Shown here in pieces: positions 1 through 64,000 of a stretch of 64,000 nt of DNA. A program made the position numbers and the translations under genes. Each line of letters opens with the position of its first letter. The first letter of the stretch is position 1. Under the pieces are notes generated by a model. It was not told the DNA's origin. It saw only the letters and a list, made by a program, of their open reading frames with translations, and made no database searches. Location of the stretch: the NCBI GenBank assembly GCA_020435335.1, contig JAGQZT010000027.1:1-64000 (forward strand). The letters run 5' to 3'. This stretch comes from Flavobacteriales bacterium. GTDB taxonomy: Bacteria; Bacteroidota; Bacteroidia; Flavobacteriales_E; Vicingaceae.

Positions 1-1
1 A

Positions 2-1465
2 ACCTTAACCGCTTGTTCAAACGACGGTACTACGGATTTAATCACCTTGTTAGGTACTCCTGATGCAGGTGGTACCTGGTACGGTCCTTCGGCTTTAGCC
101 AACGGTGACCAAGGTACGTTCGATCCGGGTACAAACGCGGCTGGTACTTACCTCTACGTAGTGACCGGTACAGCACCGTGTGGTGACGATACCGCTCAAG
201 TGGTAGTGACTATTAATACTCCGGTTAATGCCGGTGTTGATAGCACATTAAGTATTTGTAGTTCGGCTGCTCCGGTTGATTTATTCAATTACTTAGGTGT
301 TGCCGATAACGGTGGAACCTGGTCAGGACCTTCGGCATTGGCTAATGGTGATCTCGGAACATTCGATCCGGGAACCAATACGGCCGGTACTTACATGTAC
401 ATTGTTACCGGAACGGCACCTTGTACGGATGACACCGCTCTGGTAGTTGTAACGATCACAGCAAATGATGATCCGACCTTTACGTATCCTGACATCTGTG
501 CAGGAGCCGGAGGATTACCTGGTACGATCAACACACCGGGTGGTACGTTCAGCTTTAACCCAGATCCGGGCGATGGTGCTACCATCAATCCGACTACAGG
601 GGCTATCAGCAATGAAGTGGGCGGAAGTACTTATAGTGTTCAGTATATTACACCTGCCGGACCTTGCCAGGATAGTTTAACAATAACCGTTAACATTCTG
701 ACTGCTCCGAATGCAGGATCCGACAACACCTTAAATGCATGTTCGTCTGACGGCACGACTAACCTCATCACATTACTCGGTGGAGCTGATGCCGGTGGTA
801 CCTGGAGTGGACCTTCGGCGTTAGCCAACGGTGATCAGGGCACATTCGACCCGGGAACCAATGCATCGGGAACTTACCTGTACATTATCAACTCCGGTGC
901 TTGCGGAAGCGATACGGCTCAGGTAATTGTTACGGTTAATACTGCTCCGAATGCAGGAACAAACGGCTCGGTGACATTATGTGATACCGATCCGGCTGTT
1001 GATCTGTTTAACCTGTTAGGAAGTGCAGACTTAGGCGGAAGCTGGTCGCCTGCCCTGACTTCGGGAACGGGAGTATTCGATCCTTCGGTTGATGCCGCCG
1101 GAACATACACCTATACGGTTACCGGAACGGCGCCGTGCGGAAATGCATCGGCAACCGTTGTGGTTACAATCGATAATTCAGGCTGTACCGTTACACCAAC
1201 CGAATACGTGATCAGCAACTTGCTGACTCCGAATGGCGATGGTAAAAACGATACCTGGATCATCACCAACGTTGAATTGTTAGACGGCGCAACCGTCATG
1301 ATCTTCAACCGATGGGGTACGAAACTGTATGAAACGACCAGTTACCAGAATGACTGGAACGGTACTTATAACGGACAAGATCTTCCGGACGGTGCATACT
1401 ATTATGTGATCGAACTCAACGGAGAAGTGATCCAGGGGCCGTTAACCTTATTAAGAACTAAATAA
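2..1465 (+). CDS. T9SS-secreted repeat adhesin, C-terminal part (5' end outside window)
   Basis: The reading frame is open from base 2, so the gene starts before the window; the first TTG at 47 is internal. The visible 487 residues hold four copies of a roughly 77-80-residue extracellular repeat (GGTWSGPSALANGD followed by GTFDPGTN and AGTY), each with spaced cysteines. A differing PKD-like unit sits between copies 2 and 3 (about bases 460-700). The last ~90 residues form a gliding-motility-associated C-terminal (CHU_C, type B) domain: TPNGDGKNDTW, then FNRWGTKLY, then LPDGAYYYVI. In this family the domain directs export through the type IX secretion system. The protein is therefore probably a large surface adhesin. 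The next gene is a PorP/SprF protein, the usual partner of such substrates. The ligand is unknown. Confidence 0.9.
   Translation, partial: TLTACSNDGTTDLITLLGTPDAGGTWYGPSALANGDQGTFDPGTNAAGTYLYVVTGTAPCGDDTAQVVVTINTPVNAGVDSTLSICSSAAPVDLFNYLGVADNGGTWSGPSALANGDLGTFDPGTNTAGTYMYIVTGTAPCTDDTALVVVTITANDDPTFTYPDICAGAGGLPGTINTPGGTFSFNPDPGDGATINPTTGAISNEVGGSTYSVQYITPAGPCQDSLTITVNILTAPNAGSDNTLNACSSDGTTNLITLLGGADAGGTWSGPSALANGDQGTFDPGTNASGTYLYIINSGACGSDTAQVIVTVNTAPNAGTNGSVTLCDTDPAVDLFNLLGSADLGGSWSPALTSGTGVFDPSVDAAGTYTYTVTGTAPCGNASATVVVTIDNSGCTVTPTEYVISNLLTPNGDGKNDTWIITNVELLDGATVMIFNRWGTKLYETTSYQNDWNGTYNGQDLPDGAYYYVIELNGEVIQGPLTLLRTK
60..1170 (+). repeat. Coding tandem repeats of the T9SS adhesin
   Basis: Four units of about 230-240 bp lie at roughly 2-225, 226-460, 700-940 and 941-1170. 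The segment coding for GPSALANGD and GTFDPGTN is close to identical at DNA level in units 1, 2 and 4. Unit 5 is more diverged (SWSPALTSGTGVFDPS). The unit at about 460-700 is of a different type. Such near-identity could allow copy-number change by recombination and is a known assembly hazard. Confidence 0.8.
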
Positions 1466-1476
1466 TTTCAACAACC

Positions 1477-2886
1477 ATGAAAAAGCAAGATAACATGAAA
1501 AAGTTCAGAAATATCGCCATCGTGGTTGTTGGATTCATTGGAATTCAAACAGCTGCGTTCGGGCAACAAATGCCTCAGACCAACCTGTACAATGAAAATG
1601 TTTTTAATGTCAATCCGGCATACGCAGGTTACAATCCGCATTGCCTCGAAGCCTATGTGGGACATATTACCCAGTGGGTTGGTGTAGAAGGAGCTCCTTC
1701 CACCAATTACCTGGATATCCACAAAGGATTGGGTAAGAAGTTCGGAATCGGAGGTGGATTTATTCTGGATAAGACCAACATGATTAGCCGGTTCTCCGGA
1801 AACGTGAGTGGCTCTTATCGTATCGGACTGAATGAGCACTCCAATATCCGCGTAGGTTTGTCGCTGGGAATCTACCAGGTTTCCATCAACACGTCCAAAG
1901 CGGTGGTACAGGATCCGACAGATGAGATCATCAATGGCTCTTCAAGCGGTATGACCTTAAACAACGAACTTGGATTACTCTACAACTACAAGAAATTCAT
2001 TCTTGGTGTGGCGGTACCTCAGGTTTTTGAAACGGATGCCAAATACGATGTGCAAACTTCAACAGCCAGTTTCGGTGTAAACCGTCATTTTACGGTGATA
2101 TCAAAATATGGCTGGGATATTTCCGACAAAGTAGAACTGGAACCAAGTGCATTCATGAAACGCGTAACCAATGTCAACCAATTCGATCTGAACCTGATGG
2201 GTACGTATAACGATCTGATCGGAATTGGTATCGGATACCGGACCGATGTGGGTTTACTGGCCCGCCTGAAGCTAAAACTGCAGGAAATGTTCGTATTGGC
2301 GTATGCCTATGAATTTGCCGGATCTAACATCTCATCCTACTCTTCGGGATCACATGAGATTATGTTGGGCATTAAGTTCTGTAAAGAAAAACCTGCCGAA
2401 CAACCTCGTATCGAATCGGCTATTCCGCCGCCACCGATTGAAGAGCCGGAACCCGAACCTGTTGCTGAAGAGCCCGTAGTTGAACCGGAACCTGTTGTCG
2501 AGCCGGAGCCGGTAACAGAACCTGCACCGGGACTTACCGCTGAAGAGCAGGATGCCATTGGCAAAGTGGTGGGCTATGATTTAGGAAACTCGAATTACAG
2601 TGCTTCCCAACAGGAAAAAGTAGACCGGATTATTGAGGTCATGAAAGCTCATCCGGATCTTAAAATTGAAATAAGCGGCCACTCCTGCGACATCGGAAGT
2701 GATGAGCGCAAGGAATTGGTATCTAAATTAAGAGCCGATAAGATTAAAGCCTATATGGTTAAGAACGGCATTGATGAAAACCGGATCTCAACCAAAGGTG
2801 AAGGAGATCAACGTCCGATGGTGCCGAACACCGACGACGACAACAGATCCCTGAACAGAAGGGTTGACTTCAAGATCATTGAATAA
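1477..2886 (+). CDS. PorP/SprF family T9SS membrane protein fused to an OmpA-like domain
   Basis: The 469-residue protein has a signal peptide ending near TAAFGQ. Residues ~30-310 match the PorP/SprF barrel pattern (NLYNENVFNVNPAYAGY near the start, LGLLYNYKKFILGVAVP in the middle). A Pro/Glu linker (about 315-350, EPEPV repeats) follows. The C-terminal ~110 residues form an OmpA-like peptidoglycan-binding domain (SGHSCDIGSDERKEL, LRADKIK, NRRVDF). PorP/SprF proteins help secrete or anchor CHU_C-type substrates at the outer membrane, and the gene starts 11 nt after such a substrate. The added OmpA domain would tie the complex to the cell wall, which is inference. An alternative ATG at 1495 gives an equally good signal peptide. 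Confidence 0.9.
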   Translation: MKKQDNMKKFRNIAIVVVGFIGIQTAAFGQQMPQTNLYNENVFNVNPAYAGYNPHCLEAYVGHITQWVGVEGAPSTNYLDIHKGLGKKFGIGGGFILDKTNMISRFSGNVSGSYRIGLNEHSNIRVGLSLGIYQVSINTSKAVVQDPTDEIINGSSSGMTLNNELGLLYNYKKFILGVAVPQVFETDAKYDVQTSTASFGVNRHFTVISKYGWDISDKVELEPSAFMKRVTNVNQFDLNLMGTYNDLIGIGIGYRTDVGLLARLKLKLQEMFVLAYAYEFAGSNISSYSSGSHEIMLGIKFCKEKPAEQPRIESAIPPPPIEEPEPEPVAEEPVVEPEPVVEPEPVTEPAPGLTAEEQDAIGKVVGYDLGNSNYSASQQEKVDRIIEVMKAHPDLKIEISGHSCDIGSDERKELVSKLRADKIKAYMVKNGIDENRISTKGEGDQRPMVPNTDDDNRSLNRRVDFKIIE

Positions 2887-2887
2887 A

Positions 2888-2920
2888 AAAAGGAGGCTCC
2901 GGCCTCCTTTTCTTTTTTTT
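2888..2920. terminator. Bidirectional intrinsic terminator
   Basis: A 10-bp stem (AAAAGGAGGC at 2888-2897 with GCCTCCTTTT at 2902-2911) closes a TCCG loop and is followed by a T run. On the minus strand it is also followed by Ts. It lies between the convergent PorP-OmpA gene and cysN and can serve both. Confidence 0.85.
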
Positions 2921-2933
2921 ATCTGTGCATCGA

Positions 2934-4199
2934 TCAAATAATCATGGCTGCTCCAACAGTCTCGTTGGTACCTTCATCAATCAGAATCAGGCTTCCGGTA
3001 AACCGGTTCCTTGAGTAATTATCATACAACAACGGTTTGGTGGTACGGATGGAAACACGGGCAATCTCATTCATACCCACCTCTTTATCATCCTCAATGC
3101 GATGTAAGGTATTGATATCTACTTTGTAGCGAACTTCCTTGATGACACACCGGGCATCGTTAGAGGTATGCTTGATCGCGTATTTTCCACGCGGAACCAT
3201 CTTTTTTTCATTAAGCCAGCATAGCATCACGTCAACATCCTGTTCCACTTCGGGTTTATTGTTTTCCCGTACGATCATATCTCCCCTGCTGATATCGATA
3301 TCATCTTCCAGGGTTAAGGTAACCGACATAGGAGCAAAAGCTTCTTCCAGGCTTCCTGCCATGGTATCGATCGATTTTACTTTGGATGTTAATCCGGATG
3401 GCAGTACCATCACCTCATCGCCAGGCTTAAAAACCCCGCCGGCAATTCTTCCGGCATAACCTCTGTAATCATGATACTCGTCGGACTGAGGACGAATAAC
3501 ATACTGTACCGGGAATCTGCAATCAATGTGGTTGTAATCACTACCGATATGGATGTTCTCCAGCAGGTACATCAATGTTGATCCGTGGTACCAATCCATG
3601 TTTTCCGATTTATTCACCACATTATCACCTTTCAGGGCACTGATCGGCACAAAATGAATGTCCTTCACGTTTAGCTTCGATGAGAAGGCTTCCAGATCAT
3701 CCTTAATCTTTTCAAACACTTCTTCCGAATAATCGACCAAATCCATCTTGTTAATGCAAAACACCACGTGAGGAATCCCTAAAAGCGAAGAAATGAATGT
3801 GTGCCGGCAAGTTTGTTCAACCATCCCGTGACGGGCATCCACCAGTATAATCGAAAGGTTGGAAGTTGAGGCTCCGGTAACCATGTTACGGGTATACTGA
3901 ATGTGCCCCGGCGTATCGGCAATAATGAATTTACGTTTGGGAGTGGCGAAATACCGGTAAGCTACATCAATGGTAATTCCCTGCTCTCTTTCTGCTCTTA
4001 ACCCATCGGTCAGTAATGCTAAGTTAACATTTTCCTCTCCTTTGCGTTTACTGGATTCTTCGATGGCTTCATACTGATCGGCGAAGATCGATTTCGAATC
4101 ATATAATAAACGTCCGATGAGTGTGCTCTTTCCGTCATCAACGCTTCCTGCTGTTGAGAAACGTAAAAGCTCCATATCCAAATACGAGTTCGTATCCAT
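2934..4199 (-). CDS. cysN: Sulfate adenylyltransferase subunit 1 (GTPase)
   Basis: CysN is the regulatory GTPase of ATP sulfurylase. With CysD it makes adenylyl sulfate (APS) from ATP and sulfate, and GTP hydrolysis drives the reaction. The 421 residues carry the translation-GTPase motifs: GSVDDGKS at 18-25, DTPGH at 95-99 and NKMD at 150-153, followed by two beta-barrel domains as in EF-Tu. There is no fused APS kinase (CysC) domain. The gene lies 2 nt downstream of cysD in the same transcript. No other sulfate-assimilation gene is in the window. Confidence 0.97.
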   Translation of the reverse strand: MDTNSYLDMELLRFSTAGSVDDGKSTLIGRLLYDSKSIFADQYEAIEESSKRKGEENVNLALLTDGLRAEREQGITIDVAYRYFATPKRKFIIADTPGHIQYTRNMVTGASTSNLSIILVDARHGMVEQTCRHTFISSLLGIPHVVFCINKMDLVDYSEEVFEKIKDDLEAFSSKLNVKDIHFVPISALKGDNVVNKSENMDWYHGSTLMYLLENIHIGSDYNHIDCRFPVQYVIRPQSDEYHDYRGYAGRIAGGVFKPGDEVMVLPSGLTSKVKSIDTMAGSLEEAFAPMSVTLTLEDDIDISRGDMIVRENNKPEVEQDVDVMLCWLNEKKMVPRGKYAIKHTSNDARCVIKEVRYKVDINTLHRIEDDKEVGMNEIARVSIRTTKPLLYDNYSRNRFTGSLILIDEGTNETVGAAMII

Positions 4200-4201
4200 A
4201 A

Positions 4202-5107
4202 TTAAAAATATCCTTGTTTTTTACGGTCTTCCATAGCGGCTTCCGATCGTTTATCATCCGAACGCGTACCACGTTCAGTGGTTCGTGCGGCAGCTACTTC
4301 TTCAATAATTTTCTCGATGGTGTCAGCATCCGATTCAACCGCGCCTGTACACGTTGCGTCGCCGATGGTTCTGAATCTTACTTTCATGCTTACCGTAGGC
4401 TCCGTGTCCCGTTGCTGAATAAAATCAGTCGTAGACATAATCACTCCGTCACGAATAAATACATCTCTTTCATGTGCCAGGTAAATGGATGGAATTTCAA
4501 TTTTTTCCTGCAGGATGTATTGCCATACATCCATCTCGGTCCAGTTGCTGATCGGGAATACCCTGAAATGTTCCCCCACATGCTTTTTACCGTTAAAAAT
4601 GTTCCACAATTCCGGGCGCTGGTTTTTCGGATCCCACTGACCGAAATCATCACGATGCGAAAAGAAACGTTCTTTTGCACGGGCTTTTTCCTCATCTCTT
4701 CTGGCACCTCCTATGGCACAATCGAATTTATGCTCTTCAATCGTATCAAGCAGGGTTACGGTTTGTAAAGCATTTCGACTGGCATTGTATCCTTTCTCTT
4801 CCACCACTTTCCCTTCATCAATGGATTGTTGTACCGACCCCACAACCAGCGTCGCACCAAGTTTTTCAATAAAGCTATCCCGAAAAGCTATTGTTTCCGG
4901 GAAATTATGCCCGGTATCCACATGTACCAGCGGAAACGGAATCCTGGCCGGCCAAAAAGCCTTTCTGGCCATGTGAGCAACAACGATCGAATCCTTTCCT
5001 CCCGAAAACAATAAAGCGGGTCGCTCAAACTGAGCAGCCACTTCGCGGAGCACATAGATGGCTTCCGCTTCGAGTTCCTGTAAATGCGTTAAATTATACG
5101 ACTGCAT
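4202..5107 (-). CDS. cysD: Sulfate adenylyltransferase subunit 2
   Basis: CysD is the catalytic subunit of ATP sulfurylase and works as a complex with CysN. The 301-residue protein has the PP-loop SGGKDS at 35-40, typical of adenylating enzymes of the PAPS reductase fold. It also has the family's conserved regions GGARRDEEKARAKER and FPISNWTEMDVWQYI. The length matches the family. It is the first gene of the cysDN transcript. A good promoter lies just upstream (-7 element at 5128-5135), giving a leader of about 15 nt. Confidence 0.97.
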   Translation of the reverse strand: MQSYNLTHLQELEAEAIYVLREVAAQFERPALLFSGGKDSIVVAHMARKAFWPARIPFPLVHVDTGHNFPETIAFRDSFIEKLGATLVVGSVQQSIDEGKVVEEKGYNASRNALQTVTLLDTIEEHKFDCAIGGARRDEEKARAKERFFSHRDDFGQWDPKNQRPELWNIFNGKKHVGEHFRVFPISNWTEMDVWQYILQEKIEIPSIYLAHERDVFIRDGVIMSTTDFIQQRDTEPTVSMKVRFRTIGDATCTGAVESDADTIEKIIEEVAAARTTERGTRSDDKRSEAAMEDRKKQGYF

Positions 5108-5127
5108 ATCGAATCAAATTTGTGGGC

Positions 5128-5158
5128 CAAAATTAGCCAATGTATAACAACTACAAAA
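5128..5158 (-). promoter_or_regulatory. Promoter of cysDN
   Basis: On the minus strand a perfect TAATTTTG (TAnnTTTG, 5128-5135) is preceded by TTTTG (5154-5158) with an 18-nt spacer. This matches the Bacteroidota -33/-7 promoter consensus and places transcription start roughly 15 nt before the cysD ATG. Confidence 0.65.
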
Positions 5159-5169
5159 CGATCTAAAAC

Positions 5170-5198
5170 AAAAAAGGGCTATTAAAAGGCCCTTTTTT
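5170..5198 (-). terminator. Terminator of the DUF6089 gene
   Basis: The stem AAAAAGGGC (5171-5179) pairs with GCCCTTTTT (5189-5197), and a T run follows on the minus strand. It lies 15 nt beyond the stop codon at 5213 and before the cysD start. Confidence 0.75.
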
Positions 5199-5212
5199 AA
5201 ATTTCATTTCGC

Positions 5213-6145
5213 TTAGAACTTGGCTCTCGACTTTCTTCTTCTTCGTTTCTTTCTGCCAAGTACCCAGCTGTGTTTAGCCCTGTAAAATTTACTTCTACCT
5301 CTGATGGCCCAGCTGAAATTAACTGTAGCGGTAACGTAAGCATCATCATGCTCAGGATCACCTCGCTTATCACCCGGTTGATAGGTATTCACAGATGGTA
5401 ACTTTTCGGCATCCGGATTATCTTCACGAATCTGATCAATAATGGCTTGATTGTTTTTATTCGCTAAGCTGGCTGTATACGGATCATCATGAGCCACATA
5501 AACGGTGCTAACATCATCGATGTAATCGGTAAATGTAGTTCTCCAGCCGATTTCCATACCTAAACGATACTTCCGTTCTATCGTGTAATAAAAACCGATT
5601 CCTACCGGAATGGTAAAGTTGAAACGGCTGTATGAAACCCCCTCGGTTTGCAACGGCTGTAAAGAAACCCAGTTTCCACTGGGAGCCTGCCCTTTAGGAT
5701 TACTGTAAAAGAGCCCGACACCTCCATAGAAATACAGGTTGAAATCGGACGTATATCGACCGGTTCTACCCACATCATTCACCTTGTAGATGTATAATTC
5801 ACCGTTGGCAAGCAGTTCAAACATATCGTTCCTGAAATTCAGGTTTCTTCCTCTACGGTGCGGATTATCGGTTTTAGCATCATCCCCGGATAAGCGAATG
5901 TAATTCAACGAACCTTTCACACCAATTTTCGGTGAAACACGGTAACGGTAAAACCCTCCTAAAGTCCAGCGAGAATAATTCAATTTCATATCTACGAATC
6001 CATCCCGGCGCTCACCCACGCCTCCTCCAATTTCTCCCAAATAATTGGAAGCACCTACAGAAAACCCATAATCAACATAATATTGACTATAGCCAGTTAT
6101 AGTAGTTAAAAGCGTAATTGCTAATGTTAGCAGTATTTTTCGCAT
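5213..6145 (-). CDS. DUF6089-type outer-membrane beta-barrel protein
   Basis: The 310-residue protein has an N-terminal signal peptide (cleavage near TGYSQ). The body alternates short hydrophobic and aromatic strands, as in a small outer-membrane barrel, and ends in a very basic tail (RKKRRRRKSRAKF). The opening YYVDYGFSVGASNYLGEIGG resembles the DUF6089 family, common in Bacteroidota and of unproven function. It is a single-gene unit with its own promoter and terminator. The basic C-terminus is unusual, because barrel proteins normally end in an aromatic residue; the final F fits that rule. Confidence 0.75.
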   Translation of the reverse strand: MRKILLTLAITLLTTITGYSQYYVDYGFSVGASNYLGEIGGGVGERRDGFVDMKLNYSRWTLGGFYRYRVSPKIGVKGSLNYIRLSGDDAKTDNPHRRGRNLNFRNDMFELLANGELYIYKVNDVGRTGRYTSDFNLYFYGGVGLFYSNPKGQAPSGNWVSLQPLQTEGVSYSRFNFTIPVGIGFYYTIERKYRLGMEIGWRTTFTDYIDDVSTVYVAHDDPYTASLANKNNQAIIDQIREDNPDAEKLPSVNTYQPGDKRGDPEHDDAYVTATVNFSWAIRGRSKFYRAKHSWVLGRKKRRRRKSRAKF

Positions 6146-6150
6146 AAATG

Positions 6151-6158
6151 CAAATATA
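6151..6158 (-). promoter_or_regulatory. -7 promoter element, possible leaderless start
   Basis: A perfect TATATTTG on the minus strand ends 5 nt before the ATG at 6145. A TTG (6180-6182) lies 21 nt further upstream as a possible -33 element. Transcription would begin at or next to the start codon. Confidence 0.55.
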
Positions 6159-6247
6159 TAAAACTAATACCTAAGAAAGCAACTTTAATATTAATTTATT
6201 GTATATTTTAATTTGCTTTATTTTGCTAAATATTTCACTTCAAAAAC

Positions 6248-7201
6248 ATGGAAAACAGGATCACTTCTTTATTCAATATTCAACTTCCTATTATTCAAGG
6301 CGGTATGATCTGGAACAGCGGCTGGAAACTGGCTGCAGCAGTAAGTAATTCGGGCGGATTGGGGCTTATTGGTGCCGGATCGATGTACCCCGATGTGTTC
6401 CGGGAGCATGTGCAAAAATGTAAAGCGGCCACGGACAAGGTGTTTGGGGTTAATTTGCCCTTGTTATACCCGCAAATGGATGAAATGATCGACATTGTAC
6501 TGGAAGAAGGTGTTAAAGTCGTTTTTACTTCTGCCGGAAACCCGAAAACCTACACTTCCAGGCTTCAGGAAAAAGGCATTACTGTTGTTCATGTGGTTTC
6601 AAGTGTAAAATTTGCCCTAAAAGCCCAGGAAGCCGGCGTAGACGCAATTGTAGCCGAAGGTTTTGAAGCCGGCGGCCATAACGGAAGGGATGAAACCACC
6701 ACCCTCTGCCTGATCCCCATGGTTGCCAAAGCCGTCCGGATTCCGGTAATCGCAGCAGGTGGTATCGCTACCGGAAACGCCATGCTGGCCGCCATGATCC
6801 TGGGTGCCGACGGCGTTCAAATGGGAAGCCGGTTCGCAGCCTCCACCGAGTCTTCTTCTCACCAAAATTTTAAGGACGAGATCGTTAAAGCCCGGGAAGG
6901 CGACACCATGCTTACCCTTAAAGATGTTACTCCCGTGAGACTCATCAAAAACAGCTTCTTCGACCAAATCAATACCGCCATCCTGAATGGTGCCACCCCC
7001 GATGAACAACGCGAAATCCTCGGCCGGGGCCGGGCTAAAAAAGGCATGTTCGAAGGCGACCTGGAAAACGGTGAACTGGAAATCGGTCAGGTTTCCGGAC
7101 TCATCGATTCCATCCTTCCCGTTCAACAAATCATCAACGACATCATGAAAGAATTTCATGAGTCACTGAACCAAATGAACAGCAAGAAATACCTCTTTTA
7201 A
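6248..7201 (+). CDS. Nitronate monooxygenase / FabK-like FMN oxidoreductase
   Basis: The 317-residue protein is an FMN-binding TIM barrel of the 2-nitropropane dioxygenase family. It opens with the family signature (LPIIQGGM at 13-20). It has the flavin-contact region AGGHNG at 141-146, whose His144 is the candidate catalytic base. It then has the phosphate-binding stretches IPVIAAGGIATG and GADGVQMGSRF. Members oxidise nitronates or act as enoyl-ACP reductases (FabK), and sequence alone does not decide. There are no pathway neighbours: it sits between a barrel gene on the other strand and an envelope protein. Confidence 0.85.
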   Translation: MENRITSLFNIQLPIIQGGMIWNSGWKLAAAVSNSGGLGLIGAGSMYPDVFREHVQKCKAATDKVFGVNLPLLYPQMDEMIDIVLEEGVKVVFTSAGNPKTYTSRLQEKGITVVHVVSSVKFALKAQEAGVDAIVAEGFEAGGHNGRDETTTLCLIPMVAKAVRIPVIAAGGIATGNAMLAAMILGADGVQMGSRFAASTESSSHQNFKDEIVKAREGDTMLTLKDVTPVRLIKNSFFDQINTAILNGATPDEQREILGRGRAKKGMFEGDLENGELEIGQVSGLIDSILPVQQIINDIMKEFHESLNQMNSKKYLF

Positions 7202-7315
7202 AAACCTTTTAATCAAATTTTAAACAACTGATAAACTGATTGTTATAATATTAATATGCTATTATTAAAGTCAGTTATTTTTTGATTTTTGTTTTCATGC
7301 TTCATGCCGTCATCC

Positions 7316-7323
7316 TAGTTTTG
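7316..7323 (+). promoter_or_regulatory. -7 promoter element for the CsgG-like gene
   Basis: A perfect TAGTTTTG lies 35 nt before the ATG at 7359. A TTTG at 7288-7291 is a possible -33 element, but its spacing of 24 nt is long. Confidence 0.45.
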
Positions 7324-7358
7324 GATTCAATTCATTGCATGAACTAAAACATAAAATC

Positions 7359-8519
7359 ATGAAAAATTTACAGTATTTGGTCCTGACCATTTTGATGCTG
7401 GCCACATCCTACTCCATCGGCCAAAACAACAAGCCTACCTGTGCCGTACTAAACATCAACCAGGTCGGGCTTTCGAGTTACACACCCGACATGCTCGGTA
7501 ACCTCACCCGAAGGGAATTCAGCAAACTGGGCATCTATGAAATCCTTTATGCGGAAGACATCCGGCCACTCATTAAAAAAGATTCGACCACTACCCGATA
7601 TCCAAAAAACAGTTTCAATTGCTACAGCATCCAATGCCTGACCAAAGCCGGACAGGAAATCGGAGCGGATAAAATGCTGAGCGGGCAGGTAGAACAAATG
7701 AACGACGCTATCATCATCTCTTTTCGGGTTATCGATGTGAAAAGCCAAAATGTGGAATACTCCATCACCAAGGAATACCTCAACCTGAACGACCAGCTTA
7801 AAAATATGATCGTGCTCACCCTCCGGGAAATGATGGGGCTCTACAACGACAAAGAACTGGAAGACCTGCTCATCAAAAAGTTCAACCGGGAAAGCTACAT
7901 CAACACCACAGGCATCAACAGGCTCAACCTCTCCGGAACACGAATGGGTGTGGTAACCATGCTGGGCAGCAACAAGGAGATCATCAAATTGCCGGAATCA
8001 CAGGGCGGGTTCGAATCCGTTCCGGTATTCTTCAACTTCGGCTACCAGTTTGAAAGCCAGTACCTCAACCAGGGACGCATCCAGGGACTTTTCGAATTCA
8101 TCCCGTCCATTACCGGACTGGAGCAGGGCTTAACCATGCCTTCCATTACCATTTTACACGGCATCCGCGACAATAAAACCGGGTTTGAATTTGCTTTCGG
8201 CCCTACATTCGGCATGGCGCCGTTCGCCTCGGGTTATTACGACAGTAACGACGACTGGCACCTGGAATCGGACTGGGAACAACAGCAATACAACCCAAAC
8301 GACACATCACAGCTAGTCGTACCCAACCCTTACCCCATTGTTAAACGACTGGACAGCCGGGGCAAGTATGAAATGACAACCGGATTCATCCTCGGACTCG
8401 GGTTCAGCATCCGGTCGGGAAACATCAATATCCCGGTAAATGTCTACACCGTACTTCAGAAAAAATCCATGCGAACCGGAATTTCACTCGGTATAAACGC
8501 CAAAAAACAACACCGCTAA
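7359..8519 (+). CDS. Exported protein with CsgG/LpoB-like N-terminal domain
   Basis: I chose the ATG at 7359 rather than the in-frame TTG at 7335 because it starts a clean signal peptide (MKNLQYLVL to SIGQ). The product is 386 residues. Residues ~25-160 resemble the TolB-N/CsgG/LpoB fold: CAVLNINQVGLS, then a Cys pair in NCYSIQCLTKAG, then IGADKMLSGQVE and FRVIDVKSQNVEYS. That fold occurs in periplasmic or outer-membrane assembly proteins. The second half (~190-386) is rich in predicted beta-strands and may be a barrel or an outer-membrane-associated domain. I do not recognise a named function. It is transcribed alone and ends at a strong terminator. Confidence 0.6.
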   Translation: MKNLQYLVLTILMLATSYSIGQNNKPTCAVLNINQVGLSSYTPDMLGNLTRREFSKLGIYEILYAEDIRPLIKKDSTTTRYPKNSFNCYSIQCLTKAGQEIGADKMLSGQVEQMNDAIIISFRVIDVKSQNVEYSITKEYLNLNDQLKNMIVLTLREMMGLYNDKELEDLLIKKFNRESYINTTGINRLNLSGTRMGVVTMLGSNKEIIKLPESQGGFESVPVFFNFGYQFESQYLNQGRIQGLFEFIPSITGLEQGLTMPSITILHGIRDNKTGFEFAFGPTFGMAPFASGYYDSNDDWHLESDWEQQQYNPNDTSQLVVPNPYPIVKRLDSRGKYEMTTGFILGLGFSIRSGNINIPVNVYTVLQKKSMRTGISLGINAKKQHR

Positions 8520-8524
8520 AAAAG

Positions 8525-8554
8525 AAGGAGTATTGAAATCAATACTCCTTTTTT
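8525..8554 (+). terminator. Intrinsic terminator
   Basis: An 11-bp perfect stem (AAGGAGTATTG at 8525-8535 with CAATACTCCTT at 8540-8550) has a 4-nt loop and is followed by Ts. It ends the CsgG-like gene before the M16 pair. Confidence 0.85.
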
Positions 8555-8596
8555 CTTCGGAATATTTCTTTCCTTTGTGCATTCCTAAATGCTGCT

Positions 8597-9832
8597 ATGA
8601 TACACTTCGAAAAGTTTCAACTGAACAATGGTCTGACCGTAATCGTACACCGGGACCAATCCACCCCCATCGTCGCATTCAACATGCTCTACAATGTCGG
8701 TGCACGCGACGAACATCAGGATCAAACCGGATTTGCTCATTTGTTCGAACACCTTATGTTCGGAGGTTCCGTTAACATCCCCAACTTCGACGAACCCCTG
8801 CAGCGGGTAGGAGGAAACAACAACGCGTTTACGTCGAACGACATGACCAACTATTACATCACGCTGCCGAAAGACAACCTTGAAACGGCTTTCTGGCTCG
8901 AATCCGACCGCATGCTCAGCCTGGCGTTCACCGACAAGAGCCTCGAAGTACAACGCAGTGTAGTCATTGAAGAATTCAAACAAAATTACCTCAACCAGCC
9001 TTATGGCGACGTGTGGTTATTACTCCGTCCCCTGGCCTACCGGCAGCACCCTTACCAGTGGGCTACCATCGGTAAGGAAGTGAGCCACATTGCCAATGCC
9101 ACCATGGACGATGTCAAATCCTTCTTCTACAAATTCTACCGACCCAACAATGCCATTCTTTCTGTTGCCGGCGACATCGACGTGGACACCATCAAAACGC
9201 TGGCGAACAAATGGTTTGGAGATATTCCTGCCGGTGACGTTCCTACCCGTAACCTGCCACAAGAAGCACCCCAAACAGAGGCACGACGCCTGAACGTGGA
9301 ACGGGAAGTGCCGGCCAACGCCATCTATAAAGCCTACAAAATGTGTAAACGGACCGATCCGGATTACCATGCTACGGATCTGTTGAGCGATGTGCTTTCC
9401 CTGGGAAAATCTTCCCGGTTACATACCGCTCTGGTCAAGGATCGACAACTTTTCAGTGAAATTCACGCCTATGTACTGGGAAGCTTTGACGAAGGATTAC
9501 TGATCATCAGCGGCACACTGGCCGACGGTATTTCCTTTGAAGAGGCCGAAGCAGGTATCGTTTCGGAAATTGAGAAGTTTCAAACCCAAGGCCTGAAAGA
9601 AAAAGAGCTCATGAAGGTGAAGAACAAGATCGAATCGACGAACACCTTTTCCGAAACCAGTGTCCTGAACAAAGCCATGAACCTGGCCATATCGGAACTG
9701 ATGGGTGACGCCGGTTTTGTGAACACCGAAGTAGAAAAATACCAGGCAGTAAGTGAAGCCGATATTCTCCGGCTCGCTAATTCCCTGCTCCGGGAAAACC
9801 ATTGTTCCACCTTAATTTACGCTAAAAAATAA
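8597..9832 (+). CDS. M16 family zinc metallopeptidase, catalytic subunit
   Basis: The 411-residue protein is an M16B (insulinase/processing-peptidase) enzyme. It has the inverted zinc motif HLFEH (His48, Glu51, His52) and the downstream acidic stretch VVIEEF that supplies the third ligand. No signal peptide is visible, so it probably acts in the cytoplasm. The next gene, 3 nt downstream, is an M16 protein without the motif. In this family such pairs form a heterodimeric clamp with one active and one inactive half. Substrates are likely unfolded peptides but cannot be read from sequence. TTCCTTTG at 8570-8577 is a near-consensus -7 element. Confidence 0.92.
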   Translation: MIHFEKFQLNNGLTVIVHRDQSTPIVAFNMLYNVGARDEHQDQTGFAHLFEHLMFGGSVNIPNFDEPLQRVGGNNNAFTSNDMTNYYITLPKDNLETAFWLESDRMLSLAFTDKSLEVQRSVVIEEFKQNYLNQPYGDVWLLLRPLAYRQHPYQWATIGKEVSHIANATMDDVKSFFYKFYRPNNAILSVAGDIDVDTIKTLANKWFGDIPAGDVPTRNLPQEAPQTEARRLNVEREVPANAIYKAYKMCKRTDPDYHATDLLSDVLSLGKSSRLHTALVKDRQLFSEIHAYVLGSFDEGLLIISGTLADGISFEEAEAGIVSEIEKFQTQGLKEKELMKVKNKIESTNTFSETSVLNKAMNLAISELMGDAGFVNTEVEKYQAVSEADILRLANSLLRENHCSTLIYAKK

Positions 9833-9835
9833 CCG

Positions 9836-11113
9836 ATGAATACCCTCAACAGAAGCTTGGCTCCAAAATTCAATCAGGTAGAACACATCCACTTTCTCCC
9901 CGTCGGGAAAAAGACCCTGGATAATGGCATTTTACTCGACAGTATTCATGGCGGAAGCCAGGAAATTCTGAAAATCGATTTCGTTTTCCGGGCAGGAAAC
10001 TGGTACAATCCGAAATCGCTGATTGCCTCAAGTACGAGCAAGCTCATCAAGGAGGGAACAAAAAGCTACTCGGCCTTTGAAATTGCCGAAGGAATCGACC
10101 AGTATGGAGCCTTCCTGGATATTGAAAATGGATTCGACACTTCCACGGTTACTTTATACACCCTTACCCGCTACCTGGAAGATGTACTTCCCTACTTTAA
10201 AGAAGTGTTGCTGTACCCTGCCTTTCATGAGCATGAGTTTGAGATTTTCCGAACCAATGCCCTGGAAAAATTTAAGATCAATCAGAAAAAAGTTTCGTTC
10301 GTTGCCCGAAATGCCTTTAGCGCCGAATTGTTCGGCAACAACCCATACGGCCTGGTTGCGAGTGAAACTGCATACCGCGAGCTGCAACTGGAAGACCTCA
10401 AATCATTCCACAAACAGCATTACCAATTGGGTAACTGCAAAATCCTGGTTTCGGGTAATGTAAACGAAACGACCCTGAATCTGATTAACATCCATTTTGG
10501 AAAAGAAGCTACGGGAAATGCACCTGCACAACCCGACCATCAAAATCCTGACAACTCACCCCGTCAGGTCCACCTTGAAAAGGAAGGCGCCTTACAATCC
10601 GCCATCCGGATCGGAAAGATCATTCCAAACAAACTCCATCCGGACTACCTCGGTTTAAAAGTGCTGAACACCATTCTGGGTGGGTATTTCGGCTCCCGGC
10701 TGATGCAAAATATCCGGGAAGATAAAGGCTACACCTACGGCATCAGCTCAGGTGTCATCTCCATGCAACATGCCGGTTACTTCTTTATTGGCACGGAAGT
10801 AGGGAGTGAAGTGACACAGCCTGCTTTAACAGAGATTTATCGTGAGGTCGATAAAATATGCCAGGAACCTGTGAGCCAGGACGAAATTGACCTGGTGAAA
10901 AACTACATGCTTGGTGAGTTTCTCGGTAGTTGCGACGGCCCGTTCAAAATGGCTTCGTTGTTTGAAAGCGTGGATGCTTATGGGCTTAACTTCGAATTTT
11001 ACAACGACTACATCAATACCATTAAAAAAATAAGCCCCAACACCATAATGGAATTGGGGCAAAAATACCTTAACAAGGAATCCTTTCTGGAGGTAGTAGT
11101 GGGTAAACCTTAA
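9836..11113 (+). CDS. M16 family protein, non-catalytic subunit
   Basis: The 425-residue protein has the M16 fold but no HxxEH motif; the equivalent region reads STSKLIKEGT. It keeps the R/Y motif typical of the non-catalytic half (NIREDKGYTYGISSG, near residues 295-310). That motif completes the active site of the partner in heterodimeric M16B peptidases. Translation starts 3 nt after the catalytic subunit's stop, so the two are probably co-translated at equal amounts. Its stop codon overlaps the stop of the convergent barrel gene by 4 bp. Confidence 0.9.
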   Translation: MNTLNRSLAPKFNQVEHIHFLPVGKKTLDNGILLDSIHGGSQEILKIDFVFRAGNWYNPKSLIASSTSKLIKEGTKSYSAFEIAEGIDQYGAFLDIENGFDTSTVTLYTLTRYLEDVLPYFKEVLLYPAFHEHEFEIFRTNALEKFKINQKKVSFVARNAFSAELFGNNPYGLVASETAYRELQLEDLKSFHKQHYQLGNCKILVSGNVNETTLNLINIHFGKEATGNAPAQPDHQNPDNSPRQVHLEKEGALQSAIRIGKIIPNKLHPDYLGLKVLNTILGGYFGSRLMQNIREDKGYTYGISSGVISMQHAGYFFIGTEVGSEVTQPALTEIYREVDKICQEPVSQDEIDLVKNYMLGEFLGSCDGPFKMASLFESVDAYGLNFEFYNDYINTIKKISPNTIMELGQKYLNKESFLEVVVGKP

Positions 11114-11781
11114 AATTTAACCGACAGGCCGGTTCCGAAGTTGATTCCTTTTACTTCCCATTTCAGGTTTTCCAGAAAAGCATTGTTGTTGGAAGCCTTC
11201 ATATCGGAATAGTTATAGCTGGTGTATCCCAGGTTTAACAACAACCCAATGTGATCATTGAAGAAGATCCGATCTCTCAGATAAAACTTAAAGATTCCAC
11301 CAGTACCCGAATAAGTATCACTAACGTTGAGGAAGGTCCAGTTCACTGAAGAAGCCCCAAGACCCAGACCAATATACAGGTCATTCTTCTCAGCGTTCAA
11401 CAAGTGAAAGTTGCACACGATCAGGAAGTCAACACTCTTGACTGATTCGGTATTATCTGCAACTAAATTTCCATTTGAATCTTCAGTAGAATCTGAAATA
11501 AAATAATTCACAAAACCCAATTCGGCACCGATTCCGAATTTATTGGAAATCCCGTATTCGAATGCCAGAGGGACCATAGTACTAGCAGCCCCATCTGTTT
11601 CCTGAAGGGTGATGGGAATACCTAAAAAATCAAAACTGAAGGTGGTTCGGGTTCCATAAGCTCCAAAACCCAGACCGATATCAATATTGGCATTTCCTTT
11701 CTGGAAAGCCTGCGCCTGCACATCCATCGACATGAATGCAACAACAGCGAGTAAAAAAGCAGATCGTAATAATTTTTTCAT
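11110..11781 (-). CDS. Outer-membrane beta-barrel protein
   Basis: I chose the ATG at 11781, which begins a standard signal peptide (MKKLLRSAF to DVQAQA). An in-frame start at 11808 would add nine residues before it. The 223-residue product alternates beta-strands (DIGLGFGAYGTRTTF, FGIGAELGFVNYF, LYIGLGLGASS, GLLLNLGYTSYNY) and ends in VKF, as expected for an OmpW/OmpX-like barrel with a C-terminal aromatic. It lies 67 nt downstream of siaC on the same strand. I see no specific function. Confidence 0.75.
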   Translation of the reverse strand: MKKLLRSAFLLAVVAFMSMDVQAQAFQKGNANIDIGLGFGAYGTRTTFSFDFLGIPITLQETDGAASTMVPLAFEYGISNKFGIGAELGFVNYFISDSTEDSNGNLVADNTESVKSVDFLIVCNFHLLNAEKNDLYIGLGLGASSVNWTFLNVSDTYSGTGGIFKFYLRDRIFFNDHIGLLLNLGYTSYNYSDMKASNNNAFLENLKWEVKGINFGTGLSVKF

Positions 11782-11848
11782 AGCTTGGTTTGATTTAATA
11801 ATAGCCAAGTTATGAAATAATCAAAAGGGAACTAAATAATGGTAAAAA

Positions 11849-12232
11849 TTAAACTGCTTTCACCTCAATTAGTGAAATTTTTGTGTGAATGGAACTTTTA
11901 AAATCCTCTCCCAGCTCACGCATGTCATCATCTTCCGATAAATAATGCCATTCAATCGAGAAATCGAGGCCCTGATCGATGTTATCATCGATGGTGGATA
12001 ATAATTCGTAAATAAACTGGAGGGAACTGGTGTTGATGTATGACAATTTGAACACCATTTGATTCTTATCCGGACCGGTTTTCATATAGTCTTTTAACCA
12101 GTTGATGACGGGAGCGTAGAATTCCACGCTATCTTCAGGAATGGATACCCCGGAAATCTGCAAAACACCTGAATCGACATTGAAGTCGATATCAGGCGTT
12201 TTCGGTGTTTCGTATATTCTTAAACTCTTCAA
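11849..12232 (-). CDS. siaC: SiaC family regulatory phosphoprotein (DUF1987)
   Basis: The 127-residue protein matches the SiaC/DUF1987 family: an N-terminal PDIDFNVDSGVLQISGVSIPED strand pattern and the central NTSS phospho-acceptor region (YINTSSLQF, near residues 66-74). In Pseudomonas, SiaC is phosphorylated by the kinase SiaB and dephosphorylated by the phosphatase SiaA. It controls a diguanylate cyclase and biofilm formation. None of those partners is visible here. The gene starts 13 nt after fadE and is probably on the same transcript. The link to fatty-acid oxidation is positional only. Confidence 0.8.
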   Translation of the reverse strand: MKSLRIYETPKTPDIDFNVDSGVLQISGVSIPEDSVEFYAPVINWLKDYMKTGPDKNQMVFKLSYINTSSLQFIYELLSTIDDNIDQGLDFSIEWHYLSEDDDMRELGEDFKSSIHTKISLIEVKAV

Positions 12233-12245
12233 AAAATCTCAATAC

Positions 12246-14030
12246 CTAATAGCAATACTTGCCTTCAGCTATGATATGACCAGCGATCCTTTGTCGTGCT
12301 TCTTTTATATTGTAAGGCTGCTGCTTTGTAAAACGTTTTAATCCCATTAACATCATACGCAACTCGTCGCCTTCAACAAAAGAATTTAAAGCATCTTTGC
12401 CATACTTACTGATCTTGTCGGCAGCATCATAGAGATATACGTTCATGATGTCAATTTGTTCCGTTAATTTTCCTTTATTTTCGCTTTTTGCGAGCTTTTC
12501 TACCCTAAGTAAAACAGATTCAGCAACATAAGTTTCAATGATCATATCAGAAATATTCATCAGGATTTCCTGTTCCTTCGCCAATTGCATCATCAGCTTC
12601 TGAGCGGCACTTCCCGCGACCATCAAAACAGCCTTCTTAAATTTCTTCACCTGCTCATGAGCCAGCTCAAACGGATCGGTACCTGGTTCATCAAAATCGG
12701 GTATCCCCATCAACTCGGAAGCAACGCTTTGTGCTGCAGTCATCAGATCCAACTCTCCTTTCATGGCTTTCTTCAACAGGGTGTCGACAATCAGCATCCG
12801 GTTGATCTCATTGGTTCCTTCAAAGATGCGGTTGATCCGTGCATCCCGGTAGGCCCGTTCCATTGGTGCCTCGGCAGAATAACCCATTCCGCCATAAATC
12901 TGAACGCCTTCATCCACCACGTAGTCGAGTACTTCCGAAGCATGTACTTTTAGGATGGCCGCCTCAGCAGCAAACTGACGAATCCCTTCGAGCGTTGCCG
13001 CTTCTTTATCCATTCCACCCTGAACAAGCGACTCGATCGCATCCTCAATATTCTGCGAACAACGATACACGGCAGCATTGCTGGAATATGTCATCACGGC
13101 CTGCTGCGCCAATTTGTGCCTGATCGCTCCGTACTTGGAGATCGGCCGGCCGAACTGCTGGCGTTCGTTAGCATAATTAACCGCCTTATTGATTACCCTT
13201 TTGGAACCACCGATAGCAGCACCGGCTAACTTGATCCGGCCGATGTTCAGGATGTTCAAAGCAATTTTGAACCCTCCCTGTCGCTCTCCCAGTAAGTTCT
13301 CTACAGGTACTTTACAATCGTTAAAAAACACCTGACGGGTTGAAGAACCTTTGATTCCCATTTTCTTTTCTTCGGGATTCAACTCCACCCCGCCGAAGGA
13401 TTTCTCCACGATGAAAGCAGACAGATTTTCGTCATCATCGATCTTGGCGAAAACGGTAAACACATCGGCAAAACCGGCGTTGGTGATCCACATTTTTTGT
13501 CCGTTGATGATGTAGTGTTTTCCATCGGCACTCAAAACGGCCTTGGTCTTCCCGGAATTGGCATCCGACCCCGAGCCCGGTTCGGTCAGACAGTACGAAG
13601 CTTTCCATTCGCCGGAAGCTAATTTCGGAACATACTTTTCCCGCTGCTCTTTCGTTCCGTAGTACAAAATCGGTAAGGTTCCGATTCCGGTATGTGCAGA
13701 AAGTGATACCGCAAACGAGTGGGATCCGCCGATCACCTCGGTGGACAACATCCCGGTTACGAAATTCTTTCCGAAGCCTCCGTACTCTTCGGGAATGGTA
13801 ATACTGAGCAAGCCGAGTTCACCGGCCTTATCCAACAGCGAAGGGGTTAATCCTTCTTCCATGCTGTCGATCCGGTCTAAGTTGGGATCGATTTCCTGGG
13901 CAATAAAATCGTGACACGATTGGGCGATCATGAGTTGTTCTTCATCGAACTCCTCGGGGATAAAAACATTTTCAGGTTTGGTTTCCTTGATCAGGAATTC
14001 ACCACCTTTGGTTACATCTTTCTTTTCCAT
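12246..14030 (-). CDS. fadE: Acyl-CoA dehydrogenase (long C-terminal form)
   Basis: The enzyme makes the first oxidation of acyl-CoA to trans-2-enoyl-CoA with FAD. The 594-residue protein has the N-terminal helical domain, the FAD/substrate signatures CLTEPGSGSD and WITNAG, and the catalytic glutamate in FEGTNE. It also has a ~170-residue C-terminal extension like VLCAD and Bacillus FadE, which has nearly the same length. It lies 3 nt after a GNAT gene and downstream of fadN and fadA. Together these make a complete beta-oxidation spiral apart from the acyl-CoA synthetase and an electron-transfer partner, which are not in the window. Confidence 0.95.
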   Translation of the reverse strand: MEKKDVTKGGEFLIKETKPENVFIPEEFDEEQLMIAQSCHDFIAQEIDPNLDRIDSMEEGLTPSLLDKAGELGLLSITIPEEYGGFGKNFVTGMLSTEVIGGSHSFAVSLSAHTGIGTLPILYYGTKEQREKYVPKLASGEWKASYCLTEPGSGSDANSGKTKAVLSADGKHYIINGQKMWITNAGFADVFTVFAKIDDDENLSAFIVEKSFGGVELNPEEKKMGIKGSSTRQVFFNDCKVPVENLLGERQGGFKIALNILNIGRIKLAGAAIGGSKRVINKAVNYANERQQFGRPISKYGAIRHKLAQQAVMTYSSNAAVYRCSQNIEDAIESLVQGGMDKEAATLEGIRQFAAEAAILKVHASEVLDYVVDEGVQIYGGMGYSAEAPMERAYRDARINRIFEGTNEINRMLIVDTLLKKAMKGELDLMTAAQSVASELMGIPDFDEPGTDPFELAHEQVKKFKKAVLMVAGSAAQKLMMQLAKEQEILMNISDMIIETYVAESVLLRVEKLAKSENKGKLTEQIDIMNVYLYDAADKISKYGKDALNSFVEGDELRMMLMGLKRFTKQQPYNIKEARQRIAGHIIAEGKYCY

Positions 14031-14033
14031 AGT

Positions 14034-14480
14034 TTATTGGTTTATTCTGTAATACATCAATTTGTGCGGGCCAATGTTCCGGACTTCATAAAAATCTCCG
14101 GTTACCTCGAATCCCATTTTTTCATAAAAACCCAGAGCTATTTTCCGGGCATCACACCACAACAGATCAATCCCTTCGTTTTTTAATTTATCGAGTGCAA
14201 AATCGATCACTCGCTTTCCGTAATTCCCTCCGCGAACATCCGGGGATGAAGCCATCGCTCGCAAACGGTATTGTTTTTTGGCGTCAAATTGTTCGTTTCG
14301 TTGAATCAGAAAGGTTCCGATTGCCACCACTTTTCCATCTTTCAATGCTCCGACATGAAAGGTTCCTTCGGTTTCATCCACATCAATCCCACACTGATCA
14401 AGCCGATCGAGATGAGGCCATAAAACCTCCAGCCGCAACGGGTAAGTCTCTTCCGGTGAAATCAATCTGACCTCGTCCAT
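14034..14480 (-). CDS. GNAT family N-acetyltransferase
   Basis: The 148-residue protein is a single GNAT domain. The acetyl-CoA-binding motif A is visible as RAMASSPDVRGGNYGKRVIDFAL (near residues 72-95). The C-terminal beta-strand stretch is IDLLWCDARKIALGFYEKMGFEVTGDFYEV. The substrate is unknown. The gene is wedged between fadA and fadE and shares one base with the fadA stop (14480), so it is translated with the beta-oxidation enzymes. It could acetylate one of them or use the acetyl-CoA they produce, but that is speculation. Confidence 0.85.
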   Translation of the reverse strand: MDEVRLISPEETYPLRLEVLWPHLDRLDQCGIDVDETEGTFHVGALKDGKVVAIGTFLIQRNEQFDAKKQYRLRAMASSPDVRGGNYGKRVIDFALDKLKNEGIDLLWCDARKIALGFYEKMGFEVTGDFYEVRNIGPHKLMYYRINQ

Positions 14481-15658
14481 TATTTCAACAATTCAAAGAT
14501 ACCTGCGGCACCTTGCCCGGTTCCCACACACATGGTGACCATGCCGTATTTCTGTTTCCTGCGACGCATTTCGTTGAACAATTGCACCGATAATTTAGCA
14601 CCGGAACAGCCCAGCGGGTGACCTAAAGCGATGGCTCCGCCGTTTACGTTCACGATATCCGGGTTCAATCCCAGTTCACGGATCACGGCTACCGATTGCG
14701 ATGCAAAGGCTTCATTCAACTCGATCAGCTCAATGTCCTGGATGTTCATGCCGGCACGTTTCACCACTTCGGGAATCGCCTTTACGGGACCGATTCCCAT
14801 GATGCGGGGCTCCACACCGACTACCTGATAGCTCACCAGGCGGGCAATCGGCTCCAGACCCAATTCTTTTACACGCTTTTCGCTCATCACCAACACGAAT
14901 GCAGCTCCGTCGGAAGTCTGGGATGAATTTCCGGCCGTAACACTTCCGTCCTGAGCAAATACAGGCCGTAGTTTGGACAAGGCTTCCACATTCGTTCCTG
15001 CTCTCGGCCCTTCGTCGGTGTCAACGGTAAAGGTTCTGGTTTCCCGTTTATGCGCTTCATTCACGAAGATCTCCTCCACTTCGATGGGGAAAATGTCGTC
15101 ATTGAATTTTCCTTCTTCTATGGCTTTAAGCGCTTTCATGTGTGAATGAAAGGCAAATTCATCCTGAACTTCACGCGAAATGTTGAATTGAGTAGCCACA
15201 GCTTCGGCCGTTAAGCCCATCCCCCAATACCAGTCGGGGTGATTCTTCCCGATATCGGCATTCGGCACCACGCGCCATCCGCCCATCGGGATCAGACTCA
15301 TGGATTCCACTCCTCCGGCAATGATGCAATCAGCCAAACCGGCATTGATCTTCGCTGCCGCAATGGCGATGGTCTCCAGTCCGGAAGAACAATAACGGTT
15401 TACGGTCATGCCCGGCACTTTTTCCGTTTGCAACCCCATTAAAGAGATCAGTCGACCCATATTCAGGCCTTGCTCCGCCTCGGGCATCGCGTTTCCGACG
15501 ATCACATCGTCGATGGTCTCTTTATCCAGATTCGGTACCGATTTCACCAGGTGGTTAATCAGTTTTGCGGCGAGGTCATCTGGTCGTGTAAACCGGAATC
15601 CGCCACGGCTGGCTTTTCCTACTGCTGTTCTGTATCCTGCTACAATGTATGCGTTCAT
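14480..15658 (-). CDS. fadA: Acetyl-CoA C-acyltransferase (3-ketoacyl-CoA thiolase)
   Basis: The thiolase cleaves 3-ketoacyl-CoA to acetyl-CoA and a shortened acyl-CoA. I set the start at 15658 (MNAYIVAGYRTAVGK), where thiolases normally begin. The in-frame extension to 15724 runs through a repeat element and is unlikely to be translated. The 392 residues include the nucleophile Cys90 (VNRYCSSGLETI), the His of GHPLGCSGA and the second cysteine in MCVGTGQG. The size matches the family. It follows fadN on the same strand after a 103-nt gap that contains an interspersed repeat. Confidence 0.95.
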   Translation of the reverse strand: MNAYIVAGYRTAVGKASRGGFRFTRPDDLAAKLINHLVKSVPNLDKETIDDVIVGNAMPEAEQGLNMGRLISLMGLQTEKVPGMTVNRYCSSGLETIAIAAAKINAGLADCIIAGGVESMSLIPMGGWRVVPNADIGKNHPDWYWGMGLTAEAVATQFNISREVQDEFAFHSHMKALKAIEEGKFNDDIFPIEVEEIFVNEAHKRETRTFTVDTDEGPRAGTNVEALSKLRPVFAQDGSVTAGNSSQTSDGAAFVLVMSEKRVKELGLEPIARLVSYQVVGVEPRIMGIGPVKAIPEVVKRAGMNIQDIELIELNEAFASQSVAVIRELGLNPDIVNVNGGAIALGHPLGCSGAKLSVQLFNEMRRRKQKYGMVTMCVGTGQGAAGIFELLK

Positions 15659-15664
15659 ATTTTT

Positions 15665-15761
15665 TCTATTTATGTCATGTCGACCGGAGTGGAGACATCT
15701 TCTTGTTTCTTCGTTATAAAGCAAAAAGGTTCCTCGATTTCACCCGGAATGACGATTCAAT
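15665..15761. repeat. Interspersed repeat between fadN and fadA
   Basis: An imperfect inverted repeat of the type GTCATgtCGACCGGAGTGGAGA ... CTCGatttCACCCGGAATGAC, with arms at about 15674-15695 and 15733-15753. It resembles the other GTCAT...GATGAC elements at 18170-18290, 29638-29710 and 49882-49978. It has no coding capacity. Confidence 0.5.
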
Positions 15762-18143
15762 TTAATTTCTCAATACTTTTCCTGAAGTGATGATGCTTTG
15801 CAATCGTTCCAGGGTTTTCCGTTTGGTACACAGTTCCAGGAAAGTCTTCCGTTCCATGTCCAGCAAATACTGCTCATCCACCACAGTCGGTGTGGAAAGG
15901 TCTCCTCCGCAGAACACCCAGCCCAGTTTCTCGGAAATCAATTGGTCGTGTTCGGAGATGTAATGACCGGCTTTCATGGTATCCGCGCCGACGTATGCGA
16001 TTCCCAAACCTTCTTTCCCCAACACGGTTATATCCGTTCTCGGAACGGGTTGCGAATAGCCTTTGTTAGCCAGGTTCAGTGCCGCTGCTTTGGCATACGA
16101 CAACTGATGTTTACGGCTTACGATCCATTCATCCTGTCCGCGACGCAGGTACCCCAGTTCAAAGGCTTCTTCGGCCGAGGTAGCAACCTGCGCCTGTCCG
16201 ATGGTCAGGAAACGTTTTTTCAGGACATTGATACGGACACCGTCTTCGTACTCGTCGGAAGCGCGGGCAGCAAACTCTTTGGTTCCACCACCACCGGGAA
16301 TTACCCCAACTCCGAATTCAACGAGACCCATGTACGTTTCGGCATGAGCCACCACCTTATCGGCATGCATGCTCATCTCACACCCTCCGCCCAACGCCAG
16401 ATTGTGGGTTGCCACAACCACCGGAATGGAAGAATAACGGATGCGCATCATCGTATTCTGGAAGGTGCGGATCGCAAAATCCAACTCATCGTATTCCTGC
16501 TCAACCGCCATCATGAAAATCATGCCGACATTGGCGCCGGCCGAGAAATTATCCCCGTCGTTGTAGATCACGAGGCCTTTGTAACTTGCTTCTGCCAGAT
16601 CGATGGCCTTATTGATTCCCTGGATCACTTCACCACCGATGGTATTCATCTTGGTATGGAATTCCAGGTTCAGGATGCCATCGCCCAGGTCGGTAATGGT
16701 AGCTCCTGAGTTTTTCCAGATCGTTTTTTCGTCGCGGATCACTTCCAGGCTCAGTACGTCTTCACTACCCGGAATGACCTGATAACCTTTCGATTCGATA
16801 TCGTAGAAATATTTTACGCCGTTCTCGATTTTGTAGAAGGTCGGACAACCGGCTGCCAGCATGTCTTTCACCCAGGCATTTACGGTTAATCCCATCGCTT
16901 CCATCATCGGAATGGTCTGTTCCGCACCGAGTACGTCCCAGGTTTCGAATGGGCCCATTGCCCAGCCAAATCCGGCATTGAGCGCATCGTCGATTTTGTA
17001 AAGCGCATCGGTAATTTCAGGAATCCGGTTGGAAACATAGCTGAATAACCCGAAAAAAGACTTGCGGTAAAATTCTCCGGCTTTGTCTTTTCCGGCAACG
17101 AGCACTTTGGTTCGTTCTTTCAGGTCGTCAATGGTTTTGGTTACTTCGAGCGTGGCGAATTTGGCGCTCTTTTTCGAGCGATATTCGAGGGTATCCAGAT
17201 CGAGCGACAAAATTTCACTCTTGCCATCGCCGGTTTTTACTTTCTTATAGAACCCTTGTTTGGTTTTGGATCCCAGCCAATTGTTTTCCACCATCTTACT
17301 CACATAATCCGGAATGGCAAACAGTGCATTGGCCTCATCATCTTTACAATTCTCTTTCAGACCGTTGGCCACATGGACTAGGGTATCGAGACCCACTACG
17401 TCGCAGGTACGGAAGGTGGCTGATTTCATGCGGCCGATCACCGGACCGGTCAGCTTGTCGACTTCCTCGATGGTGAGGTCCATTTCTTTTACATTATGAA
17501 ACAAAGCCATGATGGAATAAACGCCGATGCGATTAGCGATAAAAGCCGGCGTATCCTTACAAACTACCGTGGTTTTTCCGAGGTAACGCTGACCGTAATC
17601 TTCGAGAAAAGCCATCACGTCGGGGCTGGTCTTCGGAGAAGGAATCAACTCCAGCAAACGCAGGTAACGCGGCGGATTGAAGAAGTGCGTACCGCAAAAA
17701 TGAGCCTGAAAATCCTCGCTTCTGCCGTCCAGCATCAGGTGGATCGGAATCCCCGAAGTATTGGTCGTGATGAGTGTTCCGGGTTTCCGGTATTTCTCCA
17801 CATTGGCAAACACCTGTTGTTTGATGTCGAGGCGTTCGATCACCACTTCGATCACCCAATCGCAATCGGCGATCTTCGGAAGATCATCGTCGAGATTACC
17901 GGTAGTGATCCGGTTCACAAATTTCTTGCTGTAGATCGGTGACGGGTTGGATTTGAGGGCAAACTGTAAGGCATCGTTCACGATCTTATTGCGTGCTGCC
18001 GGATCGGCACTTTCGGCAGCTTGTTTCGGAACGATATCCAGAAGCAGCACCTCCACGCCGATGTTGGCGAAATGACAGGCAATACGGGAACCCATTACTC
18101 CCGAACCCAGTACAGCTACTTTTTTAATGACTCTGTTTTTCAT
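15762..18143 (-). CDS. fadN: 3-hydroxyacyl-CoA dehydrogenase / enoyl-CoA hydratase
   Basis: The bifunctional enzyme hydrates trans-2-enoyl-CoA and oxidises the 3-hydroxyacyl-CoA with NAD. The 793 residues begin with the NAD-binding fold (VAVLGSGVMGSRIACHFAN at 9-27), followed by the 3HCDH domains (NRIGVYSIMALFH). They end with a crotonase domain whose oxyanion-hole signatures are FSAGANVG and HNLALGGGCEMSMHADKVV. This dehydrogenase-first order is that of Bacillus FadN (789 residues), not Escherichia FadB. With fadA and fadE it repeats the Bacillus fadNAE set. The upstream marR gene on the same strand is the likely regulator. Confidence 0.95.
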   Translation of the reverse strand: MKNRVIKKVAVLGSGVMGSRIACHFANIGVEVLLLDIVPKQAAESADPAARNKIVNDALQFALKSNPSPIYSKKFVNRITTGNLDDDLPKIADCDWVIEVVIERLDIKQQVFANVEKYRKPGTLITTNTSGIPIHLMLDGRSEDFQAHFCGTHFFNPPRYLRLLELIPSPKTSPDVMAFLEDYGQRYLGKTTVVCKDTPAFIANRIGVYSIMALFHNVKEMDLTIEEVDKLTGPVIGRMKSATFRTCDVVGLDTLVHVANGLKENCKDDEANALFAIPDYVSKMVENNWLGSKTKQGFYKKVKTGDGKSEILSLDLDTLEYRSKKSAKFATLEVTKTIDDLKERTKVLVAGKDKAGEFYRKSFFGLFSYVSNRIPEITDALYKIDDALNAGFGWAMGPFETWDVLGAEQTIPMMEAMGLTVNAWVKDMLAAGCPTFYKIENGVKYFYDIESKGYQVIPGSEDVLSLEVIRDEKTIWKNSGATITDLGDGILNLEFHTKMNTIGGEVIQGINKAIDLAEASYKGLVIYNDGDNFSAGANVGMIFMMAVEQEYDELDFAIRTFQNTMMRIRYSSIPVVVATHNLALGGGCEMSMHADKVVAHAETYMGLVEFGVGVIPGGGGTKEFAARASDEYEDGVRINVLKKRFLTIGQAQVATSAEEAFELGYLRRGQDEWIVSRKHQLSYAKAAALNLANKGYSQPVPRTDITVLGKEGLGIAYVGADTMKAGHYISEHDQLISEKLGWVFCGGDLSTPTVVDEQYLLDMERKTFLELCTKRKTLERLQSIITSGKVLRN

Positions 18144-18169
18144 ATTTGTAGTATTTTCTATCTAAAATC

Positions 18170-18290
18170 CGTGTCATCCTGAGCGGAGTCGAAGGATAGA
18201 CCCTTCGATAACCCTTCGATAAACTCAGGGTGACATTACTCAGGGTGACATTACTCAGGGTGACATTCAGGGTGACACCTCGCAATGACG
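18170..18290. repeat. Interspersed repeat with expanded 15-bp tandem units
   Basis: One arm reads GTCATCCTGAGCGGAGTCGA (from about 18172) and the other AAACTCAGGGTGAC. The second arm is expanded into three perfect tandem copies of ACTCAGGGTGACATT (18223-18237, 18238-18252, 18253-18267) plus a partial fourth (18268-18277). It fills the gap between marR and fadN. Confidence 0.75.
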
Positions 18291-18728
18291 TTAACTATTC
18301 ATTTCTTTGTATTTCTCAATAACTTTATTCACGTCTTCCATCACTTCGAAGAACACACTCAGTTTGGTTTGAGGTATTTCTTCCTGGATCAGTTCATTGA
18401 AGCCGGACACTACCTGACGGGCAACTTTACGTTTTTCCACCCCTTCAGGAGTCAGGAACAAGCGCACCACACGCTTATCTTTCTTATCTTTTTTCTTGTA
18501 GATCAGTTTGCTCTCCTCCAGGTTCTTGATGATCCGGCTCATGCTGGTAGCTTCCAGCCCTAACATAGGTGCTATGGAGGTGGAAGGCGTTCCCTCCCTG
18601 TCGATGCTCAGCAACACGAGGCCGGTAGCCTGCGTAGTCCCGAATTTCGAAGCCACCTGATTGTACATCTTAAACATGTTGTGCCAGGTAGACTTGATCT
18701 GCGCATCTATGGTCGTGATTTTTGTCAT
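18291..18728 (-). CDS. MarR family transcriptional regulator
   Basis: The 145-residue protein has the MarR winged helix: a recognition-helix region TPSTSIAPMLGLEATSMSRIIK and a wing KKDKKDKRVVRLFLTPEG. These regulators are dimers that leave DNA when a ligand binds. The neighbouring beta-oxidation genes suggest an acyl-CoA or fatty-acid ligand, which is inference. Two copies of a 14-bp near-palindrome flank its own promoter (18732-18745 and 18765-18778), so autoregulation is likely. If no separate fadN promoter exists, the whole marR-fadN-fadA-GNAT-fadE-siaC run would be under this control. Confidence 0.9.
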   Translation of the reverse strand: MTKITTIDAQIKSTWHNMFKMYNQVASKFGTTQATGLVLLSIDREGTPSTSIAPMLGLEATSMSRIIKNLEESKLIYKKKDKKDKRVVRLFLTPEGVEKRKVARQVVSGFNELIQEEIPQTKLSVFFEVMEDVNKVIEKYKEMNS

Positions 18729-18731
18729 ATA

Positions 18732-18745
18732 TTATGCTTACATAA
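18732..18745. promoter_or_regulatory. Candidate MarR operator, copy 1
   Basis: TTATGCTTACATAA: inverted half-sites TTATG and CATAA with a 4-nt spacer. It lies between the marR -7 element and the ATG, at the expected transcription start. A second copy lies 33 bp away. Confidence 0.6.
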
Positions 18746-18753
18746 CAAATATA
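18746..18753 (-). promoter_or_regulatory. -7 promoter element of marR
   Basis: A perfect TATATTTG on the minus strand, 17 nt before the marR start codon, bracketed by the two operator copies. Confidence 0.6.
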
Positions 18754-18764
18754 ATAAAATATTC

Positions 18765-18778
18765 TTATGCTCACATAA
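18765..18778. promoter_or_regulatory. Candidate MarR operator, copy 2
   Basis: TTATGCTCACATAA differs from copy 1 at one spacer base. It lies upstream of the marR -7 element, in the -20 to -33 region, where bound protein would block RNA polymerase. Confidence 0.6.
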
Positions 18779-18780
18779 TA

Positions 18781-19455
18781 TCAATCTGTTTTTATGACAA
18801 TATTTTCACCGAGCAACCACTTTTTCAACAGTTCCGTATTCTTGGAAAAGTGACCCAACACAAAAAGATCGGATGAAATCAAGGCCTGAGAGCTCTGTGC
18901 CCGTTCCTTCACAACAGCTACCGGATCGATGTAAGAGGAATGAATAAAATAGATGCCGGTAGCTTCTCTGGAGATAAAACCCACGTGATTATCCAGCCCA
19001 ACCACATAAAGCTGGTTCGGCCCGGACTGAATGTAGCTGAAAAGTTTTTCCGTATCGTTCCGACGAATATACTGGATGTTACTACACAAGGTCTGTACGA
19101 TGGCATGTGAGTATTTTTGAGCCAGCTTATAGCGATTTACCTGAAAACCAATATGTTTCAGCGGCGTACTCACAAAATAACCACAAGCCACCTTCCCCTG
19201 CTTCGGCGTATTGGTATATCCTTCATAATCCCACTCCGTACCATACCACTGAGGAAAGACATGCTCAATAAGCTCATCGTACAACAATGTTTCCACTTGC
19301 TGAACAACAGCCTCCTTAATCAGGGAATCACCTTGCCGGTAGACTTCAGCCAGACTATCCTTTTTAGCCATCACATTCGACAGCACACTATGATAGGTCT
19401 GAGCCCCAACCATGCCGGGAAACAAGAAACCAAGCCATATTACAATCCGAATCAT
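18781..19455 (-). CDS. Exported protein, possible divergent NlpC/P60-like cysteine hydrolase
   Basis: The 224-residue protein has a signal peptide (cleavage near MVGAQ). I recognise no named family, but the order of motifs follows NlpC/P60: W-Y-G-T-x-W-x-Y then PKQGKVACGYFVST (Cys91, where NlpC has a DCSGFV motif), LDNHVGFIS (His157, as in HVGIYLG) and IYFIHSSY (His172, as in FIHAS). This would give a Cys-His-His triad in the periplasm. The serine after the cysteine in NlpC is replaced by glycine here, so the match is partial. A peptidoglycan or other amide substrate is possible. It runs toward marR and may read into it. Confidence 0.5.
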   Translation of the reverse strand: MIRIVIWLGFLFPGMVGAQTYHSVLSNVMAKKDSLAEVYRQGDSLIKEAVVQQVETLLYDELIEHVFPQWYGTEWDYEGYTNTPKQGKVACGYFVSTPLKHIGFQVNRYKLAQKYSHAIVQTLCSNIQYIRRNDTEKLFSYIQSGPNQLYVVGLDNHVGFISREATGIYFIHSSYIDPVAVVKERAQSSQALISSDLFVLGHFSKNTELLKKWLLGENIVIKTD

Positions 19456-19535
19456 ATAGTTACAACGTCATTTTTCTGAAAAGCCACAACAACTGAATAA
19501 CTTTCTTATTTTTATAGAACCTTAAAACGATTCTC

Positions 19536-20846
19536 ATGAAGTGGAAACCCTTTCTTTTTATGGTGTTAACCACCAGTTTCTGGTCTTGCGGAGATGAATC
19601 CGCCAATCAAACCACAAAACAGGAAACGGACGAAACCGAAAACATGGCTCCGCTTACCGATGCTTCCGAATACATTGGTGTGTATCATTTTGGCGACAGT
19701 GAATGGGAAACCAGCCTGATCATCAACATGAGCAAAGGCCAATATTTCGCGCAACTGCAAGCCGGTCACTGGAATGACGAAGGAACGGCCTGGATTTTTG
19801 AATATGAGAACTTTAAGAATGTCCGGATCGAAGGGAATAAATTCTTTTCCGACAAGACTAACGGCGAATTCCTGATTTCCGAAGAATCGGGTGAACCGGT
19901 GCTGAAAGTGGAACAATCGTGGAGCTACGAAGGGGAATCGGAAGTGGGTTACAAATCGGCCGAAGTGCAGGACTTTTACTACGGCGACTACTCCGAAGCC
20001 TCTTACCGGGAATTGGAAGAAGAAGACCTGGAATTGCTCACCAAAGAAGAACTTCAATTGATGCGCAACGAAATCTTTGCCCGCTACGATTTTAAATTCA
20101 AGCAGGGTGGCGACATGGACACGTATTTCCGGATGATGGACTGGTACCATTCCGTAAACAAGAACGTAGACGCCTTCCTGACTCCGCTGGAAAAAGAAAA
20201 CATCACCCTCCTCAAAAAACTGGAAAAGGAGCGCCCGGCAATCACCGATCCACTGAGCCCGGATGAGATGGAAGCCGAACTGGCCGGCAACTGGATCTGT
20301 AACTCCAGCAAGCACTTTACGCTCTCTCCCAACGGGATGTTCAGTTCCATGGATTACAATTATGATGACAAGGGCGACTGGTGGCTGGAGGGTCAATTCC
20401 TACACATTGCTTTGGATAACGATACGGTGATCTTCGAGATCACCCACATGGACCGCAGTAAAATGATCATTAAAAACATCCGGTTTAAGGATTGGCATTA
20501 TTTCCTTTGCCAGACAGGCAGCGACTACCGCATTTACAGCACCTTGTATAAGGAACGACCGGCAGGCAGGAATGAAAAAGCAGCTTTAGCCGGCTTCTGG
20601 TACAAGTCCGAAGGATTTGAACTGAAACCCGACGGGAAATACATCCATCATGGTCCCGACTGCTCGGATGGCACCTGGGAATACAGGAATCATGAAATCA
20701 TCGTGAATGAAGACGGTTGCGGGGGCAGTACCATGACCTTCGAACTGCTCACTTCCGAGCGACTCGTACTCAACGAAAACTGGACACTCTACCGCATGCA
20801 TCCGGAGGAACATTCGATTCCGACGCCGAAGAGTGAGCATCAATAA
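19536..20846 (+). CDS. Lipoprotein with YARHG domain
   Basis: The 436-residue protein has a lipoprotein signal (lipid-attachment Cys18 in FWSCGDE). Residues ~150-230 match the YARHG domain: LTKEELQLMRNEIFARYDFKF, then YFRMMDWYHS and a closing LEKENITLLKKLE. That domain occurs in extracellular bacterial proteins and its role is not settled. The flanking regions are beta-rich, with two similar modules (GNWICNSSKHFTLSPNGMF near 250 and GFWYKSEGFELKPDGKY near 350) that look like duplicated lipocalin-type units. The stop codon directly abuts the stop of the convergent response-regulator gene. Confidence 0.75.
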   Translation: MKWKPFLFMVLTTSFWSCGDESANQTTKQETDETENMAPLTDASEYIGVYHFGDSEWETSLIINMSKGQYFAQLQAGHWNDEGTAWIFEYENFKNVRIEGNKFFSDKTNGEFLISEESGEPVLKVEQSWSYEGESEVGYKSAEVQDFYYGDYSEASYRELEEEDLELLTKEELQLMRNEIFARYDFKFKQGGDMDTYFRMMDWYHSVNKNVDAFLTPLEKENITLLKKLEKERPAITDPLSPDEMEAELAGNWICNSSKHFTLSPNGMFSSMDYNYDDKGDWWLEGQFLHIALDNDTVIFEITHMDRSKMIIKNIRFKDWHYFLCQTGSDYRIYSTLYKERPAGRNEKAALAGFWYKSEGFELKPDGKYIHHGPDCSDGTWEYRNHEIIVNEDGCGGSTMTFELLTSERLVLNENWTLYRMHPEEHSIPTPKSEHQ

Positions 20847-22019
20847 TCACCCCTTCGGGTTCGCGTATATCTTGATGTCGGCAGCGGTAATGGTCTTGTC
20901 GCACAGAATAATCAATCGCTCCACGATGTTGCGCAGCTCCCGGATATTTCCGGTCCAGTCCACTTTCTTCAGCTCCTCCAGCGCGGCCTTATCGAATTCC
21001 TTCAGCGCCACACCATGGTCCTGGCACAGCATTTCCAGAAAGTAATTGGCCAGCACCGGCACATCGTCCTTGCGGTCGTTCAGCGAAGGCACATGAATTA
21101 AAATCACACTTAACCGGTGGTATAAATCTTCCCGAAAGTTTCCGTCGGCAATTTCTTTAACCAAATCTTTATTAGTCGCTGCGAGTACCCGTACATTCAC
21201 CTGAATCTCTTTCTCGCCACCCACACGCGTAATGCGGCTTTCCTGCAAGGCACGCAGTACTTTGGCCTGAGCCGACAGGCTCATATCACCGATCTCGTCG
21301 AGGAAAAGCGTTCCGCCTTCGGCTTGCTCGAAGCAGCCTTTACGTTGCTTGATGGCCGAAGTAAAGGCGCCTTTTTCGTGGCCGAACAATTCACTTTCGA
21401 TCAGCTCCGACGGAATGGCCGCACAGTTCACCTCAATGAAAGGCGCCTTGGCACGATCAGAATTCTCGTGCAGGCTGCGTGCCACCAGTTCCTTACCGGT
21501 TCCGTTCCCTCCGGTGATCAGTACCCGTGCATCGCTCGGTGCGACTTTCGCGATCATTTCCCGGACCTGAGCAATCCCGTCAGACTCCCCGATGATCTGG
21601 GTCGACCCTTTGATCTCACTGACCTTTCTTCTGAGTTTCTTGGTCTCCTGAACCAGCTCCCCACGGTCGAGGGCATTTCTTACGGTTACCAGCAAACGGT
21701 TCAGGTCGAGCGGTTTGGCAATAAAATCATAGGCTCCTTTTTTCAAGGCTTCGACAGCAGTTTCGATGGTTCCGTGTCCGGAGATCATCACAATGGGCGT
21801 ATCCACACCCAGATCAACCGCTTTTTCAAGCACCTCAATCCCATCCATCTTCGGCATTTTGATGTCGCACATGATCAGGTCGTATTTCCCGTTCTTGATC
21901 TTGTCCAACCCGCCCGGGCCGTCTTCTGCCTCATCCACCGTAAATTTCTCGTATTCCAGGATTTCCTTTAACGTGTTTCGGATGGGTCGTTCGTCGTCTA
22001 TGATTAAAATACTTGCCAT
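20847..22019 (-). CDS. NtrC-type response regulator lacking a DNA-binding domain
   Basis: The 390-residue protein has a receiver domain (phospho-acceptor Asp52 in CDIKMPKMDG) and a sigma-54 AAA+ domain with Walker A GGNGTGKE (170-177) and Walker B GTLFLDEI. The sigma-54 contact loop reads GAFTSA (217-222), where the usual sequence is GAFTGA. After the AAA+ helical lid (WTGNIRELRNIVERL) only about 20 residues remain, so the C-terminal Fis-type helix-turn-helix is missing. It may act from solution or through a partner. No histidine kinase is adjacent. The ABC exporter genes lie upstream on the same strand after a 79-nt gap. Confidence 0.9.
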   Translation of the reverse strand: MASILIIDDERPIRNTLKEILEYEKFTVDEAEDGPGGLDKIKNGKYDLIMCDIKMPKMDGIEVLEKAVDLGVDTPIVMISGHGTIETAVEALKKGAYDFIAKPLDLNRLLVTVRNALDRGELVQETKKLRRKVSEIKGSTQIIGESDGIAQVREMIAKVAPSDARVLITGGNGTGKELVARSLHENSDRAKAPFIEVNCAAIPSELIESELFGHEKGAFTSAIKQRKGCFEQAEGGTLFLDEIGDMSLSAQAKVLRALQESRITRVGGEKEIQVNVRVLAATNKDLVKEIADGNFREDLYHRLSVILIHVPSLNDRKDDVPVLANYFLEMLCQDHGVALKEFDKAALEELKKVDWTGNIRELRNIVERLIILCDKTITAADIKIYANPKG

Positions 22020-22098
22020 ATTTCAGTTGTTTGTTGTTCGTTTGTAGTTGTTAGCAAAAAATAAACCAGAAACCGGCAACCAACAACTATCAATAAAA

Positions 22099-23409
22099 TT
22101 ATCCTTTATAAAAAAGCCATTTCCACAGCTCTTTGTAACTTACTTTTTTGCCGTACATCAGGATTCCGGTGCGATAAATTCGTCCGGCTACCCACGTTGC
22201 TCCCAGGAAGCCCAGCACGAGGATGGTCATGGATAACAACAGTTCCCATGTTTCCACGCCTCCGAACGGAATGCGCACCATCATAATCACCGGCGAGGTG
22301 AGTGGCACCATCGACAACCAGAAAGCCATCGTTCCGTCGGGATTTTCCATCACGGTTTGAGCCACTACAAATGAGAAGATCAACGGAATGGTGATCGGCA
22401 ACATGAATTGCTGCGTATCAGCCTCACTATCCACAGCGGAACCGACAGCAGCCAGTAGTGCGCCATACAATAAATAACCGGCAATAAAGTAGAAAATGAA
22501 TGAGACAAAGATCTGCACCAAAGGCAAAGTCTTAAAGCCATCGATCACATCCTGAAACGGGTTTTCCATAGCCAGATTCGGATTGGCACTTTGCATCAGT
22601 TGCTGCGCTTGAGACGGTTCCACCTGCACATCATTGAGCGAGAAAGCACTCATAATGATGGTATAAATGATTCCGGTCAACACGGCCCACAACAAGAATT
22701 GAGTCAGTCCGACCAACGCAATACCGATAATCTTACCCATCATCAACTGGAAGGGTTTTACCGAAGAGATGATGATCTCCACGATGCGGCTGGTCTTCTC
22801 TTCGATCACCCCACGCATCACCTGCACGCCGAACATGAAGATGAAGAAATAGATCAGGATCGCCCCTCCGAATCCGAGTGCCGTACTGATGGCAATGTTC
22901 TTCGATTCTTCTTTTCCCTCCGAATTGATCGAGATCGGTTTCACACTGATGTTGGGATCGATAGCTGCGATCTGCTCTTTGGTGATGTTGAACTTCTGCT
23001 GAAATTCAATGTTCCGGATCACATCTTCGATGGTATTTTCAATGTTGTTCACGGTTGAGAAACCGGGTTGCTTCTTGTAATACATTGTGACTTCCGGCGC
23101 ATTCGGTTCCCCCTGAATGTGGAGAATGGAAGTATACACCTCATCAAACAACTTGGCCTTGGCATCCTGGATCGATCGGAACTCGTGCTTAAACTGCAGT
23201 TCGCTGGTATCTTCAAACTGATTGATGAAGGTACCGGTTTCGTCGATCACCTCAATACGCTGAATATCCTTATCCTTGATCGCCAGCCAGATCGGCACGA
23301 GCATGAGTCCGGCCATGAGCAAAGGTCCCAAGAACGTCATGATGATGAAGGACTTCTTCTTCACACGGGTTAGGTATTCCCGCTTGATAATGAGCATAAT
23401 CTTATTCAT
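22099..23409 (-). CDS. ABC-2 type transporter permease (NatB-like)
   Basis: The 436-residue protein is the membrane part of an exporter. It has one N-terminal helix after a basic segment (REYLTRVKKKSFIIMTFLGPLLMAG), a large extracytoplasmic domain (~45-180) and a cluster of about five C-terminal helices (ALGFGGAILIYFFIFMFGVQ onward, with the ABC-2 region VMRGVIEEKTSRIVEIIISSV). That is the NatB layout. The gene overlaps the end of its ATPase gene by 8 bp, so the two are co-translated. Family members export sodium, drugs or peptides; the substrate here is unknown. Confidence 0.9.
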   Translation of the reverse strand: MNKIMLIIKREYLTRVKKKSFIIMTFLGPLLMAGLMLVPIWLAIKDKDIQRIEVIDETGTFINQFEDTSELQFKHEFRSIQDAKAKLFDEVYTSILHIQGEPNAPEVTMYYKKQPGFSTVNNIENTIEDVIRNIEFQQKFNITKEQIAAIDPNISVKPISINSEGKEESKNIAISTALGFGGAILIYFFIFMFGVQVMRGVIEEKTSRIVEIIISSVKPFQLMMGKIIGIALVGLTQFLLWAVLTGIIYTIIMSAFSLNDVQVEPSQAQQLMQSANPNLAMENPFQDVIDGFKTLPLVQIFVSFIFYFIAGYLLYGALLAAVGSAVDSEADTQQFMLPITIPLIFSFVVAQTVMENPDGTMAFWLSMVPLTSPVIMMVRIPFGGVETWELLLSMTILVLGFLGATWVAGRIYRTGILMYGKKVSYKELWKWLFYKG

Positions 23410-24361
23410 AGCGTCCCTCCTCTTCGATTTCTTCTAATGTTTCCGGCATGACCTCCTGCACTTTCTGAATGAAGATGTCATTCATGCTGGGCGTGATCTC
23501 ATTCACCGAAATGATCTGTACATCATTCACGATAGTCTTGATCAGTTGATTCATGTCGCTGGGCTTATTGGCACGCACTTTCACATGCATCCTGCCATTC
23601 ACATTTTTAGTATCCAACAGCTCGAAAGCCGTCCACAACGCATTGCTGAACGCAATCATGTTCCCCATAAAAACGATCTCGAACACATTGGATTTATAGG
23701 CTTCTTTGATCTCCGTTACTTTGCCCTCGAGGATCTTTTTGGATTTATTGATCAGGGCAATGTCATCGCAGATTTCTTCCACCGACTCCATGTTGTGTGT
23801 GGAAAAAATGATGGTTGCGCCGTTATCACGAAGCTCCAAAATCTCTTTTTTAATCAGGTTGGTATTGATCGGATCGAAACCACTAAACGGCTCATCGAGA
23901 ATGAGCAGTTTCGGTTCATGCAACACGGTGGTGATGAACTGCACTTTCTGAGCCATCCCTTTCGACAATTCTTCGATCTTCTTGTTCCACCAGGAATCGA
24001 TCTCGAATTTCTCGAACCACTGTTTGAGTTTATAAGTAGCTTCTCCTTTGTTCATTCCTTTGAGCTGAGCCAGGTAAAGGGCTTGCTCACCCACCTTCAT
24101 CTTCTTGTATAAGCCACGCTCTTCAGGAAGATAGCCGATCTGTGCAATGTGTTTGGGTGCCAGTTTTTCTTTTTCGAACATAATTTCTCCTTTATCGGGA
24201 CCGGTGATCTGGTTGATGATCCGGATGAGGGTCGTCTTTCCCGCGCCGTTTGGTCCGAGGAGGCCGAAGATGCTCTGTTGTTTCACGTGCAACGACACGT
24301 TGTGTAACGCAACATGATCGGCATAATTCTTATAAACTCGTTTAACGTGTAATAGATCCAT
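23402..24361 (-). CDS. ABC transporter ATP-binding protein (NatA-like)
   Basis: The 319-residue ATPase drives the adjacent NatB-like permease. It has Walker A GPNGAGKTT (36-44), signature LSKGMAQKVQF, Walker B LLILDEPFSG and the H-loop FSTHNM. A C-terminal ~90-residue DUF4162-type domain ends in an acidic tail. It is the first gene of the pair. A perfect -7 element lies 5 nt before its ATG. Confidence 0.92.
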   Translation of the reverse strand: MDLLHVKRVYKNYADHVALHNVSLHVKQQSIFGLLGPNGAGKTTLIRIINQITGPDKGEIMFEKEKLAPKHIAQIGYLPEERGLYKKMKVGEQALYLAQLKGMNKGEATYKLKQWFEKFEIDSWWNKKIEELSKGMAQKVQFITTVLHEPKLLILDEPFSGFDPINTNLIKKEILELRDNGATIIFSTHNMESVEEICDDIALINKSKKILEGKVTEIKEAYKSNVFEIVFMGNMIAFSNALWTAFELLDTKNVNGRMHVKVRANKPSDMNQLIKTIVNDVQIISVNEITPSMNDIFIQKVQEVMPETLEEIEEEGRYE

Positions 24362-24366
24362 GAAAA

Positions 24367-24374
24367 CAAATGTA
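24367..24374 (-). promoter_or_regulatory. -7 promoter element, possible leaderless start
   Basis: A perfect TACATTTG on the minus strand ends 5 nt before the ATG at 24361 of the ABC ATPase gene. A TTG at 24391-24393 is present but with a short 16-nt spacer. Confidence 0.5.
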
Positions 24375-24425
24375 AGGGTTTTGATGCAGCCAATGCTGAA
24401 AAAATTACATGAGTGGTATTGAACT

Positions 24426-24454
24426 AAAAAACCCCCGAGAGTTTCGGAGGTTTT
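24426..24454 (-). terminator. Terminator of gltA
   Basis: On the minus strand AAAACCTCCGA pairs with TCGGGGGTTTT (one G-U pair) around a 5-nt loop and is followed by Ts, 20 nt beyond the gltA stop. Confidence 0.8.
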
Positions 24455-24474
24455 CTATTGTAATGAGATAATAA

Positions 24475-25758
24475 TTATCTGCTAGCTATGTCTTTAAAGT
24501 CCCTTAAATTGGAACCGGTATAAACTTGTCTTGGTCTTCCGATCGGCTCGCCGTTCTTTCTCATTTCCAGCCATTGTGCAATCCAGCCTGGCAGACGGCC
24601 GATAGCAAACATTACCGTAAACATTTCGGTAGGAATACCCAATGCACGGTAGATGATTCCTGAGTAGAAGTCAACGTTCGGATAAAGATTTCTTGCTTTA
24701 AAGTATTCATCCTCCAAGGCTGCTTTTTCGAGTGTTTTAGCGATATCCAATACCGGATCATTCACCCCTAAAGAATTCAATACATCATCGGCAGCTTTCT
24801 TGATGATCTTCGCTCTCGGATCGAAGTTTTTGTAAACACGGTGTCCGAAGCCCATTAAACGGAACGGATCATCTTTATCTTTGGCTTTCGCGATGAATTT
24901 CTCCACGTCGCCGCCATCAGCCTTGATGGCTTCCAGCATTTCGATCACGGCCTGATTAGCACCACCATGAAGCGGGCCCCATAACGCAGAAACACCTGCA
25001 GAGATGGAAGCGAACAATCCGGCGTGAGACGAACCAACTACTCTTACGGTAGATGTAGAACAATTTTGTTCGTGGTCGGCATGCAGGATCAATAATTTAT
25101 CCAGGGCATCCACGATGACCGGATCAGCTTTATATTCTTCGGTCGGGATAGCGAACATCATGCGCAAGAAGTTCTCTACATATCCTTTGGAATTGTCGTA
25201 ATAGTTCAATGGGAACCCTTCACGTTTACGGTGAACCCATGATGAAAGCACTAAGAATTTAGCCAGGGTTTTGCACACGGCCTCGTAAACCTGCTCATCA
25301 GATTCTACATTCAACGGTTTTGGATTGAAGGCAGTCAATGCACTGGTTAACGACGAAAGAATTCCCATCGGGTGAGCATTCTTCGGAAAGCCGTCAATAA
25401 TGTCTTTCATTTCCTCATTTACCAGAGTATATTTTCGGATCGTGGCTTCGAATTTAGCCAGTTCGGATTTGTTTGGCAGTTCACCAAAGATCAGCAGGTA
25501 GCACACCTCCAGAAAGCTGGCTTTATTTGCCAGGTCTTCGATGGAATACCCCCGGTATCTTAAAATACCTTGCTCACCATCCAGAAACGTGATCTCACTC
25601 ACACACGAACCCGTATTTTTGAATCCCGGATCGATCGTGATGTAACCCGAGTTTCCTCTCAGCTTACTGATATCTATCGCTTTTTCATTCTCTGAACCGG
25701 TGATCACAGGAAATTCATAAACCGTTCCATCCAGTTCCAATTTTGCTACTTCTGACAT
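24475..25758 (-). CDS. gltA: Citrate synthase
   Basis: The enzyme condenses oxaloacetate and acetyl-CoA at the entry of the TCA cycle. The 427-residue protein is of the hexameric type-II size. It has the catalytic motifs LHADHEQNCSTSTVR, WGPLHGGANQAVIEML and GFGHRVYKNFDPRAKI, and the arginine-bearing end LPGWIAQWLEMRKNGEPIGR. It is a single-gene unit with a terminator behind it. A possible small RNA gene lies between its promoter region and eno. Confidence 0.97.
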   Translation of the reverse strand: MSEVAKLELDGTVYEFPVITGSENEKAIDISKLRGNSGYITIDPGFKNTGSCVSEITFLDGEQGILRYRGYSIEDLANKASFLEVCYLLIFGELPNKSELAKFEATIRKYTLVNEEMKDIIDGFPKNAHPMGILSSLTSALTAFNPKPLNVESDEQVYEAVCKTLAKFLVLSSWVHRKREGFPLNYYDNSKGYVENFLRMMFAIPTEEYKADPVIVDALDKLLILHADHEQNCSTSTVRVVGSSHAGLFASISAGVSALWGPLHGGANQAVIEMLEAIKADGGDVEKFIAKAKDKDDPFRLMGFGHRVYKNFDPRAKIIKKAADDVLNSLGVNDPVLDIAKTLEKAALEDEYFKARNLYPNVDFYSGIIYRALGIPTEMFTVMFAIGRLPGWIAQWLEMRKNGEPIGRPRQVYTGSNLRDFKDIASR

Positions 25759-25870
25759 TTTTATTCCCTAAATTTTAAAGTTAATGATACAATTTAATGA
25801 GGCATTGCGAATTTAACCAACCGTTAGGATATTTCCAAACGTTTACATTGAAATGATGCAATAATATTTT

Positions 25871-25901
25871 AAAAAAACGAAGCCCCGGATAAATCCGGGG
25901 C
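25871..25901 (-). terminator. Strong terminator of eno or of a small RNA
   Basis: A GC-rich 8-bp stem (GCCCCGGA at 25882-25889 with TCCGGGGC at 25894-25901) with a TAAA loop is followed on the minus strand by CG and a T7 run. It lies about 160 nt beyond the eno stop codon, which is far for a simple gene end. Confidence 0.85.
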
Positions 25902-25963
25902 CTCAACCAATTCTACGAAAAAAACTATTACTACTTAACTACTTTAAACCTTAAAATCAATTC
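25871..25963 (-). ncRNA. Candidate small RNA between eno and gltA
   Basis: This is a prediction. On the minus strand a perfect TATATTTG (25969-25976) lies about 90 nt upstream of a strong intrinsic terminator, with no open reading frame between. That would give a transcript of roughly 90 nt. The interval 25759-26058 has no protein-coding gene. I cannot assign a known RNA family, and a clear -33 element is missing. The alternative is a long eno 3' untranslated region, possibly processed into a small RNA. Confidence 0.4.
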
Positions 25964-25968
25964 TGACA

Positions 25969-25976
25969 CAAATATA
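25969..25976 (-). promoter_or_regulatory. -7 promoter element for the candidate small RNA
   Basis: A perfect TATATTTG on the minus strand, in the gap downstream of the eno stop codon, pointing toward the terminator at 25871-25901. Confidence 0.45.
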
Positions 25977-26058
25977 CGACTATTCGCATCTTTCCGGTTC
26001 AGGTTTTAGACGAAGGAGATCAACACAAAGACCAACAGAGTCTTTATGCTGACCTAGT

Positions 26059-27431
<1,373 letters not shown>

Positions 27432-27453
27432 GTCATTTGCTTTATTTAAGTTC

Positions 27454-28146
27454 TTATTTTTCTTTCACTAAGACTTCATCAATCATTCCATATTCCTTCG
27501 CCTCCTGTGAAGTCATCCAGTAATCACGATCACTGTCTTTCTCCACATCTTTAAACGGTTTACCGGAATGGTTAGAAATAATATCGTAAAGCTCTTTTTT
27601 CAGCTTTTTGATCTCGTTTACGGTGATCTCCATGTCGGAAGCCTGACCCTGAGCTCCACCTAACGGCTGGTGGATCATCACCCTTGAGTGTTTCAGGGCC
27701 GTTCTTTTACCGGCAGCTCCGGCACACAACAACACAGCTCCCATGGATGCTGCCATTCCGGTGCAGATGGTTGCCACATCCGGTGCAATGTATTGCATGG
27801 TATCGTAGATTCCCAAACCGGCGTAAACCCCACCACCGGGTGAGTTCAAATAGATCTGAATGTCTTTCTTCGCATCTACCGATTCCAAAAACAGCAACTG
27901 TGCCTGAATGATGTTGGCCACGTAATCGTTGATTCCTGTTCCGAGGAAGATGATACGGTCCATCATCAAACGCGAAAACACGTCCATCGAAGCTACGTTC
28001 ATCTGACGTTCCTCAATAATGGTCGGAGAGATGTAACTGTTTAATACTGAAGTATATTTATCATAAGTTGCGCTACTGATCCCTTGATGCTTGATAGCGT
28101 ATTTTCTGAATTCATCTTGATCGAACATAGTGGTAAAAGTTTTCAA
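27454..28146 (-). CDS. clpP: ATP-dependent Clp protease proteolytic subunit
   Basis: ClpP forms the tetradecameric barrel that degrades proteins fed by ClpX or ClpA/C. The 230-residue protein has the triad Ser134 (GMAASMGAV), His159 (RVMIHQP) and Asp208 (DRDYWM), plus the handle region GGAQGQASD. About 30 extra N-terminal residues precede the usual processing point, a common propeptide. It follows tig on the same strand, the frequent tig-clpP order. No clpX follows; eno lies there instead. Confidence 0.97.
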   Translation of the reverse strand: MKTFTTMFDQDEFRKYAIKHQGISSATYDKYTSVLNSYISPTIIEERQMNVASMDVFSRLMMDRIIFLGTGINDYVANIIQAQLLFLESVDAKKDIQIYLNSPGGGVYAGLGIYDTMQYIAPDVATICTGMAASMGAVLLCAGAAGKRTALKHSRVMIHQPLGGAQGQASDMEITVNEIKKLKKELYDIISNHSGKPFKDVEKDSDRDYWMTSQEAKEYGMIDEVLVKEK

Positions 28147-28221
28147 ATTAGAGAGCTAATTTACTACATCTTGTGGTTTAATACCGGCTTTTTATATTTT
28201 TTTAAGAACAAGTTTTGAACT

Positions 28222-28251
28222 ACAAAAAAAAGGAGCTCGATGAGCTCCTTT
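28222..28251 (-). terminator. Terminator of tig
   Basis: The stem AAAGGAGCTC (28229-28238) pairs with GAGCTCCTTT (28242-28251) around a GAT triloop. A run of Ts follows on the minus strand, directly behind the tig stop codon at 28255. Confidence 0.85.
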
Positions 28252-28254
28252 CTG

Positions 28255-29613
28255 TTATTTCTGGTTATAAGCAATCTTCACGAATTCATCGTAGCTGACT
28301 GCTTTTTCTTTAAGCTTAAACGTGTTCTTATACAAAGTCATCAGCTTGTTCTCGTACATCATCATGTAGATGTTACGTGCCTCTTCCTCGTTCTGCAACA
28401 CGCGATGCGCCGTATCGGTTAACTCATTGTCATCAGTCTGTGGTAAGCCCATACCGGCCATTTGTTGCGCCAGCAATCCTTTGGTATGCTCCACCACTTC
28501 CTCGTGAGACACCTTTACATTGTTATCCTGAATGATTTTGTTCTCGATCAGTTGCCATTTCAATCCTTTGGCATACTCATCGTATTCTGCTTCGATCTGC
28601 TCGTCGGTGATCGGCTTTTCGTTGGAAGCCTTAATCCATCTTTTCAGGAATGCATTCGGCAGATCCAGTTTCAGTTTTTTCAATAATTCTTCCTGGATAT
28701 CTGCTTTCAGTTTTCGGTCGGCATCAACAGACAAGCCCCTGCTCAATTCATCGGCAATCTTAGCTCTGAATGCTGCTTCGTCTTTTACAGCACCAGGGCC
28801 ATATACTTTATCAAACAATTCTTGATTCAAGTCTGCAGGAACAATGCGGTTGATCTTTTCAACGGTAAATCTGAACTTCGAAATGATGCTCTTTAATTCG
28901 GCAACAGATACTCCGATGGCAGCAGCCTGATCGCTTTCGTGCTCAGACACCGATTTCGGATCCAGATCAAACGTATCTCCGGCTTTGGCACCCACCAATG
29001 ATTTCTGTAATTTCTTATCCGTAACAGCCTTCAGGATGATCACGGAAGTATGGCTTCTTCCACCTTCCAGTACATTTCCTTTCCCGTCCAGTTCTTCGAA
29101 CTTCCCGTAAAGCATATCGTCTTCCTGAGCAGCATCCGGATTGATCATTTTCCCGTAACGTTTTGCCACGTCGGTTACGTATTTATCAACGTCTTTATCA
29201 GCCACTTTGATCTTGTAGTAATCAAACTTGTATTTATCGCTGATTTTCAGATCAAACTGAGGAGCCAATCCTACTTCGTAGTTAAACTCAAAATCCGTCT
29301 GGTTGTTCCAGTCGATCTTATCCTGTTCATCCAGTTTCGGCAGCGGATTTCCTAAGATATCCAGCTTCTCATCCTGAATGTACTGATGCAGGGATTCGGA
29401 CAACACCTTGTTAATCTCATCCACAACGATACTTGGTCCGACTTGTTTTTTAATGATACTCATCGGCACATGTCCTTTACGGAATCCGGGAACATTGGCT
29501 TTTCTGCGGTAGTCTTTTAAAACTTTATCTACGTTTTCCTGGTAATCGGCCTGATCCAGTTTCACCTTGATGATGGCATTCAGATCGTCAACTTTTTCTT
29601 TTGTAATGTTCAT
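28255..29613 (-). CDS. tig: Trigger factor
   Basis: Trigger factor is the ribosome-bound chaperone that meets nascent chains. The 452-residue protein has the ribosome-docking signature GFRKGHVP (near residues 43-50) in an N-terminal domain. A diverged FKBP-like middle segment follows (about 160-245), and then a long helical C-terminal arm. The overall length is normal. In many Bacteroidota the middle domain is weak in proline-isomerase residues, as it appears here. It has its own terminator, so clpP is probably expressed separately. Confidence 0.93.
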   Translation of the reverse strand: MNITKEKVDDLNAIIKVKLDQADYQENVDKVLKDYRRKANVPGFRKGHVPMSIIKKQVGPSIVVDEINKVLSESLHQYIQDEKLDILGNPLPKLDEQDKIDWNNQTDFEFNYEVGLAPQFDLKISDKYKFDYYKIKVADKDVDKYVTDVAKRYGKMINPDAAQEDDMLYGKFEELDGKGNVLEGGRSHTSVIILKAVTDKKLQKSLVGAKAGDTFDLDPKSVSEHESDQAAAIGVSVAELKSIISKFRFTVEKINRIVPADLNQELFDKVYGPGAVKDEAAFRAKIADELSRGLSVDADRKLKADIQEELLKKLKLDLPNAFLKRWIKASNEKPITDEQIEAEYDEYAKGLKWQLIENKIIQDNNVKVSHEEVVEHTKGLLAQQMAGMGLPQTDDNELTDTAHRVLQNEEEARNIYMMMYENKLMTLYKNTFKLKEKAVSYDEFVKIAYNQK

Positions 29614-29637
29614 TTTCTATTCTTTAACACTTGATAT

Positions 29638-29712
29638 CATTCTGAGTCTGTCGAAGAATAAATCAAGTCAATATACATTTCAACCATCCTTCGATTAACT
29701 CAGGATGACCGT
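29638..29712. repeat. Interspersed inverted repeat upstream of tig
   Basis: The arms TCATTCTGAGTCTGTCGAAG (from 29638) and CTTCGATTAACTCAGGATGAC (from about 29690) are imperfect inverted complements. This is the same GTCAT..CTGAG..TCGAAG family as the elements at 18170 and 49882. Confidence 0.65.
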
Positions 29713-29752
29713 TTTCAGGTTAGTTATTCTCAGCACAATCTGAGTTTAACTT

Positions 29753-29786
29753 AAAAAAGGTATAAAGTAAAACCCTATACCTTTTT
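29753..29786 (-). terminator. Terminator of tRNA-Leu
   Basis: AAAAAGGTATA (29754-29764) pairs with TATACCTTTTT (29776-29786). On the minus strand a T run follows, 3 nt beyond the 3' end of the tRNA. Confidence 0.75.
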
Positions 29787-29789
29787 CAG

Positions 29790-29871
29790 TGCGGATGAAG
29801 GGAGTCGAACCCCCACGCCTCGCGGCACCAGATCCTAAATCTGGCGTGTCTACCAATTCCACCACATCCGC
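29790..29871 (-). tRNA. tRNA-Leu (anticodon UAG)
   Basis: The 82-nt minus-strand sequence folds as a class-II tRNA. It has a 7-bp acceptor stem (GCGGATG with CATCCGC), the D-loop region GGAATTGGTAGACAC, the anticodon stem CCAGA/TCTGG with loop TTTAGGA (anticodon TAG), a long variable arm (TGCCGCGAGGCGT) and the T-arm GGGGGTTCGACTCCC. The discriminator is A and CCA is not encoded. UAG reads CUN leucine codons. Confidence 0.96.
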
Positions 29872-30056
29872 AAATTGGATTGCAAAAATAGAACTTTTTA
29901 CTTATTTGACAACAAGTTAGGATTAATTTTAAGATGCATGTAGTCTGACCGATAACCGCCAGACTACCTTTGCTATAATTGCTTGATTTCATTTCCCGAC
30001 ACACTCCCGCGATGCGGGATCACCCGAAATGACAAATTCAACTGTGATTTCAGGAT

Positions 30057-31379
30057 TTAAAGCAGCTCATTCGCCACATTGGCCAGCTCCGATCGCTCTC
30101 CTTTTTCGAGGGTAATGTGTGCAAATAATTCATGCCCTTTCAGCCGGTCGATCAGGTAAGATAAACCATTACTCTGTTCATCCAGATAAGGTGTATCGAT
30201 CTGATTCACATCACCGGTAAAGACGATCTTGGTATTTTCTCCGGCCCGGGTAATGATGGTCTTTACCTCGTGCGGCGTTAAATTCTGAGCCTCATCCACA
30301 ATAAAGAAAACATCCGACAAACTTCTACCCCGGATGTAGGCCAATGGTGCGATCACGATCTTTCCACTTTTTTCCATGTCTTCAATGCCTTTGTATTTGC
30401 GCTCGTTCTGACTGAATTGATTCTTGATGAACTTCATATTATCCCACAACGGCTGCATGTATGGATTGATCTTTTCCTGAGCATCGCCCGGCAGGTAACC
30501 GATGTCTTTATTACTCAACGGTACGATCGGCCGGGCCAGAATGATCTGATGGTATTTTTTGTGTTGCTCCAGGGCACTGGCTAAAGCCAATAGCGTTTTT
30601 CCCGTACCGGCTACCCCTTGCAGGGTGATCAGTTTGATGTTCTCGTTCAGCAGGGCATTGATGGCGAAGGTCTGCTCGGCATTTTTCGGTTTGATGCCGT
30701 AGATGTACTGCTTCTCCACCCGTTCCAGCTTTTCTTCGAAGGGATTGTAGTAAGCCAATCCCGAAGATGTTCCATTCTTTAGAATATAAAAATGGTTTTT
30801 GGCCGGTTTCTTCAAAAAGGACGCTTTGGTTAAGGAACCGTTGGTAAACAGTTTTTTCAGTTCGTCGTGATCCACATTCTCGATGAGTGATTTACCGGTA
30901 AAGAGATCTTTTACATCGTTGATCACTTTCCCGGATTTGAAATCTTCGGCTTTGAGGTCCAGTGCTTTCGCTTTTAAGCGCAGGTTGATGTCTTTGGTAA
31001 CCAGGATCACATTCTCTTTGGGATTTTTTTTCTGAAGCGACATCGCCGCACTCAGGATCAGGTGATCGGCCTTGTGTTCCTGAAAAATCTCATCGGTCTT
31101 CACCACATTCTCATCATGATAGATGATCTTGAAACGGCCCTTGCCACCATTAATTTTAACCCATTTTTGCAACGATTCATGCTTCTCGGATAACTTATCG
31201 AGAAACCGGACAAATTCCCTGGCCTCGTAGTTTTTGGTGTCGGTTCCTTTCTTGAAGTTATCCAACTCCTCCAGCACGGTAATGGGGATAGCGATATCGT
31301 TATCTTCAAAGCATTTAATAGCGTTGTGGTCATGCAGGATCACCGATGTATCCAGCACGTAAATTTTACGTTGCGACAT
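30057..31379 (-). CDS. PIN domain-PhoH family ATPase (PhoH2-like)
   Basis: The 440-residue protein joins an N-terminal PIN ribonuclease domain to a C-terminal PhoH ATPase. The PIN domain (about 1-140) opens with YVLDTSVILHD (Asp10), has EELDNFKK near 37-44 and VTKDINLRLKA near 127-137, so the acidic metal-binding set is in place. The ATPase has Walker A GVAGTGKT (255-262), the Walker B-like FFIVDEAQNLT and the sensor TGDVNQID. Characterised PIN-PhoH proteins unwind and cut RNA. There is no antitoxin-like gene next to it. It stands alone between tRNA-Leu and purL. Confidence 0.93.
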   Translation of the reverse strand: MSQRKIYVLDTSVILHDHNAIKCFEDNDIAIPITVLEELDNFKKGTDTKNYEAREFVRFLDKLSEKHESLQKWVKINGGKGRFKIIYHDENVVKTDEIFQEHKADHLILSAAMSLQKKNPKENVILVTKDINLRLKAKALDLKAEDFKSGKVINDVKDLFTGKSLIENVDHDELKKLFTNGSLTKASFLKKPAKNHFYILKNGTSSGLAYYNPFEEKLERVEKQYIYGIKPKNAEQTFAINALLNENIKLITLQGVAGTGKTLLALASALEQHKKYHQIILARPIVPLSNKDIGYLPGDAQEKINPYMQPLWDNMKFIKNQFSQNERKYKGIEDMEKSGKIVIAPLAYIRGRSLSDVFFIVDEAQNLTPHEVKTIITRAGENTKIVFTGDVNQIDTPYLDEQSNGLSYLIDRLKGHELFAHITLEKGERSELANVANELL

Positions 31380-31634
31380 ATGTGGTATGGGTTTTAGTTG
31401 TTATGATACTGGTCCTTAGGAAACCTTACAAGGTTCACAATTTCTACTTTGAAATTTATCAAGAAAAGACCCTGATTCCGAATCGGTTATTTCGAAATAA
31501 TGAACAGCAAATTGTTATTAAACGAGAATATTACTAAGAATGAGTCACATAGCATTGCGACTCACAAAGCACTCTTAACCTTCTGTTAATCAATAATTAA
31601 CAATCAAAGAAATCTAATGTCTCTCCAAAATCGA
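31380..31634. other. Non-coding gap between PhoH and purL
   Basis: 255 bp with no credible gene. It contains short inverted repeats (AACCTT/AAGGTT near 31421, TGAGTC/GACTCA near 31539-31562, GTTAAT/ATTAAC near 31585) without a T run or a perfect -7 element. I see no clear promoter or terminator here. Confidence 0.5.
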
Positions 31635-34600
31635 TCAATGTTGCTCCACCCATTGACGAGCGTTCACAAAGGCTTCAAACCAAGGTGTAACATCATCCTT
31701 TTTACGATCGGCCGGATAATGTGCACCCTGCCACGGGAAAATAATACGTTCCAGGTGCGGCATCATTGCCAGGTGCCTGCCATCTTCCGAACAGATTCCT
31801 GCCGCATCATATTCCGAAGCATTCGGATTGGCCGGGTAGTGTTCACCGGAGTATTTCATCACGATATTGTAATCCGATTCCTCTCCTTCGAATAAGAAAC
31901 GACCCTCACCGTGAGCCACCCAGATTCCGAGTTTACTTCCTGCCAAAGAGCCCAGCATTACGGAGTTATTCTGAGGCACATTCACATTCAGGTAAGCCGA
32001 TTCAAATTTGTGCGAAAGGTTATGATGCATCGGCTGGGTTTCTCCTTTCGATTTCACCAGTCCGAGTTCCATCATGAGCTGACACCCGTTACAAACACCC
32101 AGGCTCAAGGTATCGGGACGCGCATAGAAATTATCCAGCGCTTCCTTCGCTTTCGGGTTGTAGAGGAATGCTCCGGCCCATCCCTTGGCTGATCCCAGCA
32201 CATCGGAATTGGAGAATCCGCCCACAAAAACGATCATGTTCACATCACTCAGGTCTTCACGCCCGGAAATCAGATCGGTCATGTGCACATCCTTCACATC
32301 AAAACCGGCCAAATAAAGCGAATAAGCCATTTCCCGGTCACCGTTTACGCCTTTTTCACGAATGATCGCCGCCTTAATCCCCGTAGGATTTTGTCGACCA
32401 TGCTCAACGCCGTAATCAGCTAACTGCCCCGTAAATTGAGCTGGAAACTGATAAGTCAGGACATGGTGCTTATAATTGTTAAAACGCTCGGCAGCCAGTT
32501 TTTCGGTCGATTGTTTTTTATCCAACAGATACGATGTGCGGTACCACACATCGCGAAGCTGATCGATATCGAAGCTCAATTGTGCATCATGGTGTTTGAT
32601 CTCCAGTTTGCGGTCGGCAATCGGACGACCGATCGGATGAGCGTGTACGCCTTTCTTTCCGAGTTCAGACAACACCTTATCGCTGTTTTTTACCTGAATT
32701 ACAACGGCCGAAACTTCCGCAAACAAGATTTTGATCAGGTCTTTTTCATCGAGCGAAGCAAAGTTCACCTTCACACCACCTTTATTGTTAGCAAAATTCA
32801 TTTCCAACAAGGTCGTAATCAATCCGCCGGAAGACACATCGTGTCCGGACAACACCAACCCTTCATTGATCAGATGCTGAACGGCATTAAACGCACTGGC
32901 AAAATATTTACTATTGGAAATGGTTGGCGTTTCATCCCCGATCTTATTCAGTACTTGTCCGAATGAAGAACCACCCAACACAAAATCATTATCCGAAAAA
33001 TCCACTAAAATCAGGGACGTATCTTCATCGTTTACCAGCACAGGCTCCACTACTTTCCGAACATTGCTCACTTCACCGGAAGCGGTAATGATCACCGTAC
33101 CCGGTGAATAGACTTTTTCCTCTTTGTATTTCTGCACCATCGACAGGGAGTCCTTTCCTGTCGGGATATTGATTCCCAGTTCGCAGGCAAAATCACTCAC
33201 GGCCTCAACCGCATCGTACAACCGGGCATCTTCCCCTTCATTCTTACAGGGCCACATCCAGTTGGCACTTAAAGAAACCGAGCGCAAACCGTCGGTTAAC
33301 GGTGCCCAAACGATGTTGGTCAGGGCCTCGGCGATGGCCATTTTACTTCCGTTCTTCGGATCAACCAAAGCAACGGCAGGTGCATGTCCCAGTGCTGTTG
33401 CAATTCCTGAGACCCCTTTGTAATCAAGGGCTACCACACCGAGGTTGTTCAACGGCAATTGAATCTCTCCGGCGGTTTGCTGTTTCGCCACCTTCCCGGT
33501 TACCGAACGGTCCACCTTGTTGGTAAGCCAATCTTTACAAGCTACCGCTTCGAGTTGCAATACCTGCCTGATGTAATGCTCCAATTTGGAACTATCGTAA
33601 TCGATCTCGTCGTAATCGGGAGCAACGGTTTTATCTTCAATGATGGTTTTCGGTGGTTTACCGAACATGTCTTCGATCTGCAGATCGATCGGGTTTTGCC
33701 CCGTTTGATCGTCGACAAACCGGAAGTGGTGATCGCCGGTAATTTCTCCAACCACGTACATGGGCGCTCTTTCGCGTTTACAGATCTCTTCGAGCAGGGC
33801 AATATCTCCGGCTTTGATCACCAGACCCATACGTTCCTGGGATTCGTTCCCCACAATTTCTTTGGATGATAAGGTTGGGTCACCCACAGGCAGTTTTCGA
33901 AGATCTATGGTTCCACCCACTTCCTCCACCAATTCGGAGAGGCAGTTCAAATGTCCGCCGGCACCGTGATCGTGAATGGAGATGATGGGGTTATTGGACG
34001 CTTCCGCAAAAGCCCGTACGGCATTGGATGCCCGCTTTTGCATTTCAGGATTGGAACGTTGAATCGCATTCAGTTCAATGGCATTGCTGTATTCTCCCGT
34101 TGCAACGGACGATACGGCGCTCCCACCCATTCCGATGCGGTAGTTATCACCACCCAGCACCACAATCTTATCGCCTTTTTCAGGCGTATGCTTTTTGGCG
34201 TCTTGCAGTTTACCGTAACCGATTCCTCCGGCCAGCATGATCACTTTGTCGAAGCCGTATTTCTTTCCTCCTTCCGTATGTTCGAAGGTTAACAGTGAAC
34301 CATTGATGAGTGGCTGACCAAATTTATTTCCGAAATCGGAAGCACCGTTGGATGCTTTCACCAGAATATCGATAGGCGATTGATAAAGCCACTCCCTCGG
34401 CGGCATCACTTTCTCCCAGTCGCGGCCTTCTTCCAACCGGGAATAAGATGTCATATAAACAGCCGTTCCGGCCATCGGCACGCTCCCTTGTCCACCGGCC
34501 ATCCGGTCTCTGATTTCTCCTCCGCTACCTGTTGCCGCACCATTAAAAGGTTCAACGGTCGTCGGGAAGTTATGGGTTTCCGCTTTCAGGGAAAGCACGG

Positions 34601-35315
34601 TATCAATGTCTTTGGTTTCGAAATAGTCGGCCTGATGATGTGTTTTGGGGGCAAACTGCATCGCTTTAGGGCCTTTCACAAAACTGACATTGTCTTTGTA
34701 GGCCGAAACGATGGTATTCGGATTTTGATCGGAAGTTTTACGGATCATACCGAACAGAGAAGCCGGTTTTTCTTTACCATCAATCACGAATGTTCCGTTA
34801 AAGATTTTGTGTCGGCAGTGTTCCGAATTGACTTGTGAGAATCCGAACACTTCGCTATCGGTGAGTTTACGACCTATGCGCTCACTGACGTTTTCCAGGT
34901 ATTCCACTTCCTGATCGCTGAGTGCCAGTCCTTCCTGATCGTTGTATTCAGCAATATTTTCAATGTAAAGAACCGGTTCCGGGGCGATATCGATATCGAA
35001 AAGTGACTGATCCAGTTCCGTGTACATCATTTCCAGCATCGGATCATAGAAATCCTGATCGGATTCAGCGATCTTGTATTCTTCCATTCTCAGGATGTTC
35101 GCAATCGCCATGTTTTGAGTGATTTCCACGGCATTGGTACTCCAGGGAGAGACCATCTCGGCTCTGGGACCGATAAAATAGCCCGAAAGAACCGCTTCAT
35201 TCAAACGATCACCGGCCAATAACCAGTTCAGTTTCGGCAGGTCGTTTTCATTCATTTCTCCGTTAAATTGTACTGCAATAATGGTGTTGGAATGCGTCTT
35301 GAAGAATACTATCAT
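31635..35315 (-). CDS. purL: Phosphoribosylformylglycinamidine synthase (large single-chain form)
   Basis: PurL converts FGAR, glutamine and ATP to FGAM in purine synthesis. The 1226-residue protein is the large type with all domains in one chain. It has the N-terminal domain, the linker, two ATP-binding AIRS-like halves (the first with SLKAETHNFPTTVEPF and GAATGSGGEIRD, the second with IPTGKDSLSM) and a C-terminal class-I glutamine amidotransferase with the nucleophile cysteine in LGVCNGCQLM. The closing MMPHLERIIFPW supplies the catalytic His-Glu region. No other pur gene is near. A perfect -7 element lies 23 nt before the ATG. Confidence 0.97.
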   Translation of the reverse strand: MIVFFKTHSNTIIAVQFNGEMNENDLPKLNWLLAGDRLNEAVLSGYFIGPRAEMVSPWSTNAVEITQNMAIANILRMEEYKIAESDQDFYDPMLEMMYTELDQSLFDIDIAPEPVLYIENIAEYNDQEGLALSDQEVEYLENVSERIGRKLTDSEVFGFSQVNSEHCRHKIFNGTFVIDGKEKPASLFGMIRKTSDQNPNTIVSAYKDNVSFVKGPKAMQFAPKTHHQADYFETKDIDTVLSLKAETHNFPTTVEPFNGAATGSGGEIRDRMAGGQGSVPMAGTAVYMTSYSRLEEGRDWEKVMPPREWLYQSPIDILVKASNGASDFGNKFGQPLINGSLLTFEHTEGGKKYGFDKVIMLAGGIGYGKLQDAKKHTPEKGDKIVVLGGDNYRIGMGGSAVSSVATGEYSNAIELNAIQRSNPEMQKRASNAVRAFAEASNNPIISIHDHGAGGHLNCLSELVEEVGGTIDLRKLPVGDPTLSSKEIVGNESQERMGLVIKAGDIALLEEICKRERAPMYVVGEITGDHHFRFVDDQTGQNPIDLQIEDMFGKPPKTIIEDKTVAPDYDEIDYDSSKLEHYIRQVLQLEAVACKDWLTNKVDRSVTGKVAKQQTAGEIQLPLNNLGVVALDYKGVSGIATALGHAPAVALVDPKNGSKMAIAEALTNIVWAPLTDGLRSVSLSANWMWPCKNEGEDARLYDAVEAVSDFACELGINIPTGKDSLSMVQKYKEEKVYSPGTVIITASGEVSNVRKVVEPVLVNDEDTSLILVDFSDNDFVLGGSSFGQVLNKIGDETPTISNSKYFASAFNAVQHLINEGLVLSGHDVSSGGLITTLLEMNFANNKGGVKVNFASLDEKDLIKILFAEVSAVVIQVKNSDKVLSELGKKGVHAHPIGRPIADRKLEIKHHDAQLSFDIDQLRDVWYRTSYLLDKKQSTEKLAAERFNNYKHHVLTYQFPAQFTGQLADYGVEHGRQNPTGIKAAIIREKGVNGDREMAYSLYLAGFDVKDVHMTDLISGREDLSDVNMIVFVGGFSNSDVLGSAKGWAGAFLYNPKAKEALDNFYARPDTLSLGVCNGCQLMMELGLVKSKGETQPMHHNLSHKFESAYLNVNVPQNNSVMLGSLAGSKLGIWVAHGEGRFLFEGEESDYNIVMKYSGEHYPANPNASEYDAAGICSEDGRHLAMMPHLERIIFPWQGAHYPADRKKDDVTPWFEAFVNARQWVEQH

Positions 35316-35338
35316 GTTATACTGAAATAAGAGAGCTG

Positions 35339-35346
35339 CAAAGTTA
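35339..35346 (-). promoter_or_regulatory. -7 promoter element of purL
   Basis: A perfect TAACTTTG on the minus strand, 23 nt before the purL start codon, giving a leader of about 18 nt. The leader looks too short for a purine riboswitch. Confidence 0.55.
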
Positions 35347-35460
35347 GAAAGATGACCAAAACGGCAATTTTCAAACTTTGTTTTTTTTCACAACATTTCA
35401 ACATTTAAAATGCTCATGAATATTTTTCAAGAAAGCTACCAACCTTTTGTTGCTTTTGTG

Positions 35461-35480
35461 CGTATTACTGGAGTAATACG
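35461..35480. promoter_or_regulatory. Perfect 20-bp palindrome before the ECF sigma gene
   Basis: CGTATTACT and AGTAATACG form a perfect 9-bp inverted repeat around GG, 21 nt before the GTG start. No T run follows, so it is not a terminator. It could be an operator or an mRNA hairpin controlling translation start. Confidence 0.55.
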
Positions 35481-35501
35481 GAAAATAGCCGTTGTATCTC
35501 T

Positions 35502-36032
35502 GTGGAATTAGATGAAATCATAGCAGGTTGTTACCAGGGTAGCAGAAAGCATCAGGAAGCATTATATAATATGTATGCATCCAAAATGTTTGGCGTGTGC
35601 CTGACCTATACCCGGGATCGTGATCTGGCGCAGGATATTCTGCATGACGGATTCTTTAAGGTATTCAAGAAATTTGACAAATACGACAGCCAGTGGAACT
35701 TAAGTTCCTGGATCCGCAGAATTATCGTGAATACCGCCATTGATCATTTCCGGAAGTCGAACCGGATGACCAACATCGATTTTCAGGAATCGGTCTATCT
35801 GGCCGGAGGTTTTGACGACGTGAATGAAATCTCCAAGACCGATGATCTTTCGGAGATCATCAACATGCTGCCTCAGGGAGCTAAAACCGTATTCAACCTG
35901 TATACTGTTGAGGGGTACAAACATCAGGAAATTGCTGACATGCTCGACATCAGCGTAGGAACTTCCAAATCGCAACTCAGCAAGGCCAAGAGCGTATTAC
36001 GGGAATTGGTAAACAAATATTACGTGAGATAA
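35502..36032 (+). CDS. ECF-type RNA polymerase sigma factor
   Basis: The 176-residue protein has sigma region 2 (ALYNMYASKMFGVCLTY, then LAQDILHDGFFKVFKKF) and region 4 (VFNLYTVEGYKHQEIADMLDISVGTSKSQLSKAK), and no other domains. I use the GTG at 35502 because homologs begin with the same EELI-like helix. No in-frame ATG lies near that point; the ATG at 35512 is out of frame. A 20-bp palindrome lies just upstream. The next gene, 1 nt away, encodes a protein with the layout of a dual-membrane anti-sigma factor, which probably holds this sigma factor inactive. Its target genes are unknown. Confidence 0.92.
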   Translation: MELDEIIAGCYQGSRKHQEALYNMYASKMFGVCLTYTRDRDLAQDILHDGFFKVFKKFDKYDSQWNLSSWIRRIIVNTAIDHFRKSNRMTNIDFQESVYLAGGFDDVNEISKTDDLSEIINMLPQGAKTVFNLYTVEGYKHQEIADMLDISVGTSKSQLSKAKSVLRELVNKYYVR

Positions 36033-36033
36033 G

Positions 36034-37491
36034 GTGAAGGATTTTGACAACATAGAAGACTGGTACAGGGACGAGCTCGAAAATTTCAATGTAGAGCCCA
36101 ACAAAGACCTGTGGCAATCCTTATCTGACGATCTGGACGCGGAGATGACTTTAACCGATGAGAACATTGGTGACTGGTATAAGCGCGAAGTGAATAAACT
36201 CGAAGAACGTCCGGATTACACCGTCTGGGAAAAATTAGCCACCAAACTGGATACAGCTTCCGTATGGGACCGGCTGGTCGTGAGCCTGAACCGATACGAA
36301 CAATGGATCTGGTGGAGAAATACCATCCTGAAAGGCACTACCATCTTGTTGCTCCTTAGCGGAAGTTACTACACCTACAATCGGTATTGGAGCTCAGATA
36401 CCGGTAATGCCGACCAGCAAAAAGTTGCACATGAAAAATCCGGTGATACAAATCAAAATCAGGTAACCGCCACAACTTCTGCTAAAACTTCGGAACACTT
36501 AACGGTGCTGGCGAATACAGAACATAAAACGGAAAGCGGTTCTACGAAAGCGGAATCATTAAGCGTTCCGACCGAACGAGCCATCACCGAAGCTAAAAAG
36601 CAACTTACTCCGAAAAGTCAGGCAGCAGCTGCTCCGGTTTTATATGCTTCCCTGAACGGTTATACCAAAGAACGAAACATGGCGAGCAAGCAAGTTTCTT
36701 CATTGGGCAATTTCCAGGACTCAAACCGGGAAGTGGTTGACATTGACCGCCGTACCATTACAGAAAAAGATATTTCACACACCTACAGCGGATCCGACTT
36801 TCTGGTTAAGAAAGAGAAAAACAGAATCGTGTTTAACAGCAAGCGGTTCTCTTCCTACTTCATCTACGGTGTGTATGCCAGAAGATTCTATTTCGGCATG
36901 AATGCCGGTGTGAAGAAACAAGGATTGATCACCAGCTTGCGATCCAATGGCCCTTTAGCCGGGTACAATCAAGTGGAATACCTCGATTTCGGATCCAACT
37001 TCGGAGTTACTGCAGGCTATATTTTATCTGACAAACTGAACCTGGAAAGCAACATCAACATCCTTTCCACCTCAGGATATGAAAGACGATTCAACGGACC
37101 GGAAAATCATTTTAATGAAAAACTGGAATTGAAGTACACAACTGTTAGTTTGCTTGCCAAAAAAATGAACACCAAATCCACATTCGACAACAAGGTGTAT
37201 TCTACCAATTTCATTGGTGGTGTTTATGCCGGTTTCCTGAATACATCCTCTCATCAACTTAACGGCACCTCCGAAGATCTGGACACCTACAACAAGCAAG
37301 ACTTCGGTATCGTATTGGGCATCGAACAAGACCGGTACATCACCAAATCCTTCATCATTACACCCGGAATCCGGTACAACCAGGGCTTGATCAACATTGC
37401 CAACGACAACAATGCCTTCAGCTCTGCCCGGAATTTCTCATTTGAATTCAATTTGGGTGTAAAATACGTGCTGCTAAAAAAATCCAACTGA
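36034..37491 (+). CDS. Putative dual-membrane-spanning anti-sigma factor (Dma-like)
   Basis: The 485-residue protein starts with GTG one base after the sigma gene's stop, so translation is coupled. The N-terminus (~1-85) holds three related short motifs, DLWQSLSDDLD, TVWEKLATKLD and SVWDRLVVSLN, the first two each preceded by I-x-D-W-Y. One hydrophobic helix follows (about 95-115, TILLLLSGSYYTY). A Ser/Thr/Lys-rich linker (~118-270) comes next. The last ~215 residues (YGVYARRFYFGMNAGV to FNLGVKYVLL) form a predicted outer-membrane beta-barrel. This layout matches the Dma proteins described in Bacteroides thetaiotaomicron, which bind a sigma factor in the cytoplasm and reach the outer membrane. 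Here the role is inferred from layout and position. Confidence 0.75.
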   Translation: MKDFDNIEDWYRDELENFNVEPNKDLWQSLSDDLDAEMTLTDENIGDWYKREVNKLEERPDYTVWEKLATKLDTASVWDRLVVSLNRYEQWIWWRNTILKGTTILLLLSGSYYTYNRYWSSDTGNADQQKVAHEKSGDTNQNQVTATTSAKTSEHLTVLANTEHKTESGSTKAESLSVPTERAITEAKKQLTPKSQAAAAPVLYASLNGYTKERNMASKQVSSLGNFQDSNREVVDIDRRTITEKDISHTYSGSDFLVKKEKNRIVFNSKRFSSYFIYGVYARRFYFGMNAGVKKQGLITSLRSNGPLAGYNQVEYLDFGSNFGVTAGYILSDKLNLESNINILSTSGYERRFNGPENHFNEKLELKYTTVSLLAKKMNTKSTFDNKVYSTNFIGGVYAGFLNTSSHQLNGTSEDLDTYNKQDFGIVLGIEQDRYITKSFIITPGIRYNQGLINIANDNNAFSSARNFSFEFNLGVKYVLLKKSN

Positions 37492-37540
37492 CCTTCCAAC
37501 CCTTTTCCTGTTCTAAACGTTTTAGTCGTAGTTGCAAAGC

Positions 37541-38005
37541 ATGATGATAACTTTTAAGAACATACTCACGGCATTCCTGTTAACCGGGATATTCTCATTG
37601 CATCCCAGTCTGAACAAAGGACCACTGAGCTACCTGCATTACCTGGTTTACGGCAACCATGTTAACTTAAGCGTAAAGGATGTAGACAGCAACCGCTTAT
37701 CCATTAAATGGTCGTGTAACAACGATCAGTCCAGCTGTAAAGAATTGGTCATCATTGAAAACGGTAAGCTGATCAATGAAATCCCCTTTGAAGCGGGCGA
37801 TCAGCAGATTGCGGTATATTACAACGACCGGCTGGTAGGTGTACTCAAACAATTTAAGGCACAAAAAAAACAGGCACATCATTACAGCTTTAGAGTAAGT
37901 AGTGACGAAGACCACATCAATTTTTCGGGAGAGATCTCCGGTCCGTCGCCATCCGTATTCTCCCGGTCGATCAGCAAAAAGGACATTCTTCTGGCCAACC
38001 TATAA
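37541..38005 (+). CDS. Small exported protein of unknown function
   Basis: The frame opens at a TTG (37532), but the ATG at 37541 (or 37544) gives a better start for a signal peptide or membrane anchor (ITFKNILTAFLLTGIFSL). The product is about 154 residues. The rest is polar with beta-strand character and one cysteine pair (SCNNDQSSCKE) that could form a disulfide outside the cytoplasm. I recognise no family. It is the third gene of the sigma/anti-sigma run, 49 nt behind it and before a terminator, so it may belong to the same transcript or be a target of the sigma factor. Confidence 0.6.
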   Translation: MMITFKNILTAFLLTGIFSLHPSLNKGPLSYLHYLVYGNHVNLSVKDVDSNRLSIKWSCNNDQSSCKELVIIENGKLINEIPFEAGDQQIAVYYNDRLVGVLKQFKAQKKQAHHYSFRVSSDEDHINFSGEISGPSPSVFSRSISKKDILLANL

Positions 38006-38022
38006 TCTGGTTTGGTGATAAC

Positions 38023-38050
38023 AAAAAAGGCGCTCGATGAGCGCCTTTTT
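38023..38050. terminator. Bidirectional terminator
   Basis: A 12-bp perfect stem (AAAAAGGCGCTC at 38024-38035 with GAGCGCCTTTTT at 38039-38050) closes a GAT triloop. Ts follow on both strands. It separates the sigma locus from the convergent atpC. Confidence 0.9.
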
Positions 38051-38070
38051 ATATTGTTATTGTTAGTGGA

Positions 38071-38364
38071 TTATTCCGCTAAAACGATGATCTTGTTGTT
38101 GTTCACCTCAACTACTCCACCTTTGATCTCGAAGGTTAACTCCTTATCGTTACTCATATCGCGCACTAATTCGCCGGATTCACTGTTCATGTGGTTTTTG
38201 CCACCTTCAGCTTGTAAAACCTTAATATGCCCTGCTTTCAGGGTAGAAACGATCGGAGCATGATCTTTCAGGATCCCGAAAGAACCGTCTGAACCGGGCA
38301 AATTCACCATATCCACTTCTCCGGAGTAAACTTTCTTTTCTGGTGTGATAATATCTAATTGCAT
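38071..38364 (-). CDS. atpC: F-type ATP synthase epsilon subunit (short form)
   Basis: The epsilon subunit joins the central stalk of F1. The 97-residue protein contains only the N-terminal beta-sandwich (DIITPEKKVYSGEVDMVNLPG, GSFGILKDHAPIVSTL) and stops at IIVLAE. The C-terminal helical hairpin, which inhibits ATP hydrolysis in E. coli (139 residues), is absent. Short epsilon subunits are known from Bacteroidota. It lies 65 nt behind atpD. Genes for the other subunits are not in the window. Confidence 0.95.
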   Translation of the reverse strand: MQLDIITPEKKVYSGEVDMVNLPGSDGSFGILKDHAPIVSTLKAGHIKVLQAEGGKNHMNSESGELVRDMSNDKELTFEIKGGVVEVNNNKIIVLAE

Positions 38365-38429
38365 GATTTAATTCAATTTCCAAAAAACAAACCTGAGTTT
38401 TTGGGTTCCGTTATTTGTTTTTTAATCGC

Positions 38430-39938
<1,509 letters not shown>

Positions 39939-40103
39939 TTACTAGTTTTATGTGATAAAAAATTGATATCTGATTTCAGACTGCGAAAGTACTATAATTT
40001 GAATTTATATAACAGGAAAAATGAGATTATTTATATTAAATATTATTACGGATATTTGTTGGCGTCTAATAATTGGTGATTTAACCCGACAAAGACCAGA
40101 AGC

Positions 40104-41030
40104 GTGAAGATCTACAAAAGCATTGAAGCATTTGATTTTACAGGGAAAACCGCTGTTACCATCGGCACGTTCGACGGCGTCCATTCCGGGCATAAAGTGA
40201 TCATCGACCGCCTGAAAAAAGCAGCGGCCGACAGCCATGCCGAAAGTGTGATTCTGACCTTTTTTCCCCACCCGAGAATGGTGCTTTATCCCGACGACAA
40301 TGAATTGCGATTACTGAACACCATAGACGAGCGCATTGAACTACTCGAAAAAGCCGGTATCGATCACCTCATCATCCATCCATTCTCCCGCGAATTTTCA
40401 CGCTTGAGTTCTACCGAATTTGTGCGCGACATCCTCGTTAATCAACTTCATGTCGCTGCTTTGGTGATCGGGTATGACCACCACTTCGGCAGAAACCGCG
40501 AAGGTTCTTTTGAACACTTACGGGAACTTGCCCCGCTATACGATTTTAAAGTTCAGGAGATCGCCGCTCAGGAAATTCAAAAAGTGAATGTGAGTTCCAC
40601 CAAAATCAGAACCTCCCTTGCTGCCGGCGAAATTAATGCCGCCAACCAATTCCTGGGTTATCATTTTTTTATGAACGGCAGGGTTGTTGAGGGAAACAAG
40701 ACCGGAAGGACCATCGGTTTTCCTACCGCCAATCTGAAAGTGGACGAATGGTACAAGCTCATTCCTGCAAAGGGTGTTTATGCCGTAAAAGTACATCTGG
40801 ATGGCAACATATTAAAAGGAATGCTTAACATTGGAAATCGGCCGACCTTGAATGGTGAGCACGAAACCATAGAGGTAAACCTGTTCGATTTTAATGAAGA
40901 TATTTATAATAAAACCCTAACCGTAGAGTTTTATGAGCGTATACGGGATGAATTCCGGTTCGAAAGCCTGGATGAACTGAAAAAACAACTGAACCTTGAT
41001 AAAGAAAAAAGCATACAAATTCTGGATTAG
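40104..41030 (+). CDS. ribF: Bifunctional riboflavin kinase / FAD synthetase
   Basis: RibF makes FMN from riboflavin and then FAD. The 308-residue protein starts with GTG (MKIYKSIEAFDF). Its N-terminal nucleotidyltransferase domain carries TIGTFDGVHSGHK (19-31) and VIGYDHHFGRNREG. The C-terminal flavokinase domain carries GRTIGFPTANL and the GVYAVKV and NIGNRPTLNGEHETIEVNLFDF segments. Its last 35 bases overlap the start of the leucine-rich-repeat gene in another frame, so the two are translationally linked. Confidence 0.95.
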   Translation: MKIYKSIEAFDFTGKTAVTIGTFDGVHSGHKVIIDRLKKAAADSHAESVILTFFPHPRMVLYPDDNELRLLNTIDERIELLEKAGIDHLIIHPFSREFSRLSSTEFVRDILVNQLHVAALVIGYDHHFGRNREGSFEHLRELAPLYDFKVQEIAAQEIQKVNVSSTKIRTSLAAGEINAANQFLGYHFFMNGRVVEGNKTGRTIGFPTANLKVDEWYKLIPAKGVYAVKVHLDGNILKGMLNIGNRPTLNGEHETIEVNLFDFNEDIYNKTLTVEFYERIRDEFRFESLDELKKQLNLDKEKSIQILD

Positions 41031-41610
41031 CATCAGCCTGCTGATCATGGCCCTTCCCGGCTACTCACAACTGCTGGACTCTGCTGCTTTTGATACGGTT
41101 CCAACCTATACCCTGCAGCAAGCCTTAAAGAAAGATCCGCTTAACGTCTATAAGCTAAAGCTAAAAAAACTGCAGTTAAAGGAAGTACCGGAAGAAATTT
41201 ATCAATTTAAAAATCTGAACGCCCTGGACCTGAGCAAGAATAAACTGAAAGAGTTTCCCCCTCGGTTAGCCGAATTCAAATACCTCCAGGAACTGGATCT
41301 GTCCGTGAATAAGATCGAAATCATCCCTAAAGAACTCGGGCAGTTGGTCCACCTCAAGGAATTCCGTGCCAACCAGAATGAGATCGTAAGCCTTCCTCCG
41401 GAAATCAAATACCTGGTAGAATTGCGCTTCATGGATTTGTGGGGAAACAACATCGGATCGCTCCCCAGTGAGATCGTTTTTTTAAAAAACACACTTAAAG
41501 AAATCGATATGCGTGTGATCCTGATGAGCGATAGCGAACACAAAAAAATTCAGGAACTCCTGCCGGACACCAAGATCAAATTCTCCAAGTCCTGCAACTG
41601 CGGGTTTTAA
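40996..41610 (+). CDS. Exported leucine-rich-repeat protein
   Basis: The gene starts with TTG inside the end of ribF. This start is supported because it opens a typical signal peptide (IKKKAYKFWISISLLIMALPGYSQ is preceded by no other usable start). The 204-residue product has about five LRR units of the L-x-x-L-x-L-S-x-N type (NALDLSKNKLKEFPPRL, LQELDLSVNKIEIIPKEL, LKEFRANQNEIVSLPPEI, LRFMDLWGNNIGSLPSEI). It ends with a short tail containing CNC. LRR domains usually bind other proteins. The location is periplasmic or surface; the partner is unknown. Confidence 0.85.
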   Translation: MIKKKAYKFWISISLLIMALPGYSQLLDSAAFDTVPTYTLQQALKKDPLNVYKLKLKKLQLKEVPEEIYQFKNLNALDLSKNKLKEFPPRLAEFKYLQELDLSVNKIEIIPKELGQLVHLKEFRANQNEIVSLPPEIKYLVELRFMDLWGNNIGSLPSEIVFLKNTLKEIDMRVILMSDSEHKKIQELLPDTKIKFSKSCNCGF

Positions 41611-41681
41611 CCCTGCCGTTTATTTTGACTTTCTTCAAAAAGTTTTAACGGATAGTGTTGTTTTAACTGCTCACGAATAGT

Positions 41682-41689
41682 TACTTTTG
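41682..41689 (+). promoter_or_regulatory. -7 promoter element with an adjacent short ORF
   Basis: A perfect TACTTTTG ends 4 nt before an ATG at 41694 that opens a 19-codon frame (stop at 41751-41753). That frame overlaps the start of the next gene (41734) in a different frame. Confidence 0.5.
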
Positions 41690-41733
41690 GGACATGAACG
41701 AACTATTGCCCTGTGCATTTCGTTTAAGTAATC

Positions 41734-42408
41734 ATGAAGTCGGAATTTCATAAAATAATACTCCTTGGTTTGATCCTGATCTTTTCAGGAGGATTCTGTG
41801 TTTGTCAACAGGAAGAGTTACCCCCTATGCCTTCAAACTTACCGGACACCGACCAGATTCTTTTTCTGAACGGGAAGGTACTCAAGGGCAAGATCACCAA
41901 CAAAACCAATTACGAGTTCAGTTTTACCGACATCTCCAACAAGTCTTTTGTAATCGACAAATACCGGGTGTTCTCCATCACCGAAAACAACAAAGAATCG
42001 ATCGTTTATGAATACGACACGCTTTCCGGAAACTTTCTGAAAGTGGAAGACATGAAATTATTTGTTTACGGCGAACGCGATGCTTACAGCTCTTACAAAC
42101 CCCATTTTGCCAACTATTCGGCCCTTGTAGTCGGCGCTGCTTCCGGTTTTATGATGCAGCACGACCAAAGCTTCGTATACCTGCCTATTCCTTTGGTTTA
42201 CACATCGGTAACCCTGCTATTCCCTACCAAAGTGAATCAAAAACGCTTGCAGGAAACCAAATACATCAAAGAAGATGAATACCTAAGAGGATATGAACGT
42301 ATTGCCCGGAGTAAACGGACCCAATCCGTTCTGAGGAACAGTGTTCTTGGCATGATCGGAGGGTACCTGATCGGGCTGGCTGTAAACGGGAATTCCGACA
42401 GCAAATAA
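41734..42408 (+). CDS. Exported/envelope protein of unknown function
   Basis: The 224-residue protein begins with a signal peptide (FHKIILLGLILIFSGGFCVCQ); the cysteines near its end could also mark a lipoprotein, but the lipobox is poor. Residues ~40-90 resemble a small beta-domain (ILFLNGKVLKGKITNKTNYEFSFTD). Two hydrophobic glycine-containing stretches follow (SALVVGAASGFMM and VLGMIGGYLIGLAV). I recognise no family. A 19-codon upstream frame overlaps its start. The UbiA-like gene follows after 7 nt, so the two are probably one operon. Confidence 0.55.
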   Translation: MKSEFHKIILLGLILIFSGGFCVCQQEELPPMPSNLPDTDQILFLNGKVLKGKITNKTNYEFSFTDISNKSFVIDKYRVFSITENNKESIVYEYDTLSGNFLKVEDMKLFVYGERDAYSSYKPHFANYSALVVGAASGFMMQHDQSFVYLPIPLVYTSVTLLFPTKVNQKRLQETKYIKEDEYLRGYERIARSKRTQSVLRNSVLGMIGGYLIGLAVNGNSDSK

Positions 42409-42415
42409 ACCTGCC

Positions 42416-43303
42416 GTGCTATTTCTCAATTCTATTATCAAACCCCTTATTTATTCCAACGTATTAGTTTCTCTTTGTGTAGCGGCCTTTACACACCTCA
42501 GCTACATCCTTAATGATTACGACCGGAGCAATATGCACACGATTCTCATCATGGTCTTTTGCTTTACCTACTGCACCTATAATTTACAACGCATCATCAA
42601 ATTTCAAAAAATAATGGCTGATGATTCCCGGTTGGGTGAACGGTTGAAATGGGTCAGAAAGCATTTATCCTTTCTCAAAATATCTTCCATCATGCTGGGA
42701 ATAGCCGGGTTGGTTTGCATCTATTTTATTGATTATGCCTGCTGGAACTTATTGATACCCATGGGCGGACTGTCCCTTTTTTATGTGGTGCCGATCGTCC
42801 CTTTTTACAAAAAAAGCCCTTCCATCAGGCAAATACCCTATTTAAAAATCTTCGTGATTGCTTTGGTCTGGACCATTGTCGTGGTCGGATTACCCTATCT
42901 GGATTCAGCTGACAACTCATCTCTAATCCCACTCCATGCTATCAGTTTGATGTTTCAAGTCCTGACTTTTTTCCTTTTTATCATAGGCATTACCATCCCT
43001 TTCGACATCAGGGATATGGATTATGATCAAAAAGAGCATTTAAAAACCATTGCCACCAAATTTGGAATATACCGCTCTACGGGATTAGCGGTTATCAGTT
43101 TATTTTTTTCTTTATGCCTTTTTGTGATTGTAACCCCACAACCAGGTCGGGTAGGGATTATTTTCGGGACATTGCTTACGGCAATTCTGGTAGGCTTGTC
43201 CTATAAAAAACGAAGTGAACTCTTTTATTCGGGCTTAATCGAAAGTACCGTCCTGATGGTTTGGGGTAGTGTGATGGTTTCTAATCTTCTTTTTTCTCTC
43301 TGA
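42416..43303 (+). CDS. UbiA-like membrane protein with a degenerate first motif
   Basis: The 295-residue protein, starting with GTG, has about eight membrane helices. It resembles UbiA prenyltransferases in the second Asp-rich loop (PFDIRDMDYDQKEHLKTIATKFG, near residues 195-217). In the place of the first motif (NDxxDxxxD) it has only YNLQRIIKFQ, with no aspartates, so prenyl-diphosphate binding as in UbiA is doubtful. It may have another substrate or none. Its 3' end overlaps the convergent hemJ by 23 bp. Confidence 0.6.
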   Translation: MLFLNSIIKPLIYSNVLVSLCVAAFTHLSYILNDYDRSNMHTILIMVFCFTYCTYNLQRIIKFQKIMADDSRLGERLKWVRKHLSFLKISSIMLGIAGLVCIYFIDYACWNLLIPMGGLSLFYVVPIVPFYKKSPSIRQIPYLKIFVIALVWTIVVVGLPYLDSADNSSLIPLHAISLMFQVLTFFLFIIGITIPFDIRDMDYDQKEHLKTIATKFGIYRSTGLAVISLFFSLCLFVIVTPQPGRVGIIFGTLLTAILVGLSYKKRSELFYSGLIESTVLMVWGSVMVSNLLFSL

Positions 43304-43832
43304 TTTTCCGGTACGCTTTCACGGCGAAATACAGAATAATTCCCAGCACCAGGAATCCGGCAATTCCCCACACCCAACTGATGTTATTTTTGAGCACCAC
43401 CAAAAAGACGATGGCAAACAGAAAGACCGTAGCCAGCTCGTTCCACAACCGGAGTTTGAAGGAAGAATAGCTTAACTGATCCTTGATCAGTTGCGTAAAC
43501 ATGCGGTGGCAGAAGAAATGATAGATGTAGAGCGCAACGACAAACAGGAGTTTGATATGCATCCAGGGCATGGTGAGCCAGGCTTTTCCGGTGGGTGTGA
43601 AGAACAACAGCCAACCGGCAAAGAAGGCCGTCAGGATCGCCGAAGGCCAGGTGATGCCATACCACAATCGTTTGCTCATCAGCTTGTATTGTTTTTGCAG
43701 GATGGCCTTTGCATCTTCTTCTTCCTCTCCCGCTTCCACATAATAGATAAACAGGCGAACAATGTAGAACAAACCGGCGAACCAGGTAACCACAAAAATG
43801 ATGTGCAATGCTTTGAGGTATGCGTATTCCAT
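43281..43832 (-). CDS. hemJ: Protoporphyrinogen oxidase HemJ (CopD-like)
   Basis: HemJ is the membrane enzyme that oxidises protoporphyrinogen IX to protoporphyrin IX. The 183-residue protein has about five helices and the family's N-terminal pattern YLKALHIIFVVTWFAGLFY (His10) with an Arg soon after, plus the WMHIKLLFVVALYIYHF region. It lies head to head with hemH, 59 bp apart, so the last two steps of heme synthesis share one intergenic region. TAATTTCG, one mismatch from the -7 consensus, ends 4 nt before its ATG. The C-terminus is strongly basic and acidic (RKIREKKED). Confidence 0.88.
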   Translation of the reverse strand: MEYAYLKALHIIFVVTWFAGLFYIVRLFIYYVEAGEEEEDAKAILQKQYKLMSKRLWYGITWPSAILTAFFAGWLLFFTPTGKAWLTMPWMHIKLLFVVALYIYHFFCHRMFTQLIKDQLSYSSFKLRLWNELATVFLFAIVFLVVLKNNISWVWGIAGFLVLGIILYFAVKAYRKIREKKED

Positions 43833-43878
43833 AAAACGAAATTAGGGATAAACTTTTTAATTCGCTGTGCTTTATGCT

Positions 43879-43886
43879 TACTTTTG
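43879..43886 (+). promoter_or_regulatory. -7 promoter element of hemH, possible leaderless start
   Basis: A perfect TACTTTTG ends 5 nt before the hemH ATG at 43892. Confidence 0.55.
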
Positions 43887-43891
43887 CTAAC

Positions 43892-44911
43892 ATGAAAAAA
43901 GGGGTGTTGATCGTTAATCTTGGGACTCCGGATAGTCCTTCGGTAAAAGATGTCAGGAACTATTTGCGTGAGTTCTTAATGGATGGCTACGTAATCGATC
44001 TGCCATTCCTTTCCCGCTGGTTGTTGGTGAATCTTATCATTGCTCCTTTCCGCGGACCCAAATCGGCTGCGGTGTATCAGAAACTGTGGACCGAAAACGG
44101 TTCGCCACTCATGCACTACGGCAAACGTGTGGAAACCTTGTTACAAGCCAAACTGGGTAACGATTACAAGGTACTTCTGGCCATGCGCTATCAGAATCCG
44201 TCGATCCGATCGGTCTTGAAACAATTCCAAGCCGAAGGCATTACCGACCTGAAAGTGATTCCGCTCTATCCGCAATATGCTTCGTCTACCACCAAATCGA
44301 GCATCGAAAAGGTAAAAGAAGAATTGAAACGCATCAAATATAATCCGCAAACAACTTTTGTAGAAACCTTTTTAAGTCACCCGAAATTCGTAGAGGTTTA
44401 TGCTGAAAATGGCTTCAAGCACTGGAACACCGGAAAATATGACAAAGTGATGTTCAGTTACCATGGTGTACCGGAAAGGCATATCCTGAAAGATTGCACA
44501 AATGGTCACTGCAAATTAGATGAAAATTGCTGTTCGGTTTACTCCGACAAAAACAGCTTGTGTTACCGTGCCGGATGTTACGAGACTTCACGCCTCATTG
44601 CCCGGGCAATGGGTTTAAAAGAAGATCAGTATGATGTGGTTTTCCAGTCGAGGCTGGAGACCCGCGCCCGCGATCCCTGGCTGAAACCTTATGCCGACCT
44701 GGTTATTGCCGACTATCCGAAGCAAGGGGTCAAAAATGTACTCGCTTTTTCTCCGTCGTTTGTGGCCGATTGTTTGGAGACAACCATAGAGGTGGGCGAA
44801 GAATTCATGGAGATTTTCCATGAAAACGGAGGAGAAAACTGGCAATTGGTGGAAAGCCTGAACGAGCACCCGAAATGGATCGAAACACTTGAAGCTTTGG
44901 CTAAATCCTGA
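43892..44911 (+). CDS. hemH: Ferrochelatase with a cysteine-rich insert
   Basis: Ferrochelatase inserts iron into protoporphyrin IX. I start at the ATG at 43892 (MKKGVLIVNLGTPDSP), which fits the family; the extra six residues from 43874 do not. The 339 residues contain the active-site histidine in SYHGVPERH and the region FQSRLETRARDPWLKPY. Between them lies a segment with six cysteines (44492-44584: DCTNGHCKLDENCC, then LCYRAGCYE). Some ferrochelatases bind a [2Fe-2S] cluster through cysteines, so a cluster is possible here. The gene overlaps the next one (YdcF) by one base. Confidence 0.95.
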   Translation: MKKGVLIVNLGTPDSPSVKDVRNYLREFLMDGYVIDLPFLSRWLLVNLIIAPFRGPKSAAVYQKLWTENGSPLMHYGKRVETLLQAKLGNDYKVLLAMRYQNPSIRSVLKQFQAEGITDLKVIPLYPQYASSTTKSSIEKVKEELKRIKYNPQTTFVETFLSHPKFVEVYAENGFKHWNTGKYDKVMFSYHGVPERHILKDCTNGHCKLDENCCSVYSDKNSLCYRAGCYETSRLIARAMGLKEDQYDVVFQSRLETRARDPWLKPYADLVIADYPKQGVKNVLAFSPSFVADCLETTIEVGEEFMEIFHENGGENWQLVESLNEHPKWIETLEALAKS

Positions 44912-45675
44912 TGTTTTTTTACCTGTCCAAAATATTACTCTTTCTGGCCACGCCCATTGTATGGATCTTTACCTTGTTGCTGTGGGGCATCCTCACAAAA
45001 AAACCTGTCCGAAAGAAACGGATGTTATGGGCTGCAGCCATTTGCTTTTACTTTTTCTCCAATGCCTTCCTGACGGATGAATTCGTCAGGTTGTATGAAG
45101 AACGAACGGCAAGCTACAGCGAACTCAACGAAACCTATGACGTGGTGATTGTGCTGGGAGGCTTCAGCAATGACGATCCGGAGCAGGATCAGATACAATT
45201 CCATTCGGCGAGCGACCGGCTGCTGGCCGGACTCAAACTCTATCAGACCGGACGGGCTAAAAAGCTGATGATCTCCAGCGGAGCCGGACAAATTATGAAG
45301 CCCGACGAGAAGGAAGCCCTTTACCTCAACGAATTTTTACTCGAAATTGGCATTCCAGGCGAAGACCTTATCATTGAAGGGGAATCCAAAAACACGCATG
45401 AGAATGCGGTGATGAGTGCGGAGATCCTGAAAGAGCGTTATCCGGATGGCAAGTACCTGCTGGTTACCTCAGCCTTTCACATGCCGAGGGCCAAGCGCTG
45501 TTTTGAAAAAGCAGGACTGGAAGTTACACCCTTTAGCGTAGACCATCAGGCAGGACCCCGGAAATACCTGATCGACCACCTGTTCATCCCGAACACCGAC
45601 AGCCTGAGGCGCTGGCAGATGCTGATCAAGGAATGGATCGGTTTTGTCTCTTATAAAATGATGGGGTATTGTTAA
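44911..45675 (+). CDS. YdcF/ElyC family (DUF218) membrane protein
   Basis: The 254-residue protein has two N-terminal membrane helices (ILLFLATPIVWIFTLLLWG, then AAICFYFFSNAFL). A DUF218 domain follows: VVIVLGGFSN, LMISSGAGQ, GESKNTHENAVMSAEIL and LLVTSAFHMPRAKRCF. In E. coli, members such as ElyC and SanA affect envelope precursor metabolism, but the biochemical role is open. Its ATG shares a base with the hemH stop, so it is translationally coupled to hemH. Confidence 0.88.
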   Translation: MFFYLSKILLFLATPIVWIFTLLLWGILTKKPVRKKRMLWAAAICFYFFSNAFLTDEFVRLYEERTASYSELNETYDVVIVLGGFSNDDPEQDQIQFHSASDRLLAGLKLYQTGRAKKLMISSGAGQIMKPDEKEALYLNEFLLEIGIPGEDLIIEGESKNTHENAVMSAEILKERYPDGKYLLVTSAFHMPRAKRCFEKAGLEVTPFSVDHQAGPRKYLIDHLFIPNTDSLRRWQMLIKEWIGFVSYKMMGYC

Positions 45676-45685
45676 TACAGATTAT

Positions 45686-46168
45686 ATGGGAACTTACTGT
45701 TTAGAAAATAATAAGTTAATATTATTTGTCCATCAATCACCTTTGTTTATAAGAGCAACCCTATTCTTATTTGCTTTATTGTCTGTTTGTTTACCCATTA
45801 CCGGATTAACTCTAAGAATGGTAATGGGTGATGGATTTCATTTTGGATTTTTATTTGGTATTGCACTTTTTGGACTCTTAGGGTTTTACTTGCTGAGAGT
45901 ATTTTTGTGGAATAGCTATGGAAAAGAAACAATAATCTTTACAAATGACGGTATAACTTATGAAGCTGATTACGGGTGGTTCAAATCAAGTAAGCAGTTT
46001 GCTAATATAGTAGAAACTCACTTTATGATTAGCCCAATAGGGTATGAAGACGAAAACTTAGGAGTTTTAATCATAAGAATTAATGAATCCACTATAGAAA
46101 CCGTTACAAAATTACCTCAAGAAACATTGGAAAAATTAATCCAAGAATTGAAAGACCTGAAAAATTAA
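45686..46168 (+). CDS. Small AT-rich two-helix membrane protein
   Basis: The 160-residue protein has two membrane helices close together (LFIRATLFLFALLSVCLPITG and FLFGIALFGLLGFYLLRVFL). A soluble beta-rich C-terminal part follows (ETIIFTNDGITYEADYGWFKSSKQF), which recalls a small PH-like domain. I recognise no family. Third codon positions are visibly richer in A and T than in the neighbouring genes, with many ATA, TTA and AAA codons. That may mark recent acquisition or relaxed selection. It begins 11 nt after the YdcF gene and its stop is 2 bp from the convergent rsmG. Confidence 0.65.
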   Translation: MGTYCLENNKLILFVHQSPLFIRATLFLFALLSVCLPITGLTLRMVMGDGFHFGFLFGIALFGLLGFYLLRVFLWNSYGKETIIFTNDGITYEADYGWFKSSKQFANIVETHFMISPIGYEDENLGVLIIRINESTIETVTKLPQETLEKLIQELKDLKN

Positions 46169-46170
46169 TC

Positions 46171-46809
46171 CTACTTCTTCACCCGGGTATACAACACCTC
46201 TTTGGTTTCAAAGAATTCCTCCTGAAAAAAGTGTGACAACGGAAAACGATCTACTTTTTTGCCGCTTTCTTCGATCTCCTCTTCCAGGTCGCCTCCTTTT
46301 AAAAAGAGTACGCCGTTCTTCATGGTATTAAAACTCTCGGGACTCAGTTTCCCTTTGAGCCAGGGCAGCACTTTGGCGATCCGAGCCACCGCACGGGTCA
46401 CTACAAAATCGAATTGTCCTTCGGCCTCTTCGGCACGTTGATGATACGCTTTTACATTGGTAAGCCCCAGGCCTTGCGCGACTTCATTTACCACTTTGAT
46501 CTTTTTGCCGATGGAATCCACCAGCACGAATTCACTTTCCGGAAACAAGATCGCCAATGGAATACCGGGGAAACCACCTCCGGTTCCGACATCGAGAATT
46601 CTGGTTTTGGGTTTGAAGGAGATCACTTTAGCGATGCCCAGCGAATGAAGCACATGGCGGAGGTACAACTCATCAATATCCTTACGCGACACCACGTTGA
46701 TTTGTGCATTCCATTGCTGATACAAGGCTTCGAGCTGAGTGATCTGCTCCAACTGGGTTTCTGTCAGATCCGGAAAATAGCGGGTAATGATGTCCACGGT
46801 AAATTTCAT
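46171..46809 (-). CDS. rsmG: 16S rRNA (guanine-527-N7)-methyltransferase
   Basis: RsmG methylates G527 of 16S rRNA with S-adenosylmethionine. The 212-residue protein has the SAM-binding motif LDVGTGGGFPGIPLAILFPE (near residues 71-90). It also has LVDSIGKKIKVVNEV and the catalytic-region FDFVVTRAVARI. Length and motifs are standard. A perfect -7 element lies 4 nt before its ATG. It is a single-gene unit. Confidence 0.95.
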   Translation of the reverse strand: MKFTVDIITRYFPDLTETQLEQITQLEALYQQWNAQINVVSRKDIDELYLRHVLHSLGIAKVISFKPKTRILDVGTGGGFPGIPLAILFPESEFVLVDSIGKKIKVVNEVAQGLGLTNVKAYHQRAEEAEGQFDFVVTRAVARIAKVLPWLKGKLSPESFNTMKNGVLFLKGGDLEEEIEESGKKVDRFPLSHFFQEEFFETKEVLYTRVKK

Positions 46810-46813
46810 GCGG

Positions 46814-46821
46814 CAAAGATA
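46814..46821 (-). promoter_or_regulatory. -7 promoter element of rsmG, possible leaderless start
   Basis: A perfect TATCTTTG on the minus strand ends 4 nt before the rsmG ATG at 46809. Confidence 0.5.
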
Positions 46822-46874
46822 AAGGAAAGCAGGTCCGGTTAGTCTATTGGTCTAACATCTAAAATCCAATTTCA

Positions 46875-47483
46875 TCAGATATTATCCTTCTTATCCTGCA
46901 TCAGCTTATAGAGTTGCTCTCTGGCCCTGAACAATTGTGCCTTAACCGTTCCCAAAGGCAGGTCGGTTTCTTCGGCAATCTCTTCGTAGGAATACTCCCT
47001 GAAGTAGCGTAGTACGACCAGTTCTTTATAACGGGGTTTCAGCTTGGCAACAATATCCCGCATGATGCGGATCTTTTGTTTCCTCACGAAACGTTCTTCC
47101 GGATCGAGAGCACTGGAACGGATCTCCACACTGATCTCTCCCCCCTCATCATCCTCAATGCTTTTGTCGAGTGAAAGCGTTGTCATCTTCTTTTTGCGGA
47201 TAAAATCGATGCAGTTGTTGGTAGCAATCCGGAACAGCCAGGTACTAAAAGCGTAATCCGGCGTATATTGATGGATGCGATTGAATGCCTTTCCGAACGC
47301 CTCAATGGTCAGATCGTCGGCATCATCACTGTTCTTCACCATTTTCAGCATCATGAAGAAGATCGAATCGCGGTATTTACTCATTAACTCACCATAAGCA
47401 CGTTCATCGTTTTGCTCACGGGCTCTGCAAACCAATTCGTAATCGATTTTGGCCTTCGGTGATAAATTTGAGTTCAGTTCCAT
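46875..47483 (-). CDS. ECF-type RNA polymerase sigma factor (second)
   Basis: The 202-residue protein has sigma region 2 (ELMSKYRDSIFFMMLKMV, DADDLTIEAFGKAFNRI, FSTWLFRIATNNCIDFIRKKK) and region 4 (LVVLRYFREYSYEEIAEETDLPLGTVKAQLFRAREQL). An acidic stretch lies between them (SIEDDEGGE). No anti-sigma gene is adjacent. Its start overlaps the end of the glycosyltransferase gene by 10 bp, so it is translated from that transcript. Orphan sigma factors of this kind are common in Bacteroidota, and I cannot name its regulon. Confidence 0.92.
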   Translation of the reverse strand: MELNSNLSPKAKIDYELVCRAREQNDERAYGELMSKYRDSIFFMMLKMVKNSDDADDLTIEAFGKAFNRIHQYTPDYAFSTWLFRIATNNCIDFIRKKKMTTLSLDKSIEDDEGGEISVEIRSSALDPEERFVRKQKIRIMRDIVAKLKPRYKELVVLRYFREYSYEEIAEETDLPLGTVKAQLFRAREQLYKLMQDKKDNI

Positions 47484-48616
47484 TTAATTTTTCTGCTAAT
47501 TGAATTTGCTATTACGACTACCGGGTTAAACAGGATAAAAAATACTTCCAAAAACGGAGCGAGCAGGATCAGGTCCTTTTCACCCAATTTATTTGAAATT
47601 AGTCTAAATATAAGCATTTGTAACAAATATCTGAACACAAATACCCCAAGAATTAGATAAACCGGTCTTACTTTGATGACCAACACAACAAAAAGGACTA
47701 CCAACATCATTTGAGTGAGCTGCAACAATCCGAGGTTGAACTTATGCTTGAATTGATAATGTTTTCCGGTAGTGAGGTGTCGTCTTTTTTGCCGGAACCA
47801 GGCCTGAAAAGTAGTCTTCGGCATGGAGATCGTTTGCCCGTCGGCATGCACTTCTACCTGAGTGTTCCTTCCCGTTGCCACTTCGTTGATGAAGAGGTCA
47901 TCGTCGCCCGACAAGATATGCTGATGGGAAGCAAAGCCCCTGTTGGCAAAAAAGAGTTCGGTATGATAGGCCAGATTGCGGCCTACCCCCATGTACGGCT
48001 TGTTGGCAAGTGCAAAAGACAAGTATTGGACTGCCGTATAAAAAGTTTCGAACCGGATGAGTTTATTCAGTAATCCGGGTTGTTTTTGGTAAGCGCCGTA
48101 GCCCAGAACAATCTTCTTTCCGGGGTTGTAATGACTCATGCGACTGATCCAGTGTTCGGATCCGGGTCGGCAGTCGGCATCGGTTAACAGCACCCGATCG
48201 TATTGAGCCGCTTTAATACCTAAGGTCAGGGCAAATTTCTTGCTCCCGAAAAAGCGGTCGTTGTCGGGAACGTTCACAACCTTCAATCCTTTATGCTGTA
48301 ACGCGAAGGCTTTCAGTACATCTTCGGTATCATCAACGGAATGATCATTCACCACAATCACTTCGAAAACAGGATACTTCTGATTCAGGTACAAGGGAAG
48401 AAATTCCAGCAAATTATCGCGTTCGTTCCTGGCACAAATGATCACCGAAACGGGTTCCGAAGCCGTAATCTTTTCTGCCGGTTTATGAAATGCCAGCCGT
48501 GCAAAGTAAAACAGGTAATAAAAAAGCTGAATCAGGAAGCAGATCAGGTAAAGCGCAATCACATAATCCAACAGGTAATTGAATTCGGTGAAGCGTATGA
48601 GTTCCTGCCAATGCAT
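47474..48616 (-). CDS. Family 2 glycosyltransferase, membrane-bound
   Basis: The 380-residue protein has an N-terminal membrane helix (LLDYVIALYLICFLIQLFYYL). A GT-A domain follows with VSVIICARNERDNL, VNDHSVDDTEDV, LLTDADCRPGSEHW (the DxD-like metal site) and the acceptor region SGDDDLFINEVA with a later KRRH motif. C-terminal helices close the protein. This resembles processive or polyprenyl-type GT2 enzymes acting on the inner face of the membrane. The sugar and acceptor are unknown. A perfect -7 element lies 4 nt before its ATG. Confidence 0.88.
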   Translation of the reverse strand: MHWQELIRFTEFNYLLDYVIALYLICFLIQLFYYLFYFARLAFHKPAEKITASEPVSVIICARNERDNLLEFLPLYLNQKYPVFEVIVVNDHSVDDTEDVLKAFALQHKGLKVVNVPDNDRFFGSKKFALTLGIKAAQYDRVLLTDADCRPGSEHWISRMSHYNPGKKIVLGYGAYQKQPGLLNKLIRFETFYTAVQYLSFALANKPYMGVGRNLAYHTELFFANRGFASHQHILSGDDDLFINEVATGRNTQVEVHADGQTISMPKTTFQAWFRQKRRHLTTGKHYQFKHKFNLGLLQLTQMMLVVLFVVLVIKVRPVYLILGVFVFRYLLQMLIFRLISNKLGEKDLILLAPFLEVFFILFNPVVVIANSISRKIKWN

Positions 48617-48620
48617 AATC

Positions 48621-48628
48621 CAAATGTA
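48621..48628 (-). promoter_or_regulatory. -7 promoter element of the GT2 gene, possible leaderless start
   Basis: A perfect TACATTTG on the minus strand ends 4 nt before the ATG at 48616. It lies back to back with the tgt promoter element at 48653-48660. Confidence 0.5.
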
Positions 48629-48652
48629 AATCTATACTTTGGAGTAATTAAG

Positions 48653-48660
48653 TATCTTTG
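48653..48660 (+). promoter_or_regulatory. -7 promoter element of tgt
   Basis: A perfect TATCTTTG on the plus strand, 84 nt before the tgt ATG, leaving a leader of about 80 nt that contains a half copy of the GTCATTCCGGAAG repeat. Confidence 0.5.
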
Positions 48661-48744
48661 GCCAAGTTTTTAAACACAAATAGTTAATAAGCAGTCTTTA
48701 TAATTTGTCATTCCGGAAGTGGCAGATGCTTGGGTTTTATACAT

Positions 48745-49875
48745 ATGGATTTTAAATTAGAAAAAACCGACACGCAAACGAAGGCCAGAGCGGGCCTCAT
48801 CACGACCGATCACGGTGAGATTCAAACACCGATCTTCATGCCTGTGGGAACTGCTTCAACCGTAAAAGCGGTTCATCAGCGGGAGTTGGTCGACGATATC
48901 AAGGCACAGATCATTTTAGGCAACACCTACCACCTGTACCTGCGCCCGGGAACCGAAATTCTGAAGGCTGCCGGGGGGCTGCATCAATTTATGAACTGGA
49001 AAGGGCCCATCCTGACCGATAGTGGCGGCTACCAGGTATATTCCCTTTCCGACCGCAGAAAAATCAAGGAAGAAGGAGCCACCTTCTCTTCCCACATCGA
49101 TGGTTCGAAACACCTGTTCACACCCGAAAACGTGATGGACATCCAACGGGTGATCGGTGCCGACATCATCATGGCCTTTGACGAATGTACGCCTTACCCC
49201 TGCGAATACAAGTATGCCAAAGATTCGATGCACATGACCCACCGCTGGTTGAAACGCTGCTGCGAGCGATTCGATGGTACCGACCCGTTATATGGTTATT
49301 CGCAAACCCTTTTTCCCATCGTACAGGGAAGTGTTTACAAAGACCTCCGAAAACAATCGGCCGAGACCATCGCCAGTTTTGAACGGGAAGGTAATGCCAT
49401 TGGCGGACTCTCCGTTGGGGAACCCGATGAAGAAATGTATGAAATGTGTGAGATCGTAACCGACATCCTCCCGAAGGATAAGCCACGCTATCTGATGGGC
49501 GTCGGGACCCCGGTAAACCTGCTCGAAAACATTGCGTTAGGCATCGACATGTTCGACTGCGTGATGCCAACCCGAAATGCCCGGAACGGCATGTTGTTCA
49601 CACAGCATGGCATCATCAACATCCGGAACAAGAAATGGGAGAACGATTTCTCCCCGATCGATCCGGACGGCACCAGTTATGTAGACAGCTACTACAGCAA
49701 GGCCTATTTACGTCATCTGATCATCTCCAAAGAAATTTTAGGTGCACAAATTGCCAGTTTACACAATTTAAGCTTCTATCTTTGGTTAGTTAATACGGCT
49801 CGCGAAAAAATACTGGACGGCACGTTTTCCGAATGGAAAAACAGGATGGTGAAGCAATTGAACGAACGATTGTAA
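48745..49875 (+). CDS. tgt: Queuine/preQ1 tRNA-guanine transglycosylase without zinc cysteines
   Basis: Tgt exchanges guanine-34 for preQ1 in GUN tRNAs. I start at the ATG at 48745 (MDFKLEKTDTQTKARAG); the TTG at 48730 only adds five residues. The 376 residues have the active-site motifs DSGGYQVYSLS, MAFDECTPYP, GGLSVGEP and FDCVMPTRNARNG. At the usual zinc site (C-x-C-x2-C) the sequence reads DPDGTSYVDSYYS (49660-49698), so all three cysteines are missing, while the later His (SLHNLSF) remains. The enzyme is probably still active with a rebuilt loop, which is inference. Confidence 0.93.
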   Translation: MDFKLEKTDTQTKARAGLITTDHGEIQTPIFMPVGTASTVKAVHQRELVDDIKAQIILGNTYHLYLRPGTEILKAAGGLHQFMNWKGPILTDSGGYQVYSLSDRRKIKEEGATFSSHIDGSKHLFTPENVMDIQRVIGADIIMAFDECTPYPCEYKYAKDSMHMTHRWLKRCCERFDGTDPLYGYSQTLFPIVQGSVYKDLRKQSAETIASFEREGNAIGGLSVGEPDEEMYEMCEIVTDILPKDKPRYLMGVGTPVNLLENIALGIDMFDCVMPTRNARNGMLFTQHGIINIRNKKWENDFSPIDPDGTSYVDSYYSKAYLRHLIISKEILGAQIASLHNLSFYLWLVNTAREKILDGTFSEWKNRMVKQLNERL

Positions 49876-49881
49876 AATATT

Positions 49882-49980
49882 GTCATGCTGAGTTTATCGA
49901 AGCATGAGTTTATCGAAGTATGAGTTTATCGAAGCATGACTCCATTATTTGTCTACCCTTCGATGAACTCAGGGTGACAA
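49882..49980. repeat. Interspersed repeat with expanded 16-bp tandem units
   Basis: Arm GTCATGCTGAGTTTATCGAAG (from 49882) has its inner part expanded into three 16-bp units ([AC]TGAGTTTATCGAAG[CT], 49888-49903, 49904-49919, 49920-49935). It is followed by the inverted arm CCTTCGATGAACTCAGGGTGAC (49957-49978). It lies between tgt and the LptF/LptG-like gene. Confidence 0.75.
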
Positions 49981-50009
49981 GAACCGGTGTGACAAACTGA
50001 ATCATAAGC

Positions 50010-51092
50010 ATGTTAAAAAAGCTCGACATATTCATCATCAAGAAGTTTCTCGGAACCTTCTTCTTTACGCTGCTGCTGATCATCTGCATCGTGATCGTAT
50101 TCGACATCTCCGAAAAACTGGAAGATTTCATTGAGCGTCATGCCCCGTTACGAGCCATTGCTTTCGACTATTACCTGAACTTCATTCCCTATTTCGCCAA
50201 CATGTTCAGCCCGCTGTTCATCTTTATTTCGGTGATCTTTTTCACCTCCAAGATGGCCGGCAATTCGGAGATCGTTGCCATTTTGGCCAGCGGCGTGAGC
50301 TTTAACCGATTTTTACGTCCTTACATGATCTGCGCTTCTTTTCTGGCCGTCATTTCCTTTTACCTCAACAATTTCATGATCCCGGATGCCAACAAGAAAC
50401 GACTGGAATTCGAGGAAGTGTATTACCGGAACAAATTCAGGAACATTTCGCAGAACATCCACATGCAGATCGACAAATCGACCTACATCTACATGACCAA
50501 TTTTGTGGTGGACATGAACATGGGTAACAACTTTTCGATCGAACGCTTCGATGATGACGGAAAACTCGAGTACAAACTGTTATCGGACAATGTAACGTGG
50601 GATTCCATCAACAACCAGTGGACAATCAACAATTATGTAGAGCGTTACATCGACGGACTGAACGAAACAATTAAAAAAGGAGCCCGGAAAGACACCGTCA
50701 TCAACCTGAAGCCCGAAGAATTCAAACGCAGAACCAGCTTCATCACCACCATGGATATGTTTGAACTCGATGCCTTTATCGAAGAAGCCAAATTCAAGGG
50801 ATCGAAGCAGATCGTAAACTATGAAATTGAAAAACACCAGCGCGGCGCCTACCCTTTTGCCACCTTTGTGTTAACGCTTATCGGTGTTTCCATTTCAAGC
50901 CGGAAAGTACGCGGCGGTATCGGCATGCACATCGGGTTGGGGCTGGTCATCAGCTTCTCTTACATCATGTTTATGCAGGTTTCATCGACCTTTGCGGTGA
51001 ATTCGGGCGCCCCTGCCATGCTCGCCGTATGGATACCAAATGTAGTATATACCCTACTTGCCTTGTATTTGCTGAAAAAAGCGCCGAAATAA
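50010..51092 (+). CDS. LptF/LptG family (YjgP/YjgQ) permease
   Basis: LptF/LptG proteins form the membrane part of the ABC transporter that pulls lipopolysaccharide from the inner membrane. The 360-residue protein has three N-terminal helices, a periplasmic beta-jellyroll (~130-260) and three C-terminal helices. That is the family layout, with the N-terminal signature LDIFIIKKFLGTFFFTLLLI and ILASGVSFNRFLRPY. Whether it is LptF or LptG cannot be settled from one gene. No lptB is in the window. It follows tgt after a repeat element. Confidence 0.9.
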   Translation: MLKKLDIFIIKKFLGTFFFTLLLIICIVIVFDISEKLEDFIERHAPLRAIAFDYYLNFIPYFANMFSPLFIFISVIFFTSKMAGNSEIVAILASGVSFNRFLRPYMICASFLAVISFYLNNFMIPDANKKRLEFEEVYYRNKFRNISQNIHMQIDKSTYIYMTNFVVDMNMGNNFSIERFDDDGKLEYKLLSDNVTWDSINNQWTINNYVERYIDGLNETIKKGARKDTVINLKPEEFKRRTSFITTMDMFELDAFIEEAKFKGSKQIVNYEIEKHQRGAYPFATFVLTLIGVSISSRKVRGGIGMHIGLGLVISFSYIMFMQVSSTFAVNSGAPAMLAVWIPNVVYTLLALYLLKKAPK

Positions 51093-51139
51093 TTTTCTTA
51101 AAAAACTGTTAAAAAGAATTTCACGGATTGATTATTTGC

Positions 51140-51147
51140 TACATTTG
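51140..51147 (+). promoter_or_regulatory. -7 promoter element
   Basis: A perfect TACATTTG, 26 nt before the ATG at 51174 of the small membrane protein. Confidence 0.5.
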
Positions 51148-51173
51148 CCCGCAATAGAACTTATTCAGGCATC

Positions 51174-51572
51174 ATGAAAGACAAGATCGAACTTATCATC
51201 GACAGAAGCATCAGCCTCTTACTGGTGTTCTGTTTGTTCTTTTCGAGTTTTTCGATTTACCTGTCTTCTTCCTTCTTTAACGACACCAAATCGGACGATC
51301 AGATTATCACGGAAGCCGTTAGCACGGTACACCATGCCAAAGCAAACGGAAACGATGTTTTTGGTGAAATGCTGGAAGAGGAAGAAGAAGATGATGATGC
51401 AATCCACAAGAAAATCAAGCTGTTGCAACAAACACAGCTCATCAGAATCTTATGGCTGGCCAACTTCGATCAAACCGAAGATGCTCCGTACTTTGATGAT
51501 CAGGATCAGGTTACTACCTCATTGAAGGAACCATGCTACATTGAGTATTGTTCCCTCAAGATTCCTTCTTAA
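51174..51572 (+). CDS. Small single-helix membrane protein of unknown function
   Basis: The 132-residue protein has one N-terminal membrane helix (ISLLLVFCLFFSSFSIYLSS). A polar region follows with a strongly acidic stretch (LEEEEEDDDA near residues 64-73), and the end carries two cysteines (CYIEYCS). I recognise no family. It lies upstream of the RND efflux genes after a 99-nt gap and has its own promoter. It may be an accessory of that system or unrelated. Confidence 0.6.
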   Translation: MKDKIELIIDRSISLLLVFCLFFSSFSIYLSSSFFNDTKSDDQIITEAVSTVHHAKANGNDVFGEMLEEEEEDDDAIHKKIKLLQQTQLIRILWLANFDQTEDAPYFDDQDQVTTSLKEPCYIEYCSLKIPS

Positions 51573-51671
51573 TTTCTTTTCGACTCATCCGTAGAGTTGA
51601 CCATTTTTGATTGCCTTTGATCAAAGGCACCTGCTATTACTGTATTCAGTTTAAAACAAAAAACTTTAATA

Positions 51672-52754
51672 ATGAAGAAAATCTTTATGTTAAGCGGCAT
51701 AACAGCGCTTTTAATTTATTCAAGCTGCCAATCCGAACATGAAAAACACCATGAAAACACCAAATTTCTGGTAACGAGTCCACTGGTAAAAGACACGGTG
51801 GTTATACACGACTATGTTTGTCAGATCCGGTCCATCCAACACATTGAAGTAAGAGCCCTGGAAAAAGGGTATTTACAGAACATCTATGTGGATGAAGGGC
51901 AATTCATAAAAAAGGATCAGCCCATGTTTCAGATCATGCCCATGCTCTACGAGGCGGAACTTCAGAAAGCTCAGGCTGAAGTGAGTTTTGCCGAGATCGA
52001 GTACCAGAACACCAAAAAGCTGGCCGACAGCAACATTGTGTCCGAAAACGAACTGGCTCTCATAAAAGCCAAACTGGATAAGGCCAAAGCTGAAATGGCT
52101 CTGGCTCAGGTTCATTTGGGATTCACCACGATCAAAGCACCTTTCGACGGAATTATGGATCGCTTCCATGTGCGGCTCGGAAGTTTGGTGGATGAGGGGG
52201 AATTGCTGACCGAATTATCGGACAACAGCCAGATGTGGGTATATTTCAATGTCCCTGAAGCCGAATACCTGGATTACCAATCCAAACTGAAAGCCGACAG
52301 CCTGATTCAGGTGCATTTGCTCATGGCCAACAACAAGATGTTCGGACATACCGGCGTAGTGGAAACCATTGAAGCCGACTTTAACAACGAAACCGGAAAC
52401 ATTGCTTTCCGGGCAACCTTCCCCAACCCGGAAAAGTTGTTACGCCACGGGGAAACCGGCGATATCCAGATCCGAATCCCGCTCAAGAAGGCCATGCTGA
52501 TCCCTCAGAAAGCCACATTTGAAGTACTGGATCACAACTATGTATTCGTAGTGGATGAGAACAACGTTATCCGTTCCAGAAAGATCGACATTGCAGCAGA
52601 GTTGCCACATGTTTATGTGGTTAGGGAAGGCTTAAAGAAAACCGACAAAATCTTACTGGAAGGCTTACGTAAAGTGAACGAAAAGGACAAGATCGAATAC
52701 ACGTTCGAGGATCCTGCCAAAGTGCTTTCGACTTTGGAATTGTATGCCGAATAA
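51672..52754 (+). CDS. RND efflux periplasmic adaptor (membrane fusion protein)
   Basis: The adaptor links the inner-membrane pump to the outer-membrane channel. The 360-residue protein is a lipoprotein (Cys19 in IYSSCQSE). It has the HlyD/AcrA domain order: a biotinyl-lipoyl half (VRALEKGYLQNIYVDEGQFIKKDQPMFQI), a coiled-coil hairpin (~100-160, ELQKAQAEV to KAKAEMALAQVH), the second lipoyl half (TTIKAPFDGIMDR), and beta-barrel and membrane-proximal domains. It is the first of three adjacent genes forming a complete tripartite pump. Confidence 0.93.
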   Translation: MKKIFMLSGITALLIYSSCQSEHEKHHENTKFLVTSPLVKDTVVIHDYVCQIRSIQHIEVRALEKGYLQNIYVDEGQFIKKDQPMFQIMPMLYEAELQKAQAEVSFAEIEYQNTKKLADSNIVSENELALIKAKLDKAKAEMALAQVHLGFTTIKAPFDGIMDRFHVRLGSLVDEGELLTELSDNSQMWVYFNVPEAEYLDYQSKLKADSLIQVHLLMANNKMFGHTGVVETIEADFNNETGNIAFRATFPNPEKLLRHGETGDIQIRIPLKKAMLIPQKATFEVLDHNYVFVVDENNVIRSRKIDIAAELPHVYVVREGLKKTDKILLEGLRKVNEKDKIEYTFEDPAKVLSTLELYAE

Positions 52755-52790
52755 TTGAAGAATCAGTAATCCTTAAATCAGAAAAACACC

Positions 52791-55700
52791 ATGTTTAAAA
52801 ATATATTACACAGGCCTGTTCTGGCGATCGTGATCTCCATTGTTGTGGTTTTCACCGGAACGCTTGCCATCAAACAGTTGCCTATTTCACAGTTCCCGGA
52901 TATTGCACCTACTACGGTCAGTATTTTCATTGCCTATCCGGGATCGAGTGCCGATGTGTTGGTAAAATCCACACTGGTTACCCTCGAAAATGCCATCAAC
53001 GGCGTACAGGGTATGCGCTACATGACATCCGATGCCACGAGTGCCGGTGAAGCAACCGTTACCATTACCTTCGAACCGGGAACCGATCCGAATCAGGCCG
53101 TTATCCGGGTCAAGACGAGGGTCGATCAGGTGATGCCGCTACTCCCCGAATTAGTGCAACGGGAAGGGGTGATCATCACCCCCATCCAGCCCAGTATGTT
53201 GATGAAGGTGAACCTATTCAGCACGAACAAAGAAGCGGATGAGAAGTTCCTTTACAACTATGCCTACACGAAAATGCTGCCGGAAATCCAACGGATCGAA
53301 GGTGTGGCCCGCGCTCAAATTCTGGGTAGCCGGAAGTATGCCATGCGGGTTTGGCTGAATCCGAACCGGATGCGAGCCTACCAGATCTCCGTAGACGAAG
53401 TGATGGAGGCACTGGCCGAACAGAGTATAATCGGTAGACCGGGACGTTTGGGTCAGAGTTCGGGAATCTATGCGCAATCGCTGGAATATGTACTATCTTA
53501 CCGCGGCAGATACAACAAACCGGAAGAGTACGGAAACATCATCATCCGTGCGAATCCCGACGGAGAAAGCATACACCTGAAAGACATTGCCGAAATCGAG
53601 CTGGGGAGTGAGTTCTTCGACATCTACTCCAACCTCGACGGCTATCCATCGGCGGCCATCGTACTCAAACAAACCTACGGCAGTAACGCCAGTAAGGTCA
53701 TCGACCGGGTAAAGGAAAAACTCAAAGAACTGGAAGCAACCTTCCCTCCCGGAATGGATTATAAATTCAGTTACGATGTATCCAAATTCCTGGATGCCTC
53801 CATTGAACAGGTGATCCACACCTTGCGGGATGCTTTCATCCTGGTAGCCCTGGTGGTCTTCCTCTTCCTCGGCGACTGGCGTTCTACGCTGATCCCTATC
53901 CTGGCCGTACCGGTATCATTGATCGGGGCCTTTTTCATCATGCAATTCTTCGGATTCTCCATCAACCTGATCACCTTGTTTGCCCTGGTATTGGCCATCG
54001 GTATTGTGGTCGATGATGCCATTGTGGTTGTGGAAGCCGTTCATGCCAAAATGGAGGAAGATGAACACATCACACCATACAATGCCGTAAAGAAAGTAAT
54101 GGGAGAGATCAGCGGAGCCATCATCGCCATTACCCTGGTTATGGTTTCGGTTTTCGTGCCAATCGCTTTCATGTCGGGACCGGTAGGAACGTTTTACCGC
54201 CAGTTCTCGGTAACGATGGCCAGCTCCATCATCCTTTCAGCCCTCATCGCCCTTACCCTTACTCCGGTTTTGTGTGCCATGATCCTGAAAAACAACCACG
54301 GCAAACCCAAACGCAAATCGCCGGTAAACTGGTTAATTGACCGTTTCAACAGAAGCTTTGATAAGCTGACCGGACGCTATGTCGGAATTTTAAAGTTGAT
54401 CGTTAACAGGCGTCTGATCACATTCGGCGTACTCGTACTTTTCGGACTCGGCATATTCTATGAAAGCAATGTTGTTCCGGGGGGATTTGTACCCGGTGAA
54501 GACCAGGGAACGATCTATGCCATCATTCAAACACCTCCGGGAAGTACCCTGGAAAGAACCAATAAGGTAGCCGAAGAACTTCAGGAGATTTGCGAACATG
54601 TAGAAGGTGTTGAATCGGTAGCTTCCTTTGCCGGGTATGAGATCATGACCGAAGGGCGCGGATCGAATGCCGGAACCTGTTTGATCAACCTTGAGGACTG
54701 GTCGGAACGTGATCATTCCATCCATGAAATCATGGAAGAGCTCGAGGAAAAATCGCAGGAACTGGGTGCCATCGTGGAATTCTTCGAACCGCCGGCCGTT
54801 CCCGGTTTCGGTACTTCCGGCGGATTCTCAGTGAGGCTGCTGGATAAAACCAACTCCACCGATTACCACGAATTCGACAAGATCAATAAAGAATTTATGA
54901 ATGCCTTAAAAGCACGTAAGGAGCTTAGTGGATTGTTCACCTTCTTTGCGGCGAACTACCCGCAATATGAATTGGAGATCGACAACAAAGTGGCGATGCA
55001 AAAAGGAGTTTCTATCGGAACTGCCATGGAAAACCTGAACATCCTGATCGGAAGTACGTATGAGCAGGGCTTTATCCGGTTCGGGCAGTTCTTTAAAGTG
55101 TATGTCCAGTCGGCACCTGAATTCAGGCGTTTGCCTTCCGACATCCTGAACCTGTTCATCCGGAACGACCATGGAGAAATGGTTCCTTACTCCTCTTTCA
55201 TGAAACTGAAAAAGACGCAGGGCCCCAACGAGATTACCCGTTTCAACATGTACAATTCCGCTGCCATCCGGGGACTGCCGGCTAAAGGTTATACCACTGC
55301 GGACGCCATTCAGGCCATCAACGAAGTAGCGGAAGAATCGTTGCCCCGTGGTTACGATGTGGCCTGGGAAGGATTATCGTACGATGAAGCCAAACGGGGA
55401 AATGAATCGCTGTACATTTTCATCATCGTGCTGATCTTCGTTTACCTGGTTCTGGCCGCGCAGTATGAAAGCTTTCTTTTACCATTGGCGGTTATTTTCT
55501 CGTTACCGGTTGGTGTTTTCGGGTCTTTCCTGTTCCTGAAATTGATGGGCTTAGCCAACGATGTGTATGCACAGGTCGGGCTCATCATGTTGGTCGGGTT
55601 ACTGGGTAAGAACGCCGTTCTGATCGTTGAGTTTGCCGTACAAAAACGCCGCCAGGGGTCAAGCATTTATGATGCTGCCGTGGAAGGAGCCAAAGTGCGG

Positions 55701-56036
55701 TTCCGTCCGATTCTGATGACCTCCTTTGCCTTTGTTGCCGGATTGATTCCGCTGGTGATTGCCACCGGAGCCGGAGCGATCGGTAACCGGACCATCGGTG
55801 GTTCCGCCCTGGGTGGGATGCTTCTCGGCACCATCTTCGGGGTGATCATCATTCCGGGATTGTACTACATTTTCGGGAAAATGGCCGATGGACGTAAGAT
55901 CATTAAAGGCGAATACGACGAAAGTCTGTCGCAGGAATTTGTCCGTACCGGTGAAGAACAAAAAGAAATGCTAAAAAATCTTCGGACTGCCAACAAAACG
56001 TTATCCAAGTTGTTGGGAAGAAGGAAGAAAAAATAA
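52791..56036 (+). CDS. RND efflux pump inner-membrane transporter (HAE1 type)
   Basis: The 1081-residue protein is a proton-driven pump of the AcrB family. It has helix 1 (VLAIVISIVVVFTGTLAIKQLP), two large periplasmic loops and twelve helices. The proton-relay pair is visible in helix 4 (GIVVDDAIVVVEAVHA), and the second half has LVGLLGKNAVLIVEFA. The GEDQG motif (PGEDQGTIYAI) is present. The substrate range (drugs, dyes, bile salts) cannot be read from sequence. It is slightly longer than AcrB because of a charged C-terminal tail ending in GRRKKK. Confidence 0.96.
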   Translation: MFKNILHRPVLAIVISIVVVFTGTLAIKQLPISQFPDIAPTTVSIFIAYPGSSADVLVKSTLVTLENAINGVQGMRYMTSDATSAGEATVTITFEPGTDPNQAVIRVKTRVDQVMPLLPELVQREGVIITPIQPSMLMKVNLFSTNKEADEKFLYNYAYTKMLPEIQRIEGVARAQILGSRKYAMRVWLNPNRMRAYQISVDEVMEALAEQSIIGRPGRLGQSSGIYAQSLEYVLSYRGRYNKPEEYGNIIIRANPDGESIHLKDIAEIELGSEFFDIYSNLDGYPSAAIVLKQTYGSNASKVIDRVKEKLKELEATFPPGMDYKFSYDVSKFLDASIEQVIHTLRDAFILVALVVFLFLGDWRSTLIPILAVPVSLIGAFFIMQFFGFSINLITLFALVLAIGIVVDDAIVVVEAVHAKMEEDEHITPYNAVKKVMGEISGAIIAITLVMVSVFVPIAFMSGPVGTFYRQFSVTMASSIILSALIALTLTPVLCAMILKNNHGKPKRKSPVNWLIDRFNRSFDKLTGRYVGILKLIVNRRLITFGVLVLFGLGIFYESNVVPGGFVPGEDQGTIYAIIQTPPGSTLERTNKVAEELQEICEHVEGVESVASFAGYEIMTEGRGSNAGTCLINLEDWSERDHSIHEIMEELEEKSQELGAIVEFFEPPAVPGFGTSGGFSVRLLDKTNSTDYHEFDKINKEFMNALKARKELSGLFTFFAANYPQYELEIDNKVAMQKGVSIGTAMENLNILIGSTYEQGFIRFGQFFKVYVQSAPEFRRLPSDILNLFIRNDHGEMVPYSSFMKLKKTQGPNEITRFNMYNSAAIRGLPAKGYTTADAIQAINEVAEESLPRGYDVAWEGLSYDEAKRGNESLYIFIIVLIFVYLVLAAQYESFLLPLAVIFSLPVGVFGSFLFLKLMGLANDVYAQVGLIMLVGLLGKNAVLIVEFAVQKRRQGSSIYDAAVEGAKVRFRPILMTSFAFVAGLIPLVIATGAGAIGNRTIGGSALGGMLLGTIFGVIIIPGLYYIFGKMADGRKIIKGEYDESLSQEFVRTGEEQKEMLKNLRTANKTLSKLLGRRKKK

Positions 56037-56053
56037 TTAAAAAAATCCGCATA

Positions 56054-57487
56054 ATGTTTACTAGAATAACATACATCATCATAACAACAGGCTTTTTGGC
56101 ACTGGGTTTCTCGGCGTGCAAAACACCCGGTTTTGTTAGCAAAACAGAGAACAAATCCGTTCCCGGGAGTTTTAACGAATCGACCGACACAACCAATACG
56201 GCTCAGGTAAAATGGAAGGATTATTTTACCGACCCCAACCTGGTCGCACTCATCGATACGGCTCTGAGCAATAACCAGGAACTGAACATCATGTTGCAGG
56301 AAATCAACATTTCCAACAACGAAGTGCGAGCCCGAAAAGGCGAATACCTGCCCTCCATCGGCTTGCAAGGTGGCGCCGGAATCGAAAAAGTAGGTCGTTA
56401 CACCAGTCAGGGTGCCAACGATGCCAATACCGAAATCGAACCCGGTAAAGAATTTCCCGAACCACTCCCCGATTTTATGGTGGGAGCCTATGCCTCCTGG
56501 GAAGTAGATATCTGGAAGAAGTTACGAAACGCCAAAAAATCAGCCGTATTCAATTACCTCTCCAGCATCGAAGGGAAAAATTTCATGGTCACGAACCTGG
56601 TTTCTGAGGTCGCAGCATCCTATTACGAGCTGATCGCGTTGGATAACCAACTGGACATCATTAAAAAGAACATCGAAATCCAGCAGAATGCACTGAAAAT
56701 CGTTAAGATGCAGAAGCAAGCCGCCAAGGTGACCGAACTGGCTGTTCGGAAATTTGAAGCAGAAGTCTTGAAAAATCAAAGTCATCTCTATGAAATCCAG
56801 CAGATGATCGTAGAAACGGAAAACCGGATCAACTATCTCATCGGAAGGTTCCCACAACCGGTACAGCGAAACGCCTCTAACTTTACAGAGTTAACCCCTC
56901 AGCCATTACAGGCCGGGATCCCTTCGCAATTACTGGAGAACAGGCCGGACATCAAACAAGCCGAACTGGAACTGGAAGCTGCCAAGCTGGATGTGAAAGT
57001 GGCAAAAGCCAACTTCTATCCGCGTTTCGACATTACCGCAGGAGTTGGTCTGCAGGCTTTTGACCCCAGTCATCTGGTAAAAGCTCCCGAATCCATGTTA
57101 TATAATGTGGCGGGCGACCTGATGGCTCCGCTGATCAATCGGAATGCGATCAAGGCCAATTATTTCAGCGCCAGTTCGAAACAAGTTCAGGCCGTTTACA
57201 ATTATGAACGAACCGTGTTAAATGCCTACATCGAAGTGGTTAACCAGTTGTCGAAAATCGACAACCTGGAAAAGAGTTACGATTTTAAGCAACAACAAGT
57301 GCAAACCCTAACCGAGTCCATCACCATCTCTACCAATCTTTTCAAATCGGCCAGAGCCGATTACATGGAAGTATTGATGACGCAACGGGATGCTCTGGAA
57401 TCGAAAATGGAATTGATAGAAACCAAAACCGCCCAGATGAATGCTTACGTTAAGATGTACCAGGCCCTCGGCGGCGGCTGGAAATAA
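56054..57487 (+). CDS. TolC/NodT-type outer-membrane efflux lipoprotein
   Basis: The 477-residue protein is the outer-membrane channel of the RND system. It has a lipoprotein signal (Cys22 in LGFSACKTP). It also has two tandem outer-membrane-efflux repeats, with the typical LLENRPDIKQAELELEAAKLDVKVAKANFYPRFD near the middle and YMEVLMTQRDALESKMELIE near the end. It lies 17 nt after the pump gene. This order (adaptor, pump, NodT-type channel) is the standard efflux operon. No regulator gene is adjacent. Confidence 0.94.
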   Translation: MFTRITYIIITTGFLALGFSACKTPGFVSKTENKSVPGSFNESTDTTNTAQVKWKDYFTDPNLVALIDTALSNNQELNIMLQEINISNNEVRARKGEYLPSIGLQGGAGIEKVGRYTSQGANDANTEIEPGKEFPEPLPDFMVGAYASWEVDIWKKLRNAKKSAVFNYLSSIEGKNFMVTNLVSEVAASYYELIALDNQLDIIKKNIEIQQNALKIVKMQKQAAKVTELAVRKFEAEVLKNQSHLYEIQQMIVETENRINYLIGRFPQPVQRNASNFTELTPQPLQAGIPSQLLENRPDIKQAELELEAAKLDVKVAKANFYPRFDITAGVGLQAFDPSHLVKAPESMLYNVAGDLMAPLINRNAIKANYFSASSKQVQAVYNYERTVLNAYIEVVNQLSKIDNLEKSYDFKQQQVQTLTESITISTNLFKSARADYMEVLMTQRDALESKMELIETKTAQMNAYVKMYQALGGGWK

Positions 57488-57511
57488 TCCTGATGTTTAT
57501 CTTTTTTGAAT

Positions 57512-57519
57512 TATCTTTA
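57512..57519 (+). promoter_or_regulatory. Near-consensus -7 element supporting a TTG start
   Basis: TATCTTTA differs at one base from TAnnTTTG and ends 5 nt before the TTG at 57525, the same spacing as at the perfect elements before other start codons in this window. Confidence 0.3.
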
Positions 57520-57524
57520 CGGCA

Positions 57525-58055
57525 TTGAAAAAATTACTCAGCATAGTACTCCTCGCATCCTTGATCCTGCCATTTGTTGGTACGGTTAGTTGGTTGAACT
57601 ACCAAAAAAAGACCGTACGACGTCAGATCAAACACCAGATCATGGTCGGAATCGATAAGGATGAGTTAGTGATGCTGACTTTTACCCGGGAAGAAGCTAC
57701 AACGGAATTGAAATGGAAACACTCGAAGGAATTCGGATACCGGGAAAGCATGTACGACATCGTTGAGGCCGACACATCAGGAAATACAATTACTTATTGG
57801 TGTTGGTGGGATTACCAGGAGACGAAACTCAACAAACAATTGTACCGCCTGTTAGCCGATTTTCTGGGTTCCGACAACAAGAATAAAGACACCAGGGATC
57901 AGTTCATGCAATTTTACAAATCGTTGTACTGTTCCGAAAAATCACTCTGGACAGCCGATGTTCCCGATCTGGGCAACCAACGGAAATCCGGGTATCAAAA
58001 CAGTTATACTTCAATCCAGTTAACACCACCAACACCACCACCAAACTTCATCTAG
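57525..58055 (+). CDS. Small anchored protein upstream of a TonB-dependent receptor
   Basis: The 176-residue protein is read from a TTG (57525), because that start opens a membrane anchor or signal peptide (KKLLSIVLLASLILPFVGT). The exported part has a striking aromatic motif TYWCWWDYQETKLN near residue 90, preceded by HSKEFGYRESMYDIVE. It ends in a proline-rich tail (LTPPTPPPNF). I recognise no named family. It lies 120 nt before the TonB receptor gene. Lone Cys/Trp clusters can bind metals, but nothing here proves it. Confidence 0.6.
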   Translation: MKKLLSIVLLASLILPFVGTVSWLNYQKKTVRRQIKHQIMVGIDKDELVMLTFTREEATTELKWKHSKEFGYRESMYDIVEADTSGNTITYWCWWDYQETKLNKQLYRLLADFLGSDNKNKDTRDQFMQFYKSLYCSEKSLWTADVPDLGNQRKSGYQNSYTSIQLTPPTPPPNFI

Positions 58056-58070
58056 TTTTACTTTTTTCAA

Positions 58071-58110
58071 CACCATGCACCGCACTTTTCGAAGCCGCGG
58101 TGCATCGGTG
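58071..58110 (+). promoter_or_regulatory. Strong stem-loop before the TonB receptor gene
   Basis: A perfect 9-bp stem (ATGCACCGC at 58075-58083 with GCGGTGCAT at 58097-58105) extends by CACC/GGTG past a one-base bulge. The 13-nt loop contains TTCGAA. No T run follows. It lies in the 120-nt leader region of the receptor gene. Confidence 0.5.
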
Positions 58111-58175
58111 TATCTAATCATTGCTCAATTCAAGATCACTTGGAATGAGCCTGTACGGACTATAAAACCAGAATC

Positions 58176-60509
58176 ATGAAAACATATTTGATCTTGGCGG
58201 CAAGTCTCTTGCTGTCAATCGACGTATGGTGTCAATATACTATTTCCGGAAGGATACTCGATGCCGAAAACAAAACGGCTCTGCACCATGCAACTATTTA
58301 TTTAACTGAATTGAACAAAGGCACTATCAGTGACGATAACGGACAATTCAACATCCGGGATGTGGGCAACGGAAGCTATCGTATCCAGATCACTTACCTG
58401 GGATACCAACCTGTTGTTCAACAAGTAACCATTAAAGGCCAGGATGCCAAACTGGAATTCAACATGGAAAAAGCAATCCTCGATATCGGCGAGGTGGTTG
58501 TTTCCAGCTCCTATACCAACACCCAGAACGAAAATACCGTGGCGGTTGATGTCATAAAAAAAAGTGACATGCAAAGAAACGGGGCTTTTACCGTGATGGA
58601 TGTGATCAACAAAGTGCCGGGCGTAGATGCCGTAACCACCGGACCGCTGGTTAGCCGTCCGGTTATCAGGGGACTATCGAGTAACCGGGTATTAACGGTG
58701 GCTGACGGACTCCGCTTTGAAACCCAGCAATGGGACGATGAGCATGGGATCGGAGTGAATGAACTCGGCATCGACCGGGTGGAGATCATCAAAGGCCCTT
58801 CCAGCTTGTTGTATGGCCCCGAAGCCATGGGTGGAATCGTTCACTTTGTGGATGAAAATCCGGCGGCGGTCGGCACTACACAGGGAAGTATATTGGGGTC
58901 TCTCTACTCCAACAACATCGGAGCCATGACCAACTTCAACCTGAAAGGGGCAAAAGAACATTACAACTGGGGTATTAATGTGCTCGGGAAACTCATTTCC
59001 GATTATTATTACAATGGATACAGTTTCCGGGTACCAAATACCCGCATGCTGGAATACGGAGCGAAAGGCTATATCGGACTGAACCGGAAATGGGGATCAA
59101 CCCGATTGACCTACCTGTTCAACAATGCAGCCTACGGCATCCTTGATGGTAAGGACATCGTAAAAGATGCCGAAGGGAACATCATCAATGTGGACACGGC
59201 CGAAACCGAAGAGATCCCCTTTGAGGTGGAAGCCCCATTTCACATGGTGACCGATCACCGGATCAACTCCAAAACCATTTTGCTGCTCGGCGGATCAAAA
59301 GTGGAACTGATCCTGGGCTTGCAGAATAACCACCGTTCGGAACATGAAGAGCTGATCCCCCAACCGGGTGAAAAGCGAAATAAAGAGGGATATGAGTACG
59401 TCGGACTGAATTTAATGTCGGGGCTCTACAGCTTGAAATGGCACTTACCGGCCATGGGGAATTTCTCCACCATCATCGGTTCGCAGGGGATGTATGAAAA
59501 GAACACCAACTCGACCAAAGCAAGTACGAGACTGATTCCCGATGCAACCATCATGGACGCCGGTTTTATGGCCGTAACCAAATACAGCATCAACAATTTC
59601 AATTTCAGCGCCGGCGGACGTTATGATGCCCGCTCCCTGAAAACCGAAGCCATGCAGGATTCTACCAGTAATTTCTTTGCCATTTCGAGGGTGTACGACA
59701 ACGTCAGCACATCCTTAGGAGCAGAATACAACCTGAAGAACCGCTTCATCCTTCGTTCAAGTTTTTCAACGGGTTATCGCAGCCCGAACCTCAACGAATT
59801 AATGGCCAATGGTGTTAAACTGGAATCGTTACGCTTTGAACAAGGTAACATCAACCTCAATAAAGAGCATAACAATGAAGTGGATCTGAGCCTGACATTA
59901 GCCGGAAAATCGCTGAGCTTAACTGTTTCAGGGTTCATCAATCGGATCACGGATTATATTTACCTGACTCCGACCGGAACCTTCGACACCACAAGCAGCA
60001 CAACGCTGCCGATCGCTCCGGTTTACGAATACCGTCAAAACAACGCCACAATTTTCGGTGGCGAAGGCGGCCTGAGCATTCATCCTTCCGGATTGAAATG
60101 GTTCAGTTACGACATAAAAGCAGCAACACTGACCGCCAGGAGGGATTTTGACGATTCATACCTGCCGATGATGCCAACGAATAAAATCTACAACAGCATC
60201 ACCCTGAGGTTTGATCGGTTCAATAAAATGACCGGTGTTTTTGTACGCGTGGGAACGATTACGGCCTTAAAACAATTTAAAGTAGCTGCCAACGAGTTGA
60301 AAACACCCTCTTACACGCTGGTAAACTTCGCTGTAGGTGCCACACTCAATAGCTTTGAAATGAGCCTGTGCGCGAACAACCTACTGGATCGGGCTTACCT
60401 GGATAATTTATCCCGGTTCAGGGCATTCGACATCTACAGTCCGGGCAGAAACATCTCCTTCAGCTTGAAAAAATACTTTGGAGATCACCCAAAGAATAAG
60501 AAAATATAA
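58176..60509 (+). CDS. TonB-dependent outer-membrane receptor
   Basis: The 777-residue protein takes up a substrate across the outer membrane using TonB energy. It has a signal peptide. A carboxypeptidase-regulatory-like domain (~22-100, ISGRILDAENKTALHHATIYL) precedes a plug domain (DVINKVPGVDAV, RPVIRGLSSNRVL, VEIIKGPSSLLYGPEAMGGIVHFV) and a 22-strand barrel. The barrel ends in RAFDIYSPGRNISFSLKKYF. The small anchored protein upstream may work with it. The ligand (metal chelate, heme or other) is not evident. A terminator follows directly. Confidence 0.95.
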   Translation: MKTYLILAASLLLSIDVWCQYTISGRILDAENKTALHHATIYLTELNKGTISDDNGQFNIRDVGNGSYRIQITYLGYQPVVQQVTIKGQDAKLEFNMEKAILDIGEVVVSSSYTNTQNENTVAVDVIKKSDMQRNGAFTVMDVINKVPGVDAVTTGPLVSRPVIRGLSSNRVLTVADGLRFETQQWDDEHGIGVNELGIDRVEIIKGPSSLLYGPEAMGGIVHFVDENPAAVGTTQGSILGSLYSNNIGAMTNFNLKGAKEHYNWGINVLGKLISDYYYNGYSFRVPNTRMLEYGAKGYIGLNRKWGSTRLTYLFNNAAYGILDGKDIVKDAEGNIINVDTAETEEIPFEVEAPFHMVTDHRINSKTILLLGGSKVELILGLQNNHRSEHEELIPQPGEKRNKEGYEYVGLNLMSGLYSLKWHLPAMGNFSTIIGSQGMYEKNTNSTKASTRLIPDATIMDAGFMAVTKYSINNFNFSAGGRYDARSLKTEAMQDSTSNFFAISRVYDNVSTSLGAEYNLKNRFILRSSFSTGYRSPNLNELMANGVKLESLRFEQGNINLNKEHNNEVDLSLTLAGKSLSLTVSGFINRITDYIYLTPTGTFDTTSSTTLPIAPVYEYRQNNATIFGGEGGLSIHPSGLKWFSYDIKAATLTARRDFDDSYLPMMPTNKIYNSITLRFDRFNKMTGVFVRVGTITALKQFKVAANELKTPSYTLVNFAVGATLNSFEMSLCANNLLDRAYLDNLSRFRAFDIYSPGRNISFSLKKYFGDHPKNKKI

Positions 60510-60521
60510 ATGTTAATTTTT

Positions 60522-60555
60522 AACCCGTCTTTCTTTCGAGAGACGGGTTTTTTTC
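60522..60555 (+). terminator. Terminator of the TonB receptor gene
   Basis: The stem AACCCGTCT (60522-60530) pairs with AGACGGGTT (60541-60549) around a 10-nt loop and is followed by a T run. Confidence 0.9.
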
Positions 60556-60600
60556 TACCTTTATAAGACCAACCCATTTGATCCGATAAAACAAAAAACC

Positions 60601-62136
60601 ATGAACGCCAGAGTTTTATTCATTTATTTTAGTTTAGTTGTCTTAGCTGCCGTTACGGGAATCTATTTCGTGTGGAAACCCATCTTGTGGAGCCTTATTT
60701 TATTCGGCCCCATTCTCCTGATCGGCTGGTTCGACATCTTTCAAACCAAACATGCCATCAAACGAAACTTTCCCGTTTTAGGTCATTTCAGGTACATGCT
60801 CGAAAAGATTCGTCCGGAGATCATGCAATATTTCGTAGAAACGGATACAGAAGGACGTCCAATTAACAGGCAATTCCGTTCGCTCGTATACCAACGGGCC
60901 AAAAAGGTGAATGATACCGTGCCTTTCGGAACGCAAATGGATGTTTATGAGGTCGGCTACGAGTGGATGGACCATTCCATGTATGCCCGGGGGCACAAAG
61001 AGATCAATGACAAGCCCCGGGTGATGGTTGGCGGACCCGATTGCAAACAACCTTATCTGGCCAGCCTGTTGAATATTTCTGCCATGAGCTTCGGCTCCCT
61101 GAGTAAAAATGCGGTGATGGCTTTAAATAAAGGTGCGAAAAAAGGCCGGTTTGCCCACAATACCGGCGAAGGTGCCATCAGTCCTTACCACTTGAAATAC
61201 GGTGGAGACCTGATCTGGCAAATCGGAACCGGATACTTCGGCTGCCGGACCGAGGATGGTGATTTCAGCCCGGAAAAGTTCGAAAAAAATGCGAAGCTGG
61301 AGCAAGTAAAAATGATCGAAATCAAAATTTCTCAAGGTGCCAAACCCGGACATGGCGGTATTTTACCGGCGGCAAAAAATACGGAAGAGATCGCAAAGAT
61401 CAGAGGCGTGCAGCCGCATACCGATGTTCATTCACCTCCGAGCCACTCCGCCTTTTCATCGGCCGAAGGACTATTGGATTTCGTTCAATTATTACGGGAA
61501 AGATCGGGTGGAAAACCCATCGGATTTAAGTTATGTGTGGGTAAAAAAGAAGAGTTCATTGACATCTGTAAGGCCATGATTACTACCGGTATCAAACCCG
61601 ATTTTATTACGGTTGACGGTGGTGAAGGAGGAACCGGTGCAGCCCCTATCGAGTTTTCAAATTCCCTGGGCATGCCACTCAAGAACGGTTTGTCATTTGT
61701 CTATGACACTCTGGTAGGCTATGACCTGAAAAAGGACATTATTTTGATCGGATCGGGGAAAGTTTTTAGTGCATTCGACATTGCCCGGACCCTCGCTCTG
61801 GGTGCCGACATGGTAAACAGTGCACGAGCCATGATGATGGCCGCAGGCTGTATCCAGGCACTCCAGTGTAATTCCAACAAATGCCCGGTAGGTGTGGCCA
61901 CGCAAGACAAAAAACTAATGAAAGGATTGGATGTGGAAGACAAAGCCCGTAGGGTTACCAACTACCACAACGGAACACTTCACAGTTTCAGTGAGTTGGT
62001 CGGAGCCACAGGCATCAACAGCTTGAGTGAGCTGAACCGAAAACACATCAACCGAAGGGTGAGCATGAATCAGGTGTTGAAATACGATGAAATTTTTCCT
62101 TACGTGGAAAAAGGAAGTTTACTGAATCAGGGTTAA
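60601..62136 (+). CDS. FMN-binding glutamate synthase family protein
   Basis: The 511-residue protein has two N-terminal membrane helices (VLFIYFSLVVLAAVTGIYFVW, ILWSLILFGPILLIGWF). A glutamate-synthase central domain follows, with FMN-phosphate sites (TVDGGEGGTGAAPIEF, GADMVNSARAMMMAAGCIQ) and an iron-sulfur cysteine set C-x5-C-x4-C (GCIQALQCNSNKCPVGVATQ). It lacks the amidotransferase and GXGXG domains of full-length GltB, so it is a stand-alone synthase-like enzyme. The ammonia source and physiological role are unproven. TACCTTTA at 60556 is a near-consensus -7 element. Its stop overlaps convergent ftsE by 4 bp. Confidence 0.9.
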   Translation: MNARVLFIYFSLVVLAAVTGIYFVWKPILWSLILFGPILLIGWFDIFQTKHAIKRNFPVLGHFRYMLEKIRPEIMQYFVETDTEGRPINRQFRSLVYQRAKKVNDTVPFGTQMDVYEVGYEWMDHSMYARGHKEINDKPRVMVGGPDCKQPYLASLLNISAMSFGSLSKNAVMALNKGAKKGRFAHNTGEGAISPYHLKYGGDLIWQIGTGYFGCRTEDGDFSPEKFEKNAKLEQVKMIEIKISQGAKPGHGGILPAAKNTEEIAKIRGVQPHTDVHSPPSHSAFSSAEGLLDFVQLLRERSGGKPIGFKLCVGKKEEFIDICKAMITTGIKPDFITVDGGEGGTGAAPIEFSNSLGMPLKNGLSFVYDTLVGYDLKKDIILIGSGKVFSAFDIARTLALGADMVNSARAMMMAAGCIQALQCNSNKCPVGVATQDKKLMKGLDVEDKARRVTNYHNGTLHSFSELVGATGINSLSELNRKHINRRVSMNQVLKYDEIFPYVEKGSLLNQG

Positions 62137-62873
62137 AGATTCTCTCCTTCGTGTTTTTCGGGTTCTTCGGCAGGCATGACCATGGAAGATTGAAAAGTGT
62201 TTTGAGTTGAACCACTCACCTCAACCACCGTACTGTTTTCGCACTTGATGGTTCTCGATTTGAACTTACCCATCAGGTGAAAATCGTGCGTAGCCATTAA
62301 GATCGCTTTACCTTTCTGACTGATGTCGAACAACAATTTCATGATCTCCTCAGAGGTTTCGGGATCAAGGTTTCCTGTCGGCTCGTCGGCCAGGATCAGA
62401 TCCGGCTCATTAAGCAATGCCCGGGCAATCACCACCCGCTGTTGTTCACCACCACTCAATTCGTGAGGAAACTTATACCCTTTCGCTCCTAATCCGACAT
62501 TGTTCAACACCTCCGTGATGCGTGCTTCGATCTTGTCTTTTTCCTTCCAGCCGGTAGCTTTCAAGACAAAGATCAGGTTGTCGTGCACACTCCGGTCGGT
62601 CAGCAATTGAAAATCCTGAAAAACGATGCCCAGCTTTCTTCGCAGGAAAGGAACCTTACGGCGTTTGATGGCTTTCAGATCGAAATCACAAACCGTAGCT
62701 TCCCCTTCTTTCAGGGGCAGATCACCATATAAAGTCTTCAACAGACTACTCTTTCCGGAACCGGTCTTACCGATCAGGTAAACAAACTCACCCTGACCGA
62801 TCTTCAGGTTCACATCCTGCAGAACCAGGTTGTCCTTTTGGAAAATTTTAGCCGATTGAATATCTATGATCAT
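62133..62873 (-). CDS. ftsE: Cell division ATP-binding protein FtsE
   Basis: FtsE is the ATPase of the FtsEX complex, which activates peptidoglycan hydrolases at the division site. The 246-residue protein has Walker A GKTGSGKS (35-42), the Q-loop region [19 protein letters not shown], the signature [10 protein letters not shown], Walker [13 protein letters not shown] and the H-loop ATHDF. About 25 extra C-terminal residues (ending EKHEGENL) are unusual compared with E. coli FtsE. No ftsX is in the window next to it. LolD-type exporters are the alternative, but the [16 protein letters not shown] segment favours FtsE. Confidence 0.9.
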
Positions 62874-63098
62874 GTTTTATTTTTTTCAGACCTGCCATAC
62901 TGAGCTGGTCGAAGCATCTTCTAACAAAAGTAACTAAAAACAAACAATATCACTTTTGCATTACAAATGTGACCTAATATTCGGGAGCACCACGCACACC
63001 CTATGAAATAATGTAAACATTATCACGTTGAAAACTTGAGGTGAACAAAAAAAGTAAAGGCTTTATCCTTTTTAATTTTAGCCCAATCTAAGTGGATT
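62874..63098. other. Intergenic region between ftsE and the TPR gene
   Basis: 225 bp with no gene. It contains a half copy of the interspersed repeat (CATACTGAGCTGGTCGAAG near 62896) and a near-consensus -7 element TAATTTTA at 63073-63080, 18 nt before the TPR gene start. I see no terminator here. Confidence 0.5.
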
Positions 63099-64000
63099 TT
63101 GAAAAACAGCATCGCCATATCAGCATTCTGCATCCTCCTGTCAACCAGTTTATTGGGACAGAAATCCACCATATACACACACGACAATGCCACCTACAAC
63201 TCGGCGCTGGAGCTGTACGACAAGGAAAAATTCAGTGCCGCTCAGGAACAGTTTGCTCAGGTATTAAAGGCCATTGAGGACAAAAAATCGGAGGTTACCG
63301 TCAATGCCATGTACTACCACGCCCTCTGCGGACTCGAACTTTTTAATACCGATGCCGAGAATTTATTGGTGGAATTCATCTACGCTTATCCGGAAAGCCC
63401 TAAAGTAAAACTCGCTTATTTCCACCTCGGAAGATATAAATTCCGGGCAAAGAAATACGATGAAGCGCTTGCCTGGTTTGCCAAAATCGACCCCTACGAC
63501 CTCAGCGAAGAAGAACTGGCTGAATACCATTTCAAGAAAGGCTACAGCTACTTCATGGAAGAAAAATACGATGAGGCTTCCAAGTCGCTCTTCGAAATTA
63601 AAGACTCTGACAATCAGTATACTTCGGCCGCCAGGTATTACTACGCCCACATCGCCTACCTGCAAAAAAAATACGAACCTTCATTGCAAAGCTTCTTATC
63701 GTTGAGCAACGATGAAAAATTCGGACCGATCGTTCCCTATTACATCACGCAGATTTACTACCTGCAGGAGAAATACGACGAAGTGATCAGCTATGCTCCT
63801 GCTTTGCTCGATAGTGCTATAGCCAAACGCGCAGCCGAAATTTCCCTCATCCTGGGTGACGCCTATTACCGGACTAAAAAGTACAAGGAAGCCATTCCTT
63901 ACCTGGAACGTTTTCACAAAGAGAAAGCCTACCTGGCTACACGCCACGATAATTATCAGTTGGGGTATGCTTACTTTAAAGACGAACAACATCAACCGGC
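63099..64000 (+). CDS. Exported TPR protein (3' end outside window)
   Basis: The frame runs open from a TTG at 63099 to the end of the window, about 300 residues. The TTG gives a clear signal peptide (KNSIAISAFCILLSTSLLG, then Q). The mature part is made of TPR-type helix pairs: ALELYDKEKFSAAQEQFAQVL, LAYFHLGRYKFRAKKYDEALAWF, HFKKGYSYFMEEKYDEASKSL, RYYYAHIAYLQKKYEPSLQSFL, YYITQIYYLQEKYDEVI and LGDAYYRTKKYKEAIPYLE. It is probably a periplasmic or surface scaffold. A 61-residue frame beginning at 63092 overlaps its start in another frame and is not a gene. Confidence 0.85.
   Translation, partial: MKNSIAISAFCILLSTSLLGQKSTIYTHDNATYNSALELYDKEKFSAAQEQFAQVLKAIEDKKSEVTVNAMYYHALCGLELFNTDAENLLVEFIYAYPESPKVKLAYFHLGRYKFRAKKYDEALAWFAKIDPYDLSEEELAEYHFKKGYSYFMEEKYDEASKSLFEIKDSDNQYTSAARYYYAHIAYLQKKYEPSLQSFLSLSNDEKFGPIVPYYITQIYYLQEKYDEVISYAPALLDSAIAKRAAEISLILGDAYYRTKKYKEAIPYLERFHKEKAYLATRHDNYQLGYAYFKDEQHQP

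Follow-up and report, generated by a model that had tools for sequence, protein, structure and literature searches.

Two palindromes at the promoter of a marR gene in the 64,000-nt stretch of the Flavobacteriales bacterium genome analysed here (contig JAGQZT010000027.1, positions 1 to 64,000; the window) are, with high probability, operators of the encoded MarR protein, through which it would repress its own gene and the run of beta-oxidation (fad) genes that follows. With less assurance, yet with the balance still in its favour, this MarR can be regarded as a class-wide repressor of beta-oxidation in the Bacteroidia that uses one operator code, TATGYNNRCATA, and that in several genera of the Vicingaceae also controls a dedicated, hitherto undescribed small RNA of ~75 nt, transcribed divergently from the same operator. 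Both readings are drawn from sequence comparison.

The two sites lie where the initial annotation had placed them, TTATGCTTACATAA at 18732–18745 and TTATGCTCACATAA at 18765–18778, 33 bp apart from start to start, and the TATATTTG that it had reported between them is present at 18746–18753 on the minus strand, where it abuts the lower-coordinate site. They had been described as near-palindromes; inverted repeats they are, but with perfect five-base arms (TTATG-N4-CATAA) around a four-base spacer. TATATTTG has the form of the Bacteroidota-type -7 box TAnnTTTG, which is placed at -12 to -5 in the accessible part of a transcriptome study of Flavobacterium psychrophilum (PMC9723704). By the box convention given there, transcription would start at about 18741, ~13 nt ahead of the marR start codon (18728), and both sites would overlap the core promoter. 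Numbered in this way and read, like marR, on the minus strand, the upstream operator (U, TTATGTGAGCATAA, 18765–18778) would cover about -37 to -24, that is, the -33 region, and the downstream operator (D, TTATGTAAGCATAA, 18732–18745) about -4 to +10, spanning the predicted start of transcription; because the sites overlap the core promoter, their occupation would be expected to repress rather than to activate. Between the 12-mer palindrome and the -7 box lie 12 bp, and the centres of the two sites are 33 bp or about three helical turns apart, so that two bound dimers would sit on nearly the same face of the DNA. There are just two copies of the motif TTATGNNNNCATAA in the window (mean of 0.03 in 100 dinucleotide shuffles, none of which contained two copies), and TAnnTTTG alone is uninformative, with 42 matches in the window against 44.5 expected. 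Elsewhere in the window, two identical 14-mers on the minus strand, TCATGCTTCGATAA (49894–49907 and 49926–49939), stand 32 bp apart and are weak motif-search matches.

The marR gene (18291–18728, minus strand) encodes a protein of 145 aa that belongs to the MarR family by profile as well as by fold. It contains the MarR winged-helix domain (PF01047, 35.8 bits against a cut-off of 24.6), and its Pfam matches with E-values up to 0.001 were four in number (MarR, MarR_2, HTH_27 and the SarA/Rot family), with no GntR or TetR DNA-binding domain of the FadR or PsrA type among them. It did not qualify as a FabT equivalog (NCBIfam NF050133, 23.7 bits against a cut-off of 200). An AlphaFold2 model of the monomer (pLDDT 91.9) was most similar to MarR proteins (Z up to 16.4, rmsd 1.7, 134 aligned residues) in a Foldseek comparison that used ranked chains only and informs on fold, not on ligand; MepR, SlyA, FabT and CouR were among its structural matches. 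A proposed connection between position 59 of the recognition helix (E in the clade of the window, K in the genera with the small RNA) and the inner operator bases was dropped because loci of the Flavobacteriaceae combine E with C..G inner bases.

Downstream of marR, on the same strand, follow genes for a fadN-type 3-hydroxyacyl-CoA dehydrogenase/enoyl-CoA hydratase (15762–18143), a fadA-type acetyl-CoA acyltransferase or thiolase (14480–15658, scanned from 15661), a GNAT acetyltransferase (14034–14480), a fadE-type acyl-CoA dehydrogenase (12246–14030, above the cut-off of the NCBIfam FadE model NF058590) and a SiaC-family protein (11849–12232, PF09345, scanned from 12187). The run is close-packed save for gaps of 147 bp between marR and fadN and of ~100 bp between fadN and fadA. 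TATGYNNRCATA was found nowhere else in the window, which bears out the earlier claim that fadN has no copy of its own and on which the proposal of control from the marR promoter had been built. It is unlikely, though worth weighing, that fadN and the later genes are instead controlled mainly by elements within the run, an additional promoter or an RNA structure in the marR–fadN gap (18144–18290), and that the marR promoter is not the sole control point. This gap holds four 15-bp repeats (18223–18279), a predicted hairpin that is stable (z-score -2.7; 1 of 200 shuffles was equally stable) and, on the coding strand, one weak sigma-70-type match (9 of 12), and its length is also a point for internal control, being a local feature: several relatives have marR and fadN matches separated by no more than a few bases or a few tens of bases. 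The same close spacing, however, argues for one transcript, and the coding strand of the gap has no TAnnTTTG, no terminator was found on it, and the run contains no operator copy. marR and fadN are presumably co-transcribed across the 147-bp gap. Its repeat array and hairpin may determine how much MarR is made relative to the enzymes.

To follow the sites through the family, 46 genomes of the Vicingaceae were scanned, the same 46 that the order scan took in; 39 had some MarR match, 36 had a clear ortholog (E-value below 1e-30), and in 35 of these the DNA upstream of marR lay on the same contig. G035, whose marR contig begins 42 bases before the gene, is outside these 35. Start codons were set by extending alignments, and the distances are approximate. 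An exact TATGYNNRCATA was present within 70 nt of the assigned marR start in all 35 orthologs. Two sites at a distance of 32–41 bp were found in 18 of them (one mismatch was allowed in the second), comprising all ten from the genus of the window, four from g16, two from g6 and one each from g3 and g7. Within the genus of the window the upstream site was exact in 10/10 loci and the second site in nine, with one mismatch in the tenth, at a spacing of 32–33 bp. Elsewhere in the family the upstream site stood alone in 13 orthologs and the downstream site alone in three (three genomes of genus g6), which indicates that the scheme can do without a second site; in G040 two sites were ~100 bp apart. 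A strict TAnnTTTG lay between the sites in 11 of the 18 two-site loci, yet in just three of the ten from the genus of the window, where the remaining seven had TAATATTG (five loci), TACATTTA (one) or TAATATTA (one) at the place of the box, suggesting that the promoter of these seven is either a variant or wrongly placed. The gene order marR-fadN-fadA-fadE was kept in the long loci of the family, and in the shorter ones fadN followed marR except in L015, where the examined stretch ends too soon.

The frequency of the motif was determined in the genome of the window (3.03 Mb on 147 contigs, 93.75% complete), a search that the initial annotation had proposed on the grounds that random occurrence would speak against an operator. 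For the single motif, occurrence is indeed close to chance (8 places for TTATGNNNNCATAA, 7 for its reversed control), but for the pair it is not. The stricter motif of the annotation, TTATGCTnACATAA, occurs once more in the genome, at C62:27198, as one member of a second pair spaced 33 bp. In 12 genomes, YTATGYNNRCATAR was found at 2–7 places each and its control at 2–9, and a search of 46 genomes gave comparable numbers. Single sites near control frequency imply that the motif alone defines no regulon, and the argument therefore rests on comparison between genomes. Among 20 further places with a single site, 13 were inside predicted reading frames and seven between them, and none of these seven was clearly linked to fad genes. 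Two of the intergenic sites, L091 and L093, might be real; L093 (G009:C9, genus g6) is one palindrome before a gene that by eye resembles Dps, and single sites of similar sequence were seen in G008, G010 and G013. With a looser paired pattern, 12 pairs were found in the 46 family genomes against two in the reversed control, and ten of the 12 preceded marR. Chance was thus rejected for the pair, on the evidence of the paired pattern in the family, the shuffles and the pair scan of the class described below, and not for single sites.

The only other pair in the genome of the window (C62:27165 and 27198, 33 bp apart; G000:C62:27165–27211, about 7166–7213 in L113 and L120) lies where a glycosyltransferase gene and an HI0933-like flavoprotein gene converge, in the stretch between their ends. 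Repression of initiation would serve no evident purpose at such a place; roadblock termination and a decoy function are possibilities. Two palindromes within 180 bp past the flavoprotein gene were present in four of the 12 genomes of the genus that have this gene and in none of the other eight. Their spacing was 33, 104, 104 and 42 bp in the own genome, G019, G024 and G025, respectively, and all eight sites have inner Y..R bases, as the marR operators do.

Outside the family, 15 named loci with upstream DNA were inspected (ten from Flavobacteriaceae, one from Cytophagaceae, the rest recorded as Flavobacteriales, Bacteroidota or Bacteroidetes; L191 was left out, its contig starting too close before the gene), and a palindrome preceded marR in all 15. 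Thirteen of them had one palindrome starting 44–46 nt before the assigned start codon and TAnnTTTG at -21; L193 had a palindrome without a strict TAnnTTTG, and L172 had two palindromes 22 bp apart. In L180 (Flavobacteriales bacterium MED-G59), the gene ahead of marR encodes an AMP-binding acyl-CoA ligase. The marR ortholog of Acidiluteibacter ferrifornacis (L164) has one operator. A class-wide draw of 295 genomes contained 140 with a MarR relative at E-values up to 1e-25, from which 60 non-family loci were taken (the 20 best matches and 40 picked to represent many families; together they come from 58 of the 130 non-family genomes with a match). An exact TATGNNNNCATA was found within 220 nt upstream in 48 of these 60 loci: in 46 of the 53 with fadN adjacent, seven lacking the exact motif, and in two of the seven in which fadN is not adjacent. 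The layout with two sites around the -7 box also recurs in other families (L229 and L255 in f109, L231 in f2).

A scan for close pairs in 395 genomes of the class returned 26 pairs in 24 genomes, of which 15 were located before marR, nine before fadE and two elsewhere. The reversed paired control gave 13 places in five genomes, eight of them in one genome, so that the number of pairs is just modestly above control and it is the neighbouring genes of 24 of the 26 pairs that carry weight. The nine fadE pairs (L266–L268 and L274–L278, 42–51 bp apart) belong to eight genomes of the families f11 and f57, at least four of which (G294, G510, G537 and G610) have a MarR relative. No marR or fadN was present within the ~1.5 kb examined on either side of these fadE genes, and L267 has one more single site, 89 bp ahead of fadA. 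One pair (L279, G496:C33) is near an ECF sigma-factor gene, with no link to fad genes as far as seen. Where the fad genes stand together they have one control region, and where fadE stands apart it has operators of its own, which is the strongest support for control from the marR promoter. Taken with the 35/35 conservation in the family and the 46/53 among fadN-linked loci of the class, the fadE pairs uphold the two proposals of the initial annotation, namely autoregulation and control of the beta-oxidation run from the marR promoter.

The same comparison bears on whether the operators, though real, might be those of another transcription factor that controls the marR–fad run while MarR senses something else. 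That the sites are bound by this MarR is what we infer, and the second pair of the motif in the genome of the window is far from fad genes, both of which leave room for such a factor. Against it, the motif accompanies marR in all the family orthologs and in 48/60 relatives across the class, it is found in only 2/7 relatives without adjacent fadN, and a local autoregulator is a common MarR arrangement; we consider another factor improbable.

In sister genera, the palindromes also mark a second promoter. A conserved element, GAGGTAGTAGACTTGTTAATTGGTTAGTAATTG, occurred once per genome (with up to three mismatches) in 12 of the 46 family genomes (G004, G014, G029–G035 and G038–G040), which represent six genera, and in the same search it was not found in the genus of the window. 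The small-RNA-like element that it marks is ~75 nt long (L039–L050, about 1497–1580 of most), is divergent from marR and, in 11 of the 12 genomes, begins 72–193 nt from the marR start codon, reading away from it. A contig break separates element and marR in G035; the contig ends (start of L085 and end of L086; C249 and C176) carry what we take to be a Nextera-type adapter, which splits the marR–small RNA region. The element has its own -7 box 16–18 nt ahead (TAnnTTTG in 11 of 12, TAnnTTAG in G032), and a terminator-like hairpin comes after it. The stem of this hairpin varies between genomes yet stays paired, with changes on both sides in 10 of 12 base pairs. The covariation score of the whole structure was reached by none of 500 shuffles, which related sequences can exceed through kinship alone, and the two short helices ahead of the terminator hardly vary, so that covariation says nothing about them. 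Since the next gene differs between genera and is mostly in opposite orientation, a free-standing RNA is likelier than a leader; the gene whose end lies past the element in L041 encodes an AMP-binding acyl-CoA ligase. Rfam models gave nothing at gathering score in seven small-RNA loci and two others. Some weak matches below that score overlap the element, among them those to the Bacteroides small RNA BTnc231 in L034 and L036 (22.2 and 23.4 bits against 80.4) and to the His leader in L035 (24.7 against 49); they were taken as chance, and a match of our small-RNA model R1 in G042 (L148) was merely a bidirectional terminator and was left uncounted. In the phylum scan R1 matched none of 395 genomes, which shows little given the strict filters and a sample without a positive control.

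At all 12 elements a palindrome lies 10–13 bp ahead of the -7 box, a geometry like that at marR in the window, and in G040, whose two promoters are more widely separated, there is one palindrome for each. Judging from this arrangement of sites, MarR most likely controls the promoters of both marR and the small RNA. In the genus of the window, a second operator, placed on the marR start, is seen instead of the small RNA. That the upstream site might activate, with MarR or ligand-bound MarR recruiting polymerase and the downstream site alone repressing, could be argued from its being the commoner one in the family (alone in 13/35 orthologs, against 3 for the downstream site), but at -37 to -24, in the numbering of the accessible part of the F. 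psychrophilum study, it lies on the -33 element itself, where a bound protein blocks rather than recruits, and the 10–13 bp between palindrome and box are kept at the small-RNA promoters too; this makes activation very improbable. That the sites are AT-rich inverted repeats without an operator role, arising by chance or serving as an RNA hairpin, fits the near-control count of the single motif and can hardly be credited in the face of their conservation and placement over a class and of a site upstream of the predicted transcription start, which would be absent from the RNA.

Under repression by MarR from both palindromes, MarR dimers would, without inducer, occupy the -33 region and the transcription start and block RNA polymerase, so that marR itself and the co-transcribed fadN-fadA-GNAT-fadE-siaC run would be repressed. 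Upon uptake of fatty acids, an intermediate of their degradation, most likely a long-chain acyl-CoA, would bind MarR and free the operators; the run would switch on, and freshly made MarR would then shut it off again. The proposal of long-chain acyl-CoA as inducer is guessed from the pathway, and we give it roughly even chances.

E. coli MarR, MepR and SlyA are autorepressors with two operators. The MarR of the window shares their fold and, like them (marO in the case of E. coli MarR), has two probable inverted-repeat operators on its own core promoter; it differs from them in preceding a beta-oxidation operon, in its motif TATGYNNRCATA and in its Bacteroidota-type promoter. CouR, which in Rhodococcus acts in aromatic acid catabolism, provides a precedent for a CoA-thioester ligand (5cyv, p-coumaroyl-CoA) on the same fold (Z 14.9, rmsd 3.4, 140 aligned residues), at only 19% identity over the aligned part. 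FabT of streptococci (6jbx; Z 15.1, rmsd 2.6, 139 aligned residues), which represses fatty-acid synthesis with acyl-ACP as corepressor, has both the fold and lipid metabolism in common with the MarR of the window. The beta-oxidation repressors of other phyla, FadR, PsrA, FadP and B. subtilis FadR, are released by acyl-CoA and thus do the job proposed here, but they are members of the GntR or TetR families with unrelated operators and not of the MarR family. In Vibrio, the small RNA FarS is under FadR, and a similar wiring to a fatty-acid regulator is possible for the small RNA of the sister genera, which has a separate promoter facing away from marR.

The Bacteroidota play a major part in the degradation of organic matter. 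In F. psychrophilum, beta-oxidation genes rise with fish mucus and plasma, and the word MarR is absent from the accessible part of that report (PMC9723704). A description of a MarR operator for a Bacteroidota beta-oxidation operon was not found among the papers listed in searches of the open-licence literature. While autorepression by a MarR protein that precedes a catabolic operon is a known arrangement, the pathway targeted here, the operator code and the spread over the Bacteroidia appear to be undescribed in those papers. With a short operator that can be read from the genome, as at 46 of 53 fadN-linked loci and at the separate fadE genes, the regulon becomes predictable and the regulator directly testable. 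If it is indeed under MarR control, the small RNA would add a post-transcriptional arm to the fatty-acid response, and its position at the operator would tie a regulatory RNA of these bacteria clearly to metabolism.

Follow-up and report, generated by a model that had tools for sequence, protein, structure and literature searches.

To our knowledge, the RseA/DegS/sigmaE system, in the form described so far, is missing from Bacteroidota, and how they report outer-membrane damage to the cytoplasm is the question raised by a three-gene run in the window analysed here, that is, the whole stretch of 64,000 nucleotides from a Flavobacteriales bacterium (contig JAGQZT010000027.1, positions 1 to 64,000). 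An ECF sigma factor gene is followed by a gene for a 485-aa barrel protein and a gene for a small exported protein. The original prediction set the limits of the run at 35461-38005 and compared the second protein with the Dma proteins of Bacteroides. The genes fall within these limits, while the start has to be moved, as the run opens with a promoter at 35441-35465 and position 35461 falls inside it. The locus is a real, conserved and lineage-specific variant of the Dma/Reo design. Its layout as such is less surprising than three other features: a dedicated third gene preceded by a sigma promoter of its own, a repeatable hairpin and exchangeable outer ends.

The sigma factor gene (35502-36032, + strand, as are all genes and protein segments below) encodes 176 aa, in which Pfam recognises sigma-70 regions 2 and 4 (Sigma70_r2, 9.5e-15; Sigma70_r4_2, 1.2e-13). 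Its start is a weak GTG here, GTG or TTG in the family, and holds an identical position in all relatives. The gene of the Dma/Reo-like anti-sigma protein (36034-37491) starts with GTG 36034, 1 nt past the sigma stop at 36032, exactly as first proposed from the sequence. The third gene (37544-38005) is followed by a strong intrinsic terminator read in the sequence (38023-38050, + strand), a perfect GC stem with A/T runs on either side, which closes the unit. The flanking genes are purL, divergent on the minus strand, and atpC/atpD, convergent on the minus strand. Among named organisms, the nearest relatives are Flavobacteriales MAGs, of which several carry the label Vicingaceae and one the label Vicingus serpentipes. 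The order of the three genes is unchanged in all relatives examined, namely all loci with full flanks, at identities of 75-86% for the sigma factor, 42-57% for the anti-sigma protein and 35-52% for the third protein, which argues that the arrangement is not due to chance.

The N-terminal part of the second protein contains three exact W-x2-L-x3-L motifs (W27-x2-L30-x3-L34, W65-x2-L68-x3-L72, and W78-x2-L81-x3-L85). The motifs were correctly called by the original prediction, but not the threefold repeat, which resolves into two tandem hairpin copies plus a juxtamembrane helix. Specifically, copy 1 of the anti-sigma helix-hairpin module comprises residues 5-38 (36046-36147; predicted helices 7-17 and 24-35) and copy 2 comprises residues 43-75 (36160-36258; helices 45-56 and 62-71), scoring 55.1 and 49.7 bits with a module HMM that includes the protein's own sequence. 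The module follows the consensus NIExLFKxxLxxxExxPxxxVWxxIxxxLD, and the two copies are equally strongly conserved in the family (0.59 and 0.61). The third motif lies in the juxtamembrane helix of residues 76-98 (36259-36327), where a predicted helix (residues 74-121) continues into the membrane helix; such a helix with a W motif is also found in three other loci, each with one module (L074, L076, and L080). When modelled alone by AlphaFold2, the N-terminal helices are of low confidence (pLDDT 44-67). We searched the 35-position module HMM against 393 genomes of the phylum (E<=0.01) and obtained matches in 86. An ECF sigma gene stands immediately upstream of 48/49 fetched module proteins across Bacteroidota, at a gap of -22 to +67 nt, and natural sigma/anti-sigma fusions of the Dma3 type were absent from the fetched loci. 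The module usually occurs once, but twice in the window and in L075, L081, L090, and L180, and four times in L182. Since the copy number varies in this manner, the repeated tryptophan motifs, thought at first to match no described member, represent a recurrent elaboration with similar duplications elsewhere rather than a unique trait.

The rest of the second protein extends outward from a single membrane helix at about residues 99-117 (36328-36384), a hydrophobic stretch that is a continuous helix in the model, which was built by AlphaFold2 with 20 relatives. It is followed by a disordered periplasmic linker of 137 residues (118-254; 36385-36795) with pLDDT of about 26-47 and a mean pairwise identity of 0.17, and by a conserved pre-barrel segment (residues 255-277; 36796-36864) in which 9/23 residues are invariant and the identity rises to 0.73. 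Residues 284-480 (36883-37473) form a predicted 8-strand OmpA-type β-barrel, the strands of which mostly reach pLDDT 80-95. The best match among solved structures in Foldseek is OmpA (9fzc_A, E=1.1e-9, probability 1.00), and the top matches are outer-membrane proteins, among them OmpA, OprG, Ail, OmpW, NspA, and OmpX. Sequence, AlphaFold2 model and Foldseek matches thus bear out the proposed order of one membrane helix, linker and C-terminal outer-membrane-type barrel. The N-terminus of the barrel must face the periplasm, and therefore its loops can be assigned to sides. The periplasmic half is the better conserved one (0.73 vs 0.49, loops and turns included; permutation p about 5e-5 with columns treated as independent), with the periplasmic turn TKSTFDNKV at an identity of 0.81, whereas the loops predicted to be extracellular have only 4-12 residues and form the least conserved part of the barrel (0.30-0.40). 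This pattern speaks for a signal at the periplasmic face, arising from a partner there or from assembly by the BAM machinery, rather than for a ligand outside the cell, although conservation of the periplasmic side is partly a general property of barrels.

A vesiculation phenotype is known for Dma1 and Dma2 only. The second protein shares with the Dma family a related N-terminal domain, a single membrane helix, a disordered tether and a predicted C-terminal barrel. Dma proteins are encoded beside sigma factors of group ECF21; for the sigma factor here, membership of the ECF class as a whole is shown. Two genomes of another family contain a sigma factor, a barrel protein, DUF4943, DUF4858 and nitronate monooxygenase (L205 and L206), the content of the dma2 region of B. 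thetaiotaomicron, where these three genes accompany the sigma/barrel pair (PMC13088901). A further sigma/barrel pair in the same genomes, next to a divergent NigD gene, is of Dma1 or EcfO-Reo type (L211 and L212); the names Dma2 and Dma1 were given to these loci by gene content and not by comparing them directly with the sequences from B. thetaiotaomicron. We scored their N-termini with a module HMM built without Bacteroides or Dma-type sequences, using 3000 shuffles as control. The Dma1/Reo-type N-termini gave 12.1 and 18.2 bits, reached by 0/3000 shuffles each, and the Dma2-type ones were weaker, at 8.6 bits (1/3000 shuffles) and 1.4 bits (28/3000). Comparison of whole-protein profiles, in which only two sequences represented Dma2, gave no significant match but paired the same tryptophan. 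The Dma-like layout originally proposed is supported, as are an outer-membrane-type barrel and an N-terminal module related to those of Dma proteins.

The known systems differ from this locus in definable ways. The Dma2 operon, known from B. thetaiotaomicron, also consists of three genes, and upon loss of dma2, das2 and the third gene (BT_1557, log2FC 6.0) are raised most strongly (PMC13088901). It shares with our locus the ECF sigma factor (35% identical between our sigma and that of the Dma2-type operon), an anti-sigma protein made of hairpin, membrane helix, tether and barrel, and a small exported third protein whose gene is a predicted sigma target. By contrast, the Dma2-Das2 operon as seen in L205 and L206 has one module copy instead of two and a barrel protein of 351-356 aa instead of 485; its third gene is DUF4943, unrelated to the third gene here, and DUF4858 and nitronate monooxygenase genes lie downstream. 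The Dma1-Das1/EcfO-Reo systems of Bacteroides and Phocaeicola share the sigma factor and a five-compartment anti-sigma protein in which the module is detected, but have one module copy and no third gene downstream, and regulate separate nigD genes, one of them divergent beside the sigma gene (PMC9308784, PMC13114119). These systems respond to outer-membrane stress: toxins that damage the envelope induce the P. vulgatus pair (PMC9308784), which has been proposed as an outer-membrane stress sensor (PMC13114119). By analogy, the same response may operate here. Single-module pairs of Flavobacteriia and other Bacteroidota (such as L142, L150, and L074) keep the order of sigma, module, membrane helix, linker and barrel, but have one module copy and different barrels (OMP_b-brl, OMP_b-brl_2), with no conserved third gene noted.

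Promoter conservation links the sigma factor to its putative targets. The ECF-type motif AACC-N16-CGT precedes the sigma gene as P1 (35441-35465, + strand), with motif and spacing kept in 20/20 aligned relatives at 29-38 nt before the start codon, and precedes the third gene as P2 (37498-37520, + strand) in 21/21 relatives at fixed spacing. Of the other motif spacings between 8 and 25, each is seen in 0-4 of the 21 loci, and shuffled sequences are expected to yield the motif at 0.06 loci. ECF promoters, including those of Flavobacterium psychrophilum, typically carry a conserved CGT in their -10 region (PMC9723704). As the same promoter type stands before both genes, the third gene is probably a direct target of the operon's own sigma factor. 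From the position of P1 and P2 we infer recognition by this sigma rather than by a paralog. We read these promoters as indicating autoregulation and independent expression of the third gene, and confine the proposed regulon to the operon. The strict pattern CAACCWTT-N13-CGTNTTA occurs at 46 sites in the 22 operon-bearing genomes of the family, 25/46 of them at the operon itself, and at 10 sites in the 24 family genomes without the operon. A wider regulon based on this pattern was rejected since the remaining sites, except one of a small RNA, are too near background, and a looser pattern was likewise near background outside the operon.

Several further elements were observed. A perfect dyad, CGTATTAC-TGGA-GTAATACG, read in the sequence, overlies the -10 element of P1 (35461-35480). 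Several relatives within the genus have it in perfect or nearly perfect form; it is missing in others and absent from P2, and is a possible operator for a further regulator. An Rfam search of the window segment returned sub-threshold matches only, mostly at the terminator. Elsewhere in the genus, sites resembling AACC-N16-CGT lie 50-64 nt before genes of small secreted Gly/Pro-rich proteins with PIDGG-hydrophobic-KK tails (L103, L115, and L139); three genomes show this, and the anti-sigma operon is missing from one of them. Additionally, five genus genomes including the host have the motif 9 nt before the start of orthologous genes with about 277 codons (L102, L106, L108, L112, and L137), too near for an ordinary leader. 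Ten loci of related genomes, outside the window, contain a conserved RNA candidate of about 110 nt (L105, L107, L120, L121, L122, L125, L126, L127, L095, and L214) that follows a promoter of ECF type (GCAACC-N16-CGTCT). Its core GTTTTAAAGTTAATTAGATAGGTAGTTA is invariant, and it has a stem formed by GGAGA/TCTCC and a terminator in which some changes are compensatory. It has no Rfam match and may be driven by this sigma factor or by the CHU_C-type paralog.

The third gene encodes a small exported or membrane-anchored β-sandwich protein. The original prediction was right about its presence. Relatives conserve a start at ATG 37544 (or 37541), but not the upstream TTG of the ORF list. The model shows a small all-β sandwich after an N-terminal hydrophobic helix (pLDDT 84.6), and the fold has no match among solved structures (PDB) at E<=0.001. 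The hydrophobic stretch is followed by conserved residues, LHPSLNKG. Signal peptides that are cleaved seldom show such conservation, so the protein may well be anchored in the membrane and face the periplasm. Several identities were considered and rejected: DUF4943 (PF16301; hhalign probability 0.1%, not significant), which was also not found in the host genome; a NigD relative, as no PDB fold matched at the same threshold; and a lipoprotein, as no cysteine lies near the N-terminus. A sequence search of solved structures returned mainly staphylococcal nuclease, at E 0.05-0.3, which we took as chance. The gene, which the original prediction could not match to a described member, has no relation to DUF4943 of the Dma2 operon and is a predicted sigma target.

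The distribution of the third gene follows that of the anti-sigma protein. The latter is present in 22/46 Vicingaceae genomes, in 3/16 genera, and a co-occurrence search found the third gene in exactly those 22/22 genomes and in 0/24 of the rest, related genomes that do not count as independent events. Among 295 genomes of the class, the third protein was found only in family members with the anti-sigma protein, save for one marginal match (E=0.002). Two genomes of carrier genera that are >95% complete (G027 and G012) lack both genes, which suggests that the two were lost together as a unit.

Taken together, these data quite probably describe a sigma/anti-sigma switch by which P1 and P2 are turned on, and we favour, with moderate confidence, the fuller account of a self-controlled envelope-stress switch of the Dma/Reo kind. 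In this scheme, the N-terminal hairpins of the second protein would hold the ECF sigma factor at the inner membrane, while its one membrane helix would lead into a tether crossing the periplasm and a small predicted barrel, presumably set in the outer membrane by BAM. An unassembled barrel or a disturbed envelope would inactivate the anti-sigma protein, by analogy most likely through proteolysis of the tether and release of the cytoplasmic part. Free sigma would then act at P1 on its own operon, rebuilding the brake, and at P2 on the third gene alone, making the third protein the main product of the activated state. A role for the second protein other than restraint, as a positive regulator or merely a co-transcribed outer-membrane protein, could be entertained because neither Pfam nor NCBIfam assigns this protein to a family; the NCBIfam "anti-sigma factor" model NF052375 matches four relatives but lies far under the cut-off in the two inspected, and was not counted as evidence. 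We regard such a role as very improbable, since the N-terminal module is common to Dma1, Reo and Dma2, which were genetically shown to restrain their sigma factors, and is linked to sigma genes throughout the phylum.

What the barrel senses, and what the third protein does, can be argued in more than one way. That the assembly state of the barrel is the signal is plausible, at rather less than even chances. For Dma2 of B. thetaiotaomicron, the barrel has been proposed as a receptor (PMC13088901), in which case an external ligand such as a glycan would bind the loops and a conformational pull through the tether would free the sigma factor without proteolysis. The tether is long enough to cross the periplasm, but its disorder and lack of conservation make it a poor force rod, and the short, variable extracellular loops contrast with the conserved periplasmic turn; we therefore consider a receptor unlikely. 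Proteolytic release is at least as likely as a signal passing along one intact chain, and no evidence of a protease site was found in the second protein. As for the third protein, its own copy of the switch's promoter makes it the likely output or effector of the switch. It might instead be a feedback or sensing subunit that acts on the periplasmic part of the anti-sigma protein, for example the pre-barrel segment or the periplasmic turns, and sets the threshold. Strict co-occurrence, the conserved pre-barrel segment and a sigma-type promoter would fit a CpxP- or RseB-like protein of this kind, but the analogous third gene of the Dma2 operon encodes an unrelated lipoprotein whose deletion left vesiculation unchanged (PMC13088901), and we give this alternative about one chance in three.

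The wider module family shows which parts of this design can be exchanged. Among 56 module proteins, 21 match OMP_b-brl_2 and 18 match OMP_b-brl (the counts may overlap), 6-7 terminate in a signal domain for type IX secretion (CHU_C or TIGR04131), and several further ones are short (about 225-300 aa) without a recognised outer domain. One of the type IX proteins is a paralog encoded in the host genome (L176, on G000:C8), which shares with our locus the AACC-N16 promoter type and the sigma gene followed by hairpin module, membrane helix and linker, but carries a type IX signal domain (PF13585, 1.8e-13) at its outer end in place of a barrel. We also observed sigma-linked module proteins with a type IX type B signal end (CHU_C or Bac_Flav_CTERM) in L065, L066, L067, L070, L181, and L083. 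In L180, L182, and L189, the sigma-linked protein has two or four copies of the hairpin module and lacks a recognised outer domain. No description of a type IX version of the anti-sigma protein was found in the literature searched. Replacement of the barrel by a secretion signal would give a secretion sensor built on the same plan, and proteins with CHU_C or Bac_Flav_CTERM ends are possible sensors of type IX secretion. More speculatively, and with considerable doubt, the module may define one phylum-wide anti-sigma family whose interchangeable outer ends read the envelope, the barrel reporting outer-membrane protein assembly and the type IX domain secretion; the Vicingaceae switch would then drive a β-sandwich protein from its own promoter, and possibly a small RNA, as a counterpart of proteobacterial sigmaE with RybB/MicA.

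The known Dma/Reo proteins were described from gut Bacteroidales, and the present locus places their design in uncultured marine and subsurface Flavobacteriales. It narrows the anti-sigma part down to a small hairpin that can be repeated, offers a promoter motif for regulon prediction, and singles out an uncharacterised small third protein as the conserved, likely output of a switch by which these bacteria may report outer-membrane damage to the cytoplasm.
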